Part shown: positions 1-64,000 of the stretch, piece after piece
Position numbering within the stretch: position 1 is the first letter of the stretch
Layout: each line of letters starts with the position of its first letter
From: Micromonospora arborensis
GTDB lineage: Bacteria > Actinomycetota > Actinomycetes > Mycobacteriales > Micromonosporaceae
Assembly: GCF_003205615.1 (NCBI RefSeq)
Contig: NZ_PYBV01000009.1
Location: 124,001 to 188,000 of the forward strand
Direction: 5' to 3'
DNA: 64,000 nucleotides
Notes under the pieces: model-generated
Seen by the model: the letters and a program-made list of their open reading frames with translations, nothing else
Told to the model about the DNA's origin: nothing
The model's database searches: none
Position numbers and translations under genes: made by a program

Positions 1-186
1 CGGCGCTGGAGGCCACGCAGCGAGCGTAGGGCTTCCCGGCCGGATCGGCCCGCCCCGCGCCGCCAGACCCGGGTGAGCTGGGGGAAGACCCCTACCCGCC
101 GTCCGGGCCGGACGCTACCTAAGTAGTGGCGTCCGACCGACCACTGGCCGATGGCAGGAGCCGCCGCCCAGACCAGCATCGGGACC

Positions 187-855
187 ATGGATCTCATCCA
201 CCTGCTGCACGAGACGATGTCCTCGCCCTGGGTGTACCTGGCGATCTTCGCAATCGCGGTGCTCGACGGTTTCTTCCCCGTGGTGCCGAGCGAGACGGCG
301 GTGATCACGGCAGGGGTGTTCGCGGCTTCCGGTGCGCCGTACCTGCCGGCGGTGATCCTGGTGGCCGCTGCCGGGGCGCTGGTCGGCGACCACGTCTCGT
401 ACGCCATCGGGCGGGCCGGTGGCGCGCGGCTGCTCGACCGGCTGCCGCCCGACGGTCGTCGCCGGGCCGCCGCCGACTGGGCTCGGCGGGGGATCACGAC
501 GCGCGGTGGGCTGATCCTCACCGTGGCCCGGTACGTTCCGGGCGGCCGCACCGCGGTCACCCTCACCATGGGCGCGGTGCACTATCCCCGGCGACGCTTC
601 CTGGCCTTCGACGCGCTCGCCGCCGGCTCGTGGGGGCTCTACTCGGCGCTGGTCGGCTACGTCGGCGGGCTGGCCTTCGAACAGGACCCGCTCCGCGGCC
701 TGCTGCTGGGTCTGGGCCTCGCCCTGACGGTGACGTTGATCGTCGAGGTGGTTCGTTGGTATCGCGGTCGCCGCCGCCGTGCGGCGCGGGTCGGCGAGCC
801 GGGCACCGACGCTGTCTCCGCCGGGGGCGTCAGTCGGCCGGCGGACGCCAGGTGA
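187..855 (+). CDS. DedA family membrane protein
   Basis: A roughly 222-residue integral membrane protein of the DedA/SNARE-associated family, which is linked to lipid-carrier flipping and envelope homeostasis. The N-terminal hydrophobic stretch is followed by the re-entrant motif region FFPVVPSETA (about residues 28-37), then a glycine-rich helix GALVGDHVSYAIGR and the second conserved block ARYVPGGRTAVTLTMG, which carries the family's Arg and Gly residues. The C-terminal tail is basic (YRGRRRRAAR). An upstream ATG at 151 would add 12 residues without homology-like character, so 187 (MDLIHLL) is preferred. Its 3' end overlaps the 3' end of the convergent TetR gene by about 26 bases. The substrate is not predictable. 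Confidence 0.85.
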   Translation: MDLIHLLHETMSSPWVYLAIFAIAVLDGFFPVVPSETAVITAGVFAASGAPYLPAVILVAAAGALVGDHVSYAIGRAGGARLLDRLPPDGRRRAAADWARRGITTRGGLILTVARYVPGGRTAVTLTMGAVHYPRRRFLAFDALAAGSWGLYSALVGYVGGLAFEQDPLRGLLLGLGLALTVTLIVEVVRWYRGRRRRAARVGEPGTDAVSAGGVSRPADAR

Positions 856-1468
856 CGCCGTGCAGGAGTTGGGCGGCGCCGAGCCAGGCCACGTTCATCA
901 TCCGGGTGGCGGTCTTCTCCGGGTCGGCGTCCGGGTGGTCCGCGAGCCAGTCGGCCAGCGACTCGGTCGCGCCGACCAGGGCGTACGCGACGACCTCCAG
1001 GTCGACGGCGGCGATCTCGCGGCCCTCGGCGCGCAGCGCGTGGTCGAGCATCCCGGCGACCACCTCGACCAGCCGGGACCGCATGGTGGCCAACTCCCGG
1101 GCGAACGGCTGCTCGCCCCGGGCCTGCCGGTAGAGCACCGCCCAGCCGTCCCGGTGTGCGCCCACGAATCCGAAGAACGCCCGCAGCCCACGCCAGAGTC
1201 GATCGTCGGCCGGCAGGTCGGGGGCTGCGGCGCCGGCGATGGCCTGCATCATCCGGGTGCCCTCCCGGTGCAGGCAGGCGACGAAGAGTTCCTCCTTCGT
1301 GCCGAGGTACGCGTACACCATGGGCTTGGAGATGCCGGCATCCTCCGCGATCTCGTCCATGCTGGCGGCGTGGAAGCCGCGCCGGGAGAAGACCTTGACG
1401 GCCGCGTCGAGCATCTGCTGCTCACGGACGGCACGTGGCAGGCGCTTGAAGGCGGGAACGGTGGACAC
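830..1468 (-). CDS. TetR family transcriptional regulator
   Basis: A 212-residue TetR-type repressor. The N-terminal helix-turn-helix is clear (REQQMLDAAVKVFSRRGFH followed by MDEIAEDAGISKPMVYAYLG), and the C-terminal ligand domain is less conserved. The GTG at 1468 (VSTVPAFKRL) places the HTH at the usual distance from the N-terminus; the longer reading frame upstream runs into the divergent gene and is not supported. A 30-bp palindrome lies immediately upstream, between this gene and the divergent SCP2/acyl-CoA dehydrogenase pair. Autoregulation plus control of that lipid-degradation pair, with an acyl-CoA or similar ligand, is therefore a reasonable inference. Confidence 0.88.
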   Translation of the reverse strand: MSTVPAFKRLPRAVREQQMLDAAVKVFSRRGFHAASMDEIAEDAGISKPMVYAYLGTKEELFVACLHREGTRMMQAIAGAAAPDLPADDRLWRGLRAFFGFVGAHRDGWAVLYRQARGEQPFARELATMRSRLVEVVAGMLDHALRAEGREIAAVDLEVVAYALVGATESLADWLADHPDADPEKTATRMMNVAWLGAAQLLHGVTWRPPAD

Positions 1469-1481
1469 CTTGCGAGCATAC

Positions 1482-1511
1482 CTACTCGTGCGTAGGGTTA
1501 CGCGCGAGTAG
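1482..1511. promoter_or_regulatory. Palindromic TetR operator
   Basis: Two 13-base arms, CTACTCGTGCGTA and its reverse complement with one mismatch, flank a short GGGT-containing centre. A shorter CCTAC-N6-GTAGG palindrome is nested in the left arm. The site sits 14 bases upstream of the TetR start and 25 bases upstream of the SCP2 start, so one bound repressor could block both divergent promoters. Confidence 0.7.
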
Positions 1512-1535
1512 CCAATCTTCCGGAAGGCGCACCTG

Positions 1536-1988
1536 ATGACTGACTTCGACCCGGCCAGCTTCTCCAATGTCGGCCCCAAGGAGTTCGCGCAACTGGTCAA
1601 GTCCACCCCGGACGACAAGATCGCCCAGGTGATGGCCGGTGACCTGCGCGGCAAGATCCTGGGCGAGGTCTTCGGCCGGATGCCGTCGCTGTTCCGCGCG
1701 GACCGGGCCGGCTCCACCAACGCGGTCATCCACTGGGTCATCACCGGTCGGCAGGACGGCGGCAGCGACACCTACGAGGTGGTCATCGCCGACGGCAAGT
1801 GCGACGTGAACGAGACCCCGCAGCACGACCCGAAGCTGAGCCTGACCATGGGCCCGGTCGAGTTCCTGAAGATCGTCTCCGGTGGCGCCAACCCGGTGAT
1901 GATGTTCATGACCGGCAAGCTGAAGGCAAAGGGCGACCTCGGCCTCGCCGCCAACATCGCCAACCTGTTCGACATCCCCAAGGCCTGA
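1536..1988 (+). CDS. SCP2 sterol-binding domain protein
   Basis: A 150-residue single-domain protein resembling sterol carrier protein 2, a small lipid or acyl-CoA binding fold. Typical SCP2 features are the central AVIHWVITGRQDGGSDTYEV strand pair and the C-terminal segment KLSLTMGPVEFLKIVSGGANPVMMFMTGKLKAKGD (a composite of two motif halves), where the MxGKLKxxGD ending is diagnostic. It starts at ATG 1536 behind GGAAGGCGC and ends one base before the acyl-CoA dehydrogenase start, so the two are translationally coupled. It probably carries or presents a hydrophobic substrate to that enzyme. The actual ligand is unknown. Confidence 0.85.
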   Translation: MTDFDPASFSNVGPKEFAQLVKSTPDDKIAQVMAGDLRGKILGEVFGRMPSLFRADRAGSTNAVIHWVITGRQDGGSDTYEVVIADGKCDVNETPQHDPKLSLTMGPVEFLKIVSGGANPVMMFMTGKLKAKGDLGLAANIANLFDIPKA

Positions 1989-1989
1989 C

Positions 1990-3204
1990 ATGGCCGAGTT
2001 CTCGCTCGACCTGAACGAGGAACAGCGGGATCTACGCGACTGGGTGCACGGCTTCGCCGCCGAGGTCGTGCGCCCGGCCGCCGCCGAGTGGGACGAACGC
2101 GAGGACACCCCGTGGCCGGTGATCCAGGAAGCCGCCAAGGTCGGCCTCTACGGCTTCGAGTTCCTCGCCACCTGCTGGGCCGACCCGACCGGGCTCTCCC
2201 TGCCCATCGCCAGCGAGGAACTCTTCTGGGGTGACGCCGGCATCGGGCTGAGCATCTTCGGCACCTCACTCGCCGTCGCCGCCATCTACGGCGCCGGCAC
2301 CCCCGACCAGATGGTCGAGTGGGTGCCGCAGTGCTTCGGCGACATCGACTCGCCGACCGTCGCCGCGTTCTGTACGAGCGAGCCGGAAGCCGGCTCGGAC
2401 GTCGGCGCGATGCGCACCCGGGCCGTCTACGACGAGGCCACCGACGAGTGGGTGCTGACCGGGCAGAAGGCGTACGCCACCAACGGCGGGATCGCCGGAG
2501 TGCACGTGGTCACCGCCTCCGTCGACCCCACACTCGGCTCCCGGGGCCAGGCGGCCTTCGTCGTACCACCGGGCACCCCCGGCCTGACCGCCACCCGCAA
2601 GCTGCGCAAACTCGGGCTCCGCGCGTCCCACACCGCCGACGTCTTCCTCGACGGGGTACGCGTACCCGGCCGCTGCCTGCTCGGCGGGCGGGACGCCCTG
2701 CTGGAACGCCTCGACCGGGCCCGCTCCGGTCAGCGGGCCACCGGGCAGGCCGCGATGCGGACCTTCGAGCTGTCCCGACCCACGGTCGGCGCGCAGGCAC
2801 TCGGCGTGGCCCGGGCCGCCTACGAGTACGCCCTGGACTACGCGAAGGACCGCGTCCAGTTCGGGCGGCCGATCATCGAGAACCAGGCGGTCGCGTTCGC
2901 GCTGGCCGACATGCGGACGGAGATCGACGCGGCGCGGCTGCTCGTCTGGCGGGCGTCGTGGATGGGCCGCAACAACCGCCCGTTCACCGCGGGCGAGGGG
3001 TCGATGTCCAAGCTCAAGGCCGGTGAGGTCGCGGTGTCGGTCACCGAGAAGGCGGTGCAACTGCTCGGCGGAGCCGGCTTCCTGCGCGACCACCCCGTCG
3101 AACGCTGGTACCGCGACGCCAAGATCTACACCATCTTCGAGGGCACCTCCGAAATCCAGCGGCTGGTCATCTCCCGGGCGATCTCCGGGATGCAGATCCG
3201 CTGA
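1990..3204 (+). CDS. Acyl-CoA dehydrogenase
   Basis: A 404-residue flavoprotein of the acyl-CoA dehydrogenase family, which introduces the alpha-beta double bond into acyl-CoAs. The N-terminal helical domain (LNEEQRDLRDWVHGFA), the middle beta domain (AAFCTSEPEAGSDVGAM, GQKAYATNG) and the C-terminal helical domain (YAKDRVQFGRPIIENQAV, LLGGAGFLRDHPVERWYRDA) are all present. The IFEGTSEIQRL motif contains the catalytic glutamate position. It follows the SCP2 gene after one base. With the TetR repressor upstream, this looks like a ligand-induced lipid catabolic unit, but chain length and substrate cannot be read from sequence. Confidence 0.93.
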   Translation: MAEFSLDLNEEQRDLRDWVHGFAAEVVRPAAAEWDEREDTPWPVIQEAAKVGLYGFEFLATCWADPTGLSLPIASEELFWGDAGIGLSIFGTSLAVAAIYGAGTPDQMVEWVPQCFGDIDSPTVAAFCTSEPEAGSDVGAMRTRAVYDEATDEWVLTGQKAYATNGGIAGVHVVTASVDPTLGSRGQAAFVVPPGTPGLTATRKLRKLGLRASHTADVFLDGVRVPGRCLLGGRDALLERLDRARSGQRATGQAAMRTFELSRPTVGAQALGVARAAYEYALDYAKDRVQFGRPIIENQAVAFALADMRTEIDAARLLVWRASWMGRNNRPFTAGEGSMSKLKAGEVAVSVTEKAVQLLGGAGFLRDHPVERWYRDAKIYTIFEGTSEIQRLVISRAISGMQIR

Positions 3205-3394
3205 CCGACCGGGCCGACTCCCTGGCGTTGTCCTCATGGCACTGGCCCCGTCAAACTTCCGTCAGGAAAGCAGGGTTGCGTGTCAAGGAAGCGTTAAGGT
3301 TGGCGCCCGTCTGCTCTTTCCTCAGCAATCATCTTCTAGCGGCAAAAAAAGTCGACAACGCTTCGATCGACTGCCGAATCTAGAAGGAGTTGAA

Positions 3395-3577
3395 ATGGAA
3401 CAGTCCGAGTCCGTCAAGAAGATTCAGGCCAAGCGGATCGCCCTCGGTGTGGTCGCCGCGGCCGCGCTCGGTGGCGCAATCGCCGCCCCCGCCGTCGCCG
3501 CGACCCAGTCGCACGACAGCACCACCCAGCAGGTGGCGTGGGACAAGGACATGCACGGCGAGCCCTACTACATCTGA
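3395..3577 (+). CDS. Signal-bearing small peptide, candidate RiPP precursor
   Basis: A 60-residue peptide starting at ATG 3395 behind a strong ribosome binding site (AGAAGGAG, 3383-3390). Residues 1-36 look like a Sec signal or leader: a charged start (MEQSESVKKIQAKR), a hydrophobic Ala/Gly/Val core, and an APAVAA ending. The remaining 24 or so residues are polar and aromatic, containing TQSHDSTTQQVAW and ending DKDMHGEPYYI. The gene precedes a hairpin and genes for a TPR protein and a JmjC-type oxygenase. That order (small strongly translated peptide, hairpin, modifying enzyme) resembles a ribosomally made, post-translationally modified peptide locus. It could also be a plain secreted peptide. 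No known precursor family was recognised. Confidence 0.75.
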   Translation: MEQSESVKKIQAKRIALGVVAAAALGGAIAAPAVAATQSHDSTTQQVAWDKDMHGEPYYI

Positions 3578-3587
3578 CGATCGACGT

Positions 3588-3651
3588 GGTAACCGCAGGC
3601 CCGCTCATCGAGGGTCCTGGTCTCCACGGGCCCGGCGGGCCTGCGGCTACC
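3588..3651 (+). terminator. Hairpin between peptide gene and TPR gene
   Basis: Arms GGTAACCGCAGGCCCGC (3588-3604) and GCGGGCCTGCGGCTACC (3635-3651) pair over 17 bases with one mismatch around a 30-base loop. It lies 11 bases after the peptide stop codon and has no T-run, so it is more likely a partial terminator or mRNA 3'-end stabiliser that keeps peptide expression above that of the downstream genes. Confidence 0.6.
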
Positions 3652-3717
3652 GCCCCCCGACTGATCCAAACAACGGCGCTGGCCGCGATCCGGCCATGCC
3701 GAAGGAATCTCACGACG

Positions 3718-4941
3718 ATGGAATTGCCGAAATACCAATCGGTGCCCGGCGCACAGGCGCTGACCGAGCGGCTGATGTCGCTCACCACCGCCGGCCAGCC
3801 GGCTGCCTGCCCTGTCTACGTTGGTCTGGGCGCGCCGGTCACCCGTTCCACCAACCTCGCGCTCATCACCTACGGCATCGCCCGCCACCTGGTCGACGGG
3901 GCAGCGCACCTGGTCCCCGCCTTCAACACCTTCCCGCAACCTGAACGGCGCATCCTCGACGCGGCCAGCTGGGATCGGGTCGACGCCACGAGCAGCGACT
4001 TCGCCGCGATGCCGGTAGACCTCGCCAGTGAACTGTGGTGGCTGGTGGACGAGGCCTGTCGAGACCCCGATTCCCTGACGGCTCAGGAGCGCTGCGTGGC
4101 GAGTGACCTCATGCTGCGCCTGGGGTACCCGTGGCGGGCCGGTGAGATCCTCGGCCTCCTCGACGCACGGATCGCCGATCACCCCGTCAACCCCGAGACG
4201 GCCCGCGCCGAGATGGCCGCCCTGGTGCGGCTGCACCCTGGTGCGTACCCGCTGCTCGAAGAATGGGCATTGCGGGCCGCGTCCGACCCAGCCGTCCCAC
4301 CCGAGACCCGGGTCCGGCTCGCCAACTACGTCGTCGTCGCCAACGGCAAGCGCGGAGCCGATGTGCCAGCGCTGCACCGGGCCGTCAAGCTCGGACGGCG
4401 GGCGATGACGGAGGTGACCCTGGTCGGGATGGATCGCCACCTCACCGAGCACACGTTCTACCGGGCCATCGCCTACGAACCGTACTTGCGCGGAGACATC
4501 CCAAAGACGATGGAGTTGCTCGACCGAGCCGCTGCCGCCCTGGCAAGGGCCGAGCCGGCGACCGGGCCGTTGGAGCTCCTCTCGTGGAAGGACCATGCCT
4601 TCCCGATGTACGAAACACGCGCCAAAACCCTGCTCGGCCAGGGCCGGATCGGCGAGGCGCTGAAGGCTACGAGCACGCTGACCGCCATCAGTCCGTACGA
4701 CCATCGGGTGTGGGAAGCGCATGCCAAAGCGCTCGTCGCCGCCGACGACCTCATCGGCGCCATCCGCGCCTGGAAGCAGATCCTCCCGCAGGGAGGACTG
4801 CCGGTCGCGCCGGCCGCCTTCTACCTCGGCTGGGCATACCGGCAGCTCGGCGACGTCGGACTAGCCCGCGAGTACCTCACCCTCTCCCGAGCCATCGACC
4901 CCACTCCCCCGGTATCGGCCGAACAGATGGCAGGCATGTGA
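3718..4941 (+). CDS. TPR-like protein of the peptide locus
   Basis: A 407-residue cytosolic protein with no signal or membrane segment. The N-terminal third (MELPKYQSV..., CPVYVGLGAPVTRSTNLAL) matches no domain I recognise. The C-terminal half is helical and repeat-like: segments such as LLDRAAAALARAEPATG, YETRAKTLLGQGRIGEALKA and AFYLGWAYRQLGDVGLAREY have tetratricopeptide spacing. ATG 3718 is chosen because GAAGGAA lies upstream and residues before it are low-complexity and run through the hairpin. The oxygenase gene follows after 5 bases. It may bind the peptide substrate or the oxygenase, since TPR folds usually hold peptides; this is inference. Confidence 0.7.
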   Translation: MELPKYQSVPGAQALTERLMSLTTAGQPAACPVYVGLGAPVTRSTNLALITYGIARHLVDGAAHLVPAFNTFPQPERRILDAASWDRVDATSSDFAAMPVDLASELWWLVDEACRDPDSLTAQERCVASDLMLRLGYPWRAGEILGLLDARIADHPVNPETARAEMAALVRLHPGAYPLLEEWALRAASDPAVPPETRVRLANYVVVANGKRGADVPALHRAVKLGRRAMTEVTLVGMDRHLTEHTFYRAIAYEPYLRGDIPKTMELLDRAAAALARAEPATGPLELLSWKDHAFPMYETRAKTLLGQGRIGEALKATSTLTAISPYDHRVWEAHAKALVAADDLIGAIRAWKQILPQGGLPVAPAAFYLGWAYRQLGDVGLAREYLTLSRAIDPTPPVSAEQMAGM

Positions 4942-4946
4942 CGGCT

Positions 4947-5864
4947 ATGAATGCGATGAACGACAGTATGATCCTCCGTAATCTGGTCGGAGACGTCCCG
5001 GCATTCCTCGCGGAGTCGTGGCGGCGAGTCCCGACAGTCCTGCGCCCGACACAGCCCCCGGTGGGCGTCTTCACCGTGCGGGACCTGGAGCTGTCACTCG
5101 CCGGGGGCCTGCTCCGAGCCCCCTACGTCGCGGTCCTCGGGGCAGGTGAGAACCCGCTGGACGGAATCGTGGCACCCCGCACCGTTGCCGACCGGCACCT
5201 GCCCGACTATGTGGACCCGGAGAAGGTCTCCCGGCGGGTGGCCGAGGGCGCGAGCGTGCTGCTGCGCAACATCGAGCACTGGCACGCACCCACCGCGGCG
5301 CTGGCGTACGAGCTGGGTACCGACCTAGGGCGCCCCGTCGAAGCGTTCTTCTTCCTCACACCTGCCGAGCGTCAGGCTCTCCCACCGCACCGCGACGACG
5401 CCGACGTGTTCGTCGTCCAGGTGCAGGGGCAGAAGGAGTGGACGGTCCACTCCACGCCGACGGACGGGCGGTGGGACCGTGGCCGAGCCGAGCAGCCCGG
5501 GCAGGTCGTGCTGCGGGTCAGGCTGGCGCCGGGAGAGGTGCTCTACCTGCCCCGGGGCGCGGCGCACAGCGCGGTGGCGGCCGACGGATCCACCAGCGCA
5601 CACCTGTCGCTGACCGTACGGGACATCGGGGTCGCCCACCTGGGCGCGGTCGTGCAGCGGTACCTCGCGGCGGAGCTGGAGCTGCCTCCCCGCCCAGTCG
5701 AGGAGACCGGGCTTCTCGACACGGCAGCCCGGCTGCTGGAGCATCAGCGCACCCGACTGGCCGAGCTGACCCCGCAGGAGCTGCTCGACGCTGCCCGCGC
5801 GGCGGCCCTAGCGCTGCGCCACAAGCCGCCGACGACGCCCTGCCTCGGCGAGGCGCGACGATGA
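4947..5864 (+). CDS. JmjC/cupin Fe(II) 2-oxoglutarate oxygenase
   Basis: A 305-residue protein with the cupin_4/JmjC fold of ribosomal-oxygenase-like hydroxylases, which hydroxylate protein or peptide side chains. Candidate iron ligands are His148 and Asp150 (PPHRDDADVF) and His207 (LPRGAAHSAV); Lys163 in QGQKEW is the likely 2-oxoglutarate contact. The N-terminal block KVSRRVAEGASVLLRNIEHW and the C-terminal helical region are typical of the dimerising members. ATG 4947 lies 5 bases after the TPR stop; in-frame ATGs at 4956 and 4968 are alternatives. It is the only evident tailoring enzyme beside the small peptide, so the peptide or its TPR partner is the natural substrate candidate. Confidence 0.8.
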   Translation: MNAMNDSMILRNLVGDVPAFLAESWRRVPTVLRPTQPPVGVFTVRDLELSLAGGLLRAPYVAVLGAGENPLDGIVAPRTVADRHLPDYVDPEKVSRRVAEGASVLLRNIEHWHAPTAALAYELGTDLGRPVEAFFFLTPAERQALPPHRDDADVFVVQVQGQKEWTVHSTPTDGRWDRGRAEQPGQVVLRVRLAPGEVLYLPRGAAHSAVAADGSTSAHLSLTVRDIGVAHLGAVVQRYLAAELELPPRPVEETGLLDTAARLLEHQRTRLAELTPQELLDAARAAALALRHKPPTTPCLGEARR

Positions 5865-6096
5865 CAGACTCGCGCTGATCGCTGGGCTTCCTCCTGGCCA
5901 GGCCCGTTCCGACCAGGGCCGGGCGGCACACTCCGACCGTACCGCCCGAGGAATCCACGATCCGTGCCGTCTTCGTCACCCCACGCCGACGCCGGCTGGG
6001 CCTGGCGTCACGCCAGGTGCATGATCAGGGAAGACGCCCCGACGGACGGGGAGCAACGCCGCCCTGTCCGCGTACCACCCCAAGGAGGTCTGCGGC

Positions 6097-7659
6097 ATGG
6101 ACCTGCCGTTCTTCGTTGCCACGCTGACTCGTCGCGGGCTGCTCATGCCGGGCAGCCCGATCCGGATCGCCTCGCAGCTCAACGCGGTGCGCACGTGGGG
6201 GTGGAGCCTGGCCGGCGAGCTGCGCCAGGCGGCTGGCCGGGACCCCGGCCGGCTGGCGGTCATCGACGAGGACGGCACCGAGCTGACCTATCAGCACCTC
6301 CTCGACCGGGCCGAACGGATGGCCCGGTCGATGCGGGCCGGGCTCGGCGTACAGGCCGGCGACCGGATCGGCGTGCTCTGCCGCAACCACCACGGGCTGA
6401 TCGAGACGATCGTCGCGGCCACCCTGCTGGGTGTGGACGCGGTCCTGGTCAACACCGGGCTCTCCGCCGCCCAACTGGTCACCGTCGCCGAGGAGCAGCG
6501 GCTCCGACTGCTGGTGCACGACGACGAGTTCGCCGAGCGGGTCCTCGGCCTCCCCGCCGAACTGCCCCGCCTCGACGAACGCGCCCGCGAGGAGTTGGTC
6601 GCCGGGGCACTCCCGGGCGAGCTGCGCCCTCCGGAGCGCGACGGCCGGATCATCGTGCTCACCTCGGGCACCACCGGGGCACCCAAGGGCGCCCGACGGC
6701 CCACGCCCAGCGGTTTCGGCCCACTGGTATCCATCATCGATCGCATCCCGCTGCACACCCGGGACCGGGTGATGATCACGGCGCCGATCTTCCACACCTG
6801 GGGGTTCGCCGCCCTCCAGGTCTGTTTCGCGCTACGGGCCACCATCGTGTTGCAGCGCCGCTTCGACCCGGCCGCCACGCTCGCCGCCCTCGTCGACCAC
6901 CGGTGTGACGCGCTGTTCGCCGTACCGGTGATGGTGCAGCGGCTGCTGGAGGTACCCGCGCCAGACCCGCGCCCGCCGCTCAAGGTCGTCGCGGTCAGCG
7001 GTTCGGCGCTGCCCGGTGGGCTCGCACCGAAGTTCATGGACGTCTACGGGGACGTCCTCTACAACCTCTACGGCTCCACCGAGGTCTCCTGGGCCTCCAT
7101 CGCCGGTCCCCAGGATCTGCGCGCGGCACCCACGACGGCTGGCCGGCCACCGTACGGGACCCGCCTGGAGCTGCTCGACGACAACGGTCAGCCGGTGGCG
7201 AACGGGCAGGTCGGGCGGATCTTCGTCGGCAACGAGATGCTCTTCGAGGGCTACACCTCCGGTGCCAGCCGGGAAACCCGCGACGGGCTGCTCGACACCG
7301 GTGACCTCGGCCGGCTCAACCCGGACGGGCTGCTCTTCGTCGATGGCCGGGCCGACGACATGATCGTCTCCGGTGGCGAGAACGTCTTCCCGTCCGAGGT
7401 GGAGGACCTGCTCGCGCAACTGCCGCAGGTCCGCGAAGCGGCGGTGATCGGCGTACCGGACGCCGAGTACGGCCAGCGGCTGTCCGCGTTCCTCGCCCTG
7501 CACCCGGGCGAGACGCTCGACCCCGAGGCGGTACGCGAGTACGTCCGGCACTACCTGGCCCGATTCTCCGTCCCCCGGGACGTGATCTTCGTGAAATACC
7601 TACCCCGTAACGCCACCGGCAAGGTACTCAGCCGAGAATTGCGCCGCTACTACGGCTGA
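6097..7659 (+). CDS. Acyl-CoA synthetase / AMP-dependent ligase
   Basis: A 520-residue member of the ANL adenylating superfamily, activating a carboxylic acid as acyl-AMP and then as thioester. Visible motifs are the P-loop IIVLTSGTTGAPKGARRP, the A5 region YNLYGSTEVSW, the A7 block LLDTGDLGRLNPDGLLFVDG, the hinge GRADDMIVSGGENVFP and the C-terminal catalytic lysine in ATGKVLSREL. The start is well fixed by CCAAGGAGGT 13 bases upstream. About 230 bases without a recognised gene separate it from the oxygenase gene, so membership of the peptide locus is uncertain. Free-standing fatty acyl-CoA ligase is the default call. Confidence 0.9.
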   Translation: MDLPFFVATLTRRGLLMPGSPIRIASQLNAVRTWGWSLAGELRQAAGRDPGRLAVIDEDGTELTYQHLLDRAERMARSMRAGLGVQAGDRIGVLCRNHHGLIETIVAATLLGVDAVLVNTGLSAAQLVTVAEEQRLRLLVHDDEFAERVLGLPAELPRLDERAREELVAGALPGELRPPERDGRIIVLTSGTTGAPKGARRPTPSGFGPLVSIIDRIPLHTRDRVMITAPIFHTWGFAALQVCFALRATIVLQRRFDPAATLAALVDHRCDALFAVPVMVQRLLEVPAPDPRPPLKVVAVSGSALPGGLAPKFMDVYGDVLYNLYGSTEVSWASIAGPQDLRAAPTTAGRPPYGTRLELLDDNGQPVANGQVGRIFVGNEMLFEGYTSGASRETRDGLLDTGDLGRLNPDGLLFVDGRADDMIVSGGENVFPSEVEDLLAQLPQVREAAVIGVPDAEYGQRLSAFLALHPGETLDPEAVREYVRHYLARFSVPRDVIFVKYLPRNATGKVLSRELRRYYG

Positions 7660-7965
7660 ATGCGCCGATCAAGGCTGAAGCTGTCGCCAGCTGGTGGCGT
7701 CAGGATGAGGTGGCTGCCACCGCCATTGCCCGATCTTAAAATTGTCCCCAGAATTAGCGCCAAGATTGAAGACGCCAATGTGAACGCGGTCGACCGAATG
7801 TTGATCAGCCAACTGTTGGGCCGCTGCGTCGACCAGCGCGGATCGGTCCTCGGGCGCATTCGGCAGGTGGTCCACAACGAGGGCAAGGTAACCTGCTTCG
7901 GCTAGGGCGCGTCCTGCCGATCTTGGTGGGGCGGGACGGAACCTTCAGAGGGTTAGGGTGTCGAT
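7660..7965. other. Intergenic stretch with a lower-GC patch
   Basis: No convincing gene. Roughly 7725-7815 is clearly lower in GC than its surroundings (for example TTAAAATTGTCCCCAG). Short open frames of 60-80 codons exist on both strands, none with a recognisable domain or a good ribosome binding site. It may be a decayed gene or insertion remnant. Confidence 0.4.
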
Positions 7966-8478
7966 GTGACGACTGCCCGGCCGCTAGACAGCGAGGAACT
8001 GGCGAGCACGGCTCCGGAGCGCAAGCTTCTGGAAGCCTTCATCGATGCGTACCGCGATGTCATCATCGCCAAGCTCCGAGGGCTGTCGGAGGATGACGCC
8101 CGCCGGAGCCTTGTGCCCTCGCTCACCACGCTCATCGGTCTCGTCAAACACGCCGCCGCTGTTGAGCGGAACTGGTTCCAGCACTGCCTGGGACAGCAGC
8201 CGCGTGAACAGATCACTGGTAACTCGTTCGGTGACGACGCCAGTTGGCAGGTCGGCTCGTACGAGACGGTCGCGGACGTCATCGCGGAGTACACCGCGGT
8301 CTGTGATCGATCGAGGCAGATCGCAGCCGGCTTCGCCCTCGACGACACTGTGTCTCATCCCCGCCTGGGCAGGGTGTCACTGCGCTACATCTACGTGCAC
8401 ATGATCCGCGAGTTGGCGCGGCACTGCGGCCAAGCCGACATCCTCCGGGAGCAGATCGACGGCATGACCGGCGACTAA
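7966..8478 (+). CDS. DinB-like / DUF664 protein
   Basis: A 170-residue helical-bundle protein of the DinB/DUF664 group, the fold used by mycothiol-dependent enzymes of actinomycetes. Supporting features are the N-terminal ERKLLEAFIDAYRDVI helix, a histidine at the end of LIGLVKHAAAVERNWF, a WQVGSYETVADVIAEY helix and the C-terminal MIRELARHCGQADILREQ, where the histidines are placed like the metal triad of the family. Start is GTG 7966; no strong Shine-Dalgarno is visible. It stands alone. A mycothiol S-transferase or detoxification role is a family-level guess. Confidence 0.78.
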   Translation: MTTARPLDSEELASTAPERKLLEAFIDAYRDVIIAKLRGLSEDDARRSLVPSLTTLIGLVKHAAAVERNWFQHCLGQQPREQITGNSFGDDASWQVGSYETVADVIAEYTAVCDRSRQIAAGFALDDTVSHPRLGRVSLRYIYVHMIRELARHCGQADILREQIDGMTGD

Positions 8479-8531
8479 CGTGCATCCTTAGTGATCATCG
8501 AAGCCAGATGACAGCGGCAATGAGGACCAGA

Positions 8532-8575
8532 CAACGCGGGGTTGCCTCCTCGAGGGCAACAACCTCACCAGACTG
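8532..8575 (+). repeat. Left copy of imperfect direct repeat flanking sigma operon
   Basis: This 44-base segment matches 10618-10660 in the same orientation, with one gap and a few mismatches; the last 17 bases (ACAACCTCACCAGACTG) are identical. A GTTGCC...GGCAAC inverted pair lies inside. A second patch with the core CAGGGTGTCG and GGCGGC is also shared (near 8615-8640 and 10805-10835). Confidence 0.6.
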
Positions 8576-8667
8576 GCCCCGACGATTTCACGACTGCTAC
8601 GCCATTAGCGACGACCAGCGACAGGGTGTCGCCCGGCGGCACCCGCTGCCGTCGCACCAACGCAGCT

Positions 8668-8713
8668 CACCGCCCCGGAACCGTCGGCGAGAACCGGCGA
8701 TTCCGGGGCGGTG
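8668..8713 (-). terminator. Terminator of sigma / anti-sigma-like operon
   Basis: Perfect 13-base arms CACCGCCCCGGAA (8668-8680) and TTCCGGGGCGGTG (8701-8713) around a 20-base loop, beginning 11 bases beyond the stop of the minus-strand membrane protein gene. No T-run is present, as is common for high-GC actinomycete terminators. Confidence 0.7.
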
Positions 8714-8723
8714 ACCGCGCCAG

Positions 8724-9920
8724 TCAGTCGGCCATCAGCGAGGGCCGCCAGTCCGGCTTGGCCCCGGCGAGGTCGAGGCGCTGGAACAGGCCCTTCGTGC
8801 CCTGCTCATCGAGCGTGCCGCGGCGTGCGTCGATCTCGACCGCCATCCCCTGCACGTCGAGCACCTCCAGCCTCTCGAACCAGTCCGGATCTTGGGCAGT
8901 GAGGAAGGACGCCTGATGACCGTCGATGGTGGTGTTCGGCGTCCGGAAGAGTTCCTTCCCTTGCAACTCGGCCCGGATCTTGTCGGTCACCTCGACGTAC
9001 GGGGAGAAGCTGACGTCCAGCGTCTTCGCCCCCGGCGCACGGTGATCCGCGGTGGGGGGTTCGGCGCTGTACGTGACGCCGGCGTACCACCGCCAGCCGT
9101 CCGGGGTCAGTGGCCCGTTGACGGTGGTATAAATCGGCCGCAGGCGCTGCGGCAACCCGATGGCCTGGGCCGGCATCCGCACCCGCTCGGTCGTACTGAA
9201 CCTGAGCTTCTGCGCCACGTGCAGGGCGATCTCACGGGCATCCTGCCCCGCCGCCCAGGGTGAGACATCGACTGCGGCCCAGCCGTCCGGGGCGTACTGC
9301 CAGCGGAGGGAGAGCCGGTCAGTGCCGTCGACGTCGTACAGGGTGAAGGTCGCCGCTGCGCCCCGCACATCGGGCGCGGGCGCCGTACTCACGGTGGGTG
9401 CCCGTTGGTCGATGCCCATGACCTGCGGCGCCGGCGGCTTCACCCCCTTCGGATAGAGATGGACCGAAACCCCTGCCCAGTTCTGCGGATCGCCGGCATG
9501 CCCGATCAGAAAGACACCCGGACCACTCTGGGTCAGACCCGCCCCGTACTGCAGACTGGCTAGGCCCGACGGCAACCAACCGAACCGAACGTACTGAACG
9601 GTCGGGTCGATCGTCTCCAACGCGGCCGGGATCCGGGACGCGTCGGGCGACGTCACCTCCCCGGTGTACGGCTCCAGCGGAGCCAGGGCGCCGACCATCT
9701 CCAGCGACGGCGGCGACGACCGGTCCGGGTCGACCAGACCCGGCACCGTGACAGCACCGACGGCCACCGCGACCACCGCCAGTGCGGCACCCGCGCCCCT
9801 CGCGTACCAACGCTGCCGCCGCCCGGCGATCATCGCCCGTTCGATGTTCACAGCGGACGGCTTCTCGGCCGACTCGACCTCGGCGCGCATCAACCGCGCC
9901 ACATCCATGTCCTCGATCAT
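8724..9920 (-). CDS. Membrane-anchored partner of ECF sigma factor
   Basis: A 398-residue protein with a short cytosolic N-terminus (MIEDMDVARLMRAEVESAEK), one transmembrane segment at about residues 42-62 (AGAALAVVAVAVGAVTV) and a large extracytoplasmic domain of unknown fold. It is encoded immediately after a SigE-type sigma gene, and this arrangement is typical of anti-sigma or sensor partners in actinomycetes. No zinc-binding HxxxCxxC motif of classical ZAS anti-sigma factors is visible. A TTG at 9926 overlapping the sigma stop is an alternative start; ATG 9920 is preferred. The inducing signal is unknown. Confidence 0.7.
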   Translation of the reverse strand: MIEDMDVARLMRAEVESAEKPSAVNIERAMIAGRRQRWYARGAGAALAVVAVAVGAVTVPGLVDPDRSSPPSLEMVGALAPLEPYTGEVTSPDASRIPAALETIDPTVQYVRFGWLPSGLASLQYGAGLTQSGPGVFLIGHAGDPQNWAGVSVHLYPKGVKPPAPQVMGIDQRAPTVSTAPAPDVRGAAATFTLYDVDGTDRLSLRWQYAPDGWAAVDVSPWAAGQDAREIALHVAQKLRFSTTERVRMPAQAIGLPQRLRPIYTTVNGPLTPDGWRWYAGVTYSAEPPTADHRAPGAKTLDVSFSPYVEVTDKIRAELQGKELFRTPNTTIDGHQASFLTAQDPDWFERLEVLDVQGMAVEIDARRGTLDEQGTKGLFQRLDLAGAKPDWRPSLMAD

Positions 9921-9922
9921 CG

Positions 9923-10507
9923 TCAACTCCCGTGGGCCAACACGTTGGTCGGCGTGCCACTCGCCTTGCCGGTCGGCATGGTGGTCGGCACGTCATTTCG
10001 GACGGGGGCGAGCAGTCCGCGCAGCGTCGCCAACCCCTTGGCGGTCTGGCTCTTGACGGTGCCCGGCGCGCAGCCCAGCGCCTGCGCCGTCTCCTCCACC
10101 GTCAGGTCCTGGAAGAACCGCAGCACCAGGACGGCCCGCTGCCGCGGCGCGACCTGGCGCAGTGCCGCCACCAGATCGAGTCGGTCCGTGGCATCCGGGG
10201 CGGTCGGCGCGGGCCGCTCCGGTAGCAGGTCGGTGAGCAGCACCCGAGCCCAGCCGCGTCGCCGCTCGTCGATCAACCGCCGCATCAGCATCGTCCGGAC
10301 CAGTGCATTCAGGTTGTCGGCCCGCCGAGCCCGGGACCAGTTGCGGTACAACTCGGTGAGCACCCGCTGCACGATGTCGTCGCCCTGATGCCAGTCACCG
10401 CACATCAGGTACGCCGTCCGACGCCACTGCGGCAGGCCAGCGCGAACACACTCGGTGTACTCGGCGTCGGCCGCAGCCCGCTCGACCGATCTCCGGCTCA
10501 GCGGCAT
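9923..10507 (-). CDS. SigE-family ECF RNA polymerase sigma factor
   Basis: A 194-residue ECF sigma factor. Region 2 is seen in LPQWRRTAYLMCGDWHQGDDIVQ and LYRNWSRARRADNLNALVRT, and region 4 in LRQVAPRQRAVLVLRFFQDL followed by the helix-turn-helix VEETAQALGCAPGTVKSQTA. ATG 10507 is taken as the start; the frame is open upstream to a TTG at 10558 without added conserved sequence. The following gene encodes a single-TM protein and overlaps or abuts it, so the two are one operon. It presumably directs an envelope-stress regulon. Confidence 0.88.
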   Translation of the reverse strand: MPLSRRSVERAAADAEYTECVRAGLPQWRRTAYLMCGDWHQGDDIVQRVLTELYRNWSRARRADNLNALVRTMLMRRLIDERRRGWARVLLTDLLPERPAPTAPDATDRLDLVAALRQVAPRQRAVLVLRFFQDLTVEETAQALGCAPGTVKSQTAKGLATLRGLLAPVRNDVPTTMPTGKASGTPTNVLAHGS

Positions 10508-11011
10508 CCTCGGACCTGTCCTCCCACCGGCCACCAACCGCACGGTGATCGTCCGCAAACCCGCATCTCCACTCCTCCCGTCGCTGTGTCTCCGACACCG
10601 CTAAGTCGTGGCCGGAGCAACGCCGGGTTGCCCTTCTGGGGCGACAACCTCACCAGACTGACTCAACTCCCGCACGCACAGTCCTCCACCCGTTCGGCCG
10701 GCACACTTGATCAGGTCGGCGACGGATTGACACGCCGGGTGGGGCGACGGCGCGGCCGTCAGCATGTGGTGGTGGCAGATCGTGCACGGGCGCGGCTACG
10801 ACGACCGGCTTCAGGGTGTCGTTCGGCGGCGCAGGAGCGCGGCGAACACGCGTGCTCAACCGCCATGATCAAGCTCTCGCTTGTCACCAAGAGTGATAGG
10901 CCGGATTTCGTCGCCGTTGCCCCCGGGCGTGTCGGCGCAACCCCCGCACGGATGCCTGCAAGTAGGGTCCGCGAGCGGACCATTGTCCGCGGATGTCCAG
11001 CTCATTCAGAG
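10508..11011. other. Non-coding stretch upstream of sigma operon
   Basis: About 500 bases with no convincing gene. It holds the right copy of the direct repeat (10618-10660) and the second shared patch near 10805-10835. Upstream of the sigma gene, GGGAGGAG lies around 10570 on the minus strand. Open frames here have no domain-like content. Confidence 0.5.
10618..10660 (+). repeat. Right copy of imperfect direct repeat flanking sigma operon
   Basis: Partner of 8532-8575, same orientation, about 2.1 kb away. The sigma/anti-sigma-like operon and its terminator lie exactly between the two copies. Confidence 0.6.
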
Positions 11012-12076
11012 TCATTGGCTACCCACACGCCGGTGAACACGCTTTCCACGGACGATCACGGCTCGCGGCTTGTCGAGTTGGCCGAGGTCAGTTCTGGGAT
11101 CGCCGTCGAACACGGCCGCGTCCGCCGGGGCTCCGTCCACCAGGCCGGGCAGGCCGAGATAGGACCTGGCGGTCCAAGAAGCGGCGGCGATCGCCTGGTG
11201 TGGTGATACACCGGCTGCCACCAGAGCACGAATCTCATGAGCGATGCCACCGTGCGGCCGCGAGTCCGTACCGGCCAGCACGGTGACCCCGGCCTCGACG
11301 GCGGCGGCGGTGAGCCGAGCGTGCGCGCTTGCTCCCGGTACGTACCAGCTTTTGCGAGCACGTTCCGGATCCGCGTTAATCTTTGCCAGGGAAGCGGTGA
11401 TCACCGATAGTGTCGGAGTCAGCGCGGTGCCCTGCGCGGCCATGCGAGACAGCAGCTCCGGGTCCAGGCCCATGCCGTGCTCCACGGAGTCCACGCCCGC
11501 CTCGACCGCGACCACACCCCCTGCCGCGTGTTGGGAATGCACCGCAAGGCGCCCACCGACCGCATGCACCCGTGTGACAGCCTCACGTAACACTTCCACC
11601 GGCATGACATCGTCGCCGAGCTGCCAGTCGATCACCACTTTCGCCCAACCAGTGCGAGCTGCCTGCTCGGCTGCGACGGCGGGCAAGTCGGCTGGCTTTG
11701 GGCGGCGACCCCAGCCTTCCATGAACTGTCCGTGCTGAGCGAGCCATGGGCCGGCGTGGAAGGCTCGCGGGCTTTCGTCAGCTCGGCCGAACCAATCGGG
11801 CGGATCACCAGCGAGTCCGGGCGCACGGATGAGCGTTACTCCCGATTCCAAATGCGCCCGGAGATCCTCCCGCAAGATGCCGTCATCCAGTGGCTGGCCT
11901 GGCGTCTCGGCTCCCGGATGGGTGTGCGCATCGACCAGCCCGGGCAGTATCCAGCCCTCGGCGACGAGTTCCGCACCGGCCACCGGATCCGAGGTCCACC
12001 GGTCACCGTCGGCATAGAGATCGACCGGCTCGCCTTCGGGAAGACCGAAACCGCGGACTCGCAACACTGCCACCAC
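11012..12076 (-). CDS. Amidohydrolase family metal-dependent hydrolase
   Basis: A roughly 354-residue TIM-barrel hydrolase of the amidohydrolase superfamily, imidazolonepropionase-like branch. Metal-site residues are visible in order: the HxH motif in VDAHTHPG, a lysine in WAKVVIDW, histidines in LAVHSQHAAGG and DSVEHGMGLD, and the aspartate in VLAGTDSRPHGG. The C-terminal beta strand region (ADAAVFDGDPRTDLGQL) is also typical. Several GTG codons lie near the start (12103, 12076, 12073, 12067); 12076 is chosen because it begins the first beta-strand sequence VVAVLRVRGF. The substrate cannot be assigned. It stands alone upstream of purD on the same strand. Confidence 0.85.
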   Translation of the reverse strand: MVAVLRVRGFGLPEGEPVDLYADGDRWTSDPVAGAELVAEGWILPGLVDAHTHPGAETPGQPLDDGILREDLRAHLESGVTLIRAPGLAGDPPDWFGRADESPRAFHAGPWLAQHGQFMEGWGRRPKPADLPAVAAEQAARTGWAKVVIDWQLGDDVMPVEVLREAVTRVHAVGGRLAVHSQHAAGGVVAVEAGVDSVEHGMGLDPELLSRMAAQGTALTPTLSVITASLAKINADPERARKSWYVPGASAHARLTAAAVEAGVTVLAGTDSRPHGGIAHEIRALVAAGVSPHQAIAAASWTARSYLGLPGLVDGAPADAAVFDGDPRTDLGQLDKPRAVIVRGKRVHRRVGSQ

Positions 12077-12232
12077 ACCACCCCCGCACCGCAATCCACG
12101 CACACCTGGGCAGGCAGTCAGTCAGCAAGCCATCTCGTCGGCTGACCGACCCGGGCCACCGCGGACGTTCGCGGTCGCCGTTCCGCCCCCACGGCGAGGC
12201 CACCGCAGGCACTGGTCCGCCGCTGCGTGGGC

Positions 12233-13483
12233 TCAGCTCGGGATCGTGATCCGGTTCTCGATCGCGGCGGCGGCGATGTCGGTACGGTGCTGCGAGCCGG
12301 CCAACTCCACCCCGTCCACCAGCGCGTACGCGGCGTCCCGAGCGGCGGTCAGGTCGGGGCCGGTGGCCGTACCGCAGAGGACCCGGCCGCCGGCGGACAG
12401 CAACGCACCGTCGCTGGCCCGGCGGGCGGTGCCCGCGTGGATGATGCCCGGGCGGTCCCCGCCGGTGATGACGTCACCGGTACGCGAAGCGGCCGGGTAG
12501 CCCGGAGCGGCGAGCACCACGGTGACCGCGCTGCCGTCGCGCCACCGCAGCGGCGGGTGCTCGGCCAGCGTTCCCGTGGCCGCCGCGTGCAGCAGCCCAC
12601 CCAGCGGGGTCTCCAGCAACGCGAGCACCGCCTGGGTCTCCGGGTCGCCGAAGCGCGCGTTGAACTCGATCACCCGAGGACCCGCCTTGGTGATCGCGAG
12701 CCCGACGTAGAGCAGGCCGGCGAACGGGGTGCCCCGGCGGCGCATCTCCGCGAGCGTCGGGTGGACCACGTCGCGCATGACGTCGTCGACCAGGCCGGCG
12801 GGGGCCCAGGCCAGCGGCGCGTACGCGCCCATGCCGCCCGTGTTCGGCCCGGTGTCGCCGTCGCCGAGCCGCTTGAAGTCCTGTGCCGGCAGCAGCGGCA
12901 GCGCCGCCTCACCGTCGGTGACCACGAAGAGGCTGACCTCCGGGCCGTCGAGGAACTCCTCGATCACGACTCGTCCACACTCGGCGGCGTGCGCGAGGGC
13001 AGCGGACCGGTCGTCGGTCACCACCACACCCTTGCCGGCGGCGAGGCCGTCGTCCTTCACCACGTACGGGGCGCCGAACTCGTCCAGCGCCCGCGCGGTG
13101 CTCTCCTGGTCCGTGCAGACGTACGCCCGGGCGGTCGGCACGCCGGCGGCGGTCATCACGTCCTTGGCGAACGCCTTGGAACCTTCGAGTTGAGCGGCCG
13201 CACCGGAGGGGCCGAACACGGCGATCCCCTTGGCGCGTAGCGCGTCGGCGACCCCGGCGACCAGCGGCGCCTCCGGGCCGATCACCACCAGGTCGGCGGA
13301 GGTCTCCACGGCCAACGCCGCCACCGCGGCCGGATCGGAAGCGTTCACGGCCCGCAGCTCAGCCACCGAGCCGATCCCCGGGTTGCCCGGCGCAGCAACG
13401 AGCGCCGAAACAGCCGAATCGCCCACCAGCCCAAGCGCGAGAGCATGCTCCCGCCCGCCACCACCCACCAAAAGAACCCGCAC
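12233..13483 (-). CDS. purD: Phosphoribosylamine-glycine ligase
   Basis: A 416-residue GAR synthetase, second step of de novo purine synthesis, joining glycine to phosphoribosylamine with ATP. The N-terminal Rossmann start [16 protein letters not shown], the ATP-grasp segments [18 protein letters not shown] and [16 protein letters not shown], the [12 protein letters not shown] loop and the catalytic [11 protein letters not shown] motif are all intact, and the length is normal. purA lies 1.2 kb upstream on the same strand, separated by a palindromic repeat and an AbiEi/DUF559 gene, so the purine genes are clustered but not in one tight operon. Confidence 0.97.
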
Positions 13484-13517
13484 GACCCAGATCCTACTGT
13501 CCCCCGAACCAAGCCCA

Positions 13518-13578
13518 GTTGATCATGAGGTTATCGCCACCGGCTCGGCGTGTCAGACGCAATAACCTCATGATCAAC
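13518..13578. repeat. GTTGATCA palindromic intergenic element, copy 1
   Basis: Perfect 17-base arms GTTGATCATGAGGTTAT (13518-13534) and its reverse complement (13562-13578) around a 27-base loop. Located between purD and the gene upstream of it. Related elements occur at 14620, 31694 and 63208, with conserved outer arms and diverged loops, so this is a dispersed repeat family rather than a simple terminator. Confidence 0.8.
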
Positions 13579-13601
13579 GATGCCGGCTGGGGGTGGCGTG
13601 G

Positions 13602-14531
13602 TTAGCGGTGGCGGGCGCCGGCCATCGCCTGACGGACCGTCCATGGGATGTAGTCGGGCCGGAGAGTGTCCGACCAGGTGAAACGAAGGACAGCCCAGCC
13701 AGCGTTGACCAAGCGATTCTGGCGGCGTCGGTCGGCGAAGACCGCTTCCGGAGCGGCATGAGGACCTCGGCCGTCGGCCTCGGCAATGATCCGGGAACAA
13801 CGCCAGCCGAGATCGCCGATACCGAGCAGGAAGCCATCGTCGTCGCGGATCTCGAGTTGCAGAGCGTCAGGCGGCACCCTGCCGTCGACACAACGAAGCC
13901 GGGCGCGCGTTTCAAGCGGCGACTGCGCCCGCCCATCCGCCTCGCCCAGGTAGCCGCGTGCCGCGACCGCGCCGCGCCGCCCGCGGATGAGACGCGGAAC
14001 GGAGAGGAGATCATCGGTGGTCACGAGCCCACGATTCAACGCCGAGTCCAGCACGCTCACCGCCGAGAAACGATCAACCCGCAGGCTCAGATCGGCAAGG
14101 GTTCGCACTGGCCCGGTAGCCGGGATTCCGTCCACCCGGACAAGGTGCTCAGGCGGGATGACCAACTGATGGACCACCACCTCCGGATGGGCAAGGTGTG
14201 CCCGCCTGGCGACCGGACCCGGCACCGACAGTTCGATCACCTCAGTGCTCCGTAGACCAGCCAGCCCGTGCAGTTCGGCGGCCGTCGCGAGCACCGCGGC
14301 GGCCGCCGGGCCGAAGGAAGCCACCGCCGCCCTGATCCGCGCTCGTCGGGGCACCCCGTCGTACAGGTCGGCGTCCACGAGATAGCTGCCACGCGCCACG
14401 ACCCGCCACCGACCAGCCCTGCAGAGCCGTTGCACCTCATAGGTGGTGAGGCCAGCGGCTCGCGCCTGCCCGATCGTCACAATCCCGTCGCGGACGGCCG
14501 CAACCCGCCGCACAACGTCCAAGGCATCCAC
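13602..14531 (-). CDS. AbiEi antitoxin-type HTH with DUF559 nuclease-like domain
   Basis: A roughly 309-residue protein. The N-terminal half is like AbiEi-family antitoxin regulators: GIVTIGQARAAGLTTYEVQ and LCRAGRWRVVARGSYLVD form the wHTH, followed by RARIRAAVASFGPAAAAVL and the conserved HGLAGLR. The C-terminal part resembles DUF559/Vsr-like PD-(D/E)XK endonuclease folds (GIGDLGWRCSRIIAEADG, then AVFADRRRQNRLVNAGW and VLRFTW). GTG 14531 (VDALDVVRRV) is preferred over upstream codons because AGGGTGG precedes it and the extra 29 residues read into the neighbouring repeat. No cognate AbiEii toxin gene is adjacent. Such orphan proteins are common in actinomycetes; function is uncertain. Confidence 0.75.
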   Translation of the reverse strand: MDALDVVRRVAAVRDGIVTIGQARAAGLTTYEVQRLCRAGRWRVVARGSYLVDADLYDGVPRRARIRAAVASFGPAAAAVLATAAELHGLAGLRSTEVIELSVPGPVARRAHLAHPEVVVHQLVIPPEHLVRVDGIPATGPVRTLADLSLRVDRFSAVSVLDSALNRGLVTTDDLLSVPRLIRGRRGAVAARGYLGEADGRAQSPLETRARLRCVDGRVPPDALQLEIRDDDGFLLGIGDLGWRCSRIIAEADGRGPHAAPEAVFADRRRQNRLVNAGWAVLRFTWSDTLRPDYIPWTVRQAMAGARHR

Positions 14532-14619
14532 CCGGCCACCCTGGCCCAACCCGAGGCCGGAAACACCCCCTGTGGACAACCGCTCGCGCCTGTGGATAAC
14601 CCGGCGGGTGGCACGCATC

Positions 14620-14674
14620 GATCATGAGGTTATAGCCACGACACGCCGCAGCGAGTGGCTATAACTCCATGATC
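14620..14674. repeat. GTTGATCA palindromic intergenic element, copy 2
   Basis: Arms GATCATGAGGTTATAGCCAC (14620-14639) and GTGGCTATAACTCCATGATC (14655-14674) pair with two mismatches; the right end continues into AAC to restore the GTTGATCA end. It lies between the stop of purA and the AbiEi-type gene. Confidence 0.75.
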
Positions 14675-14728
14675 AACGCGGGCGACCCGCGGGGACCACG
14701 CGGGGGACCAACGCGGGGGTAGCGGGGG

Positions 14729-17261
<2,533 letters not shown>

Positions 17262-17358
17262 CCCCTGGGCTGCGCCGGGGGGGTGGGCCTCGGCTGCGCC
17301 CACAGCCCCTCGGGGGCGGATGGGGCCTATCCTCGCAGGAGGACTGGGGAGGGCCCTA

Positions 17359-19569
17359 ATGGACGAGAACGCCGACCGGGCGCAGATGCACGGCCAGCAG
17401 CCGGTGCCGGAGCGGGACGTTGAACCACTCTGGCCACCGGATCCGGCCGACCGGGGCGCGGGCAACGCCGCACCGCCCTGGGCGGCGGTCGCCCAACAAC
17501 AGGGTGCGCCGTCGTCGGTACCGTCTGGGCCGGTGACACCGCCGGTGGCCGCGCCGCCGACTGGCCGGCCGCCGGTTCCCGGGCAACCCGGGGCCCCGGC
17601 GCAGCCGCCGCCTTCTCCGTCCGACTACCCGTCGCTCACCGGTGCCGTCCCGCCGCCCGGTGGCTGGGGTGTCAGCGGCCCGTCCGGCAACGTGTCGGGC
17701 TGGGCGCCGCCGCAGCCGAGTTGGCCACCGCCGGCCGCGCCAGCCGCCGCGTCGACACCGCCCGCACCACCAGCAACGGGCACGCCACCGACGACCGGCA
17801 CGCCACCGGCGACGGGCACGCCGCCCGCGCCACCGGCAGTCGGTGCTGCGGGTAGCGGCGGCGGCCCCGGTGGCACCGGGATCCCCGTCGCGCCGACGAG
17901 CGCTGCGGCACCGAACACCGCCTCCGCGCCGGCGGACCGCCAAGCCGAGGCGGCACAGAGCGCGGCCGGCGCGACCGGCACCGCGGCCGGGGGTGAGCAG
18001 GCGCAGGCCGGTGACCGGGGTCGGGCCGCCGTTCCACCGATCCCTCCGGGTGGCGTGGACCTGGACCTGCCGTTCACCCTGGACCGTCCCACCGCAGCCG
18101 CCACGCCCGCCGACCGCACGACCGGTGCAGACGATTCCGCACCGGCCGGACCGGCACCTCAGGCCGGGGAGGACGGGTCCGTCGGCGGGGCGGCGCGGCC
18201 GGTCAGCGAGTCGCCGTGGGCGCAGCCGCCGCAACGTCCCGCTGGGGCACCCGCGCCGGCCCACGACGAGGCCGCCACCGCAACGCCGCCGATCCCCGCC
18301 CCGCCCGGGCCGCAGCCGCCGCACGTCGGCCCCTCTCCGGTGCACCCGGGCCAGTCGTTCACCCCGATGATCCCTGGTCAGGCCGGCCCCGCGCACATCC
18401 CGCCCCCGCCAGACCCGACCCAGTTCAGCAACCTGCCGCAGCAGCCTCCCCGACCGCCGACCCCACCGCCCGGGCCGTTCCCGCCGTCGCCGGGTTGGTA
18501 CCCACCGCCGTGGCAGCAGGGCCCGGCCGGTGTCGCGCCCGGGCAGCCCTACCAGGAGGCCGAGGGAGTGACCCGGGTGCCCGCCACCGGGTATCCGGAT
18601 GCCCCCGCCTATCCGGACGCGAGCTGGACGCCGGATGCCCCCGCGGTACCGACGGCCGAGGACTTCAGCCGGCGCCGCCAGGTCCGGCCCGCCGACCCGG
18701 TGGCCACCACGGGTGTGCGCGCGGTGGTCAACAAGATGGGCCTGCTCCGGCTCGCGCCCGGTCGGCACGAGCAGGAGCGCAGGCGGGACATCGAGATGGT
18801 GCGTCGCAACTTCGGCGGGCTGCGGCAGGTGACCGTGGTCAACCCGAAGGGCGGGGCCGGTAAGACGGTGGCCATCCTGCTGCTCGCGATGACGTTCGGC
18901 CAGAAGCGCGGCGGCTACGTGCTGGCCTGGGACAACAACGAGACCCAGGGCACCCTCGGGATGCGCGCCCAGCAGGATTTCCACTCCCGCACAGTGCGGG
19001 ACATGCTGCGTGACCTCAGCCAGTTCCAGGGCGCGCAGGGGCGGGTCGGTGACCTGTCGCAGTACGTCCGCTCGCAGGGCGAGGGGATGTTCGACGTGCT
19101 GGCCTCGGACGAGTCGGCCACCGGTGGCGAGATGCTGACCGCGGCCGCGTTCGCCGAGATCCGTGAGGTGGTCAGCCGGTTCTACAAGCTGATCTTCGTG
19201 GACACCGGCAACAACGTCCGGGCGCAGAACTGGCAGGCCTCGATGGACGCCACCGATCAGTTGGTGGTCACCATGTCGGCTCGTAACGACTCGGCGGAGA
19301 CCGCCGCCCGGATGCTGGACCACCTGGAGCAGAGCGGCCGGCAACGGCTGGTCCGCCAGGCCGTGACGGTGGTGTCGATGCCGCCGTCCCGCAAGGAGAT
19401 CGACCTGCCGGCCATCCAGGAGCACTTCGCGGCCCGCACCCGGGCGGTGCTGCTGGCCCCGTACGAGCGGCTCATCGACAGTGGCGAGCCGATCCGGTAC
19501 GGCGGGCTCTCCTCGGCCACCCGCGACGCCTGGTTGAAGATCGCCGCAGCAGTCGCCGAAGGGTTGTAG
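17359..19569 (+). CDS. Proline-rich MinD/ParA-type ATPase (EspI-like)
   Basis: A 736-residue protein. Residues 1-440 are a Pro/Ala/Gln-rich disordered region with short repeats such as GTPPTTGTPPATGTPPAPPA. The C-terminal roughly 260 residues form a deviant Walker ATPase: VVNPKGGAGKTVAILLLA is the P-loop, YVLAWDNNETQGTLGMR the following strand and switch, and LIFVDTGNNVRAQNWQA the Walker B region (D-T-G-N). The layout, disordered tail plus MinD/ParA domain, matches ATPases such as EspI associated with type VII secretion, but no esx or ecc gene lies here. ATG 17359 follows GGGGAGGG; an ATG at 17320 is less favoured. Likely role: positioning or regulating a membrane assembly. Confidence 0.8.
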   Translation: MDENADRAQMHGQQPVPERDVEPLWPPDPADRGAGNAAPPWAAVAQQQGAPSSVPSGPVTPPVAAPPTGRPPVPGQPGAPAQPPPSPSDYPSLTGAVPPPGGWGVSGPSGNVSGWAPPQPSWPPPAAPAAASTPPAPPATGTPPTTGTPPATGTPPAPPAVGAAGSGGGPGGTGIPVAPTSAAAPNTASAPADRQAEAAQSAAGATGTAAGGEQAQAGDRGRAAVPPIPPGGVDLDLPFTLDRPTAAATPADRTTGADDSAPAGPAPQAGEDGSVGGAARPVSESPWAQPPQRPAGAPAPAHDEAATATPPIPAPPGPQPPHVGPSPVHPGQSFTPMIPGQAGPAHIPPPPDPTQFSNLPQQPPRPPTPPPGPFPPSPGWYPPPWQQGPAGVAPGQPYQEAEGVTRVPATGYPDAPAYPDASWTPDAPAVPTAEDFSRRRQVRPADPVATTGVRAVVNKMGLLRLAPGRHEQERRRDIEMVRRNFGGLRQVTVVNPKGGAGKTVAILLLAMTFGQKRGGYVLAWDNNETQGTLGMRAQQDFHSRTVRDMLRDLSQFQGAQGRVGDLSQYVRSQGEGMFDVLASDESATGGEMLTAAAFAEIREVVSRFYKLIFVDTGNNVRAQNWQASMDATDQLVVTMSARNDSAETAARMLDHLEQSGRQRLVRQAVTVVSMPPSRKEIDLPAIQEHFAARTRAVLLAPYERLIDSGEPIRYGGLSSATRDAWLKIAAAVAEGL

Positions 19570-19577
19570 GGCCACCG

Positions 19578-19611
19578 CCGACGGCCGGCCCGGAGTCGGG
19601 CCGGCCGTCGG
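19578..19611. terminator. Bidirectional terminator
   Basis: Perfect 15-base arms CCGACGGCCGGCCCG and its complement with a GAGT loop, between the convergent MinD-like and DUF3151 genes. Confidence 0.85.
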
Positions 19612-19618
19612 AGCGGGG

Positions 19619-20047
19619 TCAGTTGCTGGCCAGCGCGTCCGCCGCTTCCGGGTCGCAGTCACGCAGGAACTGGGCACAGCGGGCCGCCTCGTCGGCCTCG
19701 CCGATCTCGTCGGCGGCCCGGGACAGCACGTACAGGCAGCGGAGGAAGCCCCGGTTGGGCTCGTGCGACCACGGCACCGGGCCGTGCCCCTTCCAACCGC
19801 TGCGGCGCAACTGGTCGAGGCCACGGTGGTAGCCGGTGCGTGCGTAGGCGTACGCCGTCACCACCTGGCCCTGGGCGAACGCCCGGGCCGCCAACTCGGC
19901 CCAGCCCGCACTGTAGGTCGGGAAGCCAGCCGCCACGCTGGCGAACGCCTCGTCGGTGCCGGCCTCGTCGGCGGCAGCCAGGGCGGCGTCGGCCTCGTCG
20001 TTCACGGGCAGTCGGGTGGCCGGTGGCTCTGGCAAAAGGTTCTGCAT
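19619..20047 (-). CDS. DUF3151 protein
   Basis: A 142-residue protein of the actinobacterial DUF3151 family, of unknown function, soluble and helical. Recognised from the start MQNLLPEPPATRLPV, the central VVTAYAYARTGYHRGLDQLR, GWKGHGPVPWSHEPNRGFLR and the end CDPEAADALASN. ATG 20047 is taken; an ATG 12 bases upstream (MNGA) is possible. Convergent with the MinD-like gene and divergent from the LOG gene. Confidence 0.85.
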   Translation of the reverse strand: MQNLLPEPPATRLPVNDEADAALAAADEAGTDEAFASVAAGFPTYSAGWAELAARAFAQGQVVTAYAYARTGYHRGLDQLRRSGWKGHGPVPWSHEPNRGFLRCLYVLSRAADEIGEADEAARCAQFLRDCDPEAADALASN

Positions 20048-20204
20048 CGCCCCATTCAACCCGCTGGACAGCGCGACACGCGAGCGGGTCGGCCAACGCG
20101 TTCGGCTGAACGGCTGAGGAGTTGGTCACGCCTGCGGCCTATGCCGCCGCCAGGTGTTTTCCACTACAACTAATGGTCCGGAGCCTCCCCAGGAACCGGT
20201 TATG

Positions 20205-20238
20205 CAGGAGCCCGGTGGCCACGGCCACCGGGCTCCTG
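20205..20238. terminator. Strong hairpin in a divergent intergenic region
   Basis: Arms CAGGAGCCCGGTGGCC (20205-20220) and GGCCACCGGGCTCCTG (20223-20238) are perfectly complementary. It lies between the divergent DUF3151 and LOG genes, where a terminator is not expected, 59 bases before the LOG start. Confidence 0.6.
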
Positions 20239-20296
20239 TCGGTTGCACCCCAGGCCCGAGGTTTGACCGGCCCCGGCGGGCGGGCAGGATGGCCCG

Positions 20297-21490
20297 GTGC
20301 CGACCCCACCTCCAGCGGACGTCATCGAGCCGCAGCTGCACACCGACGAGATCCAGACGCGCGACGAGTTCGATCGGCAGTTGGCCACCGGCCGACTGAC
20401 CGGGCTCACGGTGCAGGGCCTGCGCCTCGACCTGGCGCCGGTGCCCGACCTGACCGGCGTGGAGGTCGCCGGCACCCTCTTCGTGGGCTGCCGGTTCGCC
20501 TCCCGGGACGTCGGCGCCGACCTGGTCCGGCGGGGCGCGAACGTGGTGCCACCGTTCTCGGGGCTGCCGTACCCGACCCAGCCTGGGCACCTCTACACCC
20601 CGGAGGACCTGGCCGCCGGGTTCGCCGAGGGCGGGTTCACCGGGATGTACGACACCCGGGTGTACGACCACTACCGGGTGCACGGGGGTGCGCTGCCGGA
20701 CGTCAAGGAGGCGCTGGGTCAGCGGCTGCACGACCACGGCGTGGACAACGCGCTGGCCGACGCCACCCGGGTCTGGCTGGCCCGACACGGACCGCAGTCG
20801 GTGGTGGGCATCATGGGTGGGCACGCGGTGCGGCGCGGCAGCCCGGCGTACCGGATGGCTGCCGTGCTGGGTTGGGAGCTGGCGCGGGCCGACCGGCTGG
20901 TGGTGACCGGCGGCGGCCCCGGGGTGATGGAGGCGGCGAACCTCGGCGCCTACCTGGCGGACCGTTCGGCGGCCGAGTTGACCGAGGCGATCGACCTGTT
21001 GGCCACCGCGCCCGACTTCACCGACCACCACAGCTACACGGCCACGGCCCTGGCGGTGCGACAGCGGTACGCGGGTGTGCCGCGGCAGCGCGGCGCCGAC
21101 CTCGACTGGGCGCGGGCCGGCGGGCTGGCCATTCCGACCTGGTTGTACGGGCACGAACCGGCGAACCTGTTCGCCGGGCGGATCGCCAAGTACTTCTCGA
21201 ACGCGATCCGGGAGGACACCATCCTGCGGCTCGCCCGGGGTGGCATCGTCTTCGCGCCGGGGCGGGCGGGCACCGTGCAGGAGGTGTTCCAGGCGGCCAC
21301 CAAGACCTATTACGGCACGGACGGCGTCAGCGGCGCGTACGTCTTCCTGGACCGTGACTACTGGACCCGGGAGCTGCCGGTGCAGGCGCTGCTTCGTCCG
21401 CTGCTGGCGGCGTCCCCGTTCGGTGACCTGTCGTCGACGATCCACCTCACCGACGACGTACGCGAAGCCGTCCGGCTGTTGACGGCCTGA
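20297..21490 (+). CDS. LOG family Rossmann-fold protein
   Basis: A 397-residue protein of the LOG/lysine-decarboxylase-like family; typical small members are nucleoside 5'-monophosphate phosphoribohydrolases. The nucleotide-binding pattern VVTGGGPGVMEAANLGAYLA and the second motif IVFAPGRAGTVQEVFQAAT (the family PGGxGTxxE in altered form) are clear. The N-terminal 170 residues, with VVGIMGGHAVRRGS, extend beyond the usual 190-residue size, placing it in the longer actinobacterial branch with unknown substrate. GTG 20297 is the start. A perfect bidirectional terminator separates it from the convergent aldolase gene. Confidence 0.8.
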   Translation: MPTPPPADVIEPQLHTDEIQTRDEFDRQLATGRLTGLTVQGLRLDLAPVPDLTGVEVAGTLFVGCRFASRDVGADLVRRGANVVPPFSGLPYPTQPGHLYTPEDLAAGFAEGGFTGMYDTRVYDHYRVHGGALPDVKEALGQRLHDHGVDNALADATRVWLARHGPQSVVGIMGGHAVRRGSPAYRMAAVLGWELARADRLVVTGGGPGVMEAANLGAYLADRSAAELTEAIDLLATAPDFTDHHSYTATALAVRQRYAGVPRQRGADLDWARAGGLAIPTWLYGHEPANLFAGRIAKYFSNAIREDTILRLARGGIVFAPGRAGTVQEVFQAATKTYYGTDGVSGAYVFLDRDYWTRELPVQALLRPLLAASPFGDLSSTIHLTDDVREAVRLLTA

Positions 21491-21497
21491 GCAACGA

Positions 21498-21533
21498 CGA
21501 CGGCCGGCTCCCCGTGCGGAGAGCCGGCCGTCG
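21498..21533. terminator. Bidirectional terminator
   Basis: Perfect 13-base arms CGACGGCCGGCTC and GAGCCGGCCGTCG with a 10-base loop, between the LOG and fba genes. Confidence 0.88.
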
Positions 21534-21544
21534 GTGGAACGTTG

Positions 21545-22570
<1,026 letters not shown>

Positions 22571-22713
22571 GTGATGCGCTCCTTACTTACCACTCTCGGC
22601 CGTGCTGGCCGCTGTTGTTCATCTGTGCGCCGGACCGCGCTGTCCTCCGCCCGGCAGTATCCCGCAGGTGCGGTACGCCGGAGAAACCGACCCGGGTGCC
22701 GGCTGCGATCCAG

Positions 22714-23088
22714 TCAACGGTCGTCCGGCACGATGACACTGATCAGCCAGGTGACCACAGTCATCACGATCGCTCCCCAGAACGCCGCCCAGAAACCGTC
22801 CACCTCGAACGGCAGGTCGAGGCCGCGGGCGATCCGGTCGGTGAGCAGGAACAGCAGAGCATTGACCACCAGTGCGAACAGACCCAGGGTCAGCAGGTAG
22901 AACACGCAGCCGACAATTTTGATCACCGGCTTGAGCACCGCGTTGATCACGCCGAAGATCAGTGCCACCACGATCAGGGTGAGGACGGTGTTGCCGCCCG
23001 AGCGGCCGTGCACGTCGACCCCGGGCACGATCAGCGTGGTTATCCACAACGCGACAGCGGTGATCGCCAGTCGAATGAGGAAGCCCAC
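22714..23088 (-). CDS. Four-TM phage-holin-like membrane protein
   Basis: A 124-residue protein of the chromosomal 'phage holin family IV' type. Four hydrophobic segments are visible (LIRLAITAVALWITTLIV, VLTLIVVALIFGVINAVL, VFYLLTLGLFALVVNALL, FWAAFWGAIVMTVVTWLI) with the conserved INAVLKPVIK and NALLFLLTDRIA between them. Despite the name these proteins are widespread in bacterial genomes without prophages and no phage genes are nearby. Role unknown. Confidence 0.85.
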   Translation of the reverse strand: MGFLIRLAITAVALWITTLIVPGVDVHGRSGGNTVLTLIVVALIFGVINAVLKPVIKIVGCVFYLLTLGLFALVVNALLFLLTDRIARGLDLPFEVDGFWAAFWGAIVMTVVTWLISVIVPDDR

Positions 23089-23212
23089 GGCACCATCCTG
23101 GCATCGGGTCGTGTCGCCGAGGGCTGATTCCGCCCACTCCGCTTCCCGGCGCGGTGCCGGCCCAGCCCGTACGGTGGGTGGGAACCGTGCCCCGAGACCC
23201 CCGGGAGGAACA

Positions 23213-23425
23213 ATGGGTCAGCCCGACGAGGAGTTCACCCCCGGCGACAAACTCGCCCCGGACGAACGCGACCCCGAGGCCGACCCGGCCGACGCGGTCG
23301 AGCAGGCGGCGATGGCCGGCCCGGCCGACACCGACAGTGAGCCGCACCGTGGCCTGGAGGTCGACGACTGGGACGCGATGGAGCAGGCCCGGGTGGTCAC
23401 CGTGGACGAGGACGACTACCGCTGA
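23213..23425 (+). CDS. Small acidic conserved-type protein
   Basis: A 70-residue highly acidic, probably disordered protein (MGQPDEEFTPGDKL..., ending VTVDEDDYR) starting at ATG 23213 behind CGGGAGGAAC. It has no recognised domain. The good ribosome binding site and coding composition make it a real gene; it resembles small acidic proteins often annotated as hypothetical in Micromonosporaceae. Convergent with the LCP gene. Confidence 0.7.
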   Translation: MGQPDEEFTPGDKLAPDERDPEADPADAVEQAAMAGPADTDSEPHRGLEVDDWDAMEQARVVTVDEDDYR

Positions 23426-23458
23426 TCCCGTCGCCGGGTCGACTGCCCGCCTCGCGCC

Positions 23459-24520
23459 TCACCGGACGGCGTTGACCTGCTCCGGGTGCTGCGCCACCCA
23501 CTGCGCCAACCGATCCTCGCCCAGCGCGGCGAAGAACGCCGGGCCCTGCTTCGGGTCCAGTCGTACCCGCTGAACGTTGTCGGTCAGCGGCCCGACCGGG
23601 AGGCTGAGCCCCACCGGGTCGACGCTCTTGAGCTCGGGTAGCACCCGCAGCAGCTTGGTCAGTGGCAGGCCATCGTCGTCGACCGTCAGGCCCTCGCCTG
23701 CGGCCGACAACAGCGCGGTGAGCCGGACCGGGTTGCTCAGCACGTCCTGCGCGACCGCCCGCCGGATCAGCCCGGCGACATAGCGCTGGGCGTTACGGTC
23801 CCGGTCGAACGCACCGTCGGGCAGGTACCGCCGTTGCCGCAGCAGGTCGACCGAGGCGGCTCCGTCGAGCCGCTGACAGCCGGCTGGAAAGACCCGGCGG
23901 CTGTGCGAGGACCGGACCTCGTTCGGTAGGCAGACCTCCACCCCGTCGACGGCCTCGGTGATCCGGCGCAGCCCCGTGAAGGTCAGCACCGCGCCGGCGT
24001 CGACGCGTACCCCGGTCAGGTCGGCGACCACCCGGCGGGTCAGGTCGTAGCCGGGGTCCAGGTCGGGCTGGGGCTCGGTGGCACCGGTGAAGAACGCGCT
24101 GCTGAGCTTGTCGGTCCCCCGGCCGGGGACGGACACCTCCAGGTCGCGCGGCAACGAGATGAGGTACGGCCGGCTCCGGTCCGCCGGGATGTGCACCAGC
24201 AGGATGGAGTCCGCCAAGCGGTACGGCGGTTTCGCGCCGAAGCCGTCCACGCCAACCAGCAGGACGTTCAGCGCCCCGGACTGCGAGTCAGCCGGTTGCA
24301 CAGACGGCAACGAGTCCTCCGCCGGCCGTTCGGGGCGCAGTTGCGGCACGCCGACTCCGAGCGCGGCGAGCAGGGCGAGCGTGACGCCAGCGGCCTGGAA
24401 CCGCTGCCGGCGGCGACGGCGGGTGGCGGCGAGTCGGTCGATCGCAGCCCGCAGCGGGCCGGTCGACGGGGTCATCGGCTCGTGCCGGACGAACGCGGCG
24501 CGTAGGTCGTCCTCAATCAT
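23459..24520 (-). CDS. LytR-CpsA-Psr family protein
   Basis: A 353-residue membrane-anchored enzyme of the LCP family, which attaches glycopolymers to peptidoglycan outside the cell. One TM segment lies at about residues 43-60 (QAAGVTLALLAALGVGV); the LCP domain follows: NVLLVGVDGFGAKPPYRLADS, LLVHIPADRSRPYLISLPRDL, the DGVEVCLP segment, and DLLRQRRYLPDGAFDRDRNAQ with the family RxR/DxxR arginines. The N-terminus (MIEDDLRAAFVRHEP) looks like that of ECF-associated partner proteins. It starts 2 bases after the ECF sigma stop, so sigma and LCP form an operon; it may both sense and act in cell-wall stress. Confidence 0.88.
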   Translation of the reverse strand: MIEDDLRAAFVRHEPMTPSTGPLRAAIDRLAATRRRRRQRFQAAGVTLALLAALGVGVPQLRPERPAEDSLPSVQPADSQSGALNVLLVGVDGFGAKPPYRLADSILLVHIPADRSRPYLISLPRDLEVSVPGRGTDKLSSAFFTGATEPQPDLDPGYDLTRRVVADLTGVRVDAGAVLTFTGLRRITEAVDGVEVCLPNEVRSSHSRRVFPAGCQRLDGAASVDLLRQRRYLPDGAFDRDRNAQRYVAGLIRRAVAQDVLSNPVRLTALLSAAGEGLTVDDDGLPLTKLLRVLPELKSVDPVGLSLPVGPLTDNVQRVRLDPKQGPAFFAALGEDRLAQWVAQHPEQVNAVR

Positions 24521-24522
24521 GT

Positions 24523-25002
24523 TCACGCCTCCACGTACTCGGCCCGGAGCGTGGCCAGGGCCCGGGAGATGGACGAACGTACGGTCCCGACGGCACAGCC
24601 GAGAATGTCGGCGATCTCGACATCGGGCAGGTCTTCGTAGTAGCGCAGCACCAGGGCGGCCCGCTGCCGACGCGGCAACCGGGACAGCCAGGACCAGATC
24701 TGGTCCCGGTCCACCGCCGACTGGGCATGGTCGGTGGGCACCGGCAGCGTCGGGTCGGGCTCGGCGCGCAGCAGCACCCGGCGCACCCACGAGCCGCGCC
24801 GCCAGTCGACGTACTGGTTGGTGAGCATCCGGCGTACGTAACGCTCGGGTGCGTCCGCCCGGGCGACCCGGCGCCAGTTGAGCTGGACTCGGACCATGGT
24901 CTCCTGAACCAGATCCTGAGCCTGGTGCGGATCGCCGGTGAGCATCACCGCGTACCGCAGTAGCGGGGCCAGCCGCGTATCCGCGAACTCCTCGTACGTC
25001 AC
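24523..25002 (-). CDS. SigE-family ECF RNA polymerase sigma factor
   Basis: A 159-residue ECF sigma factor. Region 2: VTYEEFADTRLAPLLRYAVM, LTGDPHQAQDLVQETMVRVQ; region 4: LSRLPRRQRAALVLRYYEDL, then the HTH VEIADILGCAVGTVRSSISR. GTG 25002 has CTGGAGG six bases upstream and is favoured over ATG 25026. Related in type to the sigma factor at 9923-10507, but partnered with an LCP protein instead of a plain membrane protein. Divergent from a DedA gene. Confidence 0.9.
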   Translation of the reverse strand: MTYEEFADTRLAPLLRYAVMLTGDPHQAQDLVQETMVRVQLNWRRVARADAPERYVRRMLTNQYVDWRRGSWVRRVLLRAEPDPTLPVPTDHAQSAVDRDQIWSWLSRLPRRQRAALVLRYYEDLPDVEIADILGCAVGTVRSSISRALATLRAEYVEA

Positions 25003-25133
25003 TGCACCTCCAGGGGCTCCTGCCATAGATGACGGGAGCGGACCGACCGAACATTGCAGCGGCAGCGCGCCAGCGGGTGGTGAGGGTCGGTCCGGCGCGG
25101 CCGGAGCCCCGGGCTTCGGTACCCTTTGTGGCC

Positions 25134-25949
25134 GTGGACACAGCTGAGAAGACCCGCGCTCTCGTGGAGAGCGTCGCCCTGAACCCGCTCGATCCCAAGG
25201 ATCTGTTGCAGACCTTCGGGCTGATCGGCGTGTGGGTGATCCTCTTCGCCGAGACCGGCCTGCTGGTGGGCTTCTTCTTCCCTGGTGACTCGCTGCTGTT
25301 CCTCGCCGGTGTGGCCTCGTCGCCGGTGGCGGACGCGATCTTCGGCGACGGCACTCGCCTCTCCCTGGCCGGCCTGCTGATCGGCGGGCCGATCTGCGCG
25401 ATCGCCGGCGCCCAGTTGGGGCACTGGCTCGGCGCCCGGTACGGCCGGCCCATGTTCGAGCGACCGAACTCCCGACTCTTCAAGAAGGAGTACGTGGAGA
25501 AGGCCGAGTACTACTTCGATAAGTTCGGCCCGGCGAAGGCCGTGGTGCTGGCGCGCTTCATTCCGATCGTCCGGACGTTCCTCAACCCGGTCGCCGGCGC
25601 GCTCGGCATGCCGGCCCGGAAGTTCCTGCTCTGGAACATCGTCGGTGCGGTGCTCTGGGTGGACGGCATCCTGCTGATCGGTTACCTGCTGGCCGAGCAG
25701 ATCTACAACGCCATCGGCGACAAGATCGACCACTACATCCTGCCGGTGGTGGCCCTGATCATCGTGATCTCGGTGTTGCCGATCTTCTTCGAGTTCCTCC
25801 GCGACCGGCGGGCCCGTAAGCGCGGCGAAGCGGTGGCGGTGGTCGCGGCGGCCAGTGCCGCTGGCGCGGCGGAAGCGGCCCGCGAGGCGTTCGACCACGA
25901 CACGCACCAGCACGGTCGCCACCGCCCGGAGCACGGCCAGGACCGCTGA
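25134..25949 (+). CDS. DedA family membrane protein
   Basis: A 271-residue DedA protein. The re-entrant motif FAETGLLVGFFFPGDSLLFL carries the family E and PGD residues; GAQLGHWLGARYGRPMFERP and the conserved FGPAKAVVLARFIPIVRTFLNPVAGALGM (given as two adjoining motifs, KAVVLARFIPIVRTF and NPVAGALGM) follow, then two C-terminal TM helices. The cytosolic tail is Ala/Arg-rich ending in a His-rich HDTHQHGRHRPEHG. GTG 25134 or 25128 is the start. Second DedA gene in this window, more canonical than the one at 187. Confidence 0.92.
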   Translation: MDTAEKTRALVESVALNPLDPKDLLQTFGLIGVWVILFAETGLLVGFFFPGDSLLFLAGVASSPVADAIFGDGTRLSLAGLLIGGPICAIAGAQLGHWLGARYGRPMFERPNSRLFKKEYVEKAEYYFDKFGPAKAVVLARFIPIVRTFLNPVAGALGMPARKFLLWNIVGAVLWVDGILLIGYLLAEQIYNAIGDKIDHYILPVVALIIVISVLPIFFEFLRDRRARKRGEAVAVVAAASAAGAAEAAREAFDHDTHQHGRHRPEHGQDR

Positions 25950-25961
25950 ACTCAGATACGA

Positions 25962-25997
25962 CGACGGCCGGCCCCCTGGTGAGGGGGTCGGCCGTCG
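25962..25997. terminator. Terminator of DedA gene
   Basis: Arms CGACGGCCGGCCCCCT and AGGGGGTCGGCCGTCG, one mismatch, 4-base loop. Shares the CGACGGCCGG outer stem with the terminators at 19578 and 21498. Confidence 0.85.
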
Positions 25998-26118
25998 GCA
26001 TGTCGAACTCGACCTCCGGCGGTGCGGCCGGGGACGAGCAGGTGTCACCCACCGGTGGCGCCACCCCTGGCTCGCCACCGGACGTCGCCCCGGCGCGGGA
26101 CGACGTGCAGTGCCTACG

Positions 26119-26496
26119 TCAGCGGGCCTTCTTGGTGGCCCGCTTACGCGGCGGGGTCAGCAGGTCGGCGATCGTCGCGATCGCACTCGGGACCAGGCTG
26201 TAGTACGCCCAGACACCGCGCTTCTCCCGCTGCAGCAAACCAGCCTCGGTGAGGATGCGCAGGTGATGACTGACCGTCGGCTGAGAGAGGCCGAGCGGCG
26301 CCGTCAGGTCACAGACGCACGCCTCGCCCTCGGGGGCCGACTGGATCAGGCTGAGCAGCCGCAGCCGAGCAGGATCCGCAAGGGCCTTGAGGACCCCGGC
26401 AAGACGCTCGGCATCGGCACGTTCGATCGGCTCGCCGTTAAGCGGCGAGATCTGAGGCATAGTCATTTCGGCCAACGCAGTTCCCACGTATTCCAT
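26119..26496 (-). CDS. ArsR family metalloregulator
   Basis: A 125-residue winged-helix repressor. The HTH reads DLTAPLGLSQPTVSHHLRIL and is preceded by the EACVCDL motif, equivalent to the ELCVCDL thiol site of arsenite-sensing ArsR, giving a Cys-x-Cys pair on the recognition-side helix. The wing ends LQREKRGVWAYYSLV; the tail PPRKRATKKAR is basic. ATG 26496 is used, but its Shine-Dalgarno-like GGAAGG abuts it, so the start may be further in (26466 or 26460). No arsenic resistance genes are adjacent. It lies downstream of pyrE-like on the same strand. Confidence 0.85.
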   Translation of the reverse strand: MEYVGTALAEMTMPQISPLNGEPIERADAERLAGVLKALADPARLRLLSLIQSAPEGEACVCDLTAPLGLSQPTVSHHLRILTEAGLLQREKRGVWAYYSLVPSAIATIADLLTPPRKRATKKAR

Positions 26497-26553
26497 CCTT
26501 CCACCAGCAGCATCGATCCGCCTGCATATCAGCAGATCCGAATCGGCAAACTT

Positions 26554-27093
26554 TTACGCCACAAGGCCGAGGTCAGCCAACGTATAGGCCGCCCGGTAAG
26601 GCAATCCGGCGGCTCGCACCGCGTCGCCGGCGCCTCGATCAACAATAACCGCCACGCCCACGACTTCCGCCCCGGCCTCACGAAGCGCCTCGACAGCGGT
26701 CAACACACTTCCGCCCGTCGTGGACGTATCCTCCACCGCCAACACCCGGCGGCCGGCCACCTCCGGTCCCTCGATCCGCCGCTGCAGACCGTGCGCCTTG
26801 CCCGCCTTGCGCACCACAAAGGCGTCCAGGGCCCGGCCGGTCGGAGCGGCGGCGTGCAGCATCGAGACCGCGACAGGGTCCGCGCCCAGGGTGAGGCCTC
26901 CGACAGCGTCGTACTCCCAGTCGGCGGTGAGGTCGAGCAACACCCGGCCGACCAAAGGAGCGGCCTGGTGATGGAGCGTGACGCGCCGCAGATCCACGTA
27001 CCAATCTGCCTCCCGCCCCGAGGAGAGCACGACCCGTCCGTGGACCACGGCCAGGTCGGTAATGAATTTACGCAGGTCGTCGTGGTCCCCCAT
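26554..27093 (-). CDS. pyrE: Orotate phosphoribosyltransferase
   Basis: A 179-residue type I phosphoribosyltransferase, making OMP from orotate and PRPP in pyrimidine synthesis. The PRPP loop RRVLAVEDTSTTGGSVLTAV is intact, and the N-terminal GRVVLSSGREADWYVDLRRV and central VGGLTLGADPVAVSML match OPRT. ATG 27093 (MGDHDDLRKF) gives the usual family length. No other pyr gene is near, which is normal for actinomycetes. Confidence 0.9.
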   Translation of the reverse strand: MGDHDDLRKFITDLAVVHGRVVLSSGREADWYVDLRRVTLHHQAAPLVGRVLLDLTADWEYDAVGGLTLGADPVAVSMLHAAAPTGRALDAFVVRKAGKAHGLQRRIEGPEVAGRRVLAVEDTSTTGGSVLTAVEALREAGAEVVGVAVIVDRGAGDAVRAAGLPYRAAYTLADLGLVA

Positions 27094-27262
27094 GGCGATA
27101 GAGGTTACTGCGCAAGTCTGAGCGCCGTGTGTGGGGTCCACCCTGATCAGCCCAGTGAGGAACCGATGATTGGCGATGTACGACTACGCTGAGCGACCGG
27201 CCGGATAGCGGCGCGCCAACGCCGCGCCGAGGGTCCCCGGCAACCGGCGGGCCTGTCGAGGC

Positions 27263-28072
27263 TCAGTGCTCGTCGCGACCGATCCGGCCGCGGGCATCCC
27301 GCGCGACCGCCTGGAGCAGCCGTCGCGGCGCATGCCGCATGCCGGCGACGACCACCTTGTACTTCCATGCCGGGACGCTGACCATCTTGCCTTTTCCCAG
27401 GTCACGCAGGGCTTCGTCGACCACATTCTCGGCCCGCAGCCACAACCACTCGGGCGTCTTGGACATGTTGATGCCGGCCCGCTGGTGGAACTCGGTGCGG
27501 GTGTAGCCGGGACAGAGGGCCATCACCCGGACACCGAAGGGCCGCGCCGACAGGCCAACCGACTCGCTGAAGTTGGTGACCCACGCCTTGCTGGCCGGGT
27601 ACGTCGACCCGGGCATCGTCGCACCGAAACCGGCGACCGAAGAGACATTTATCACTGCCCCGTTCCGCCGTTCGGTCATCGGTCGCAGTGCCGCCAGGGT
27701 CAGCCGCATGACCGCGTGCACGTTGAGGCGCAGCAGGCGTGCCTCATCCTCTGCCGTGGAGCGTAGGAACGTCGTGTTCAGGCTGATCCCGGCGTTGTTG
27801 ACCAGCAGGTGCACCGGGCTGCCATCGGTGAGTCGCTGCTCCACGACGGCGCAGCCGTCGTCGGTGGACAGATCCGCCGGGATCGTCTCCACGTCCCGGC
27901 CGTACGTGGCACCCAACTCGCCTGCCATCTCGGTCAGCCGAGCCGCGTCGCGGGCGACCAGCACGAGCTGCCAACCGTCGGCGGCCAGCCGCCGGCTGAA
28001 CGCCGCGCCGATGCCGGCGGTGGCTCCGGTGATCAGGGCTCGGCGCTCGGCAGTCGTGGGGTCGAGCGGCAC
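27263..28072 (-). CDS. Short-chain dehydrogenase/reductase
   Basis: A 269-residue SDR. Cofactor-binding ALITGATAGIGAAFSRRLA, the NNAG motif (LLVNNAGISLNTTFL), the catalytic serine region VINVSSVAGFGATMPG and the Y-x3-K pair (STYPASKAWVTNFSES) are all present; LVARDAARL after beta-2 suggests NADPH preference. GTG 28072 (VPLDPTTAE) starts 11 bases after the preceding membrane protein gene stop. The substrate is not inferable; similar actinobacterial enzymes act on lipids or ketones. Confidence 0.9.
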   Translation of the reverse strand: MPLDPTTAERRALITGATAGIGAAFSRRLAADGWQLVLVARDAARLTEMAGELGATYGRDVETIPADLSTDDGCAVVEQRLTDGSPVHLLVNNAGISLNTTFLRSTAEDEARLLRLNVHAVMRLTLAALRPMTERRNGAVINVSSVAGFGATMPGSTYPASKAWVTNFSESVGLSARPFGVRVMALCPGYTRTEFHQRAGINMSKTPEWLWLRAENVVDEALRDLGKGKMVSVPAWKYKVVVAGMRHAPRRLLQAVARDARGRIGRDEH

Positions 28073-28083
28073 GGGGCGGGTCC

Positions 28084-28749
28084 TCACCTGGGCGGGTACG
28101 GAGGCGCGGACGGCGCCGACGGGGGCTGGGGCGGGGCGGGCGAGAAAGCGGGTGGTGCGGATGGCGCGGGCGGCGCGGTCGAGCGGCGGTGACCGAACCA
28201 GGCGTTTGCCGCCGGCAGGGCCAGCAGCGTAGCTACTACAAGGTAACCTAGCCCCTGCCCGACGGAAAGCCCGGCGTTGAGCGGGATCCACCAGGACGGG
28301 TACGCGTCGCCGATCAGGCCCAGCAACTCGGCGAGAGACCGATCGTCAGCGCCCAGTTGCAGTGGCGCGGCTCGTTCACCGACCAGCACCGCGACGCTGC
28401 AGCAACCGCCCAGCAGGCCGAGCCCGCTGACCACCCAGGTGGCCACCCGGACACCGTTGCGACCGGCCAGCAGCCCGAGGGCCAGGCCGGCGAGCACCGG
28501 CGCGGAGAGCGCAGCCACCACCGCCGACAGCACTGCGGACGCGCGGAGCAGGGTCACCACGTCGTCGATCTGCTCCGAGCTCGCCGAGGTGTCGCGGGCC
28601 GCGGAGCGGAACGCGTCGACCGTCCCGCCCAGCACCACCAGGTCGACAACGGTGTACGCGAGCGCGCCGACCGCCATCACCAACAGCACGGACGCGGCCG
28701 ACAGGACGACGGCGGGCCGGCGGGCCGGTGCCGATTCTGGGTTCGACAC
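28084..28749 (-). CDS. Four-TM protein with proline-rich C-terminus, paralogue A
   Basis: A 221-residue membrane protein: cytosolic start (MSNPESAPARRP), four hydrophobic segments (VLLVMAVGALAYTVVDLVVL, AVVAALSAPVLAGLALGLLA, VVSGLGLLGGCCSVAVLVG, LGYLVVATLLALPAANAWF) and a Pro/Ala-rich tail ending APPYPPR. The pattern NGVRVATWVVSGLGLLGGCC followed by LPAANAWF recurs in the two neighbouring genes at 28821 and 30352, so the three are paralogues. No named domain; function unknown. Confidence 0.75.
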   Translation of the reverse strand: MSNPESAPARRPAVVLSAASVLLVMAVGALAYTVVDLVVLGGTVDAFRSAARDTSASSEQIDDVVTLLRASAVLSAVVAALSAPVLAGLALGLLAGRNGVRVATWVVSGLGLLGGCCSVAVLVGERAAPLQLGADDRSLAELLGLIGDAYPSWWIPLNAGLSVGQGLGYLVVATLLALPAANAWFGHRRSTAPPAPSAPPAFSPAPPQPPSAPSAPPYPPR

Positions 28750-28820
28750 GACGAATCCCTCCGGTAGGCGTGGGTTGCAACCTACTCGGAGGGATCGTCG
28801 GCGTCGTGCTTATCCAACGG

Positions 28821-29591
28821 TCAACTCGTCGACGGCGGGGTTGACCCGGGCCGGTCCGCGGGCGGCGTGTCGTCCGGTCGGTTCGCGGGCGGTGGCGGCG
28901 GGTAGCTCGGCTCCCCACTCGACGGGTAGCCCGGCTCAGCGGGGGCCTGCGGGTAGCCCGGCTGACCGGGGGCCTGCGGGTGTCCCGGGTAGCTGGCACC
29001 CGGGGTCGGGGGCTCCCAGGCCGCGGTCGCCTTGCGGAAGAACGGGTTGGCCTTCGGCAGCGCCAGCAGGATCAACGCCGTGACCAGCGCGATCAGGCTG
29101 ATCACGCTCAGCAGGACGCTGACCGGGCTGACCCAGGAGGGCAGAGCCTCCTCCACCCGGCGCTGGATTTCCTCGCCGCTCGGCCCGTTGCCGGCGGACT
29201 CTCCACCAGCGGTCATGCCGCCGGCCGCCCCGCTGACCAGGCTGACACCCACGCAGCAGACCATGATGCCGCCCACGATCCAGGTGGTGATCCGGGCGCC
29301 ATTGCGGCCCTGGTTGTTGAAGAGGGCCAGGACGGCGAGCACGACCGCGAACAGCAGCAGCAGCACGCTGCTGGCGAGGCCCACGGCGAAGAAGACATCC
29401 GCCACCTGGTCGGCATTGTCAACGGTGCTGGCCGCGTACGCGTCGCGGACCGCGTCACGCGTCTTACCGATGGTGCTGAGCGTGATGATCAGGCTGATCA
29501 CCTGGCAGGCCAGGAACACGAAGAGCAGGTAGCTGGATATCGACACGATGGATGGCCGCTGGCGGGCTGGCGTGTTCTGGGAATCGACCAC
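28821..29591 (-). CDS. Four-TM protein with proline-rich C-terminus, paralogue B
   Basis: A 256-residue paralogue of the neighbouring membrane protein. Hydrophobic segments include YLLFVFLACQVISLIITL, VLLLLFAVVLAVLALF, NGARITTWIVGGIMVCCVGV and LLSVISLIALVTALILLALP with the PKANPFF end. The C-terminal tail has GHPQAPGQPGYPQAPAEPGY-type repeats, probably disordered and cytosolic. The extracytoplasmic loop before TM4 (RRVEEALPSWVSPVSVLLS) matches LGLIGDAYPSWWIPLN of paralogue A. Function unknown. Confidence 0.78.
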   Translation of the reverse strand: MVDSQNTPARQRPSIVSISSYLLFVFLACQVISLIITLSTIGKTRDAVRDAYAASTVDNADQVADVFFAVGLASSVLLLLFAVVLAVLALFNNQGRNGARITTWIVGGIMVCCVGVSLVSGAAGGMTAGGESAGNGPSGEEIQRRVEEALPSWVSPVSVLLSVISLIALVTALILLALPKANPFFRKATAAWEPPTPGASYPGHPQAPGQPGYPQAPAEPGYPSSGEPSYPPPPPANRPDDTPPADRPGSTPPSTS

Positions 29592-29684
29592 GATTCTCCT
29601 TCCCTAAGAGCGCGCCCACACCGTATCGACAACCGGCCACTTCGGCATGCCGTGGCGAGCCCGGCACGCCCACCCGGTCCGGGC

Positions 29685-30269
29685 TCAGCGCTCCCCAGGC
29701 GTGCGGCGGATCGCCAGGTCAGCACGGTCGAGCAGGTCCCCACGGGCCACCCTCCAGCCCTCCTCGCCGTACGCCTCGAAGGAGAGCCGCGCGGAGCCAC
29801 CGGACTGGTAGTCGTGGTAGCGCATGGTGCCGGCCGACGGCAGCCCGGTCTCCCCCGTGGCGGTGTAGCGCGCCTGCCCGGTCTCGGCCCAGGTGTAGCG
29901 CAGCCCGCCGAGCTCGATGGTCGGCGCGCCAGGGGTGACGGTCGCGCCAGGTTCGGCCGTCCAGAGCACCAGCTCCAGTTCGGGGCCGTCCTCCACGGAG
30001 AGCCGGTGGTGGGTGCCGGAGCCGTCGTCGAGCAGGTGCTGCACCCAGCTCCAGTCCCCCTCGACCAGGCGGATCGTGCCGCTCACCGCGTACTCCCGCT
30101 CGCGAATGCGGACGCGGTCGCCCGGGGTCAGACGGAGGGGGCCGCCGCGCGGCGTCTCCGCCGGCTGGCCGGCGGCCCGGCTCGTCGCCCGCCGCCGGGC
30201 CCGCCCGACGACCACGGCCACCGCGAGTACGACAACAGCCGCCACCAGGCACGTCACCAGCGCGTCCAC
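29685..30269 (-). CDS. DUF4178 protein with N-terminal TM
   Basis: A 194-residue protein: one N-terminal TM (LVTCLVAAVVVLAVAVVVG) then a DUF4178 domain with LTPGDRVRIREREYAVSGTI, WSWVQHLLDDGSGTHHRLSV, ELELVLWTAEPGATVTPG and a C-terminal MRYHDYQSGGSARLSFEAYG. It is clearly paralogous to the DUF4178 protein at 34807-35433. It sits between two of the four-TM paralogue genes, outside the aminopropyltransferase operon. Function unknown; DUF4178 proteins are repeatedly found with membrane-stress and polyamine-type genes. Confidence 0.82.
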   Translation of the reverse strand: MDALVTCLVAAVVVLAVAVVVGRARRRATSRAAGQPAETPRGGPLRLTPGDRVRIREREYAVSGTIRLVEGDWSWVQHLLDDGSGTHHRLSVEDGPELELVLWTAEPGATVTPGAPTIELGGLRYTWAETGQARYTATGETGLPSAGTMRYHDYQSGGSARLSFEAYGEEGWRVARGDLLDRADLAIRRTPGER

Positions 30270-30351
30270 CCGACCACCTCCCCAGGTACGTCGGCGCAGA
30301 CGGTAACAACCCTCGGCACCAGGAAGGCCCGCGCTGTGGCCGACAGCTCAG

Positions 30352-31206
30352 CTAGCGAAGGTGGTCGGGTGCGTCCTCCGGAGGCGCCGTCGTCGGCCCG
30401 GTCGGCCCTGGCGAGGTGCCCGGCGCGCCCGGTGTCAGGTGCGCGGCCGGGTCGGGGCAGATCAGGTAGCCGGGCGGGAGCGGCTGGCTCGGCGGCAGGA
30501 AGCCCGGCACGAGCGGAGCTGTCGGGTATCCGTAACCGGTCGGGGCGTAGGTGAGCACGGGCATCGCCCAGGCTGGGCCGGGCAGCACCTCGTTCGCGGT
30601 GCGCGGCACGAACCAGCGGTTCGCCGGCGGCAGCGCCAGCAGCAGAACCACGGCCACGGAGAAGGTCAGAACGGTGAGCACGCCCAGGCCGGCCGCGGGG
30701 ACGAACAGGGCGTCCCAGGAATCGTTGCCGGCGTAGAGCGTGTCGAAGAACGTCGACGTTTCCCACTCTTCGTCCCAATCCGCTGGTGGCTCCGCCGAGG
30801 TCTCCGGAGTGGTCAGCAGGGGTACGAGAAACCCTCCGGAGCAGCACTGGGCGACGCAGACCAGCAGTTGCGAGCCACTGGCGACGAAGACCACGATCCG
30901 CGCGACGTTGCCGCCCCGCCGGACCGGGACGGCGGTGACCGCCAGCCATAGCGCGAGCAGCACCGCCGGTACGCCGAGGATCAGCGCCATCGCCACGTTG
31001 CCCTGCCGCTCGCCTCTCACCTCGTCCGGGTCGGCGTCCGGCACCAGCCGCACCGCGCGGTCGATCTGGCCATCGAAGTGCACCGCATCGGCGACGGTCA
31101 GCGCGGCCAGGCCGAGCAGCACCAGCACCACGGCCAGTTGCAGCCAGAAGGCGATGGTCACGGTGGCCGGGCGGGACGGACGCGGCGCGGTGGTGGGCGG
31201 GCTCAT
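30352..31206 (-). CDS. Four-TM protein with proline-rich C-terminus, paralogue C
   Basis: A 284-residue membrane protein starting at ATG 31206 (MSPPTTAPRP). TM segments: TIAFWLQLAVVLVLLGLA, VAMALILGVPAVLLALWL, IVVFVASGSQLLVCVAQCC, LTFSVAVVLLLALPPANRWF. The GGNVARIVVFVASGSQLLVC block and the LPPANRWF end align with paralogues A and B. The tail is Pro/Gly-rich (PPGYLICPDPAAHLTPGAPG). Function unknown. Confidence 0.75.
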   Translation of the reverse strand: MSPPTTAPRPSRPATVTIAFWLQLAVVLVLLGLAALTVADAVHFDGQIDRAVRLVPDADPDEVRGERQGNVAMALILGVPAVLLALWLAVTAVPVRRGGNVARIVVFVASGSQLLVCVAQCCSGGFLVPLLTTPETSAEPPADWDEEWETSTFFDTLYAGNDSWDALFVPAAGLGVLTVLTFSVAVVLLLALPPANRWFVPRTANEVLPGPAWAMPVLTYAPTGYGYPTAPLVPGFLPPSQPLPPGYLICPDPAAHLTPGAPGTSPGPTGPTTAPPEDAPDHLR

Positions 31207-31275
31207 GGCTCGCAACGTACGGCGCGGTGTCGACGACCGGCAGAACCGATCGGGCAACACCGACCGGCGAATGGA

Positions 31276-31656
31276 TCATGCTGCGGTCAGCCGCCGACTG
31301 GCGTACGTGCCCAGGGTTTCCCGGTCCATCACGCAGCCGACGAAGGTGGTGAACTCACTCGGGTCGTCCCGCAGCGACGTCCAGGCCGCGCGGGCCGCCG
31401 CCGGGTCGACCCGCTCCAGCAGCGTGGCCGCGTACGCCCGGCCGGCGGGTGTGCCGTCGGCCAGCACCCGGTCGAGCTGGCGGCGCGTCTCCTCGGGGTG
31501 GTCGTCGAGGGCGGCCGAGACCCGCTCGTACGCCTCGGTCACCGGCAACAGCGCGCCGGCGATCCCCACCCCACCAAAGGCGAGCGTGTCCGCCGCCGCC
31601 AACTCGTCGACGGCCGCGCCCAATTCGCGCTCCCAAGCCTTGCGCATCCCAAACAT
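31276..31656 (-). CDS. Uncharacterised small alpha-helical protein
   Basis: A 126-residue soluble protein (MFGMRKAWERELGAAVDEL..., ending LGTYASRRLTAA) made of predicted helices with arginine/leucine pairs such as ETRRQLDRVLADGTPAGRAY. No domain recognised. Composition and a plausible start suggest a real gene. It lies between the membrane paralogues and the aminopropyltransferase operon, on the same strand. Confidence 0.6.
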   Translation of the reverse strand: MFGMRKAWERELGAAVDELAAADTLAFGGVGIAGALLPVTEAYERVSAALDDHPEETRRQLDRVLADGTPAGRAYAATLLERVDPAAARAAWTSLRDDPSEFTTFVGCVMDRETLGTYASRRLTAA

Positions 31657-31693
31657 GTCTCCACCCTTTCCCCGTCCGCCCCCACTCCACCCT

Positions 31694-31714
31694 GTTAATC
31701 AAGAGGTTTGCGCC
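31694..31714. repeat. Solo arm of the GTTGATCA element family
   Basis: GTTAATCAAGAGGTTTGCGCC matches the left arm of the element at 63208 with few mismatches, but no complementary right arm follows, so this is a decayed or half copy downstream of the aminopropyltransferase operon. Confidence 0.55.
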
Positions 31715-31769
31715 ATGAGCGGACACTTCCCCGACACAGCCGCCTTGTTCAGGCGCCAGGTGGTGGAGG

Positions 31770-33362
31770 TCAGTAGCCGCGCCACTCTGCGCGGGCGTAG
31801 TCGAGGACCCTCGGTTGGAGGAGAGTGCTGGGGGGTACGTCCAGGCGGGCGCGGTCGGCGGGAAAGGCCGTTGCTGCCCGCAGCACGCCCGGGTCGAGGA
31901 AACGCAGCCGGGGCGCGTCGGCCGGCAGTTCCAGCACCGGCGGGACGGTTCCCGCCGTGGCGAGCAGGAAACCCCAGTCGCCGAAGGACGGCACGTCGAC
32001 GTGGTACGGCACGGTGGCGAAGCCGGCTTCCCGCACCGAGGCGTCGATCGACCAATATGAGCGGGGCGCGAAGTACGGCGAGCCGGACTGCACCACCAGC
32101 CGTCCCTGCTCGGCGAGCACCGACCTGATCAGCGCATAGAACTCGACGGTGTAGAGCTTGGCGGTGGCCGTCTCGTCCGGGTCGGGCAGGTCGGCGACCA
32201 CCACGTCGAAGCGCTCGGCGGCGGTACGCAGCCAGCCGAACGCGTCAGTGTTCAGCACCCGTACGCGGGGGTCGTCGAGCGATCCGCCGTTGAGCGCCCG
32301 CAGCTGCGGCACGTGCCTGGCCAGCGCCACCACCGCCGGGTCGAGGTCGACCACGGTCACCCGGCGGACGTCCGGGTACTTCAGGATCTCCCGGACCGCG
32401 AGGCCGTCGCCGGCGCCGAGAACCAGTACGTCGCCGCGTGGGCCGCGCATCGCCGGGTGCACCAGCGCCTCGTGGTAGCGGTACTCGTCGACCGAGCTGA
32501 ACTGGAGATCACCGTTGAGGAACAACCGCAGGTCGGTGTCGGCGTGGCCGACCTCCCGCACCGACCGGGTCAGCACGATCTCCTGGTAACGGGAGCGTTC
32601 GGCGTGCACCACGGGGTCCCGGTAGAGCTGCTGCCGGGCGGTCACCTCGAAGTCGGCGGCGGTCACCCAGGCGTACCCCAGGCAGAGCGCGACCACGACC
32701 GAGCCGGCGCCGAGGACGAGCCGGGCCCGGCGGCTCAGCTCCCTGCGGAACACCGTGCAGACCAGGGCGAGACCGGCCACCGCGTTCACCGCGCCGACCA
32801 CCAGGGCACCCTTGAGCTGGCCGAAAACGGGGATCAACAGGAACGGAAAGGCGAGCCCGCCGAGCAGCGCGCCGACGTAGTCGGCGGCGAACAGGTCCGC
32901 CACCGCACTGCCGGCGGCCTGCTCGCGGATGCGCTGCAGCATCACCATCAGCAGCGGAATCTCCGCGCCGATCAGCAGCCCCAGCACGAAGGCGGTGCCG
33001 ACCAGCGCCGGGCCGTACAGGTCGAGCCAGGCGAAGGCGGCGTAGAGGCCGAGTACCGACAGACCACCGAGCAGGGCCAGGGTCAGTTCGATCACCGCGA
33101 ACGCGGCGGCGGCCCGGGGCTGCAACGGCTTCGCGACCAGCGCGCCGACCCCCATCGCGAAGACCATCACGCCGAGCACGATCGACGCCTGCCCGACGGT
33201 GTCGCCGATCAGGTAGCTGCCGAGCGCGACCAGGGCCAGCTCGTAGACCAGCCCGCAGGCGGCGCAGACGAAGACCGCGAGCAGCACCGCCGCGCGGGCC
33301 AGCCGCCAGTGCGGCCGGGCCTCGGTGCCGCCGTCGAGCACCGGCTGCGCCTCGGTGCTCAT
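31770..33362 (-). CDS. Membrane-fused spermidine-synthase-like protein
   Basis: A 530-residue protein with about seven N-terminal TM helices (residues about 22-230, e.g. AVLLAVFVCAACGLVYELAL, ALVGTAFVLGLLIGAEIPLL) and a C-terminal aminopropyltransferase-like Rossmann domain. The SAM-type loop VLVLGAGDGLAVREILKYPD, acidic strand VTVVDLDPAVVALARHVP and VVVADLPDPDETATAKLYT, aligned with the catalytic DxxDP loop, are present. It ends a five-gene operon with DUF350, DUF4247, DUF2617 and DUF4178 genes. Whether it makes a polyamine or modifies a membrane molecule is unknown; the fused TM part argues for a membrane-linked job. Confidence 0.88.
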   Translation of the reverse strand: MSTEAQPVLDGGTEARPHWRLARAAVLLAVFVCAACGLVYELALVALGSYLIGDTVGQASIVLGVMVFAMGVGALVAKPLQPRAAAAFAVIELTLALLGGLSVLGLYAAFAWLDLYGPALVGTAFVLGLLIGAEIPLLMVMLQRIREQAAGSAVADLFAADYVGALLGGLAFPFLLIPVFGQLKGALVVGAVNAVAGLALVCTVFRRELSRRARLVLGAGSVVVALCLGYAWVTAADFEVTARQQLYRDPVVHAERSRYQEIVLTRSVREVGHADTDLRLFLNGDLQFSSVDEYRYHEALVHPAMRGPRGDVLVLGAGDGLAVREILKYPDVRRVTVVDLDPAVVALARHVPQLRALNGGSLDDPRVRVLNTDAFGWLRTAAERFDVVVADLPDPDETATAKLYTVEFYALIRSVLAEQGRLVVQSGSPYFAPRSYWSIDASVREAGFATVPYHVDVPSFGDWGFLLATAGTVPPVLELPADAPRLRFLDPGVLRAATAFPADRARLDVPPSTLLQPRVLDYARAEWRGY

Positions 33363-33414
33363 GACTGCCCCGGGTACGGCAGGCCGGCAACACCCGGTCG
33401 CGGTCCCCCGGTCA

Positions 33415-33837
33415 TCAGAGGATCGCGGCGGCGATGATCGCGCCGGTGGCCAGGTGCACCACGGCCGACACCCATACGGCGGGGTGCGGCTCCGGGTCGA
33501 CCAGCAGCTCGCCGAGCCGGCCCGGGGTCACCGCGTCGAGCAGCAGGAACGCGGCGGCCATGATGACCAGGCCGACGATCCCGTACGCCGCCGCGCCTAC
33601 CAGCCCCAGGGCGAGGTCGTCGTCGCTGGCGACGATCGCCGCGACCACGATGGTGCCGACACCGAGCAGGTTGGACGCGAGCAACAGCGCCGCGTTGCGG
33701 TTGCGCTCGGTCCAGATCAGTTCGTGGAGCTTGCCAGGAGTGGTCAGGTCGACCAACCCGTAGCCGACGCCCATGAGGACGACGCCGACCACGCCGAAGG
33801 CGAGGGTGGCCAGCAGATCGGTGACGAGGTTCTGCAC
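33415..33837 (-). CDS. DUF350 membrane protein
   Basis: A 140-residue protein with four TM segments as two DUF350 repeats: LLATLAFGVVGVVLMGVGYG with VDLTTPGKL after it, and AAYGIVGLVIMAAAFLLLDA with VTPGRLGELL after it. The matching D-x-x-TPG pattern in both halves shows the internal duplication. Third-from-last gene of the operon before the aminopropyltransferase. DUF350 proteins are found in polyamine/ATP-grasp and phage-shock-type neighbourhoods; function unknown. Confidence 0.88.
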   Translation of the reverse strand: MQNLVTDLLATLAFGVVGVVLMGVGYGLVDLTTPGKLHELIWTERNRNAALLLASNLLGVGTIVVAAIVASDDDLALGLVGAAAYGIVGLVIMAAAFLLLDAVTPGRLGELLVDPEPHPAVWVSAVVHLATGAIIAAAIL

Positions 33838-33870
33838 GGGGGGCTCCAGGTGAAGGGGTCGGGCGTCGGA

Positions 33871-34296
33871 CTACTTGCCGGTGCCGGGGCCGCCGCCCCG
33901 AACGCTGCTGCCGCGACCCCAGCCCCAGTACGACCCGACGATCGAGTGGTAGCGGGGGTGAGCGGTGTTCATCTTTTCGAGCAGGATCACCGAGCCGGCG
34001 GCGAGCGGCTGGATCACCACCGAGTCGTCGTCGTAGCGCAGGTAGACGCCGCTGCCGTCGGCGTACCGGTCGGACGGCTTCCACGCGTCGGTCAGTTCCT
34101 TGGCGACCCTGGTCGGTGACTTGGACGAGGTGTACGCGGTCGCTTCCCGGCCGATGTCCCGGCTGGCCGCTCGCGAGTACTTGTCCTGCACGTAGCCGCG
34201 CGGGGAGAAGGTGCCGTTGACGAGCGCGAAGGCCGCGACCAGCACGCCGACCACGGCCGCCGCCGCGCCCACCACGAACCAGCGTCGGTATGTCAT
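33871..34296 (-). CDS. DUF4247 protein
   Basis: A 141-residue protein with one N-terminal TM or uncleaved signal (FVVGAAAAVVGVLVAAFALV) and an extracytoplasmic DUF4247 domain: GYVQDKYSRAASRDIGREAT, GVYLRYDDDSVVIQPLAAGS, and the glycine-rich end GSYWGWGRGSSVRGGGPGTG. The start codon overlaps the stop of the DUF2617 gene by 4 bases, so the two are translationally coupled. Function unknown. Confidence 0.85.
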   Translation of the reverse strand: MTYRRWFVVGAAAAVVGVLVAAFALVNGTFSPRGYVQDKYSRAASRDIGREATAYTSSKSPTRVAKELTDAWKPSDRYADGSGVYLRYDDDSVVIQPLAAGSVILLEKMNTAHPRYHSIVGSYWGWGRGSSVRGGGPGTGK

Positions 34297-34805
34297 CGCA
34301 GTGCCACCACCGTCTCGGTCAGGACCAGCTCATTGGTCTGGGGGTACGCGTGCCAGGTACGCCAGCCGACCGACCCGTGCGGTAGGTCGGTGCGCGCGGC
34401 CAGCGCGGTGACCGCGTCCGGGTCACCGGGGAACACTCCGACCAGGGCGTACGGGTCGTCGGCCAGGTCGGCGCGGAGCCCGGCGATCCGGGTGTGCAGC
34501 TCACCGTCGGCGGGGCGCAGCACGCTGGCGGTGAAGCGGTAGCCGCCCGCCTCGTCGTGCAGGGCGCCGGGCAGGTGCGGCGGCCGACCAGGCAGGCAGG
34601 CAACCGTCTCGGTGAGTCCGGCCGCACCGCCGGGTTCGGCCAGCACGACCTGGTGGGACGCGCCGAGCAGGCGCAGCCGTAGCCGGACGTCCCCGGGCAG
34701 CGTGAGGTCGCGGACGTGCAGGGCGGGCCGCTCCGGGCCGCCGAGTGCCAGGCTCAGGTCGGCGGCGCAGGTGTCGACGTACGGGGTGTGCAGGCTCACC
34801 AACAC
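34293..34805 (-). CDS. DUF2617 protein
   Basis: A 170-residue soluble protein of the DUF2617 family. Typical parts: MLVSLHTPYVDTCAADLSLAL, LRLRLLGASHQVVL, the central LHDEAGGYRFTASVLRPADG and GVFPGDPDAVTALAAR, and the C-terminal WRTWHAYPQTNELVLTETVV. Second gene of the operon, one base after the DUF4178 stop. Function unknown; its constant partnership with DUF4178, DUF4247 and DUF350 is the only clue. Confidence 0.87.
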   Translation of the reverse strand: MLVSLHTPYVDTCAADLSLALGGPERPALHVRDLTLPGDVRLRLRLLGASHQVVLAEPGGAAGLTETVACLPGRPPHLPGALHDEAGGYRFTASVLRPADGELHTRIAGLRADLADDPYALVGVFPGDPDAVTALAARTDLPHGSVGWRTWHAYPQTNELVLTETVVALR

Positions 34806-34806
34806 G

Positions 34807-35433
34807 TCAGCTGGCCTCCGGCCCGGCCTGCGGGTACACCATCACGTCGGCGCGGTGCAGCTGCTCGCCCCGGGCGACCTCCCAGCCGGCCTGGCCGTAC
34901 GCCTCGAAGGAGAGCCGTTCGCCGCCCTGGGCACGGTAGTCGTGGTATCGAAGGGTGCCACTGGGGTCGAGGCCGGTGCTGCCGGTGGCCGTGAAGCGGG
35001 CCTGACCGGACTCCTCTGCCGCGTAGCGACGGCCGGCAAAGTCGAGAGTGGGCGCACCCGGGGTGATCGTGGCGGCCGGCTCGGCGGTCCAGAGCACCAA
35101 CTCCAGGTCCGGGTCCTCCTCCACGGAGAGCCAGCGCTTGTCGCCCTCGACGGTGTCCAGCAGGTGCTCGGCCCAGCTCCAGCCGCCCTCATTCAGATGC
35201 ACCGAGCCCCGGACCGCGTACGACACCCGGCGGATCTCGACGATGTCGCCGGGCTTGAGCGTGCGCGGGTCACCGTGGAGCGCGTCGCTGTCGGTGTCCC
35301 GGAACGGGTCTGCGGGTGCCGCCGGCCGGGCGGCCCTACGGCCCTTGCGTACCGCCACCACCGCCACCACGACCCCGGCGACTCCGATCAGACACCCCAG
35401 CGCCGTCACCAGATACGCCACGGGACCGTTCAT
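34807..35433 (-). CDS. DUF4178 protein, operon head
   Basis: A 208-residue protein starting at ATG 35433 (MNGPVAYLVTALGC) with one N-terminal TM segment (LVTALGCLIGVAGVVVAVVA) and a DUF4178 domain: LKPGDIVEIRRVSYAVRGSV, WSWAEHLLDTVEGDKRWLSV, LELVLWTAEPAATITPGAP, and RYHDYRAQGGERLSFEAYG near the C-terminus. First gene of the five-gene operon ending in the aminopropyltransferase-like gene. Paralogous to 29685-30269 with strong local identity (LELVLWTAEP; LSFEAYG). Confidence 0.87.
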   Translation of the reverse strand: MNGPVAYLVTALGCLIGVAGVVVAVVAVRKGRRAARPAAPADPFRDTDSDALHGDPRTLKPGDIVEIRRVSYAVRGSVHLNEGGWSWAEHLLDTVEGDKRWLSVEEDPDLELVLWTAEPAATITPGAPTLDFAGRRYAAEESGQARFTATGSTGLDPSGTLRYHDYRAQGGERLSFEAYGQAGWEVARGEQLHRADVMVYPQAGPEAS

Positions 35434-35611
35434 GCCGACCACCTCCCCAAGTGCGTCGGCGGGAACGGTAACAACCCCGCGCACCTGGAGAAACCTCATC
35501 ATTGGCTGGTGATGCGGCAGCTACGGAGCGTTCCGGTGGGGGGCCATCGGGGGCGGAGGACGGGTCGGGCCGACCCCGCCGGAAAGGCGGGGTCGGCCCG
35601 GGTGCGACGGA

Positions 35612-38203
35612 TCAGGCGGCGGTGACGGACAACCCTTCCTTCGCGTCGGCCAGGTCGACCTTGACGGTGTCGCCGTCTCGGATCGTCCCGGCGAGCAGTG
35701 CCCTGGCCAGTTGGTCTCCGATTGCGGTCTGGACCAGGCGACGGAGCGGTCGGGCACCGTAGATCGGGTCGTAGCCGTGCTCGGCCAGCCACTGCCGGGC
35801 GGACTCGGTGATGTCCAGTGCCAATCGGCGGTCCGCAAGACGGTTTCGCATCCGGTCGAGCTGAATGTCGACGATGGACCGCAGGTCGTCGCCCCGCAGC
35901 GAGGCGAAGACCACGATGTCGTCCAGCCGGTTGAGGAACTCCGGCTTGAAGTGCGACCGGACCACGGCGAGGACACCCTCCCGGCGCTGCTCGTCGGCCA
36001 GGGTCAGGTCACCGATCACCGACGACCCGAGGTTGGACGTGAGGATCAGGATCGCGTTCCGGAAGTCCACCGTGCGGCCCTGGCCGTCGGTGAGCCGACC
36101 GTCGTCGAGCACCTGGAGCAGCACGTCGAAGACGTCCGGGTGCGCCTTTTCGACCTCGTCCAACAGGATCACCGAGTACGGCCGGCGGCGCACCGCCTCG
36201 GTGAGCTGGCCACCCTCGTTGTAGCCGACGTAACCGGGCGGGGCACCCACCAGACGAGCGACCGAGTGCTTCTCGCCGTACTCACTCATGTCGATGCGGA
36301 CCATCGCCCGCTCGTCGTCGAAGAGGAACTCGGCGAGGGCCTTGGCCAGCTCGGTCTTGCCGACACCGGTGGGGCCGAGGAAGAGGAAGCTGCCGGTCGG
36401 GCGGTCCGGGTCGGCGATGCCGGCCCGGGCACGGCGTACCGCGTCGGAGACCGCGCCGACCGCCTCGGCCTGGCCGACCACCCGACCACCCAGCGACTCT
36501 TCCATCCGCAGCAGCTTGGCCGTCTCGCCCTCCAGGAGGCGGCCGGCCGGGATGCCGGTCCAGGAGGCGACCACCGCGGCGATGTCGTCGGCGCCGACCT
36601 CTTCCTTGAGCATCGCGCCATCGGCCTGGAGCTGGGCCAGCTCCTCCTCGGCCTGCTTCAGCTCGACCCGGAGTGCGGGGATCCGGCCGTATCGCAGCTC
36701 GGCGGCACGCTCCAACTCTCCGTCGCGCTCGGCCCGTTCGGCCTCGCCGCCGAGGCGCTCCAACTCCTCCTTGGCGGTGGAGAGCTTGGTGATGTGGCTC
36801 TTCTCGGTCTGCCAGCGCTCGGAGAGCACGGTGAGCTGCTCGTGCTTGTCGGCCAACTCCTTACGAAGCCGCTCCAACCGCTCGGCGGAGGCGGCGTCCG
36901 GCTCCTTGGCCAGCGCCATCTCCTCGATCTCCAGCCGGCGGACCGCCCGCTCGATCTCGTCCACCTCGACCGGCCGGGAGTCGATCTCCATCCGGAGTCG
37001 GGACGCGGACTCGTCGACCAGGTCGATCGCCTTGTCCGGCAGGAACCGGTCGGTGATGTAGCGGTCCGACAGTGTCGCGGCGGCGACCAGCGCGGCGTCG
37101 GTGATCCGTACGCCGTGGTGCACCTCGTAGCGCTCCTTGAGCCCACGCAGGATGCCGATGGTGTCCTCGATCGTCGGCTCGCCGACCAGCACCGGCTGGA
37201 AACGACGCTCCAGCGCCGGGTCCTTCTCGATGTGCTCGCGGTACTCGTCCAGCGTGGTGGCGCCCACCATCCGCAGCTCACCACGGGCCAGCATCGGCTT
37301 GAGCATGTTGCCGGCGTCCATCGAGCCCTCGCCCTTGCCGGCTCCGACGACGGTGTGCAGCTCGTCGAGGAACGTGATGACCTGCCCGTTGGAGTTCTTG
37401 ATCTCCTCCAGGACGGACTTCAGCCGCTCCTCGAACTGACCGCGGTACTGCGCGCCGGCGACCATCGCGCCGAGATCCAGCGAGATCAGCTTCTTGTCGC
37501 GCAGCGACTCGGGCACGTCGCCGGTGACGATCCGCTGGGCCAGACCCTCGACGATCGCGGTCTTTCCGACGCCGGGCTCACCGATCAGCACCGGGTTGTT
37601 CTTGGTACGCCGGGAGAGCACCTGGATGACGCGGCGGATCTCCGAGTCGCGACCGATGACCGGGTCGATCTTGCCGTCCCGCGCGCTGGCGGTGAGGTCG
37701 ACGCCGTACTTGGCCAGGGCCTGATAGGTCTGCTCCGGGTCGGCGGTGGTGACCCGGCGGTCCCCACCGCGGACGGTCGGGAAGGCGGCGACCAGGGCTT
37801 CCTCGGTGGCACCGGCGGTCTTCAGCGCCCCGGACACCGCGCCGCCCACCCGGGCGAGGCCGGCGAGCAGGTGCTCGGTGGAGGTGTACTCGTCGCCCAA
37901 CGGCCGGGCGATCTGCTCGGCGGCGCCGATGGCGTTGACGAACTCCCGAGCCAGGGTCGGCTCGGCGATGCTGGAACCGCGGGCGGCGGGAAGGCCGTCG
38001 ACCGCGCGCTGGGCGGCCCGGCGCAGCTCGGTCGGGTCGGCCCCGACGGCGCGCAGCAGACCGGTGGCGGTCGAGCCGTCGGTGTCCAGCAGTGCCAGCA
38101 GCAGGTGCCAGGGCTCCACGGTGGCGTGACCATGCTGGTTGGCCAGCGCGACAGCACCCGTGATGGTTTCGCGGCTCTTGGTGGTGAGTTTTTCGGTGTT
38201 CAT
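35612..38203 (-). CDS. clpB: ATP-dependent disaggregase ClpB
   Basis: An 863-residue Hsp100 unfoldase that resolves aggregates with DnaK. The N-terminal repeat domain ([20 protein letters not shown]), AAA1 with Walker [18 protein letters not shown] and [15 protein letters not shown], the coiled-coil M-domain (about residues 400-530, e.g. [20 protein letters not shown]), and AAA2 with [16 protein letters not shown] and [15 protein letters not shown] are complete. ATG 38203 gives the standard length. A HAIR operator lies 47 bases upstream, so HspR control together with the dnaK operon is expected. The longer antisense frames are not genes. Confidence 0.97.
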
Positions 38204-38249
38204 GGGCTCCCCCGGATCGGCGTTGTCCATTGGGTTGGACACAACCAGA

Positions 38250-38270
38250 GTTGAGCGTATTCCGCTCAAC
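38250..38270. promoter_or_regulatory. HAIR-type HspR operator upstream of clpB
   Basis: GTTGAGC-N7-GCTCAAC, matching the HspR-associated inverted repeat (consensus CTTGAGT-N7-ACTCAAG) with one symmetric change per arm. It lies between the TetR stop and the clpB start. Confidence 0.85.
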
Positions 38271-38288
38271 CTTAGCGCGTGACGCCCA

Positions 38289-38933
38289 TCACTCCCCGCG
38301 CCGCCACCGCCAGTCGAACTCCCCGGCCGCCGGCGGCGGGCCGGGCAGCGGTTCCGCGCCCGGCACCGCCGACAGGCCCGCCAGCAGCACCGCGAGCTGG
38401 CGGCGGCGCAACTCCGCGGTCCGCTTCGAGTCGGGTACGCGCACCGCGGCGCACGCCTCCAGCAGCAGCCCCAGATCCTGTACGACCGCGTCGGGGCGCA
38501 GCCGCCCGCTGGCCCGGGCCCGATCGAACAGGGCGGTTGCCAGCTCGTTGGCACGCAGCGCGTCCCGGCCCATCTCCTCGGTCGGCGTGAAGGTGCCGGC
38601 CAGGTGGACGGTGAGCGAGTGCACGTCGGCGTCGACCACCCCACCCAGGAACCCGGTGAACGCGGCCCAGTCGTCCGGCTCGGCCAGGGCGGACTCGGCC
38701 TCGGCGACGTACCGACGCAGCCCATCGTGGCAGAGCTGGCGCAGCAGGTCCTCCTTGCCCGCGTACCGCCGGTAGAGCGCGCTGATGCCGACGCCCGCAC
38801 GTTCGGCGACGGCGGCGATCGGCGCCTTCGGATCGTCGAGGAAGACCGCGCGGGCGGCTTCGAGGATGACCTCGTCGTTGCGGGCGGCCTGGGCGCGGCG
38901 GCCGGCCAGCGTCTTGCCGGGAGTCGTGGACAT
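38289..38933 (-). CDS. TetR family repressor of the epoxide hydrolase gene
   Basis: A 214-residue TetR protein. HTH: RNDEVILEAARAVFLDDPKA, then IAAVAERAGVGISALYRRYA. The C-terminal domain belongs to the actinobacterial type ending in a proline-rich tail (PLPGPPPAAGEFDWRW). It is divergent from the epoxide-hydrolase-like gene with two palindromic sites in the 84-base gap, so it most likely represses that gene and itself. The ligand is unknown. It is unrelated to clpB, which only follows on the same strand. Confidence 0.9.
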   Translation of the reverse strand: MSTTPGKTLAGRRAQAARNDEVILEAARAVFLDDPKAPIAAVAERAGVGISALYRRYAGKEDLLRQLCHDGLRRYVAEAESALAEPDDWAAFTGFLGGVVDADVHSLTVHLAGTFTPTEEMGRDALRANELATALFDRARASGRLRPDAVVQDLGLLLEACAAVRVPDSKRTAELRRRQLAVLLAGLSAVPGAEPLPGPPPAAGEFDWRWRRGE

Positions 38934-38950
38934 GACCTCAGACTAACAGT

Positions 38951-39003
38951 GGAACGGATCATTCCGGTCTGCTACTCTGATTGCAGAACGAAACATTCCG
39001 TTC
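38951..39003. promoter_or_regulatory. Paired TetR operators between divergent genes
   Basis: GGAACGGATCATTCC (38951-38965) and GAACGAAACATTCCGTTC (38986-39003) are two imperfect palindromes with a shared ACATTCCG/TCATTCCG half. The second abuts the Shine-Dalgarno GAAGGAG of the epoxide hydrolase gene. Confidence 0.6.
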
Positions 39004-39017
39004 CGAAGGAGTTCGAG

Positions 39018-40154
39018 ATGACCGGCACCGCGATCCGCCCGTTCCGCGTCGAGATCCCGCAGATCGCTCTCGACGACCTCGCCGCCCGGCTGGGCCGCAC
39101 GAACTGGCCCGCCGAGCTGCCCGGCGCCGGCGACGCCTACGGGATGAGCACCGACCGGGTACGCGCCCTCGTCGACCGCTGGCGCGACGGTTTCGACTGG
39201 CGGGCTGTCGAGGCCCAGTTGAACGCGCACCCGCAGTTCGTCACCGAGATCGACGGTGAGCAGATCCACTTCCTGCACGTCCGGTCGTCCCGGCCGGACG
39301 CCACCCCGCTGGTGCTCACCCACGGCTGGCCCGGCTCGGTCCTGGAATACCTGGACGTGATCGCCCCGCTCACCGAGCCGACCGACCCGGACGCCCCGGC
39401 CTTCCACGTGGTCATCCCGTCGCTGCCCGGCTTCGGGTTCTCCGGCCCGACCCGCAGCGCCGGCTGGAACCGGCACCGCACGGCCCGCGCCTGGGCCGAG
39501 CTGATGAACCGCCTGGGGTACGACAGCTACGGCGCGATCGGCAACGACGCCGGCTCGATGATCGCGCCCGAGTTGGGCCGGGTCGATTCGGAGCACGTGC
39601 TCGGCGTACACGTCACCCAGCTCTTCTCGTTCCCCTCGGGTGACCCGGCCGAGTTCGCCGACCTGTCCGAGGCGGATCAGGCGGCGCTCAAGCACCTGCA
39701 GTGGTTCTACGAGAACAAGTTCTCCTTCAACCAGGTGCACAGCCAGCTGCCGCAGACCCTGGCGTTCGCGCTGGCCGACTCCCCGGTCGGGCTGCTCGCC
39801 TGGAACGCGCAACTCTTCGACGAGGGCCTGGACACCGACTTCATCCTGGCCAATGTCGCGCTCTACTGGTTCACCGGGACGGCCGCCTCGGCGATCCGGT
39901 TCTACTGGGAGGACGCGCACGCCGAGCAGTCACCGACCGCGCCGACCACCGCGCCGACCGCGCTGGCCATGTTCCCTGGCGACTTCCAGTCCATCCGTCG
40001 CTTCGCCGATCGGGACCACGCGAACATCGTCCGGTGGACGGCGTACGGGACGGACGTCGAGGGCCGCGGTGACGTCGGCGGCCACTACGCGGCCCACCAG
40101 GCCACCGACGTGCTGGTCACCGACATCCGCGAGTTCTTCGCCAGCCTGCGCTGA
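39018..40154 (+). CDS. Epoxide hydrolase-like alpha/beta hydrolase
   Basis: A 378-residue alpha/beta hydrolase with the N-terminal epoxide-hydrolase extension (IRPFRVEIPQIALDDLAARL, HPQFVTEIDGEQIHFLHVRS). The oxyanion HGWP motif (LTHGWPGSVLEYL), the nucleophile elbow AIGNDAGSMIAPEL with an aspartate in place of the usual GGDWG, PSLPGFGFS and the C-terminal His region GGHYAAHQATDVLVTD are visible. ATG 39018 follows GAAGGAG. TetR and palindromic operators upstream suggest induction by a xenobiotic or natural substrate. Terminator follows at 40179. Confidence 0.9.
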   Translation: MTGTAIRPFRVEIPQIALDDLAARLGRTNWPAELPGAGDAYGMSTDRVRALVDRWRDGFDWRAVEAQLNAHPQFVTEIDGEQIHFLHVRSSRPDATPLVLTHGWPGSVLEYLDVIAPLTEPTDPDAPAFHVVIPSLPGFGFSGPTRSAGWNRHRTARAWAELMNRLGYDSYGAIGNDAGSMIAPELGRVDSEHVLGVHVTQLFSFPSGDPAEFADLSEADQAALKHLQWFYENKFSFNQVHSQLPQTLAFALADSPVGLLAWNAQLFDEGLDTDFILANVALYWFTGTAASAIRFYWEDAHAEQSPTAPTTAPTALAMFPGDFQSIRRFADRDHANIVRWTAYGTDVEGRGDVGGHYAAHQATDVLVTDIREFFASLR

Positions 40155-40178
40155 CCACGGCGTCCGGTGCGATTGATC

Positions 40179-40210
40179 GGTGCCCGCTCCGCTCGACCGG
40201 GGCGGGCGCC
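40179..40210 (+). terminator. Terminator of epoxide hydrolase gene
   Basis: Arms GGTGCCCGCTCCG and CGGGGCGGGCGCC (two wobble-type mismatches) around a 6-base loop, 25 bases after the stop. Confidence 0.75.
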
Positions 40211-40309
40211 GACGCTTGATCCACTCGACTTCCAGAAAGTCGCGGTATCCGGACCGCCAGGACGCCGCGACATCATGAAAACCGAGTCGATCACGGTTTT
40301 GTACGGCCC

Positions 40310-40513
40310 CTAAAGGCCGATTCGCCGGGGCAACCGCGCGGTGCACGGGGTTTCGTGGTCAGCGCGGAGCACGCAGCGACGGCCACCGTCCAGCCGCCGG
40401 TCGCAGAAGACCCAGTGTCGTACCCCTTGGTCGTCCTCGGTCGAGACGGTGATCCCGCCAAGGTCGATCCGGGCAAGAAAGGCCAGCGACCGACCCGCGG
40501 TCCGCCCCAGCAT
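40310..40513 (-). CDS. Possible small Cys/His protein
   Basis: A 67-residue frame (MLGRTAGRSLAFLARIDLGG..., ending TARLPRRIGL) with a C-terminal VFCDRRLDGGRRCVLRADHE followed by TPC, a CxnCx6HxxxC-like pattern seen in small actinobacterial putative zinc proteins. It overlaps the divergent GntR gene head-to-head by about 65 bases and has no clear Shine-Dalgarno, so it may be a remnant rather than a live gene. Confidence 0.3.
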   Translation of the reverse strand: MLGRTAGRSLAFLARIDLGGITVSTEDDQGVRHWVFCDRRLDGGRRCVLRADHETPCTARLPRRIGL

Positions 40514-40703
40514 CGCGCAGGACATCCGCGACAAGATCGCTTCTGGCGAATACGCGCCAGGCGACAAGCTGCCATCCTTGCGCGAGATGATCGCGCACTA
40601 TGGCGTATCCGCCGAGCCGGTCCGCTCGGCCCTGTTGATCCTGCAAGCCGAGGGCTTGATCGAGGGCCACCAAGGCAAGGGCACGTACGTGGCCGAGAAG
40701 TAG
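40449..40703 (+). CDS. Short GntR winged-helix regulator
   Basis: An 84-residue stand-alone GntR DNA-binding domain without effector domain. The core IRDKIASGEYAPGDKLPSLR, the HTH EMIAHYGVSAEPVRSALLIL and the wing LIEGHQGKGTYVAEK are textbook. The first 15 residues from GTG 40449 are less certain. GntR proteins of this length are usual near integrated elements and antibiotic genes in actinomycetes; none is recognised here. The adjacent antiparallel Cys/His frame overlaps its start. Confidence 0.75.
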   Translation: MIPPRSIRARKASDRPAVRPSIAQDIRDKIASGEYAPGDKLPSLREMIAHYGVSAEPVRSALLILQAEGLIEGHQGKGTYVAEK

Positions 40704-40845
40704 ATCTTGGTGCGAAAGCGCCCCTGGAGGGGCCGAATTCGTCCAAGATCTCTGACGGTGATCACGTAGCCAGGGTCGTCAGGACTTGTCGAGGATGATT
40801 TCCGTCCAGCGGCGTTCGGCCACCTGGCCGATTCCGAGCAGGATG

Positions 40846-41688
40846 TCACCGTCCCTCGGCGCGGATCGGATCCCACCCTCGGCGCAGTCGCCACAGCGCC
40901 GGAAAGGACCTGCGGTCTGGTCGCTCCCCGACCAGCCACGCCGTACCGTCCCGCTCGACCACGGCCCGCAGCACACCAACGTGCCCGTCGGGAGCCGGCA
41001 CCGGGGTCTGCTGCCAGCTCCGCCCCCGGTCGAACGAGACCGCCGCGTACGGCTTCCCGTCCTTTGTTCCGGCCGCGACCACCAGCTGGCCGTCGCCCGC
41101 GTCGACAGTGTTCAATCCGGGTACGCGCGGCTGCGCGGCCAGCGGGCGCAGCCGTTGGCCGTCCCACTCGCCGACCTGCCCACTGCCCTCGATCAACTGG
41201 AATCGACTCTGCGCGCCGACCCACTGCGGCGGCGGCCCGTCCAGCCTGTGCGTAAACGAGGTGCCACCGTCGGTCGAGGTCCACCAACCGTGCGGCTCAC
41301 TCCACAACGTCAGAACCCCCGGCGCGGCGTAGAGCTGGTGGTTCTCCGCCGCCGGGTGGGGATGTCGCACCTCCCGCCAGGACCGTCCGCCGTCGTCGGT
41401 GGCGAGCAGTCGCGCCGGACAGTCGTCACCGGGCGGCGGCTCGCCGCAGTTGGCGAAGAGGGCGTAGCCGTGCTCGGCGTCGACGAACTCGACGTACGGA
41501 GGGTCGTACCGCTGCGGAACGGCGACCCGGACGCGGCGTACCTCTGCGACGGCGGCCGATGGAGACGGCGCGGTGACGGCCGCTCGGGACGACGGGGTCG
41601 GCGGCTTCCAACGGACCTCGTCGATCGAACACCCCGCCAACAGGGGTACAAGCAGCAGCACCGCCCGACCTGATCTCCGTCCGATCAT
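40846..41688 (-). CDS. BNR-repeat lipoprotein with probable C-terminal frameshift
   Basis: A 280-residue lipoprotein: signal MIGRRSGRAVLLLVPLLAGC with the lipobox cysteine, a Ser/Ala/Pro linker, then a beta-propeller of BNR type with Asp-box-like repeats (LLATDDGGRSWREV, WTSTDGGTSFTHRL, VSFDRGRSWQQTPV). The frame stops at 40846 after GWDPIRAEGR, but the sequence beyond in another frame, ending QVAERRWTEIILDKS at 40779, looks like the natural C-terminal blade. Removing one G from the GGG at 40853-40855 (minus strand) joins them. Divergent from the TrkA-C gene. Function: extracellular, substrate unknown. Confidence 0.75.
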   Translation of the reverse strand: MIGRRSGRAVLLLVPLLAGCSIDEVRWKPPTPSSRAAVTAPSPSAAVAEVRRVRVAVPQRYDPPYVEFVDAEHGYALFANCGEPPPGDDCPARLLATDDGGRSWREVRHPHPAAENHQLYAAPGVLTLWSEPHGWWTSTDGGTSFTHRLDGPPPQWVGAQSRFQLIEGSGQVGEWDGQRLRPLAAQPRVPGLNTVDAGDGQLVVAAGTKDGKPYAAVSFDRGRSWQQTPVPAPDGHVGVLRAVVERDGTAWLVGERPDRRSFPALWRLRRGWDPIRAEGR

Positions 41689-41718
41689 CGGCGTCTCCGA
41701 AGCGGTAGTCTTGCCCGG

Positions 41719-42219
41719 GTGCGAGTACGCGTTGAACAGACTGCCTTGCCGGGCATCGGAGTGCGTCACGATCTGGTGACGGAGTCCGGACGCCGCCTGG
41801 GCGTCGTCTCCCACCGCAATGGCCGCCGTGATCTCGTCCTCTACGACCCCGACGATCCCGACTCCTGCCAGGCCGACATTCCGCTGACCGACGACGAGGC
41901 TGAGGCTCTGGCCGACATCCTCGGCGCGTCGCTGATGCTCGGCCAGCTCTCCGGGCTGCGTGAGCAGGCCGCCGGTCTGCTCACCGAGCAGATCGCCATC
42001 ACGGCCGGCTCGCCGTACGTCAACCGGAAGCTCGGCGACACCAAGGCGCGTACCCGCACCAGCGCCTCCATCGTGGCGGTTCTGCGCGAAGGCGAAGTGA
42101 TCGTTTCGCCACTCCCCTCCTTCCGCTTCGCAGCCGGCGACGTGGTGGTCGTTGTCGGGACCCGACGGGGTCTCGACGGCGTGTCCGCCATCCTCGCCGA
42201 CAGTGACCCGGACGGCTGA
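41719..42219 (+). CDS. TrkA-C/KhtT-type regulatory subunit
   Basis: A 166-residue cytosolic protein. The N-terminal part (MRVRVEQTALPGIGVRHDLV) and the C-terminal RCK_C/TrkA-C domain (TSASIVAVLREGEVIVSPLP, FRFAAGDVVVVVGTRRGLDG) match KhtT-like regulators that gate CPA2 antiporters in response to nucleotides. GTG 41719 start. It lies 5 bases upstream of the antiporter gene, an arrangement like khtTU, so it is the regulator of that transporter. Confidence 0.87.
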   Translation: MRVRVEQTALPGIGVRHDLVTESGRRLGVVSHRNGRRDLVLYDPDDPDSCQADIPLTDDEAEALADILGASLMLGQLSGLREQAAGLLTEQIAITAGSPYVNRKLGDTKARTRTSASIVAVLREGEVIVSPLPSFRFAAGDVVVVVGTRRGLDGVSAILADSDPDG

Positions 42220-42224
42220 GGCGG

Positions 42225-43430
42225 ATGCACGATTCCACCACTCTGCTCGTCGAAGTCGGCGCGCTACTGCTGCTGCTTGGCGTCCTCGGCCGGCTCAGCC
42301 GCCGGGTAGGCCTCTCACCCATCCCTCTCTACCTGCTCGCCGGGCTCGCGTTCGGGCACGGCGGGTTACTTCCGCTCGCCGCCAGCGAGGAGTTCTTCGC
42401 GGTCGGGGCCGAGATCGGCGTCATCCTGCTGCTGGTGATGCTCGGCCTCGAATACTCGGCAAACGAGCTGGTCGGCAACCTCCGCTCGGCGGCCCCGGCG
42501 GGGCTCATCGACGGCGTCTTCAACGCGTTGCCCGGCGCGGCGTTCGCCCTGCTGCTCGGCTGGGACTGGGTGGCCGCCCTGGTGCTCGGCGGCATCACCT
42601 GGGTCTCCTCCTCTGGCGTGATCGCCAAGGTCCTCGCCGACCTGGGACGACTCGGTAACCGGGAAACCCCGGTGATCCTCTCGGTCCTGGTGATCGAGGA
42701 CCTGGCGATGGCGCTCTACCTGCCGCTGGTCACCGCCGTGCTGGCCGGCACCGGCCTGCTCGGCGGCGGCATCGCACTCGCCGTCGCGGTGGGCACGGTG
42801 CTGCTCGTGCTGGTGGTCGCCATCCGGTACGGCCACCTCATCTCGTCCGCCCTGTCGGCGAAGGACCCGGAGGCGCTGCTGCTCGGCGTACTCGGTCTGA
42901 CCCTGCTGATCGCCGGCCTCGCGGCGAAGTTGCAGGTGTCGGCGGCGGTCGGCGCGTTCCTGGTCGGCATCGCGCTCTCCGGTCCGGTGGCGCACCACGC
43001 GACCGAGTTGCTCTCGCCACTGCGGGACCTGTTCGCCGCGGTGTTCTTCGTCTTCTTCGGCCTGGTCACCGACCCACGGGACATCCCGCCGGTGCTGCTG
43101 CCGGCGCTCGCGTTGGCCGTGGTCACGATGGCGACGAAGACGCTCACCGGCTACCTCGCGGCCCGCCGGGTCGGCATCGCCGAACCCGGTCGATGGCGGG
43201 CCGGCCTGGCACTCGTGCCGCGCGGTGAGTTCTCCATCGTCATCGCCGGGCTCGCGGTGGCCGCCGGCAGCGTCGAGCCGCGGTTGGCGGCGCTGGCCGC
43301 GACGTACGTCCTGATCACCGTGGTGACCGGGCCGATCCTCGCCCGGCTGCCGGACTTCCCGTGGTTCAAGCGGTGGCTACGTAACCGCGCGGCGGCCCAG
43401 CGGCCAGCGCCGGTGCCGATCCACGACTGA
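42225..43430 (+). CDS. CPA2-type cation/proton antiporter
   Basis: A 401-residue integral membrane protein with about 12 hydrophobic segments of the Kef/KhtU monovalent cation:H+ antiporter family. Identified from LSRRVGLSPIPLYLLAGLAF, VGAEIGVILLLVMLGLEYSA, the ITWVSSSGVIAKVLADLGRL block and SVLVIEDLAMALYLPLVTAV, where ED in the sixth helix is the conserved acidic pair of CPA2 ion binding. The soluble KTN domain is absent; its place is taken by the separate regulatory subunit upstream. Likely exports K+ or Na+ for pH/osmotic homeostasis. Confidence 0.9.
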   Translation: MHDSTTLLVEVGALLLLLGVLGRLSRRVGLSPIPLYLLAGLAFGHGGLLPLAASEEFFAVGAEIGVILLLVMLGLEYSANELVGNLRSAAPAGLIDGVFNALPGAAFALLLGWDWVAALVLGGITWVSSSGVIAKVLADLGRLGNRETPVILSVLVIEDLAMALYLPLVTAVLAGTGLLGGGIALAVAVGTVLLVLVVAIRYGHLISSALSAKDPEALLLGVLGLTLLIAGLAAKLQVSAAVGAFLVGIALSGPVAHHATELLSPLRDLFAAVFFVFFGLVTDPRDIPPVLLPALALAVVTMATKTLTGYLAARRVGIAEPGRWRAGLALVPRGEFSIVIAGLAVAAGSVEPRLAALAATYVLITVVTGPILARLPDFPWFKRWLRNRAAAQRPAPVPIHD

Positions 43431-43570
43431 GGACCCGGCCCGACCAACGGTTGCTGAATTGCTCCGCACAGGTACTACCGCAGCACCCGGCGGCGGGTTA
43501 CCGTTTCGCCCCAGCAGCCAGGGTCCGCAGGCAGCGTTGCCAGACGCGGGCGAGAGCGGAAGGTTGGCCG

Positions 43571-44002
43571 GTGAGCGTGCAGCAGTCGACGTTCCACGGC
43601 TTCGCCAACCCCGTCGATCCGAGTCCGGCGGAGTTGCGAGCTTGGGCATACCAGCCCGATTCGGTGCCGTTGGCTTCCATGCCACCCGACTGGGACCTGC
43701 TGGTCTCCGGCGACCGGCTGGTGCTGACGCTCTTCGAGTTGGCGATGGATCCGACCTGTCCGGCGCGGCGCTTCGCGTTGCACTGTCTCTACATCTACGC
43801 GGCCGACGGCATCCGGACGAACTTCCGCGCGCACCCCAAGCGTCGCTTCCGCAAGATCGTCGAGCAGGCCGAGCGGGACGGCGACGAGCTGATGAAGATC
43901 TGGGCGCACAACGGGCGGGTGCTGCTGGCCCGACCGGATCTGTTCACCTACCGGGACTGGTGCGAGGGCGGCCTGGTCCGCGAGAACCGCCGCCTCGGCT
44001 GA
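43571..44002 (+). CDS. Conserved hypothetical protein
   Basis: A 143-residue soluble protein starting at GTG 43571 behind GGAAGG. It contains ELRAWAYQPDSVPLASMPPD, WDLLVSGDRLVLTLFELAMD, CPARRFALHCLYIYAADGIR and a basic middle AHPKRRFRKIVEQAERDGDE. The even distribution of aromatic and charged residues and the codon bias indicate a real gene of the actinobacterial type seen as 'hypothetical'. No domain recognised. Convergent with a small gene across a terminator. Confidence 0.72.
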   Translation: MSVQQSTFHGFANPVDPSPAELRAWAYQPDSVPLASMPPDWDLLVSGDRLVLTLFELAMDPTCPARRFALHCLYIYAADGIRTNFRAHPKRRFRKIVEQAERDGDELMKIWAHNGRVLLARPDLFTYRDWCEGGLVRENRRLG

Positions 44003-44052
44003 ACTGCTGGCTTCGCTTCACCACCGGTGACGGCGAAGACGACGCCGAACGA

Positions 44053-44077
44053 GCCGGGACCCCCCGTGAGTCCCGGC
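44053..44077. terminator. Bidirectional terminator
   Basis: Arms GCCGGGAC and GTCCCGGC with a 9-base loop between two convergent genes. Confidence 0.65.
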
Positions 44078-44095
44078 CCGCACGTCGGTATCCGC

Positions 44096-44290
44096 TCAGT
44101 CCTGCTTGCGTTCAGTCCCGGCTCGGCCCTTGTCGCCACCACGGTCGCCCTGTTCGGCGAACCGGCCCGCGACGACCCGGTCCCGATAGGTCCCCTCGGT
44201 CACCTTGTCGAACTTCTTGCGGACGGTCTCGGCCAGGTCTTCCAACCGATCCTCCGTCTGCTGCGCCGCCTTCTTCGCCTGCTCCGCCAT
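44096..44290 (-). CDS. Small charged helical protein (antitoxin-like)
   Basis: A 64-residue protein from ATG 44290 behind AGGGGGAG. The sequence MAEQAKKAAQQTEDRLEDLA followed by ETVRKKFDKVTEGTYRDRVV is strongly amphipathic helical and resembles the small CsbD/MT0933-type antitoxin-like stress proteins of actinomycetes. No toxin gene is adjacent. Role uncertain. Confidence 0.6.
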   Translation of the reverse strand: MAEQAKKAAQQTEDRLEDLAETVRKKFDKVTEGTYRDRVVAGRFAEQGDRGGDKGRAGTERKQD

Positions 44291-44426
44291 CGCTCCCCCT
44301 CGCCATGCCGGCAGGTCCGAATTAAGCCGATTGGACCCGTAATTACAGGCTACCGAAGCGGCCCGGACCGCGCCGGAAATCCGGCGCAGTCCGGGCCGAG
44401 GAGACAGATCCGTCAGAAGCGGCAGG

Positions 44427-44867
44427 TCAGCGATCGGGCGTACGGCGAGGGCGCCAGACCACCAGCGCGGTGGACGTGCGATTTGTCGGCACCAGATCCC
44501 GGCCGGGGAAGCGGGCCAGTGATTCCAGCTCGGCCACCCGGCGGTACGCGGCGTCCAGCTCCGCCTCCAGTCGGGCCACCCGCTGCTGCGCCTGCTCCAA
44601 CAGCCGCTCCAGCCCGATGATCCGCTTGACGCCGGCCAGGTTGATCCCGTCGTCCTGACTGAGCCGCTGCACCTCGCGCAGCAACACCACGTCGCGGACG
44701 CTGTACCGACGCCCGCCGCCAGCGGCCCGACCAGGCTGCACCAGCCCCAGCCGGTCGTACTGGCGCAGGGTCTGTGGGTGCATCCCCGCCATCCGAGCCG
44801 CAACCGAGATCATCAGCACCTTGGCCTCGTAGGCAGGGTCGCCTGAACCGAGGAACTCGCCCGACAT
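44427..44867 (-). CDS. hspR: MerR-family heat shock repressor HspR
   Basis: A 146-residue HspR. The MerR-type HTH ISVAARMAGMHPQTLRQYDR with LGLVQPGRAAGGGRRYS is clear; a coiled-coil LERLLEQAQQRVARLEAELD follows. In actinomycetes HspR binds HAIR operators with DnaK as co-repressor. ATG 44867 follows GGAGG; an ATG at 44888 is possible. Last gene of the dnaK operon, 31 bases from the dnaJ stop; it should repress its own operon and clpB, both of which carry HAIR sites in this window. Confidence 0.93.
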   Translation of the reverse strand: MSGEFLGSGDPAYEAKVLMISVAARMAGMHPQTLRQYDRLGLVQPGRAAGGGRRYSVRDVVLLREVQRLSQDDGINLAGVKRIIGLERLLEQAQQRVARLEAELDAAYRRVAELESLARFPGRDLVPTNRTSTALVVWRPRRTPDR

Positions 44868-44897
44868 CCCGCTCACCTCCGCGTCCATCTCACCGGA

Positions 44898-46076
44898 CTA
44901 ACTGACTCGACGCACCCGTGCGTCGAGATGTTCCCGGGCCGCCGGCGGACTCTGCTCGGCGAACGCCTCCAACGCTGTACGCGCCTCGTCGGACAACCGG
45001 GCCGGCACCACCACGTCCAACGTGACCAGCAGGTCACCGGCCTGCCCGTCGCGGCGAACCACACCCTTGCCCCGGGCACGCAGCACCCGCCCGCTCGGTG
45101 TCCCCGGCGGAACCCGCAGGGTCACCGCGCCGTCGAGCGTGGGCACCCGCAGGTCCGTGCCGAGCACGGCCTCCGCGAACGTAACCGGCACGCTCAGCGT
45201 CAGGTCGTCACCGGTACGCCCAAACAGCTCGTCGGGCCGAACCTTGACCTGCACGAAGAGGTCACCGGCTGGGCCGCCGCGCTCGCCCGGCTCACCGCGC
45301 CCGGCCAACCGGATCCGCTGACCGTCGGCCACCCCGGCCGGGAAGCGCACGTTCATGGTGCGGGTCTTGGTGACACCGCCGCTGCCGTGGCACTCCGGGC
45401 ACTTCTCCTCGACCACCGTGCCGACACCCTGGCAGTTGCGGCACGGCTCGGAGAAGCTGAACGACCCCTGGTTGCGGGTGGTCACGCCGGCACCATGGCA
45501 GACCGGACAGGTACGCGGCTGAGTGCCGGGCTTGGCCCCGTTGCCGTGACACGTTTCGCAGACCCCCGGCGCGCGCAGCGTCAGAGGCAGCGTCACCCCG
45601 CGCACCGCGTCACCGAAGTCCAGCGCCACTTCGGTCTCCACGTCCCGACCACGACCTGGGCCGCGCGGCGCCGCCTGCCCACCGCCCTGCGTACCGGTGA
45701 AGATCGAGCTGAACAGGTCCTGGAAGCCGGAGCCTCCGAAGCGACGGTCACCGCCACCGCCACCGAACATGTCGGAGACGTCGAACGGCATGCCGCCCGG
45801 CTGCCCCTCGCCCCGGGCGTTGCGTCGGAACGCACCCGAGCCGAACAGCGAGCGCATCTCGTCGTACTCGCGGCGGCGCCCGGAGTCCGACAGCACGTTG
45901 TACGCCTCGGACGCGGCCTTGAACCGTTCCTCGGCCTTGGGGTCGCCCGGGTTGTGGTCCGGGTGCGACTCCCGGGCCACCTTGCGGTACACCTTCTTGA
46001 TGTCGTCCGCGGAGGCGGCCTTGTCCACGCCGAGCACGGCGTAGAAGTCCTTCTCGATCCAGTCCTTCGAACTCAC
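44898..46076 (-). CDS. dnaJ: DnaJ co-chaperone
   Basis: A 392-residue type I Hsp40. J-domain with FYAVLGVDKAASADDIKKVY and the HPD motif (RESHPDHNPG), a G/F region with GGGGGDRRFGGSGF, the four CxxCxGxG zinc repeats (CETCHGNG, CPVCHGAG, CRNCQGVG, CPECHGSG) and a complete C-terminal substrate domain. GTG 46076 follows AAAGGGGGTG. It stimulates DnaK ATPase. A large hairpin separates it from grpE. Confidence 0.96.
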   Translation of the reverse strand: MSSKDWIEKDFYAVLGVDKAASADDIKKVYRKVARESHPDHNPGDPKAEERFKAASEAYNVLSDSGRRREYDEMRSLFGSGAFRRNARGEGQPGGMPFDVSDMFGGGGGDRRFGGSGFQDLFSSIFTGTQGGGQAAPRGPGRGRDVETEVALDFGDAVRGVTLPLTLRAPGVCETCHGNGAKPGTQPRTCPVCHGAGVTTRNQGSFSFSEPCRNCQGVGTVVEEKCPECHGSGGVTKTRTMNVRFPAGVADGQRIRLAGRGEPGERGGPAGDLFVQVKVRPDELFGRTGDDLTLSVPVTFAEAVLGTDLRVPTLDGAVTLRVPPGTPSGRVLRARGKGVVRRDGQAGDLLVTLDVVVPARLSDEARTALEAFAEQSPPAAREHLDARVRRVS

Positions 46077-46106
46077 CGGTCCACCCCCTTTCGACCATCG
46101 CGGCCT

Positions 46107-46145
46107 GGCCGTCCCGCCCACCGCTGCGCGGTGGGCGGGACGGCC
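46107..46145. terminator. 18-bp perfect hairpin between grpE and dnaJ
   Basis: Arms GGCCGTCCCGCCCACCGC and GCGGTGGGCGGGACGGCC with a 3-base loop TGC, lying 31 bases upstream of dnaJ and 16 bases after the grpE stop, inside the operon. Probable partial terminator, processing or stability element. Confidence 0.7.
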
Positions 46146-46161
46146 CGGTCACTGTCTCGCA

Positions 46162-46917
46162 CTATTCCGGATCCGCGACCGCGACCAGCGCGGGGCGCAG
46201 CAGCCGCTCACCGAGCTGGTAGCCGCGCCGCATCACCTGTACGCAGGTCGGCTCGCTGACCTCGGCCGAGGTCTGGTGCGCGACCGCCTCGTGCCGGGTC
46301 GGGTCGAACGGATCGCCCTGCTCGCCGAAGGCGTTCAGGCCGAATTTGCCCAGCGCGGTGGTGAGCTGTTCCGCCACCGTGCCGAACGGCCCGACCAGGT
46401 CGCCATGTTCCCGTGCCCGGTCCAGGTCGTCCAGGATCGGCAGCAGCGCGGCCAGAACCGAACCGGTCGCCTGCTCCTGCACCAGGTTGCGGTCCCGGTC
46501 GACCCGCTTGCGGTAGTTGGCGTACTCCGCCGACACCCGCTGCAGGTCCCTGGTCCGCTCGTCCAGCTCGGACCGGAGCGCCTCCAGCTCAGCGCCGAGC
46601 GAGCTGGAGCCGCCGCCGTCCACCGGCTGCGCCGGGGCGTCCACCACCGCCGGGCCGGATGGCTCCGGTCCGTCGGTGGAGTTGACCTCGACCTCGATCT
46701 CGTCGACCACGACCTCGGCGTCCTCGACCAGCCCCTCGGCCGGTACGCCGTTCTCCGCGTCGGCCGCGGTCCCCTCCGGCTCGGAGGTGTCGACGAGCTT
46801 GCGGTTGTTGCGGATGACGACCCGCTCCCCGTCGCCGGTGGTCGGCTCCGTGGGCGCGGAGCCACCCGGCGTCGACCCGGTGTCGCCCGGGTCGGCGGCT
46901 CGTGGCTTCTGCGTCAT
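46162..46917 (-). CDS. grpE: GrpE nucleotide exchange factor
   Basis: A 251-residue DnaK nucleotide exchange factor. The N-terminal 95 residues are acidic and disordered (TEPTTGDGERVVIRNNRKLV, AEVVVDEIEVEVNSTDGPEP); the coiled coil LEALRSELDERTRDLQRVSA and the conserved YANYRKRVDRDRNL follow, then the C-terminal beta domain NAFGEQGDPFDPTRHEAVAH and the CVQVMRRGYQLGERLLRPALV end. ATG 46917 lies 49 bases after the dnaK stop. The long acidic N-terminus is typical of actinobacterial GrpE. Confidence 0.95.
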   Translation of the reverse strand: MTQKPRAADPGDTGSTPGGSAPTEPTTGDGERVVIRNNRKLVDTSEPEGTAADAENGVPAEGLVEDAEVVVDEIEVEVNSTDGPEPSGPAVVDAPAQPVDGGGSSSLGAELEALRSELDERTRDLQRVSAEYANYRKRVDRDRNLVQEQATGSVLAALLPILDDLDRAREHGDLVGPFGTVAEQLTTALGKFGLNAFGEQGDPFDPTRHEAVAHQTSAEVSEPTCVQVMRRGYQLGERLLRPALVAVADPE

Positions 46918-46965
46918 GCGGCTACCTCATCCCATTCGCCGTGGATACGTGTCGGAGGCCGACGG

Positions 46966-48828
<1,863 letters not shown>

Positions 48829-48917
48829 CTTCGCTTCCTCGCTTCGTAAGGTTGTGCAGGTGACGGGCACCGCCCGTGCTGCCTGGCGAGCACCGCCCGC
48901 AGCGGGCCCCACCACAA

Positions 48918-48982
48918 GTTGAGTGAACTGGACTCAATAGTGCCACGCGTTGGCGAATCGTCAAGTTGGGTTGAGTCAACCC
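48918..48982. promoter_or_regulatory. HAIR operators upstream of dnaK
   Basis: GTTGAGT-N7-ACTCAAT (48918-48938) matches the HspR inverted repeat consensus nearly perfectly. A second inverted repeat, GGGTTGAGTCAACCC (48968-48982), lies 30 bases further up with the same TTGA core but shorter spacing. Both lie between dnaK and the divergent dynamin-like gene. Confidence 0.8.
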
Positions 48983-49047
48983 GACGCAACCCAGCCGTAA
49001 TTACCGTCCGGTTGTCTTCCCTTGCGTCGGTCGGGCACGCTTTAGCG

Positions 49048-50889
49048 GTGACGACGCACGGCGATTCCGCCACCCGTTCCGGCGTGCCCGCCGTCGCAGC
49101 CCGCACCGGCCCGTCGGACGCCGCGGAGGAGCCCCCCGCCACAACCGGGGACGACAGCCTCCCCGGCGCGCTGTCGGGCCTCCGGGAGGCGATCGGTGCG
49201 ACCCGGTACCCCCTCGCGCTGCCCTCCGCCGCCTCCGCCCGGCGCACCGCCAGCGCCCTCACCGACCAACTCGGCGACTACCTGCTGCCTCGGCTCGCCC
49301 GGCTCGACGCCCCCCTGCTCGTGGTCGTCGGCGGCTCCACCGGCGCGGGCAAGTCGACCCTGGTCAACAGCCTGGTCAAGGCCCGGGTCAGCGCCGCCGG
49401 CGTGCTCCGACCCACCACCCGCTCCCCGGTGCTGGTCTGCAACCCGTCCGACGCGGCCTGGTTTCGGCAGGGTGACCTGCTGCCCGGGCTGACCCGCACC
49501 ACCGAGCCGAGCGACGATCCACACGCCCTGCACCTCGTCACCGCCCCGGCCCTGCCCGCCGGGCTGGCCTTCCTCGACGCGCCCGACATCGACTCGGTGG
49601 TCGACGCCAACCGGGCGCTCGCCACCCAACTGCTGGCCGCCGCCGATCTCTGGCTCTTCGTCACCACCGCCGCCCGGTACGCCGACGCGGTGCCCTGGGA
49701 GCTGCTGCGCAGCGCCCGGGCGCGCGGCGCGGTGATCGCCATGGTGCTGGACCGGGTGCCCGCGGAGGCCACCGACGAGATCGCCGCGCACCTGGCCGAA
49801 ATGCTCGCCGAGCAGGACCTCGACCGGGCGCCGCTGTTCGTGTTGCCGGAGACGTGGGTCGACGGTCAGGGGCTGCTGCCCGAGGGCGTGACCGCGTCGC
49901 TGGCCGACTGGTTCGCCCGGCTCGCCGGCGACGCGGACGCGCGGGCCGCGGTGGTCCGCCAGACGCTGGACGGCGCGCTGGCCGCGCTCCACCCCGCCGT
50001 CGAGGAGCTGGCCGACGCCGCCGACGAACAGGTCGCCGCCGCCGACGGGCTGGACGAACGGGTCCGGGCCGCGTACGCGGGTGCCGAGCGCACCGTCGAG
50101 CAGGGGCTGCAGGACGGCCGGCTGCTCCGGGGCGAGGTGCTCGCCCGCTGGCAGGAGTTCGTCGGCACCGGGGAGCTCTTCCGCACTCTGGAAGCACGCA
50201 TCGGCCGCCTACGGGACCGGGTCGTCGCCGCTGTCACCGGTCGACCGGCACCCGCCGTCGAGCTGCGCAACGCCATCGAGTCGCAGCTGGTCACACTGCT
50301 GCGCGGGGTGGCCTCGGAGGCCGCCGAATCCGCGTACACCGGGTGGAAGGCGCACCCGGCGGGCGCCGGGCTGCTCGAACCGGCGCTCGCCCACCCGAGC
50401 GACGACCTACCGGAACGCGCCGAACGGATGGTCCGGGACTGGCAGCGCGGGGTGCTGGAGCTGGTCCGGGTTGAGGGCGGCGACAAGCGGTTCGTGGCCC
50501 GCACCGCCGCCTACGCGGTCAACGCCACCGGGTTGGCCGTGATGATCGCCGTGTTCGCCTCCACCGCGTTCATCCCGACCGGGCTGGAGCTGGCCACCGG
50601 GGCCGGCACCACGGTCGCCGCGCAGGCCGTACTCCAGGCGATCTTCGGTGACCAGGCGGTGCGTACCCTTGCCGTCAAGGCCCGCACCGACCTGCTGGCC
50701 CGGGTGCGGACGCTGCTCGACGCGGAGGCCGACCGCTTCCTCAGCCGCACCGCCGACGCCCGCACCGCCGCGGACGCCGGCGACGGGCTGCGCCGGGCCG
50801 CCGGCCGGGTCGAGCTGGCCCGACACCGCAGCGGCCTGTCCGCCGACGGCGACGCCCAGCCGCCGGGTGACGAGGAGGACTCCGGGTGA
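49048..50889 (+). CDS. Dynamin-like GTPase-type protein 1
   Basis: A 613-residue protein with an N-terminal P-loop GTPase domain: G1 GGSTGAGKSTLVNSLV, the threonine-rich G2 region VLRPTTRSPVLVC, G3-like LAFLDAPDIDSVVDANRALA. The G4 position reads MVLDRVPAE rather than N/TKxD, so it is atypical. It then has a long helical stalk-like region and two or three hydrophobic segments near residue 500 (GLAVMIAVFASTAFIPTGLE). It resembles bacterial YfjP/dynamin-like membrane-associated GTPases. The start GTG 49048 is preferred. The partner gene overlaps by 4 bases, so the two proteins likely work as a pair. Confidence 0.82.
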   Translation: MTTHGDSATRSGVPAVAARTGPSDAAEEPPATTGDDSLPGALSGLREAIGATRYPLALPSAASARRTASALTDQLGDYLLPRLARLDAPLLVVVGGSTGAGKSTLVNSLVKARVSAAGVLRPTTRSPVLVCNPSDAAWFRQGDLLPGLTRTTEPSDDPHALHLVTAPALPAGLAFLDAPDIDSVVDANRALATQLLAAADLWLFVTTAARYADAVPWELLRSARARGAVIAMVLDRVPAEATDEIAAHLAEMLAEQDLDRAPLFVLPETWVDGQGLLPEGVTASLADWFARLAGDADARAAVVRQTLDGALAALHPAVEELADAADEQVAAADGLDERVRAAYAGAERTVEQGLQDGRLLRGEVLARWQEFVGTGELFRTLEARIGRLRDRVVAAVTGRPAPAVELRNAIESQLVTLLRGVASEAAESAYTGWKAHPAGAGLLEPALAHPSDDLPERAERMVRDWQRGVLELVRVEGGDKRFVARTAAYAVNATGLAVMIAVFASTAFIPTGLELATGAGTTVAAQAVLQAIFGDQAVRTLAVKARTDLLARVRTLLDAEADRFLSRTADARTAADAGDGLRRAAGRVELARHRSGLSADGDAQPPGDEEDSG

Positions 50890-52571
50890 CCAACATCACC
50901 GGCCGGGTACGCGAGGCGTTCCGCGGTGACCAGCGGGTCGACGCCGACGCGTTGATCGCCCGACTGGACGCGGTACGTCGCTTCCTGACCGCTGTCGACG
51001 GCCTGCTGCCCGACGCCGAACTGGTGCCCGCGCACACCCTGGTCGAGCGGGCCGGCACCCGGCTCGCGTTGTCCCGGGACCACACCGTGGTCGCGCTGGC
51101 CGGTGCGACGGGCAGCGGCAAGTCCAGCCTCTTCAACGCGCTGGCCCAACTGGAACTCTCGCCGGTCGGGGTCCGCCGGCCGACCACCGGCGTCACCCAC
51201 GCCTGCGTGTGGGGGCCACTGGAGGGCGCCAACCGGCTGCTCGACTGGATCGGCGTACTGCCCCGACACCGCTTCGTCCGGGAGAGCGCCCTGGACGCGG
51301 ACGACGAGACGGCGCTGCACGGGCTGATCCTGCTCGACCTGCCCGACTTCGACTCGGTGCAGCGGTCCCACCGGCTCGAGGTGGACCGGCTCCTCGGCCT
51401 GGTCGACCAGGTGGTCTGGGTGGTCGACCCGCAGAAGTACGCCGATCGGGTCATCCACGACAGCTACCTGCGCGAGTTCCACCGGCACCGCGACGTCACA
51501 GTCGTCGTGCTCAACCAGGCCGACCGGCTCACCCCGGCCGAGTTGCCCCGGGTCCTGGACGACCTGCGCCGACTACTCGACGCGGACGGGCTGACCGGCG
51601 TGCCGCTGCTGTCCACCGCCGCCATCGATCCGGCCGGGATGGTGGGGCTGCGCGGCGCGATGGAGCGTACGGTCGCCGAGCGGCAGGCCGCGCTGCGCCG
51701 GCTCGCCGGTGACGTCGACACGGTTGTCACCGGGCTGGACGAGCTGGTCGGCTCGGCCCGACCGGCGGGTGGGCCGGACGACACAGCGGTCGACGGGCTG
51801 AACCGGGCGTTGGCCGGGGCGGCCGGCGTGCCCGCCGTCACCGAGGCGGTGGAGCAGGCGTACCGGCACCGGGCCGGCGCGGCCACCGGCTGGCCCCTGG
51901 TCCGGGGCTGGCGGCGACTGCGACCCGACCCGCTGCGTCGGCTGCACCTGCCCGGTCCGACCGGCGACCAGACCGACCCGGCGGAGAGCCTGGTCGCGGC
52001 CACCTCGGTTCCGGACCCGACGGCCGCCCAGCGCTCGGCGCTGGGTCTCGCGATCCGCGCGGTGGCCGACCGGGCCGCCACCGACCTACCCGCCGCCTGG
52101 CCCGGTGCGGTGACCTCCGCTGCCCGGTCCCGCCTCGGCGACCTGCCGGACGCGCTGGATCGCACGATCGCCGGCACCGACCTCGGCCTGGACCGTCGAC
52201 CGCTGTGGTGGCGGCTCGTCGGCGGTGTGCAGTGGTTGGTCACCCTCGCCGCCGTGGTCGGGCTGGGCTGGCTGGTGCTCGGCTACGCGCTACGGGCGCT
52301 CGGCCTGCCTGCGCTGGACAACCCGATGGTCGGTCAGGTGCCGCTGCCCACCCTGCTGCTGCTCGGTGGCCTGCTGGCCGGGCTCCTGGTGGCGGCGCTG
52401 ACCCGACCGCTGGTGCGCTGGGCTGCCCGACGCGCCCGGGCCCACGCCGAGCAGCGGCTGACGGCGAAGGTCGCCCGGGTGGGCGACGAGTACGTGTTGA
52501 CACCGGTGCGGATCGTGCTCGGCTCGTACGCGCAGGCGCGCGACGCTCTGCGGGACGCCGCCCGCCGCTGA
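50886..52571 (+). CDS. Dynamin-like GTPase-type protein 2
   Basis: A 561-residue paralogue-type partner with a complete GTPase motif set: G1 ALAGATGSGKSSLFNALA, G2-region VRRPTTGVTHACV, G3 LLDLPDFDSVQRSHRLE and G4 VVLNQADRLT. A helical region and two C-terminal hydrophobic segments (LVTLAAVVGLGWLVLGYAL, LLLLGGLLAGLLVAALTRPL) anchor it to the membrane. It overlaps the first protein's stop by 4 bases (GTGA). Actinomycetes use dynamin-like pairs in membrane remodelling at septa; that role is an inference here. Confidence 0.85.
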   Translation: MTNITGRVREAFRGDQRVDADALIARLDAVRRFLTAVDGLLPDAELVPAHTLVERAGTRLALSRDHTVVALAGATGSGKSSLFNALAQLELSPVGVRRPTTGVTHACVWGPLEGANRLLDWIGVLPRHRFVRESALDADDETALHGLILLDLPDFDSVQRSHRLEVDRLLGLVDQVVWVVDPQKYADRVIHDSYLREFHRHRDVTVVVLNQADRLTPAELPRVLDDLRRLLDADGLTGVPLLSTAAIDPAGMVGLRGAMERTVAERQAALRRLAGDVDTVVTGLDELVGSARPAGGPDDTAVDGLNRALAGAAGVPAVTEAVEQAYRHRAGAATGWPLVRGWRRLRPDPLRRLHLPGPTGDQTDPAESLVAATSVPDPTAAQRSALGLAIRAVADRAATDLPAAWPGAVTSAARSRLGDLPDALDRTIAGTDLGLDRRPLWWRLVGGVQWLVTLAAVVGLGWLVLGYALRALGLPALDNPMVGQVPLPTLLLLGGLLAGLLVAALTRPLVRWAARRARAHAEQRLTAKVARVGDEYVLTPVRIVLGSYAQARDALRDAARR

Positions 52572-52625
52572 CGCCCGCGACTCGCTACCGCTCTCCGTAC
52601 GCCCTGGGCGGCGTAGGGTCGAGGC

Positions 52626-53849
52626 ATGGCCACGCCTGAGACCCCCTACGACGCGGTGCTGCACGCCGCACGCGACGTGACCAAGCTGGAGTCCGCCCTC
52701 GACGCCGAGATGCTCGGCAGCGCCCTGCTGGGCAGTGTCTACGCGATCGCGGAGACCGACCGCGACACCGCCGTACGGGAGTTCGTCACCGGGTTCCTCG
52801 CCGCAACCGCTCGTCGCCGGATCGCGGCGGCGACCACCATCCGGCAGGTCTTCGCCACGCTGGTCCCGAACGCCGAGGGCACCGAGCGGGTGCGTCCGGG
52901 CAGCCAGGCGCCCGCCTGGTCCGGTCAACTCGGCCGGGTGCACCTCACCGGCACCTGGGCGTACGGCGACGTGTACGGCGACCAGACCTCCTACCTCGCC
53001 ACCTTCGCCTACGACGACGCGTCCGGCGGCGCCGAACACGCGTTGGTGGCCCTCGTGGACCACAACATCGGGATCACCAAGGACATCTTCGTCGGCGGGC
53101 CGGCCGAACGGATCCTGGACCAGGTCCGACAGATGTGCGCCGACGACGAGTTGACCTGGTTCCGCACCGAGAACCCGGCCCGGCTCCGTGGTGAGGTGGC
53201 CCGCCACCTCGCGGTGACCGACGACCTGAGCGAGCTGCCCGGCGAGGGGTCCCTGGCAACCGACCGGGCGCTGGTCGGTGCCCGGCTGGCGATGCTGCCC
53301 ACCGCGGTCGACCCGACCGGCCCGGCCGAGGTCGAGCCGCTCTCCGCTGCCGAGCGCACCGACCTGGTCCGGCGGTTCCTCGCCGCGCCGGAGGCCGCCC
53401 GTTTCGGGCTGGACACCGTCGACGGCCCGGAGTTGGCCTCCCTGCACTTCTGCCTGAGCCTGGTGCTCGACCATTCGGCGAGCTTCCCGGACGGCGACCC
53501 GATGCGCTGGAGCCCCGCGGTGTCCGGGCTCTTCCTGCTGGACTGGGTGCACCGCCGCGCGGTGCTGGACATGGACGACGCGGCGATGCTGCCCCGGGTG
53601 CTGCGCGCCTGGGCGCGGTACGCGTCGCGCCAACGCGGGCTGCCCGAGGCGGCGGCGACGCGCACCGACGAGGCGATCGAGGAGATGGTGCCGGAGTTCG
53701 CCCGCCTCTACTCGACGGGTGAGCGGCGCAGCCCGGCGACCGCCGCGGTGGCGCAGCTGATGGCCGACGGGGTGGACCCGGACGACCCGGCCGCCCTGGA
53801 CGCCTGGATCGAGGCGAACCGGCACCGCCTCGCCGACGACGGCGCCTGA
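52626..53849 (+). CDS. Conserved protein of unknown function
   Basis: A 407-residue soluble protein, mainly helical, with no named domain recognised. Notable blocks: VTGFLAATARRRIAAATTIR, TFAYDDASGGAEHALVALVD, a conserved-looking HNIGITKDIFVGGPAERILD and SGLFLLDWVHRRAVLDMDDA. No signal or TM segment. Codon use is normal. It follows the dynamin-like pair after 54 bases on the same strand and could belong to that operon. Confidence 0.75.
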   Translation: MATPETPYDAVLHAARDVTKLESALDAEMLGSALLGSVYAIAETDRDTAVREFVTGFLAATARRRIAAATTIRQVFATLVPNAEGTERVRPGSQAPAWSGQLGRVHLTGTWAYGDVYGDQTSYLATFAYDDASGGAEHALVALVDHNIGITKDIFVGGPAERILDQVRQMCADDELTWFRTENPARLRGEVARHLAVTDDLSELPGEGSLATDRALVGARLAMLPTAVDPTGPAEVEPLSAAERTDLVRRFLAAPEAARFGLDTVDGPELASLHFCLSLVLDHSASFPDGDPMRWSPAVSGLFLLDWVHRRAVLDMDDAAMLPRVLRAWARYASRQRGLPEAAATRTDEAIEEMVPEFARLYSTGERRSPATAAVAQLMADGVDPDDPAALDAWIEANRHRLADDGA

Positions 53850-53861
53850 CGAATTTCGGGG

Positions 53862-53882
53862 TGGGCGGCACCGCGCCGCCCA
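53862..53882. terminator. Bidirectional terminator
   Basis: TGGGCGGC-ACCGC-GCCGCCCA, 8-base arms, between convergent genes. Confidence 0.6.
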
Positions 53883-53929
53883 TCCCGGGGCCCGCCGGAC
53901 GCAGCGCCCCTCGGTCGGGGTGGCCTCCG

Positions 53930-54553
53930 TCAGCGCAGAGCGCCGAAGACCACCGTCGCGATCAGCGCGCCGAGCACACCACCGGCGAGCACCTGCGACA
54001 CCGTGTGGTCCCTCAGCCGCACCCTGGACCAGCCGACCAACGCCAGCAGCGGTGCCGCGACGACCAGCCGGGTCCCGAAGGTCAGCATCAGGATGACCAG
54101 CGTGCCGGCGCCGACCGCCGAGTGGATCGATATCTTCCACCAGTGGCTCACCGACACGATGACCACGAGACCGACGAGCCCGGCCACCGCCAGCGCCAGC
54201 ACCGGGCGGGGTGCGCCGAGCACGGTGAGCAGGGCGAGTGCTGCCGCCACCGAACCCAGACCGACCAGCAGTGGCGTCCGGCGCTGCTCCCGGCGGCCGA
54301 CGTGGTGATCGGTGAGCCGGCCACGGCGTACCCCGCCGACGATGTAGGCGAACGGAATGCCGGTGACGAAGAGCGTGGCGAGCAGACCCCAGACAAGTCC
54401 CTGACCCGGACGGCGTGCGCTGTGCCAGCTCACGGTGAGGATCAGCAGTGACACGAGTACGGCCGGCGCGGTCGCCTCGGTGACCAGCCGGGCGATCCGC
54501 AGCCCTGGGCCGGGCCGGGTGGTGACCGGACGGAGTTTCGCACCGCCGCCCAC
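53930..54553 (-). CDS. PAP2-family membrane phosphatase-like protein
   Basis: A 207-residue membrane protein with about six TM segments (e.g. APAVLVSLLILTVSWHSARR, GLLATLFVTGIPFAYIVGGV, LALAVAGLVGLVVIVSVSHW). Signature motifs of PAP2/type-2 phosphatidate phosphatases appear as KISIHSAVGAG (PSGH-like) and RVRLRDHTVSQVLAGG (SRx5HxxxD-like), in order. The HTVSQ reading lacks the final aspartate in its strict form. Probable lipid phosphate or undecaprenyl phosphate phosphatase; substrate not assigned. Confidence 0.82.
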   Translation of the reverse strand: MGGGAKLRPVTTRPGPGLRIARLVTEATAPAVLVSLLILTVSWHSARRPGQGLVWGLLATLFVTGIPFAYIVGGVRRGRLTDHHVGRREQRRTPLLVGLGSVAAALALLTVLGAPRPVLALAVAGLVGLVVIVSVSHWWKISIHSAVGAGTLVILMLTFGTRLVVAAPLLALVGWSRVRLRDHTVSQVLAGGVLGALIATVVFGALR

Positions 54554-54608
54554 GCCACCCCCTCCGGTACGCGCCTACCGCCGGCACCGGACGGGCCACG
54601 CCTGATCG

Positions 54609-55439
54609 TCACCGTACCGTCGGGGACTCCGTGGGATCCGTTGGTCGGCTTACCGGGGACCGGCTGACCGTGGGCGTCGAAGGATCGGCCGGAGGCGACG
54701 GGACTGCTGGGTTGGGTCGGCCGGTCGGGGCAGTAGGGGTGGCGGGCGGAGCGGGCGGCACGGACAGGGCACTGGTCGGCACGGCGGTCGCAGTCGGGGC
54801 GTCCGTCGGCGAGGGCGTGGGGTCCAGCGTCGGTGTCGGATTCTGCGTGGGGTCCTGCGTGGGTGGCGGGTCCAGGGTCGGGGTCGGCTCAGGTTCCGTC
54901 GGCTCAGGTTCCGTCGGCTCAGGTTCCGTCGGCTCAGGATCCGTCGGGTCGGTCGGCGGCGGGGGGATGGTGGGCAGGGTGCCCCAGGTGGGCCTCGGCG
55001 CCGGTGGCGGGTAGGTCGCCGGCCAGGCGGGCCCCCGGTCGGTCACCGTCGGCCCCGACGCCGGCCCCTCCTGGGTACGCCGGGGAGCGGCGGGCAGCCA
55101 ACCGCTGGTCGGGCCGACGCTGGGTGTGCCGGGTAGCGGTGGCGCCGGCTGACTGGTCACCGGCAGCGGAATCACGACCGGCCCGTTCGAGGGGGTCGGG
55201 ATGAACGGGGTGCCGCTGTCCGGCAGTGCGGTGCTGCCCGGGGTGGCCGAACCCGCGCTGATGGCGGCGAGGACGGGCATCGACGCGGTGCCGGCCAGCA
55301 GTGCGACGGTGAGCAGGTAACCCCGGGAGGGACCGCCCGCGCCGGGTGCACGGTGGACACCGACCACCCGGCGGTAGCCACCGGCCGACCGGTGCCGACC
55401 GAGGGCTGGTGTGCCGGGACCGTCACCTGGCTCGTGCAC
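54609..55439 (-). CDS. Proline-rich secreted or membrane-anchored protein
   Basis: A roughly 276-residue protein: basic N-terminus (GRHRSAGGYRRVVGVHRAPG), one hydrophobic segment (YLLTVALLAGTASMPVLAAI) as signal or anchor, then an extracellular Pro/Thr/Ser/Ala-rich region with PTEPEP repeats and an SPPADPSTPTVS tail. No folded domain. The start may be downstream of 55439. Likely a cell-wall spacer or glycoprotein, though low complexity makes any function speculative. Confidence 0.6.
   Translation of the reverse strand: MHEPGDGPGTPALGRHRSAGGYRRVVGVHRAPGAGGPSRGYLLTVALLAGTASMPVLAAISAGSATPGSTALPDSGTPFIPTPSNGPVVIPLPVTSQPAPPLPGTPSVGPTSGWLPAAPRRTQEGPASGPTVTDRGPAWPATYPPPAPRPTWGTLPTIPPPPTDPTDPEPTEPEPTEPEPTEPEPTPTLDPPPTQDPTQNPTPTLDPTPSPTDAPTATAVPTSALSVPPAPPATPTAPTGRPNPAVPSPPADPSTPTVSRSPVSRPTDPTESPTVR
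54886..54945. repeat. 15-bp tandem repeat in proline-rich gene
   Basis: Four units of GGCTCAGGTTCCGTC (last one with GATCC), encoding PTEPE/PTDPE repeats on the minus strand. Confidence 0.9.
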
Positions 55440-55961
55440 CGCACACCCCTTGTCGTCGAGCGCCGGAGGACATGGATGGACGCCGCCGACCAGAAAGCCG
55501 GCATATAACCCGATAGGCGCGATCCTGCGGGAATCAGCCTTGCTCAGTCACCCTGCGTCAGCCAACCTCCACCGCGTGTCGACACGCCGAGATGGCCGAA
55601 CGGTGACGAATCGTCACCGAATCGCCGTGGCACGCAGGCCGGCACGATGACGACAAACAGCGTCAAAGGGTGAGCGGTCGGAATGCAGGGCAGGCGTACT
55701 GTGGGCGCGCTCACCTGCTCTGCGAATATGGAGCACGACGGCAACGCAGCCGTGACCTCCGTGCACCCTCGCGGCAGGCGTGGTTGCGCGTCGGCGCTCC
55801 CCGATCCGGGTTCGGCCAGAACCCGGCTCACGCCGTGCGGCAACCCCCACCGGGGCTAGGCGCGGCCGCCAGGAACCGGTCCGGCAGCAGCCGGACAGGC
55901 GCACGAGTTGCGTGGCCGGGTGACCCCCCGGTGCCGACGCAGACACGACAGGGAGAGAGCG
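55440..55961. other. Long intergenic region upstream of 2-oxoacid dehydrogenase operon
   Basis: About 520 bases with no supported gene between divergent genes. It contains a perfect palindrome at 55602-55618 and is a probable regulatory region for the E1alpha operon. Small open frames here have no coding character. Confidence 0.55.
55602..55618. promoter_or_regulatory. Perfect 17-bp palindrome upstream of E1alpha operon
   Basis: GGTGACGA-A-TCGTCACC, eight-base arms with a one-base centre, 343 bases before the E1alpha start. Likely binding site of an unidentified dimeric regulator. Confidence 0.5.
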
Positions 55962-57137
55962 ATGGCAAAGGGCGACCCCGGGGGCACCACCCGCAGCAGG
56001 CGTGCGGCACCCCGCTCCAAGAAGGGCGCGACCGGCGACCCCGAACTGGTGCAGCTACTCACCCCCGACGGCGAGCGGATCGAGAGCCACACCAGCCCGG
56101 ACGGCACCGAGTACCGCGTCGACTTCACCGACGAGGAGTACCGCGGCCTCTACCGCGACCTGGTGCTGGTCCGCAAGCTCGACGCCGAGGCGACCGCCCT
56201 CCAGCGCCAGGGTGAGCTGGGCCTCTGGGCCAGCCTGCTCGGCCAGGAGGCCGCGCAGGTCGGGTCGGGGCGGGCACTGCGGACGCAGGACATGGCCTTC
56301 CCGACCTACCGGGAACACGGCGTCCTCTACTGCCGGGGCATCGACCCGATCATGCCGCTCGGCCTGTTCCGCGGTGTCGACCAGGGCGGCTGGGACCCGA
56401 ACGAGTTCAAGTTCAACATGTACACGATCGTCATCGGTGCGCAGACCCTCCACGCGACCGGTTACGCCATGGGGATCACCATGGACGGCAAGACCGGGAC
56501 CGACGACGGCGAAGCGGCGATCGCCTACTTCGGCGACGGGGCCACCAGCCAGGGCGACGTGAACGAGGCGTTCGTCTGGGCGAGCGTGTTCAACGCCCCG
56601 CTGGTCTTCTTCTGCCAGAACAACCAGTACGCGATCTCCGAGCCGCTTGAGCGGCAGACCCGCGTCCCGCTCTACCAGCGGGCCGCCGGCTTCGGCTTCC
56701 CCGGCGTGCGGGTGGACGGCAACGACGTGCTCGCCTCGTACGCGGTCACCCGCACGGCGCTGGACAACGCGCGCCACGGGCAGGGCCCGAGCCTGATCGA
56801 GGCGTACACCTACCGGATGGGCGCGCACACCACCTCCGACGACCCGACCCGCTACCGGATCGCCAGCGAGGTCGAGGCGTGGCAGGCCAAGGACCCCATC
56901 ACCCGGGTCAAGGCCTTCCTGGAGAAGCAGCAGATCGCCGACGCGGACTTCTTCGCCGAGGTCGACGAGCAGGCCCGCCGCGAGTCGGTGCACCTGCGCG
57001 AGCGGGTGCTCGACATGCCCAACCCCGAGCCGGTGACGATGTTCGACCACGTCTACCCGAACGGTTCGCCGCTGCTCGACGAGCAGCGCGCCCAGTTCAC
57101 CCGCTACATGGAGTCCTTCGAAGGGAGCGCCCACTGA
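55962..57137 (+). CDS. pdhA: 2-oxoacid dehydrogenase E1 alpha subunit
   Basis: A 391-residue E1alpha of a heterotetrameric pyruvate or branched-chain 2-oxoacid dehydrogenase, decarboxylating the oxoacid with thiamine diphosphate. The ThDP motif starts with YFGDGATSQGDVNEAFVWAS and ends in CQNNQYAISEPL (GDG-x-NN); the phosphorylation-loop-like region YRMGAHTTSDDPTRYR is typical. ATG 55962 follows GGGAGAGAG. Actinomycetes usually have a homodimeric AceE for pyruvate, so this complex may act on branched-chain oxoacids. The E1beta gene overlaps by one base. Confidence 0.93.
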   Translation: MAKGDPGGTTRSRRAAPRSKKGATGDPELVQLLTPDGERIESHTSPDGTEYRVDFTDEEYRGLYRDLVLVRKLDAEATALQRQGELGLWASLLGQEAAQVGSGRALRTQDMAFPTYREHGVLYCRGIDPIMPLGLFRGVDQGGWDPNEFKFNMYTIVIGAQTLHATGYAMGITMDGKTGTDDGEAAIAYFGDGATSQGDVNEAFVWASVFNAPLVFFCQNNQYAISEPLERQTRVPLYQRAAGFGFPGVRVDGNDVLASYAVTRTALDNARHGQGPSLIEAYTYRMGAHTTSDDPTRYRIASEVEAWQAKDPITRVKAFLEKQQIADADFFAEVDEQARRESVHLRERVLDMPNPEPVTMFDHVYPNGSPLLDEQRAQFTRYMESFEGSAH

Positions 57138-58126
57138 TGGCCACGGAGACGCTCACCCTCGGCAAGGCCCTCAACACCGGCCTGCGCCGCGCCCTGGAGA
57201 ACGACCCCAAGGTCATCATCATGGGCGAGGACGTCGGCAAGCTCGGCGGCGTCTTCCGGATCACCGACGGGCTCCAGAAGGACTTCGGCGACCAGCGGGT
57301 GATCGACACCCCGCTGGCCGAGTCCGGCATCATCGGCACCGCGGTCGGTCTTGCCATCCGGGGCTACCGGCCGATCTGCGAGATCCAGTTCGACGGCTTC
57401 GTCTACCCCGCGTACGACCAGATCGTGTCGCAGGTGGCGAAGATGCACTACCGCTCGGGCGGCAGGCTCAGCATCCCCATGGTGATCCGGATCCCGTACG
57501 GCGGCGGCATCGGCGCGGTCGAGCACCACTCCGAGTCGCCCGAGGCGTACTTCGCGCACACGGCCGGCCTGAAGGTGGTGACCTGCGCCAACCCGCAGGA
57601 CGCGTACGTGATGATCCAGCAGGCCATCGCGTCGGACGACCCGATCGTCTTCCTGGAGCCCAAGCGGCGCTACTGGGAGAAGGGGCAGGTCGACCTGGAC
57701 GCGCCGCTGTCCGAGGCGTACCCCCTGCACTCGGCTCGGGTGGTGCGGCCCGGCACGGACGTCACCGTGCTGACCTACGGCCCGATGGTGCGGACCTGCC
57801 TGGAGGCGGCGACCGCTGCCGCCGAGGACGGCCGGGAGCTGGAGGTCATCGACCTGCGCTCGCTCTCGCCGCTGGACCTGACGGCGGCGTACGAGTCGGT
57901 GCAGCGCACCGGCCGCGCGGTGGTGGTGCACGAGGCACCGTCGAACATCGGCCTCGGCGCCGAGTTGGCTGCCCGGATCACCGAGAAGTGCTTCTACTCC
58001 CTGGAGTCGCCCGTGCTGCGGGTGACCGGCTTCGACACCCCCTACCCGGCCGCCCGGGTGGAGGAGGAGTACCTGCCCGACCTCGACCGGGTGCTCGACG
58101 CCGTCGACCGCACCTTCGGCTGGTGA
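57137..58126 (+). CDS. 2-oxoacid dehydrogenase E1 beta subunit
   Basis: A 329-residue E1beta. Recognised from ETLTLGKALNTGLRRALEND, the conserved GEDVGKLGGVFRITDGLQ, the DTPLAESGIIGTAVGLAIRG motif, FDGFVYPAYDQIVSQVAKMH and IRIPYGGGIGAVEHHSESPE. The C-terminal transketolase domain has EVIDLRSLSPLDLTAAYESV and FDTPYPAARVEEEYLPD. ATG 57137 shares a base with the E1alpha stop and the stop overlaps the E2 start, so the three genes are coupled. Forms a2b2 with the subunit encoded upstream. Confidence 0.95.
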   Translation: MATETLTLGKALNTGLRRALENDPKVIIMGEDVGKLGGVFRITDGLQKDFGDQRVIDTPLAESGIIGTAVGLAIRGYRPICEIQFDGFVYPAYDQIVSQVAKMHYRSGGRLSIPMVIRIPYGGGIGAVEHHSESPEAYFAHTAGLKVVTCANPQDAYVMIQQAIASDDPIVFLEPKRRYWEKGQVDLDAPLSEAYPLHSARVVRPGTDVTVLTYGPMVRTCLEAATAAAEDGRELEVIDLRSLSPLDLTAAYESVQRTGRAVVVHEAPSNIGLGAELAARITEKCFYSLESPVLRVTGFDTPYPAARVEEEYLPDLDRVLDAVDRTFGW

Positions 58127-59595
58127 GCGACATGTCCCGGATCAAGACGTTCAACCTGCCCGACCTGGGCGAGGGGCTGACCGAGGGCGAGATCCTGGCC
58201 TGGCTGGTCAAGGTCGGTGACACGATCGAGCTGAACCAGCCGATCGTCGAGGTGGAGACGGCCAAGGCGGCGGTGGAGATCCCGGCGAAGTGGGCCGGGC
58301 AGGTGCAGGCGATCTTCCATCCGGAGGGCACCACGGTCGAGGTCGGTTCGCCGATCATCGCGATCGACACCGACCCGGGCGCCGGCCCGCTGGAGGCGCC
58401 GTCGACCACGGCCACGGCCAGCGATGACCTGCCCACTCCGTCGGCGGCTTCGCTGGCGGCGGTGGAGGTGGCACCGGCCGAGGGCATGGTGGAGCCCGGC
58501 CTGATCGGCGGTCCGGCCCCGGGTGGTCGGACGGCGGTGCTGGTTGGCTACGGCCCGCGCACGACCGCCGCGAAGCGCCGCCCGCGCAAGGGCGCCGTCC
58601 CGGCGCAGGCCGCGGCGGCACCCGCTCCGGCGGCGCCGGCTCCGCAGCCGGTGGTCGCGCCCGTGACGGCTCCGGCTCGTAACGGGCAGGCCGCGACGGC
58701 GGCCGGCGGTCTGGTGCTGGCCAAGCCGCCGGTCCGCAAGCTCGCCAAGGACCTCGGGGTCGACCTCAGCACGTTGACCGGGTCGGGGCCGCTGGGCTCG
58801 ATCACCCGGGAGGACGTGCAGCAGGCGGCGAGCGGTGCCTCGGCGGTGGCCGTGGCCGAGCCGATCGCGACGGTGGCCGCCCCCAGCTTCGGCGCGGACC
58901 GCGAGCAGCGCATCCCGGTCAAGGGCGTCCGCAAGCTCACCGCCGAGAACATGTCCCGCTCGGCGTTCACCGCCCCGCACGTGACGGAGTTCCTGACCGT
59001 CGACGTGACCCGGGCGATGAAGGCGCTGGACCGGCTGCGCGGCCGGCGGGAGTGGCGCGACGTACGGGTCTCGCCACTGCTCCTGGTGGCGAAGGCGGTG
59101 CTGCTGGCGGTGCAGCGTCACCCGATGATCAACTCGACCTGGGCCGGCGACGAGATCGTGGTGAAGGAGTACGTCAACCTCGGCATCGCGGCGGCCACCG
59201 AGCGGGGCCTGATCGTGCCGAACATCAAGGACGCCGGCCGACTCTCGCTTCGGGAACTGGCGGACTCGCTGACCGATCTGGTGCAGACGGCGAAGTCCGG
59301 CCGTACCTCGCCGGCAGCCATGTCCGGCGGCACGTTGACCATCACCAACGTCGGCGTGTTCGGGGTGGACACGGGCACGCCGATCCTGCCGCCGGGCGAG
59401 TCGGCGATCCTGGCCTTCGGCGCGGTGCGGGAGATGCCCTGGGTACACAAGGGCAAGGTCAAGGTGCGTCAGGTCACCACGCTGGGGCTGAGCTTCGACC
59501 ACCGGATCATCGATGGCGAGCTGGGCTCGAAGTTCCTGCGCGACATCGGCGACTTCCTCGCGGACCCGGAGGCGGCGCTGCTCGCCTGGACCTGA
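58123..59595 (+). CDS. Dihydrolipoamide acyltransferase E2
   Basis: A 490-residue E2. N-terminal lipoyl domain (NLPDLGEGLTEGEILAWLVK) with the lipoylated lysine in VEVETAKAAVEI, an Ala/Pro-rich linker with basic AAKRRPRKGAVPAQ, the peripheral subunit-binding domain PPVRKLAKDLGVDLSTLTGS, and the acyltransferase domain ending in SFDHRIIDGELGSKFL (HxxxDG). Only one lipoyl domain. GTG 58123 overlaps the E1beta stop; ATG 58132 is an alternative. No E3 gene lies in the window. A perfect terminator follows. Confidence 0.95.
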   Translation: MSDMSRIKTFNLPDLGEGLTEGEILAWLVKVGDTIELNQPIVEVETAKAAVEIPAKWAGQVQAIFHPEGTTVEVGSPIIAIDTDPGAGPLEAPSTTATASDDLPTPSAASLAAVEVAPAEGMVEPGLIGGPAPGGRTAVLVGYGPRTTAAKRRPRKGAVPAQAAAAPAPAAPAPQPVVAPVTAPARNGQAATAAGGLVLAKPPVRKLAKDLGVDLSTLTGSGPLGSITREDVQQAASGASAVAVAEPIATVAAPSFGADREQRIPVKGVRKLTAENMSRSAFTAPHVTEFLTVDVTRAMKALDRLRGRREWRDVRVSPLLLVAKAVLLAVQRHPMINSTWAGDEIVVKEYVNLGIAAATERGLIVPNIKDAGRLSLRELADSLTDLVQTAKSGRTSPAAMSGGTLTITNVGVFGVDTGTPILPPGESAILAFGAVREMPWVHKGKVKVRQVTTLGLSFDHRIIDGELGSKFLRDIGDFLADPEAALLAWT

Positions 59596-59612
59596 TCGTT
59601 CGAGACGCCAGC

Positions 59613-59656
59613 CACGGCCGGTGTGCCTCGGGTTAACGCCCGGCACACCGGCCGTG
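59613..59656 (+). terminator. Terminator of E1/E2 operon
   Basis: Perfect 15-base arms CACGGCCGGTGTGCC and GGCACACCGGCCGTG with a 14-base loop, followed by TCGTTTA. Confidence 0.88.
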
Positions 59657-59706
59657 TCGTTTAGGCGACGGAAGCGTCGGCCAGACAGCCAGTTGACCTT
59701 TGATTG

Positions 59707-59732
59707 TTAGGCAGGTGTCTCAGCTCACCTAA
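59707..59732. promoter_or_regulatory. Inverted repeat upstream of the 45-aa gene
   Basis: TTAGGCAGGTG...CTCACCTAA, an imperfect repeat 81 bases before the start in an AT-richer stretch. TTAGGC (59707-59712) and TAATAA (59730-59735) have -35/-10-like spacing of 17 bases and may form the promoter, with the repeat as operator. Confidence 0.45.
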
Positions 59733-59813
59733 TAATCGATGGAAGTTGGCCGGGTTCTGCGGTTGAATAGATGCATCAGGGGCTGACAACCGAATAGCTA
59801 GGGGGACCCACCA

Positions 59814-59951
59814 ATGAGCATGATCGAGCGAATCCGCAACCACCGCGACGCCACCCGCCGCGCCCGTGCCATCGAGCACGCGCTGCGCTCGGCGAACTCG
59901 CCGGCAGTTCGCGAGGAACTCCTCGTCATCGCCCAGCGTCACATGAGCTGA
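59814..59951 (+). CDS. 45-residue small protein
   Basis: An ATG frame at 59814 behind CTAGGGGGA encodes 45 residues: MSMIERIRNHRDATRRARAI, then EHALRSANSPAVREELLVIA and QRHMS. It is basic, fully helical, without signal peptide. A promoter-like AT-rich stretch upstream and a perfect terminator (59983-60014) downstream bracket it as a monocistronic unit, which strongly argues for a real gene. Proteins of this look are widespread among actinomycetes as uncharacterised small proteins; function unknown. Confidence 0.75.
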   Translation: MSMIERIRNHRDATRRARAIEHALRSANSPAVREELLVIAQRHMS

Positions 59952-59982
59952 CGCTCCACAACTTCCTCACCTCCTCCAGATC

Positions 59983-60014
59983 GATGGCCCACCCGGCCCG
60001 CCGGGTGGGCCATC
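59983..60014 (+). terminator. Terminator of 45-aa gene
   Basis: Perfect 14-base arms GATGGCCCACCCGG and CCGGGTGGGCCATC with loop CCCG. Beyond it, 60015-60294 holds no recognised gene. Confidence 0.88.
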
Positions 60015-60294
60015 GGCGTTCCCCGGCCACCCGCCACCGGGATTCCGCCCTGCCGCAGCGCCCGGTACGGTGGGCTTCGGTCGCCGCCCGCCGACGGCGC
60101 AGAGGCCGAGCCGACACAAGCTGCTCGACATCGGCCGGCCACGGGGAGTGACGACCAGTGCTCCTTGGACGTGCCGTGCCACCACCCGATACCGTGCGGG
60201 GAGCCGGCACAGCGGTACGCCGGTGACGCCGGCAGCCACGCCGAGGAGACCGATCGGCACCGGCGAGCCGACATGTGATGGAGGAGGCGCACCC

Positions 60295-63045
60295 ATGACG
60301 TCCGAGGGCCCGCACCGCACCGGCCAAGAGCCGGACGAGGTGCCACCGGGCACCGGCGGACCGGCGCCGTACGGCGACCGCCCGGCGCAGCCGGACAACG
60401 GCCAGAACGCCGCCGGCCCCGACCTGGGCTGGGCGCCCCCACCACCGGCGCGACCCAACCCGTCGACGCCGGCATGGGCGACCCAGTCCGAGCAACCGCC
60501 GGCCCCCGCCTGGGGTGCCGCCCCTGCCCCGCAGCCCAACGACCCGGCGCAGCCAGCCTGGGCCGCTGGCGGTGGCGCGACCGAGCCGCCGCAGCAGCAA
60601 CCCGGCACCTGGCCCGGGAACGATGGCGCACCGGCTCCGGCGCAGCCAGCCTGGGCCGCACAGCAGCAGCAGGGCTGGGCGCCGGCCGAGCAGAGTGCGC
60701 CGGCTCCCACCTGGGCCCCGAGCGCCACCGAGCAGCCCGACTGGGCCCAGCCGGCCGCACGCGGCGCCGCGCAGGTGCCTCCGGCCACCACCGCCTGGCC
60801 CGCCCAGGAGGACCCGACCCGCTCCGGCGGCTGGGGTGGCGCGGCGCAGGCCAACCCGTCCGCCGGTGACTGGCGTGGGGCCGAGTCGCAGCAGCCCGAG
60901 CAGCAGCAGGCCGCCAACTGGCCCGGCGCCCAGCAGGACGACGCGTCCGGCAACGGCAACGGCAACTGGCCCGCTGGCACCGCCGCACAGGACGATCAGC
61001 CCGTGTGGACGCCGGCGGAGCAGTCGCCGCCGACGTGGGGCCAGCCCGCCGAATCGGCCGAGCAGTCCGCTCCCGGGTGGGGGCAGGCCGCCCAACCCAA
61101 CGCCGCCCGTGGCGCGGCCCAGGTGCCGGCACCGACGACGAACTGGCCCGCGCAGGACGACCCGGCCCGCTCCGGTGGGTGGGCCGCACAGCAGCAGCCG
61201 GCGCAGCCCGTCGGGTGGGGCGACGGCGACGCACGACCGGACCAGGCCGCCCAGCCGGCCGCCTGGGGCGATGCCGACGGCCGTCCGCAGCAGCCCGACT
61301 GGGTGCTCTCGCCACAGGACCAGCCCACCGAGCGCCCGGCGGAGCCGGTGGGGTGGACTGCCGCGGAGCAGAGCAGCCCTCCCGCCCGCGCCAGTGTCAG
61401 CGTGCCCGGCAACGACAGCGCACCCGGCTGGGCCGCCAGTCCGGACAACGCGGCGCAGAGCAACTCCGGTGTGCCGGAGGTCGAGCCGTGGGCACCCGGT
61501 GAGGTGTGGGGTCGCGCCGAAGCGGAAGCTTCCGCCCAGTCCCGCGGTGGCTGGGAGGCGGACCGGGGCGACGAGGCACCGGCCTACCAGCCCGGGCCCG
61601 CCCCGGGCATCTCGCCCGCGAACGCGGTGCCGCTGCCCCCGCAGGAGCAGCGTGTGCCAGGTGCCAGCCTGGCTGCTCTCCCGCCGGCCGACTACGCGCC
61701 CCAGGCCCAGTTCGCTCCGATTCCCGAGCAGCCCGCGTACGCCGAGCGGGAAGCCCCGGAGGCCGCCGCACCGTACGAGTCGGAGGCCGCCGGTTGGGGC
61801 CGGGCCGAGGAGGCTCCGGCCAGTGGCGCGGTGGTGCCCGCCCCGCGTACCTCTCCGGAGTCCGGAGCGGGCCGCGCGGTCATGCCGGTGTCGGACGCCG
61901 ATCCGGCAGCCAGCGCGGCGGCCCGGGCCACGGCGAGCGCTTCGGTGCCGTTGGCCAGCCGGGTGATGCCCCCGACCGACCAGGCCATCCGGCCGGCTGG
62001 CACGGCCTCACCGCAACCTCGGGTGTACGGCCGCCCGGCCCGACCCGAGCCGGAGAACGAGCCCGAGCCGGAGGCGTTCCAGGCCGACCCGGGTGCCGAG
62101 CGTCAGGGTGCGCCGGAGTGGCAGAACGACTCGCCACGTCAGGTCGCGCCGGACTGGCAGAACGAGCCGCCACGTCAGGTCGCGCCCGACTGGCAGAACG
62201 AGCCGCCACGTCAGGTCGCGCCCGACTGGCAGAACGAGCCGCAGCGGCAGGTCGGCCCTGGCTGGGGTGGTGAGCCTCCAGCCGAGCCGCGCTTCGAGGA
62301 CCGTCAGCCCACGCCGAACGCGTTCAACGAGGCCCCGTCGGCGCCTCCCGCGTTCCCGCCTGGCGTGCCGTCCTTCGTCGACGCCCCCGGCAACAACCGG
62401 CCGATGAACGGTGTTCGGCCGCACGCAGGTGCCGAGCGGCCGGTCGACCAGTTCGGCGGCCCGGGGTCGCCGGCCGCCGGTGCCGCCGCGGTGGACGGGA
62501 CGTCGGCCTTCGGCGGGCCGAGCTTCGGCGGTCCGGGTTCCAGCGGGCCGAGCTTCGGCGGGCCGGCCAGCGACCCGGTGCCGGGCGGCGGCTTCCCGCC
62601 GGCCTTCCCGCCACCGCAGCAGCCCGCGCCGTGGGGCCAGGAGGCCGGGCAGTCGGACCAGGGACGGTTCGACGCGTTCAAGCCGGACGCCGACGAGCCG
62701 AAGGCGGAGGCACCGACGCCGAAGGTACGCAACGGCCGGGTGCTGGCCGCGGTGCTGATCGCCGCGGTGCTCATCCTGGCGGTACCGCTCGGCCTGCTGT
62801 TGCTGCTCGGCAAGTTCGGCGGCGGCGAAAACGACGCACCGGCCTTCGACCCGGCGGTCGGCAGCTGCGTGAAGCAGTCCGGTGCGGGTGGTGCCTCGGC
62901 CGCGGACTGCGGCGAGGCGGGCGCTTTCACGATCGTCTCGAAGGTGGACGCGAAGGAGAAGTGCACCGACACGACGCAGCCCCACGTGGTGCTGCCGGGT
63001 GACGGCACCAACCGGGTGCTCTGCCTCAAGCCGGCCACGAAGTAG
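60295..63045 (+). CDS. Giant disordered single-TM protein with Cys domain
   Basis: A 916-residue protein from ATG 60295 behind GGAGGAGG. Residues 1-790 are low-complexity, rich in Pro, Ala, Gln and regularly spaced Trp (AQPAWAAQQQQGWAPAEQ, WAAGGGATEPPQQQPGTWPG), with 12-residue repeats (PRQVAPDWQNEP) at about 602-662. A TM helix follows near residue 817 (VLAAVLIAAVLILAVPLGLL), then a small extracytoplasmic domain with four cysteines (VGSCVKQSG, ADCGEAGAF, EKCTDTTQ, RVLCLKPATK). That tail resembles LppU/SCO3897-type domains. The cytosolic tryptophan repeats suggest a scaffold or phase-separating role (speculative). Confidence 0.78.
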   Translation: MTSEGPHRTGQEPDEVPPGTGGPAPYGDRPAQPDNGQNAAGPDLGWAPPPPARPNPSTPAWATQSEQPPAPAWGAAPAPQPNDPAQPAWAAGGGATEPPQQQPGTWPGNDGAPAPAQPAWAAQQQQGWAPAEQSAPAPTWAPSATEQPDWAQPAARGAAQVPPATTAWPAQEDPTRSGGWGGAAQANPSAGDWRGAESQQPEQQQAANWPGAQQDDASGNGNGNWPAGTAAQDDQPVWTPAEQSPPTWGQPAESAEQSAPGWGQAAQPNAARGAAQVPAPTTNWPAQDDPARSGGWAAQQQPAQPVGWGDGDARPDQAAQPAAWGDADGRPQQPDWVLSPQDQPTERPAEPVGWTAAEQSSPPARASVSVPGNDSAPGWAASPDNAAQSNSGVPEVEPWAPGEVWGRAEAEASAQSRGGWEADRGDEAPAYQPGPAPGISPANAVPLPPQEQRVPGASLAALPPADYAPQAQFAPIPEQPAYAEREAPEAAAPYESEAAGWGRAEEAPASGAVVPAPRTSPESGAGRAVMPVSDADPAASAAARATASASVPLASRVMPPTDQAIRPAGTASPQPRVYGRPARPEPENEPEPEAFQADPGAERQGAPEWQNDSPRQVAPDWQNEPPRQVAPDWQNEPPRQVAPDWQNEPQRQVGPGWGGEPPAEPRFEDRQPTPNAFNEAPSAPPAFPPGVPSFVDAPGNNRPMNGVRPHAGAERPVDQFGGPGSPAAGAAAVDGTSAFGGPSFGGPGSSGPSFGGPASDPVPGGGFPPAFPPPQQPAPWGQEAGQSDQGRFDAFKPDADEPKAEAPTPKVRNGRVLAAVLIAAVLILAVPLGLLLLLGKFGGGENDAPAFDPAVGSCVKQSGAGGASAADCGEAGAFTIVSKVDAKEKCTDTTQPHVVLPGDGTNRVLCLKPATK
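62101..62280 (+). repeat. 36-bp tandem repeat, five units
   Basis: Units begin CGTCAGGTCGCGCC and end GAGCCGCCA; the second, third and fourth units are nearly identical and the outer ones diverged. In frame, encoding RQVAPDWQNEPP. Expected to vary in copy number between strains. Confidence 0.95.
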
Positions 63046-63052
63046 CTGCACC

Positions 63053-63088
63053 GACGGCGGGGTCACGGGCAACCGTGGCCCCGCCGTC
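63053..63088 (+). terminator. Terminator of giant TM protein gene
   Basis: Arms GACGGCGGGGTCACGG and CCGTGGCCCCGCCGTC, one wobble mismatch, loop GCAA. Confidence 0.85.
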
Positions 63089-63207
63089 GTCGTACCCACC
63101 GCGACGACGGCCATACGAATGCGCCGCTCCAGCCACGGGTATCCCGTCGCTGGCCGCTGCCCCGACTTCGCGCCTGCCCCAGAGCCCGAGGCTCGGCCCA
63201 GCACGGG

Positions 63208-63267
63208 GTTGATCAAGAGGTATGCGTCACCGGAACCCGTCCTGATGACGCAAACTTCTTGATCAAC
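63208..63267. repeat. GTTGATCA palindromic intergenic element, copy 4
   Basis: Arms GTTGATCAAGAGGTATGCGTCA and TGACGCAAACTTCTTGATCAAC with two mismatches and a 16-base loop, between two same-strand genes. Same family as copies at 13518, 14620 and the half copy at 31694. Confidence 0.8.
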
Positions 63268-63350
63268 GAGACGTTGACTGGCAGCGGCCTGGCGGCCGGG
63301 GCACGGCGGCCGGGGACGCGGGGACGTGGGGGCGTGGCAGGCTGATGGGC

Positions 63351-64000
63351 ATGGGAACGACAGCGCGTGTACGTGCGCCCGAGCTACACGGCCGGCAGTG
63401 GCTCAACACGGGCGGCAAGAATCTGACCTTGCAGGATCTTCGCGGCAAGATCGTTTTGGCGGATTTTTGGACTTTTTGCTGCATCAACTGCCTCCACGTA
63501 CTCGATGAGCTGCGCCCGCTGGAGGAGAAGTACGGCGACGTGCTCGTCGTGATCGGTGTGCACTCGCCGAAGTTCGAGCACGAGAAGGACCCCGACGCCC
63601 TCGCCGCCGCCGTCGAGCGGTACGGGGTGCACCACCCCGTACTCGACGATCCCGAGATGGACATGTGGCAGCAGTACGCCGCTCGGGCCTGGCCGACCCT
63701 GTCGGTGATCGACCCCGAGGGTTACGTGGTGGCCACCATGGCCGGCGAGGGCCACGCCGAGGGGCTGGCCCGATTGATCGACGAGCTGATCGTCACCCAC
63801 GAGGCCAAGGGCACCCTGCACCGGGGTGACGGCCCGTACGTCCCGCCGCCGGCCCCGGAGACCGCGCTGCGTTTCCCGGGCAAGGCGGTCCCGCTGCCGA
63901 ACGGCAACCTGCTGGTCTCGGACTCGGCCCGGCACTCCCTGGTCGAGGTCGCAGCCGACGGCGAGACGCCGGTGCGCCGGATCGGCTCGGGCGAGCGGGG
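63351..64000 (+). CDS. Thioredoxin/NHL-repeat protein, partial at window end
   Basis: An open frame continuing past the window (over 216 residues seen), beginning at ATG 63351 (or 63345). Residues 10-160 form a thioredoxin-like domain of the NHLRC2 type: LADFWTFCCINCLHVLDELR has the CCINC redox motif and WPTLSVIDPEGYVVATMAGE the cis-proline strand; the rest, with PGKAVPLPNGNLLVSDSARH, is the first NHL-repeat beta-propeller blade. No signal peptide, so cytosolic. Function in redox sensing is unproven. Confidence 0.88.
   Translation, partial: MGTTARVRAPELHGRQWLNTGGKNLTLQDLRGKIVLADFWTFCCINCLHVLDELRPLEEKYGDVLVVIGVHSPKFEHEKDPDALAAAVERYGVHHPVLDDPEMDMWQQYAARAWPTLSVIDPEGYVVATMAGEGHAEGLARLIDELIVTHEAKGTLHRGDGPYVPPPAPETALRFPGKAVPLPNGNLLVSDSARHSLVEVAADGETPVRRIGSGER

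Follow-up and report, generated by a model that had tools for sequence, protein, structure and literature searches.

What brings a small peptide, a TPR protein and an iron-dependent oxygenase together in one compact locus of Micromonospora arborensis, and what might the oxygenase do to the peptide? The locus lies in the window (the whole stretch of DNA that was analyzed, 64,000 nucleotides in length), with all of its genes on the forward strand. A Shine-Dalgarno sequence, GAAGGAG (positions 3383-3389), precedes the gene for a precursor-like peptide of 60 amino acids (3395-3577). The N-terminal part of this peptide (3395-3499) resembles a signal peptide, with a K/R-containing start, a hydrophobic stretch (hydropathy maximum of 2.31 over 15 residues) and the sequence A-V-A at residues 33-35. 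Its C-terminus is HGEPYYI (3554-3574), and the final codon (3572-3574) specifies Ile. After a strong stem-loop (~3586-3653) come the gene for a 407-amino-acid TPR protein (3718-4941) and that for a 305-amino-acid JmjC_2 Fe(II)/2-oxoglutarate (2OG) oxygenase (4947-5864). The latter carries an intact HxD...H triad, of which H148-R149-D150 (5388-5396) provides two metal ligands and H207 (5565-5567) the third. An earlier, sequence-only reading of this DNA had described these open reading frames, the motifs, the Shine-Dalgarno sequence and the hairpin, all of which are present.

Together with the stem-loop, the three genes constitute one insert of about 2.9 kb. The flanking acyl-CoA dehydrogenase gene ends at 3204 and the AMP-ligase gene starts at 6097, and the three genes lie in the intervening gap of 2,892 bp. 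Among 12 congeners, the dehydrogenase gene ends no more than 246 bp from the AMP-ligase gene in nine, in two the distance is about 1 kb, and in one only residues 1-41 match. From this comparison, the insert spans at least 3223-5949 and at most 3205-6075.

The window peptide has no family match in NCBIfam or Pfam, and the same is true of its relative P0004, which agrees with the earlier statement that no described family was recognized. Its affinities are with a class of loci defined in this analysis as group A, in which a signal-peptide-like precursor homologous to the window peptide lies upstream of tandem relatives of the window JmjC protein (11 of 11 loci). With a model built only from the peptides of relatives, the window peptide comes out on top across the 7.3-Mb genome (E = 2.4e-6; runner-up, 8.9e-4). 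With one built from eight group A peptides it reaches 32.2 bits, whereas none of 2,000 region-wise shuffles exceeds 24.3. Pairwise comparison with three group A leaders gives E values of 2e-6 to 3e-5. The model match covers the signal-like part (positions 18-53), and the tail lacks the two Cys residues of the relatives' tails. When 101 relatives were searched directly with the window peptide, only signal-sequence-like matches (E of at least 0.0019) were found outside the window locus. Because of the congener comparison, the rank of the peptide and the shuffle test, the three-gene locus is more than a chance arrangement.

The peptide and JmjC genes recur together in relatives, giving the RiPP hallmark of a precursor gene beside a modifying enzyme with the two conserved together; the proposals of a RiPP-like pair and of an export-type signal on the precursor hold up. 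In its other traits the window locus departs from group A, having a single JmjC gene and a TPR gene rather than two tandem JmjC genes, and no C..C..DV(I/M) tail. It is probably a minimal RiPP-like cassette that was horizontally acquired. Its three genes include no dedicated protease or exporter, and the signal-like N-terminus with its AVA site could serve leader removal and export. Precursors bearing signal peptides are described as rare among bacterial RiPPs in the portions of an article available to us (PMC12452194), and the window cassette adds a likely case. The same portions describe bufferins and other MNIO RiPPs, in which a Sec signal peptide likewise replaces the leader and, as proposed there, stays masked by a partner protein until the enzyme has acted (PMC12452194). 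However, those systems use an MNIO (DUF692) enzyme acting mostly on Cys, with a DUF2063-type partner, whereas the window pairs JmjC with TPR. The eight window proteins scanned against NCBIfam and Pfam include no MNIO (DUF692) match, which sets the locus apart from the bufferin type, and no arginase or B12-radical SAM match. PADLOC returned nothing for the three window proteins.

The oxygenase matches JmjC_2 (PF08007; E = 4e-19), and its triad residues are invariant across a 19-row alignment. The clusters that house relatives of 39-52% identity encode LanB/LanC, YcaO/TfuA, P450, a C39-peptidase exporter or another ABC exporter. An RRE survey (PMC12710340) had already remarked on bacterial JmjC (PF08007) homologues in RiPP-like contexts. 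Its subject is eukaryotic RRE-JmjC fusions, with bacterial homologues of about 30% identity, and the passages available to us contain no precursor rule.

Such a rule emerges when the precursors beside these enzymes are compared. These precursors belong to seven leader families that show no detectable similarity to one another, and yet, with few exceptions, they end in Ile, as does the window peptide. In a first set, for which the choice of precursors was not blind, Ile is the last residue at 23 of the 29 loci where a candidate was present (30 loci if L098 is counted). Four precursors of this set (L157, L160, L166 and L170) were sought only once the pattern had been spotted, using a listing unfiltered by last residue, and all of them end in Ile. 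The L165 precursor is no test of the rule because it came from a listing of Ile-ending ORFs only. In a masked test, with the last four residues hidden, a candidate was found in 23 of 28 loci from new genomes, and 22 of the 23 end in Ile and one in Met. These are not 23 independent events because 22 were picked up through their resemblance to known leaders, and of the 11 reference leaders 10 end in Ile. Two weak leader matches (L232 6438 and L237 5336) had been set aside before unmasking, and neither ends in Ile; the L249 precursor, found later and unmasked, does. As background, C-terminal Ile occurs in 1 of 221 long genes and in 31 of 754 small ORFs bearing a Shine-Dalgarno sequence.

Exceptions exist. 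At the M16-linked loci L156, L159 and L162, the only candidate is a conserved 20-amino-acid peptide ending in Arg. At L098, the YcaO-linked candidate ends in Val, and the JmjC protein of this locus (40% identity) groups with those of L174 and L175. Precursors at L111 and L237 end in Met, and at L154 the frame continues beyond DVI. No precursor was found at L173, L230, L240, L247 or L251. Four loci whose JmjC proteins are more distant (30-33% identity) count in favor of the rule instead: the endings there are A, A, A and D. Among the literature matches listed under open licences, judged by titles and the openings of abstracts, nothing concerns the Ile rule or this JmjC group.

The rule suggests that these enzymes, as a group, are directed at the last residue of their peptide. 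We therefore lean, somewhat beyond even confidence, toward the reading that the window JmjC protein is an Fe(II)/2OG enzyme for the C-terminal Ile of RiPP precursors, a residue that it reads and probably oxidizes, here within a minimal RiPP-like cassette. The oxygenase would bind the precursor C-terminus in the cytosol and oxidize the Ile, most simply by side-chain hydroxylation (+16 Da), with the alpha carbon or carboxyl end as alternative points of attack. The TPR protein would be an accessory that binds the precursor and perhaps keeps its signal sequence in check until the oxygenase has acted. Export of the modified peptide via Sec (or Tat) and signal peptidase cleavage after AVA would then release about 25 residues, ATQ...EPYYI.

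A fuller version of this idea can be offered only tentatively. TPR domains such as PEX5 hold C-terminal signals. Perhaps seven dissimilar precursor families have recruited a C-terminus-reading oxygenase that caps the terminal Ile, either by hydroxylation with possible lactone formation or by oxidation at the alpha carbon or carboxyl end, and in the window the peptide is exported and its free C-terminus is also held by the TPR protein. As a rule, RiPP tailoring enzymes are bound to one class via the leader. If true, an oxygenase group that tracks one C-terminal residue through precursors of the lanthipeptide, YcaO, P450-linked and signal-peptide kinds would be independent of class. Such a group would also provide a genome-mining rule (this JmjC group plus an Ile-ending small ORF) and a portable tool for C-terminal tailoring. 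The window cassette, with one peptide, one enzyme and one accessory protein, offers a small test system.

The shared last residue may instead be a recognition mark only. In that case, the C-terminal Ile would be a docking handle, and the enzyme would hydroxylate an internal residue, in the window a Tyr, Asp/Glu, Pro, His or Trp of the tail. YcfD, MINA and NO66, which act on ribosomal proteins, target internal Arg or His residues, and the presence of two JmjC genes in each group A locus means that at least one enzyme may act elsewhere. RiPP precedent points the same way in the portions of two reports available to us: the JmjC (cupin) enzymes BipG and PbsQ of biphenomycin-type RiPPs hydroxylate an internal ornithine of a ribosomal precursor before its proteolytic release (PMC12707348, PMC12257519). 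As there described, and compared by description rather than by the BipG sequence, these systems differ from the window in that arginase makes the ornithine and the clusters include MNIO and B12-radical SAM enzymes. Against an internal target, the last three residues of the precursors (YYI, DVI, HVI, CCI, DCI, TTI, EVI and NCI), compared by eye, share only the final residue. An internal target is a serious contender, though on the unlikely side.

The sequence-only reading had cast the TPR protein as an obligate adaptor that presents the peptide to the oxygenase. The TPR and JmjC genes are adjacent within the same insert, and two other loci give TPR homologues suggestive company: at L061, the gene overlaps that of a different 2OG oxygenase (PF13640-type), and at L062, it adjoins genes for a ThiF-type protein and a small Cys/His-rich ORF. 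However, this JmjC protein and any similar peptide are absent from the stretches surrounding all seven other TPR homologues, and a search of 58 related JmjC loci with the TPR query found it in none. Judged from gene content, the conserved unit is therefore the peptide plus the JmjC protein, with the TPR protein optional. The trio, or the TPR/JmjC pair, finds no support as a conserved unit, and the earlier concern that the peptide might not be conserved in relatives is answered in two ways: it is conserved with JmjC, and it is not conserved with TPR. An obligate adaptor role is rather improbable, although the L061 and L062 contexts leave room for a TPR protein that may still serve a peptide pathway. 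The TPR protein listed as BipC in the bip gene list offers no parallel because evidence in the same paper, in the part available to us, shows it to be an arginase.

The TPR protein itself matches Pfam TPR_2 (E = 4.2e-7), with TPR matches near its C-terminal end. Weak partial matches to it occur in G134, G242, G306 and G330 (E = 4e-10 to 9e-6). An apparent homologue from the genome-contig scan, L047, was spurious and was ruled out by its ORFs, and a plasmid search with the TPR protein matched nothing. Single-sequence structure models (mean pLDDT of 54.6 for TPR and 34.6 for JmjC) were too poor for structure search.

In RRNPP systems, an exported peptide returns to the cell, where a TPR receptor senses it. 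The window likewise has a small exportable peptide adjoining a TPR protein, and such a quorum-sensing pair would leave the oxygenase as a neighbor or a peptide-modifying extra. This is very improbable: the first ~100 residues of the TPR protein have no Pfam match, no HTH match was found in NCBIfam or Pfam to supply an effector domain at its N-terminus, and the peptide accompanies JmjC rather than TPR.

Similarly far-fetched is a copy of a ribosomal-protein hydroxylase (ROX/YcfD-like) beside an unrelated secreted peptide, given that the closer relatives of the window enzyme lie in RiPP-type clusters, even though it shares its Pfam family, fold and triad with its best solved relatives NO66, MINA and YcfD (chains of 373-489 amino acids versus 305). 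The genome encodes a separate relative in a 427-amino-acid frame (36% identity), and within the genus a JmjC match at E ≤ 1e-10 was detected in 115 of 121 genomes; most of these matches belong to the ~427-amino-acid kind, which we assume can stand in for ROX. Five sampled members of that kind form a 100/100 group that excludes the window JmjC protein, which has no firm placement in a tree built without rows L111_b, L168_a and six further rows. Plasmid coverage amounted to six regions, drawn from 20 of the 81 records in which JmjC was matched.

The stem-loop after the peptide gene deserves a final comment. Folding of the entire spacer (3578-3717) gives -73.2 kcal/mol, a value for the native sequence with no shuffled comparison, and an Rfam search returned a single sub-threshold match (E = 0.14). 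The structure might keep the peptide mRNA in excess over the enzymes. Seven of eight group A spacers that were folded also contain a strong stem-loop; the exception is L155, and at L110 the stem-loop lies at the far end of the spacer.

The three open reading frames named by the sequence-only reading, for a 60-aa peptide (3395-3577), a TPR protein (3718-4941) and a JmjC protein (4947-5864), all on the forward strand, are present as described. The peptide, MEQSESVKKIQAKRIALGVVAAAALGGAIAAPAVAATQSHDSTTQQVAWDKDMHGEPYYI, is followed just 3′ of its stop codon by a strong stem-loop on folding. TPR profile matches sit near the C-terminal end of the second protein, and the third matches JmjC_2 (4e-19) with its HxD...H triad (H148/D150/H207) intact. 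In 9 of 12 congeners, the flanking acyl-CoA dehydrogenase gene ends no more than 246 bp from the AMP-ligase gene; in two the gap is about 1 kb and in one there is only a partial match. Because the same gap in the window is 2,892 bp, and because flank alignments with three congeners delimit an insert of 3223-5949 at minimum and 3205-6075 at maximum, the peptide, TPR and JmjC genes look like a single inserted unit. Apart from the window's own, none of the 121 genomes examined in the genus gave a match to this JmjC protein better than 4.3e-30. The spacer between these flanking genes in congener G002 carries a different small ORF of 105 aa on the opposite strand (L176, 3041-3869), so insertions may recur at this site.

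Relatives of the JmjC protein with 44-45% identity occur on Streptomyces plasmids as the second member of a tandem JmjC pair, and the pair comes after a gene for a 63-64-aa peptide. Within the class, 4 of 394 genomes, the window's own counted, gave matches at E ≤ 1e-32. At E ≤ 1e-40, they were found in 25 of 392 genomes in the genus of G797, presumed to be Streptomyces from the occurrence of very similar loci on plasmids named as belonging to that genus, and in 29 of 172 in its family. Our first set of 30 loci comprises 26 from the search in the genus of G797, L112 from the search of the class, and the plasmid loci L096, L097 and L098. In trees, the window JmjC protein takes no firm position inside its group and stands apart from five sampled relatives of about 427 aa (100/100) and from the L068, L099 and L100 proteins (100/99).

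Eleven tandem-JmjC loci (L096, L097, L110, L111, L112, L154, L155, L161, L164, L168 and L169), which we call group A, all encode a peptide that is signal-like and carries a C..C..DV(I/M) tail. By sequence similarity, the window peptide is related to these precursors. A model of relatives' peptides, built without it, gives the window peptide as the top hit of the whole genome (2.4e-6, against 8.9e-4 for the runner-up), none of 2,000 region-wise shuffles reached its score, and three group A leaders match that of the window peptide (E 2e-6 to 3e-5). The similarity is located in the signal-like part, and MAFFT sets the tail HGE--PYYI opposite CGDCYPDVI. Strong stem-loops, folded with no shuffle control, are present in seven of eight group A spacers; that of L155 lacks one and that of L110 has it at the far end. 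Precursor genes are duplicated in tandem before the JmjC pair in L231 (8239-8949, three copies), L232 (8451-8893, two) and L161 (3078-3573, two, identical).

Most credible precursors among the small ORFs of the first set end in isoleucine (DVI, HVI, EVI, FCI and NCI). When further DNA was taken around five loci whose precursor had previously been unseen, a listing unfiltered on the last residue gave Ile-ending peptides beside the expected enzymes at four of them (L157, L160, L166 and L170, with endings KTTI, CCI and, twice, DCI). The L165 precursor (CVI), whose leader resembles that of L153, came from a listing limited to Ile-ending ORFs and so is no test of the rule. In total, 23 of the 29 loci with a candidate precursor end in Ile; none was found among the small ORFs of L173. 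The departures are L111 (Met), L154, where the frame runs on beyond DVI (~3540-3760, match orientation), either as a genuine extension or through an error in the sequence, three M16-linked loci (Arg) and L098 (Val). The last counts against the rule, because its JmjC protein is 40% identical to that of the window and groups with those of L174 and L175. The M16-linked loci share a conserved 20-aa peptide, M.(N/K)HASILRPRLDK(V/I)KPQ(S/D)R, on the strand opposite the JmjC gene (L156, 3395-3457, and L159, 2478-2540, both in match orientation; L162, within 3696-3926), which may be a tiny precursor of a separate type.

The rule was also examined with the endings hidden, in 26 further genomes of the family, which contributed 28 loci. 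Candidates were chosen with their last four residues masked, by leader likeness ignoring the last six, against 11 references of which 10 end in Ile; that of L241 was picked by eye and represents a previously unseen precursor family. On unmasking, Ile proved to be the final residue at 22 of 23 loci (26 of 27 peptides) and Met at the other, with loci of one family being non-independent. No candidate precursor was found in L230, L240, L247 or L251 of this set, and the L249 precursor, identified later and unmasked, ends in Ile. As background, the stretches of the first set, some overlapping one another, contain 221 long genes, one of them ending in Ile, and 754 small SD-bearing ORFs, of which 31 do, the latter count taking in some precursors themselves. 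Precursors beside more distant JmjC proteins (30-33% identity, four loci) end in Ala at three loci and in Asp at the fourth. With their last six residues removed, the Ile-ending references fall into seven groups with no between-group match at E ≤ 0.01: group A together with the window peptide, LanB-linked, P450-linked, YcaO-linked, C39-linked, L109-type and L241. The C-terminal isoleucine, missed by the sequence-only reading, links the window locus to a wider system.

The neighbors of the other JmjC relatives, named by Pfam for representatives and by likeness to these for the others, include LanB or LanB/LanC (L157, L160, L170, L174 and L175), YcaO with TfuA (L166), YcaO (L098), P450 (L163, L167, L171 and L172), C39-type exporters (L153 and L165), ABC exporters judged NHLP-type by eye (L109 and L158) and M16 peptidases (L156, L159 and L162). 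Precursors of 27 aa such as MKMIKALVSKFKKDEDLASHAWVLHVI are encoded ahead of P450-like and JmjC genes at 12 loci (L163, L167, L171, L172, L242-L246, L248, L249 and L252); no mention of the motif WVLHVI was found in the open-licence literature searched. In L153 and L165/L191, GG-type leaders (..EELDDIVGG..) occur with JmjC, a C39-type exporter and genes judged by eye to be condensation- or adenylation-like, perhaps forming a RiPP/non-ribosomal hybrid. A second tandem-JmjC peptide family (L068, 5335-7382; L099, 4872-6894; L100, 4897-6876) has precursors that start M(G/A)(I/L)RD and end in Ala; L099 and L100 continue with AAC(3)-like genes, and L068 with YcaO, TfuA and an S9 peptidase.

Judged by its triad and fold family, the window JmjC protein is likely an Fe(II)/2OG peptidyl oxygenase. 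The last residue is what the precursors have in common, which suggests that enzymes of this group recognise the free C-terminus and place Ile in the active site or beside it. Hydroxylation of the Ile side chain would be the simplest outcome; attack closer to the carboxyl end is also possible and, if true, would be more novel. JmjC hydroxylases are known from RiPP pathways: BipG and PbsQ target an internal ornithine (PMC12707348, PMC12257519). NCBIfam and Pfam gave no families for the peptides, and PADLOC gave no match for the three window proteins; novelty is judged from these negatives and from open-licence literature searches, in which the occurrence of JmjC homologues in RiPP-like settings is remarked on once (PMC12710340).

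A precursor with a Sec-type signal would need its export delayed until modification. For bufferins, a partner protein has been proposed to mask the signal (PMC12452194), and the TPR protein is a candidate for delaying export of the window peptide. The sequence-only interpretation is right in pairing peptide with oxygenase, and the part it gives the TPR protein is unproven. A conserved TPR/JmjC unit was not borne out. Sampling 397 genomes in the order gave TPR matches (E ≤ 1e-5) in 11 genomes besides the window's, of which seven were convincing and examined and four, weak and partial, were left out. None of the seven loci (6-12 kb stretches) has a window-type JmjC gene or similar peptide, and none of 58 screened JmjC-group loci (27, 28 new, and L096, L097 and L098) has a TPR homologue.

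The settings of the TPR family appear, from gene content, to be varied, some of them peptide-related. In L063, the homologue adjoins a KGGVGR ATPase and a gene whose product weakly matches FxsC, and in L064-L067 it comes after a regulator-like gene (ArsR-type HTH in L064, the one scanned). In L061 (4315-6038), its gene overlaps by 4 bp that of a 170-aa PF13640-type 2OG oxygenase, which is a TPR-oxygenase pairing with an enzyme of a different family from the window JmjC protein. At congener locus L062 (1917-7637, match orientation), which is possibly a separate RiPP cluster, the TPR homologue adjoins a 52-aa Cys/His-rich ORF, an alpha/beta hydrolase, an MFS-like gene named by eye and a ThiF-type protein that weakly matches a TOMM leader-binding profile.
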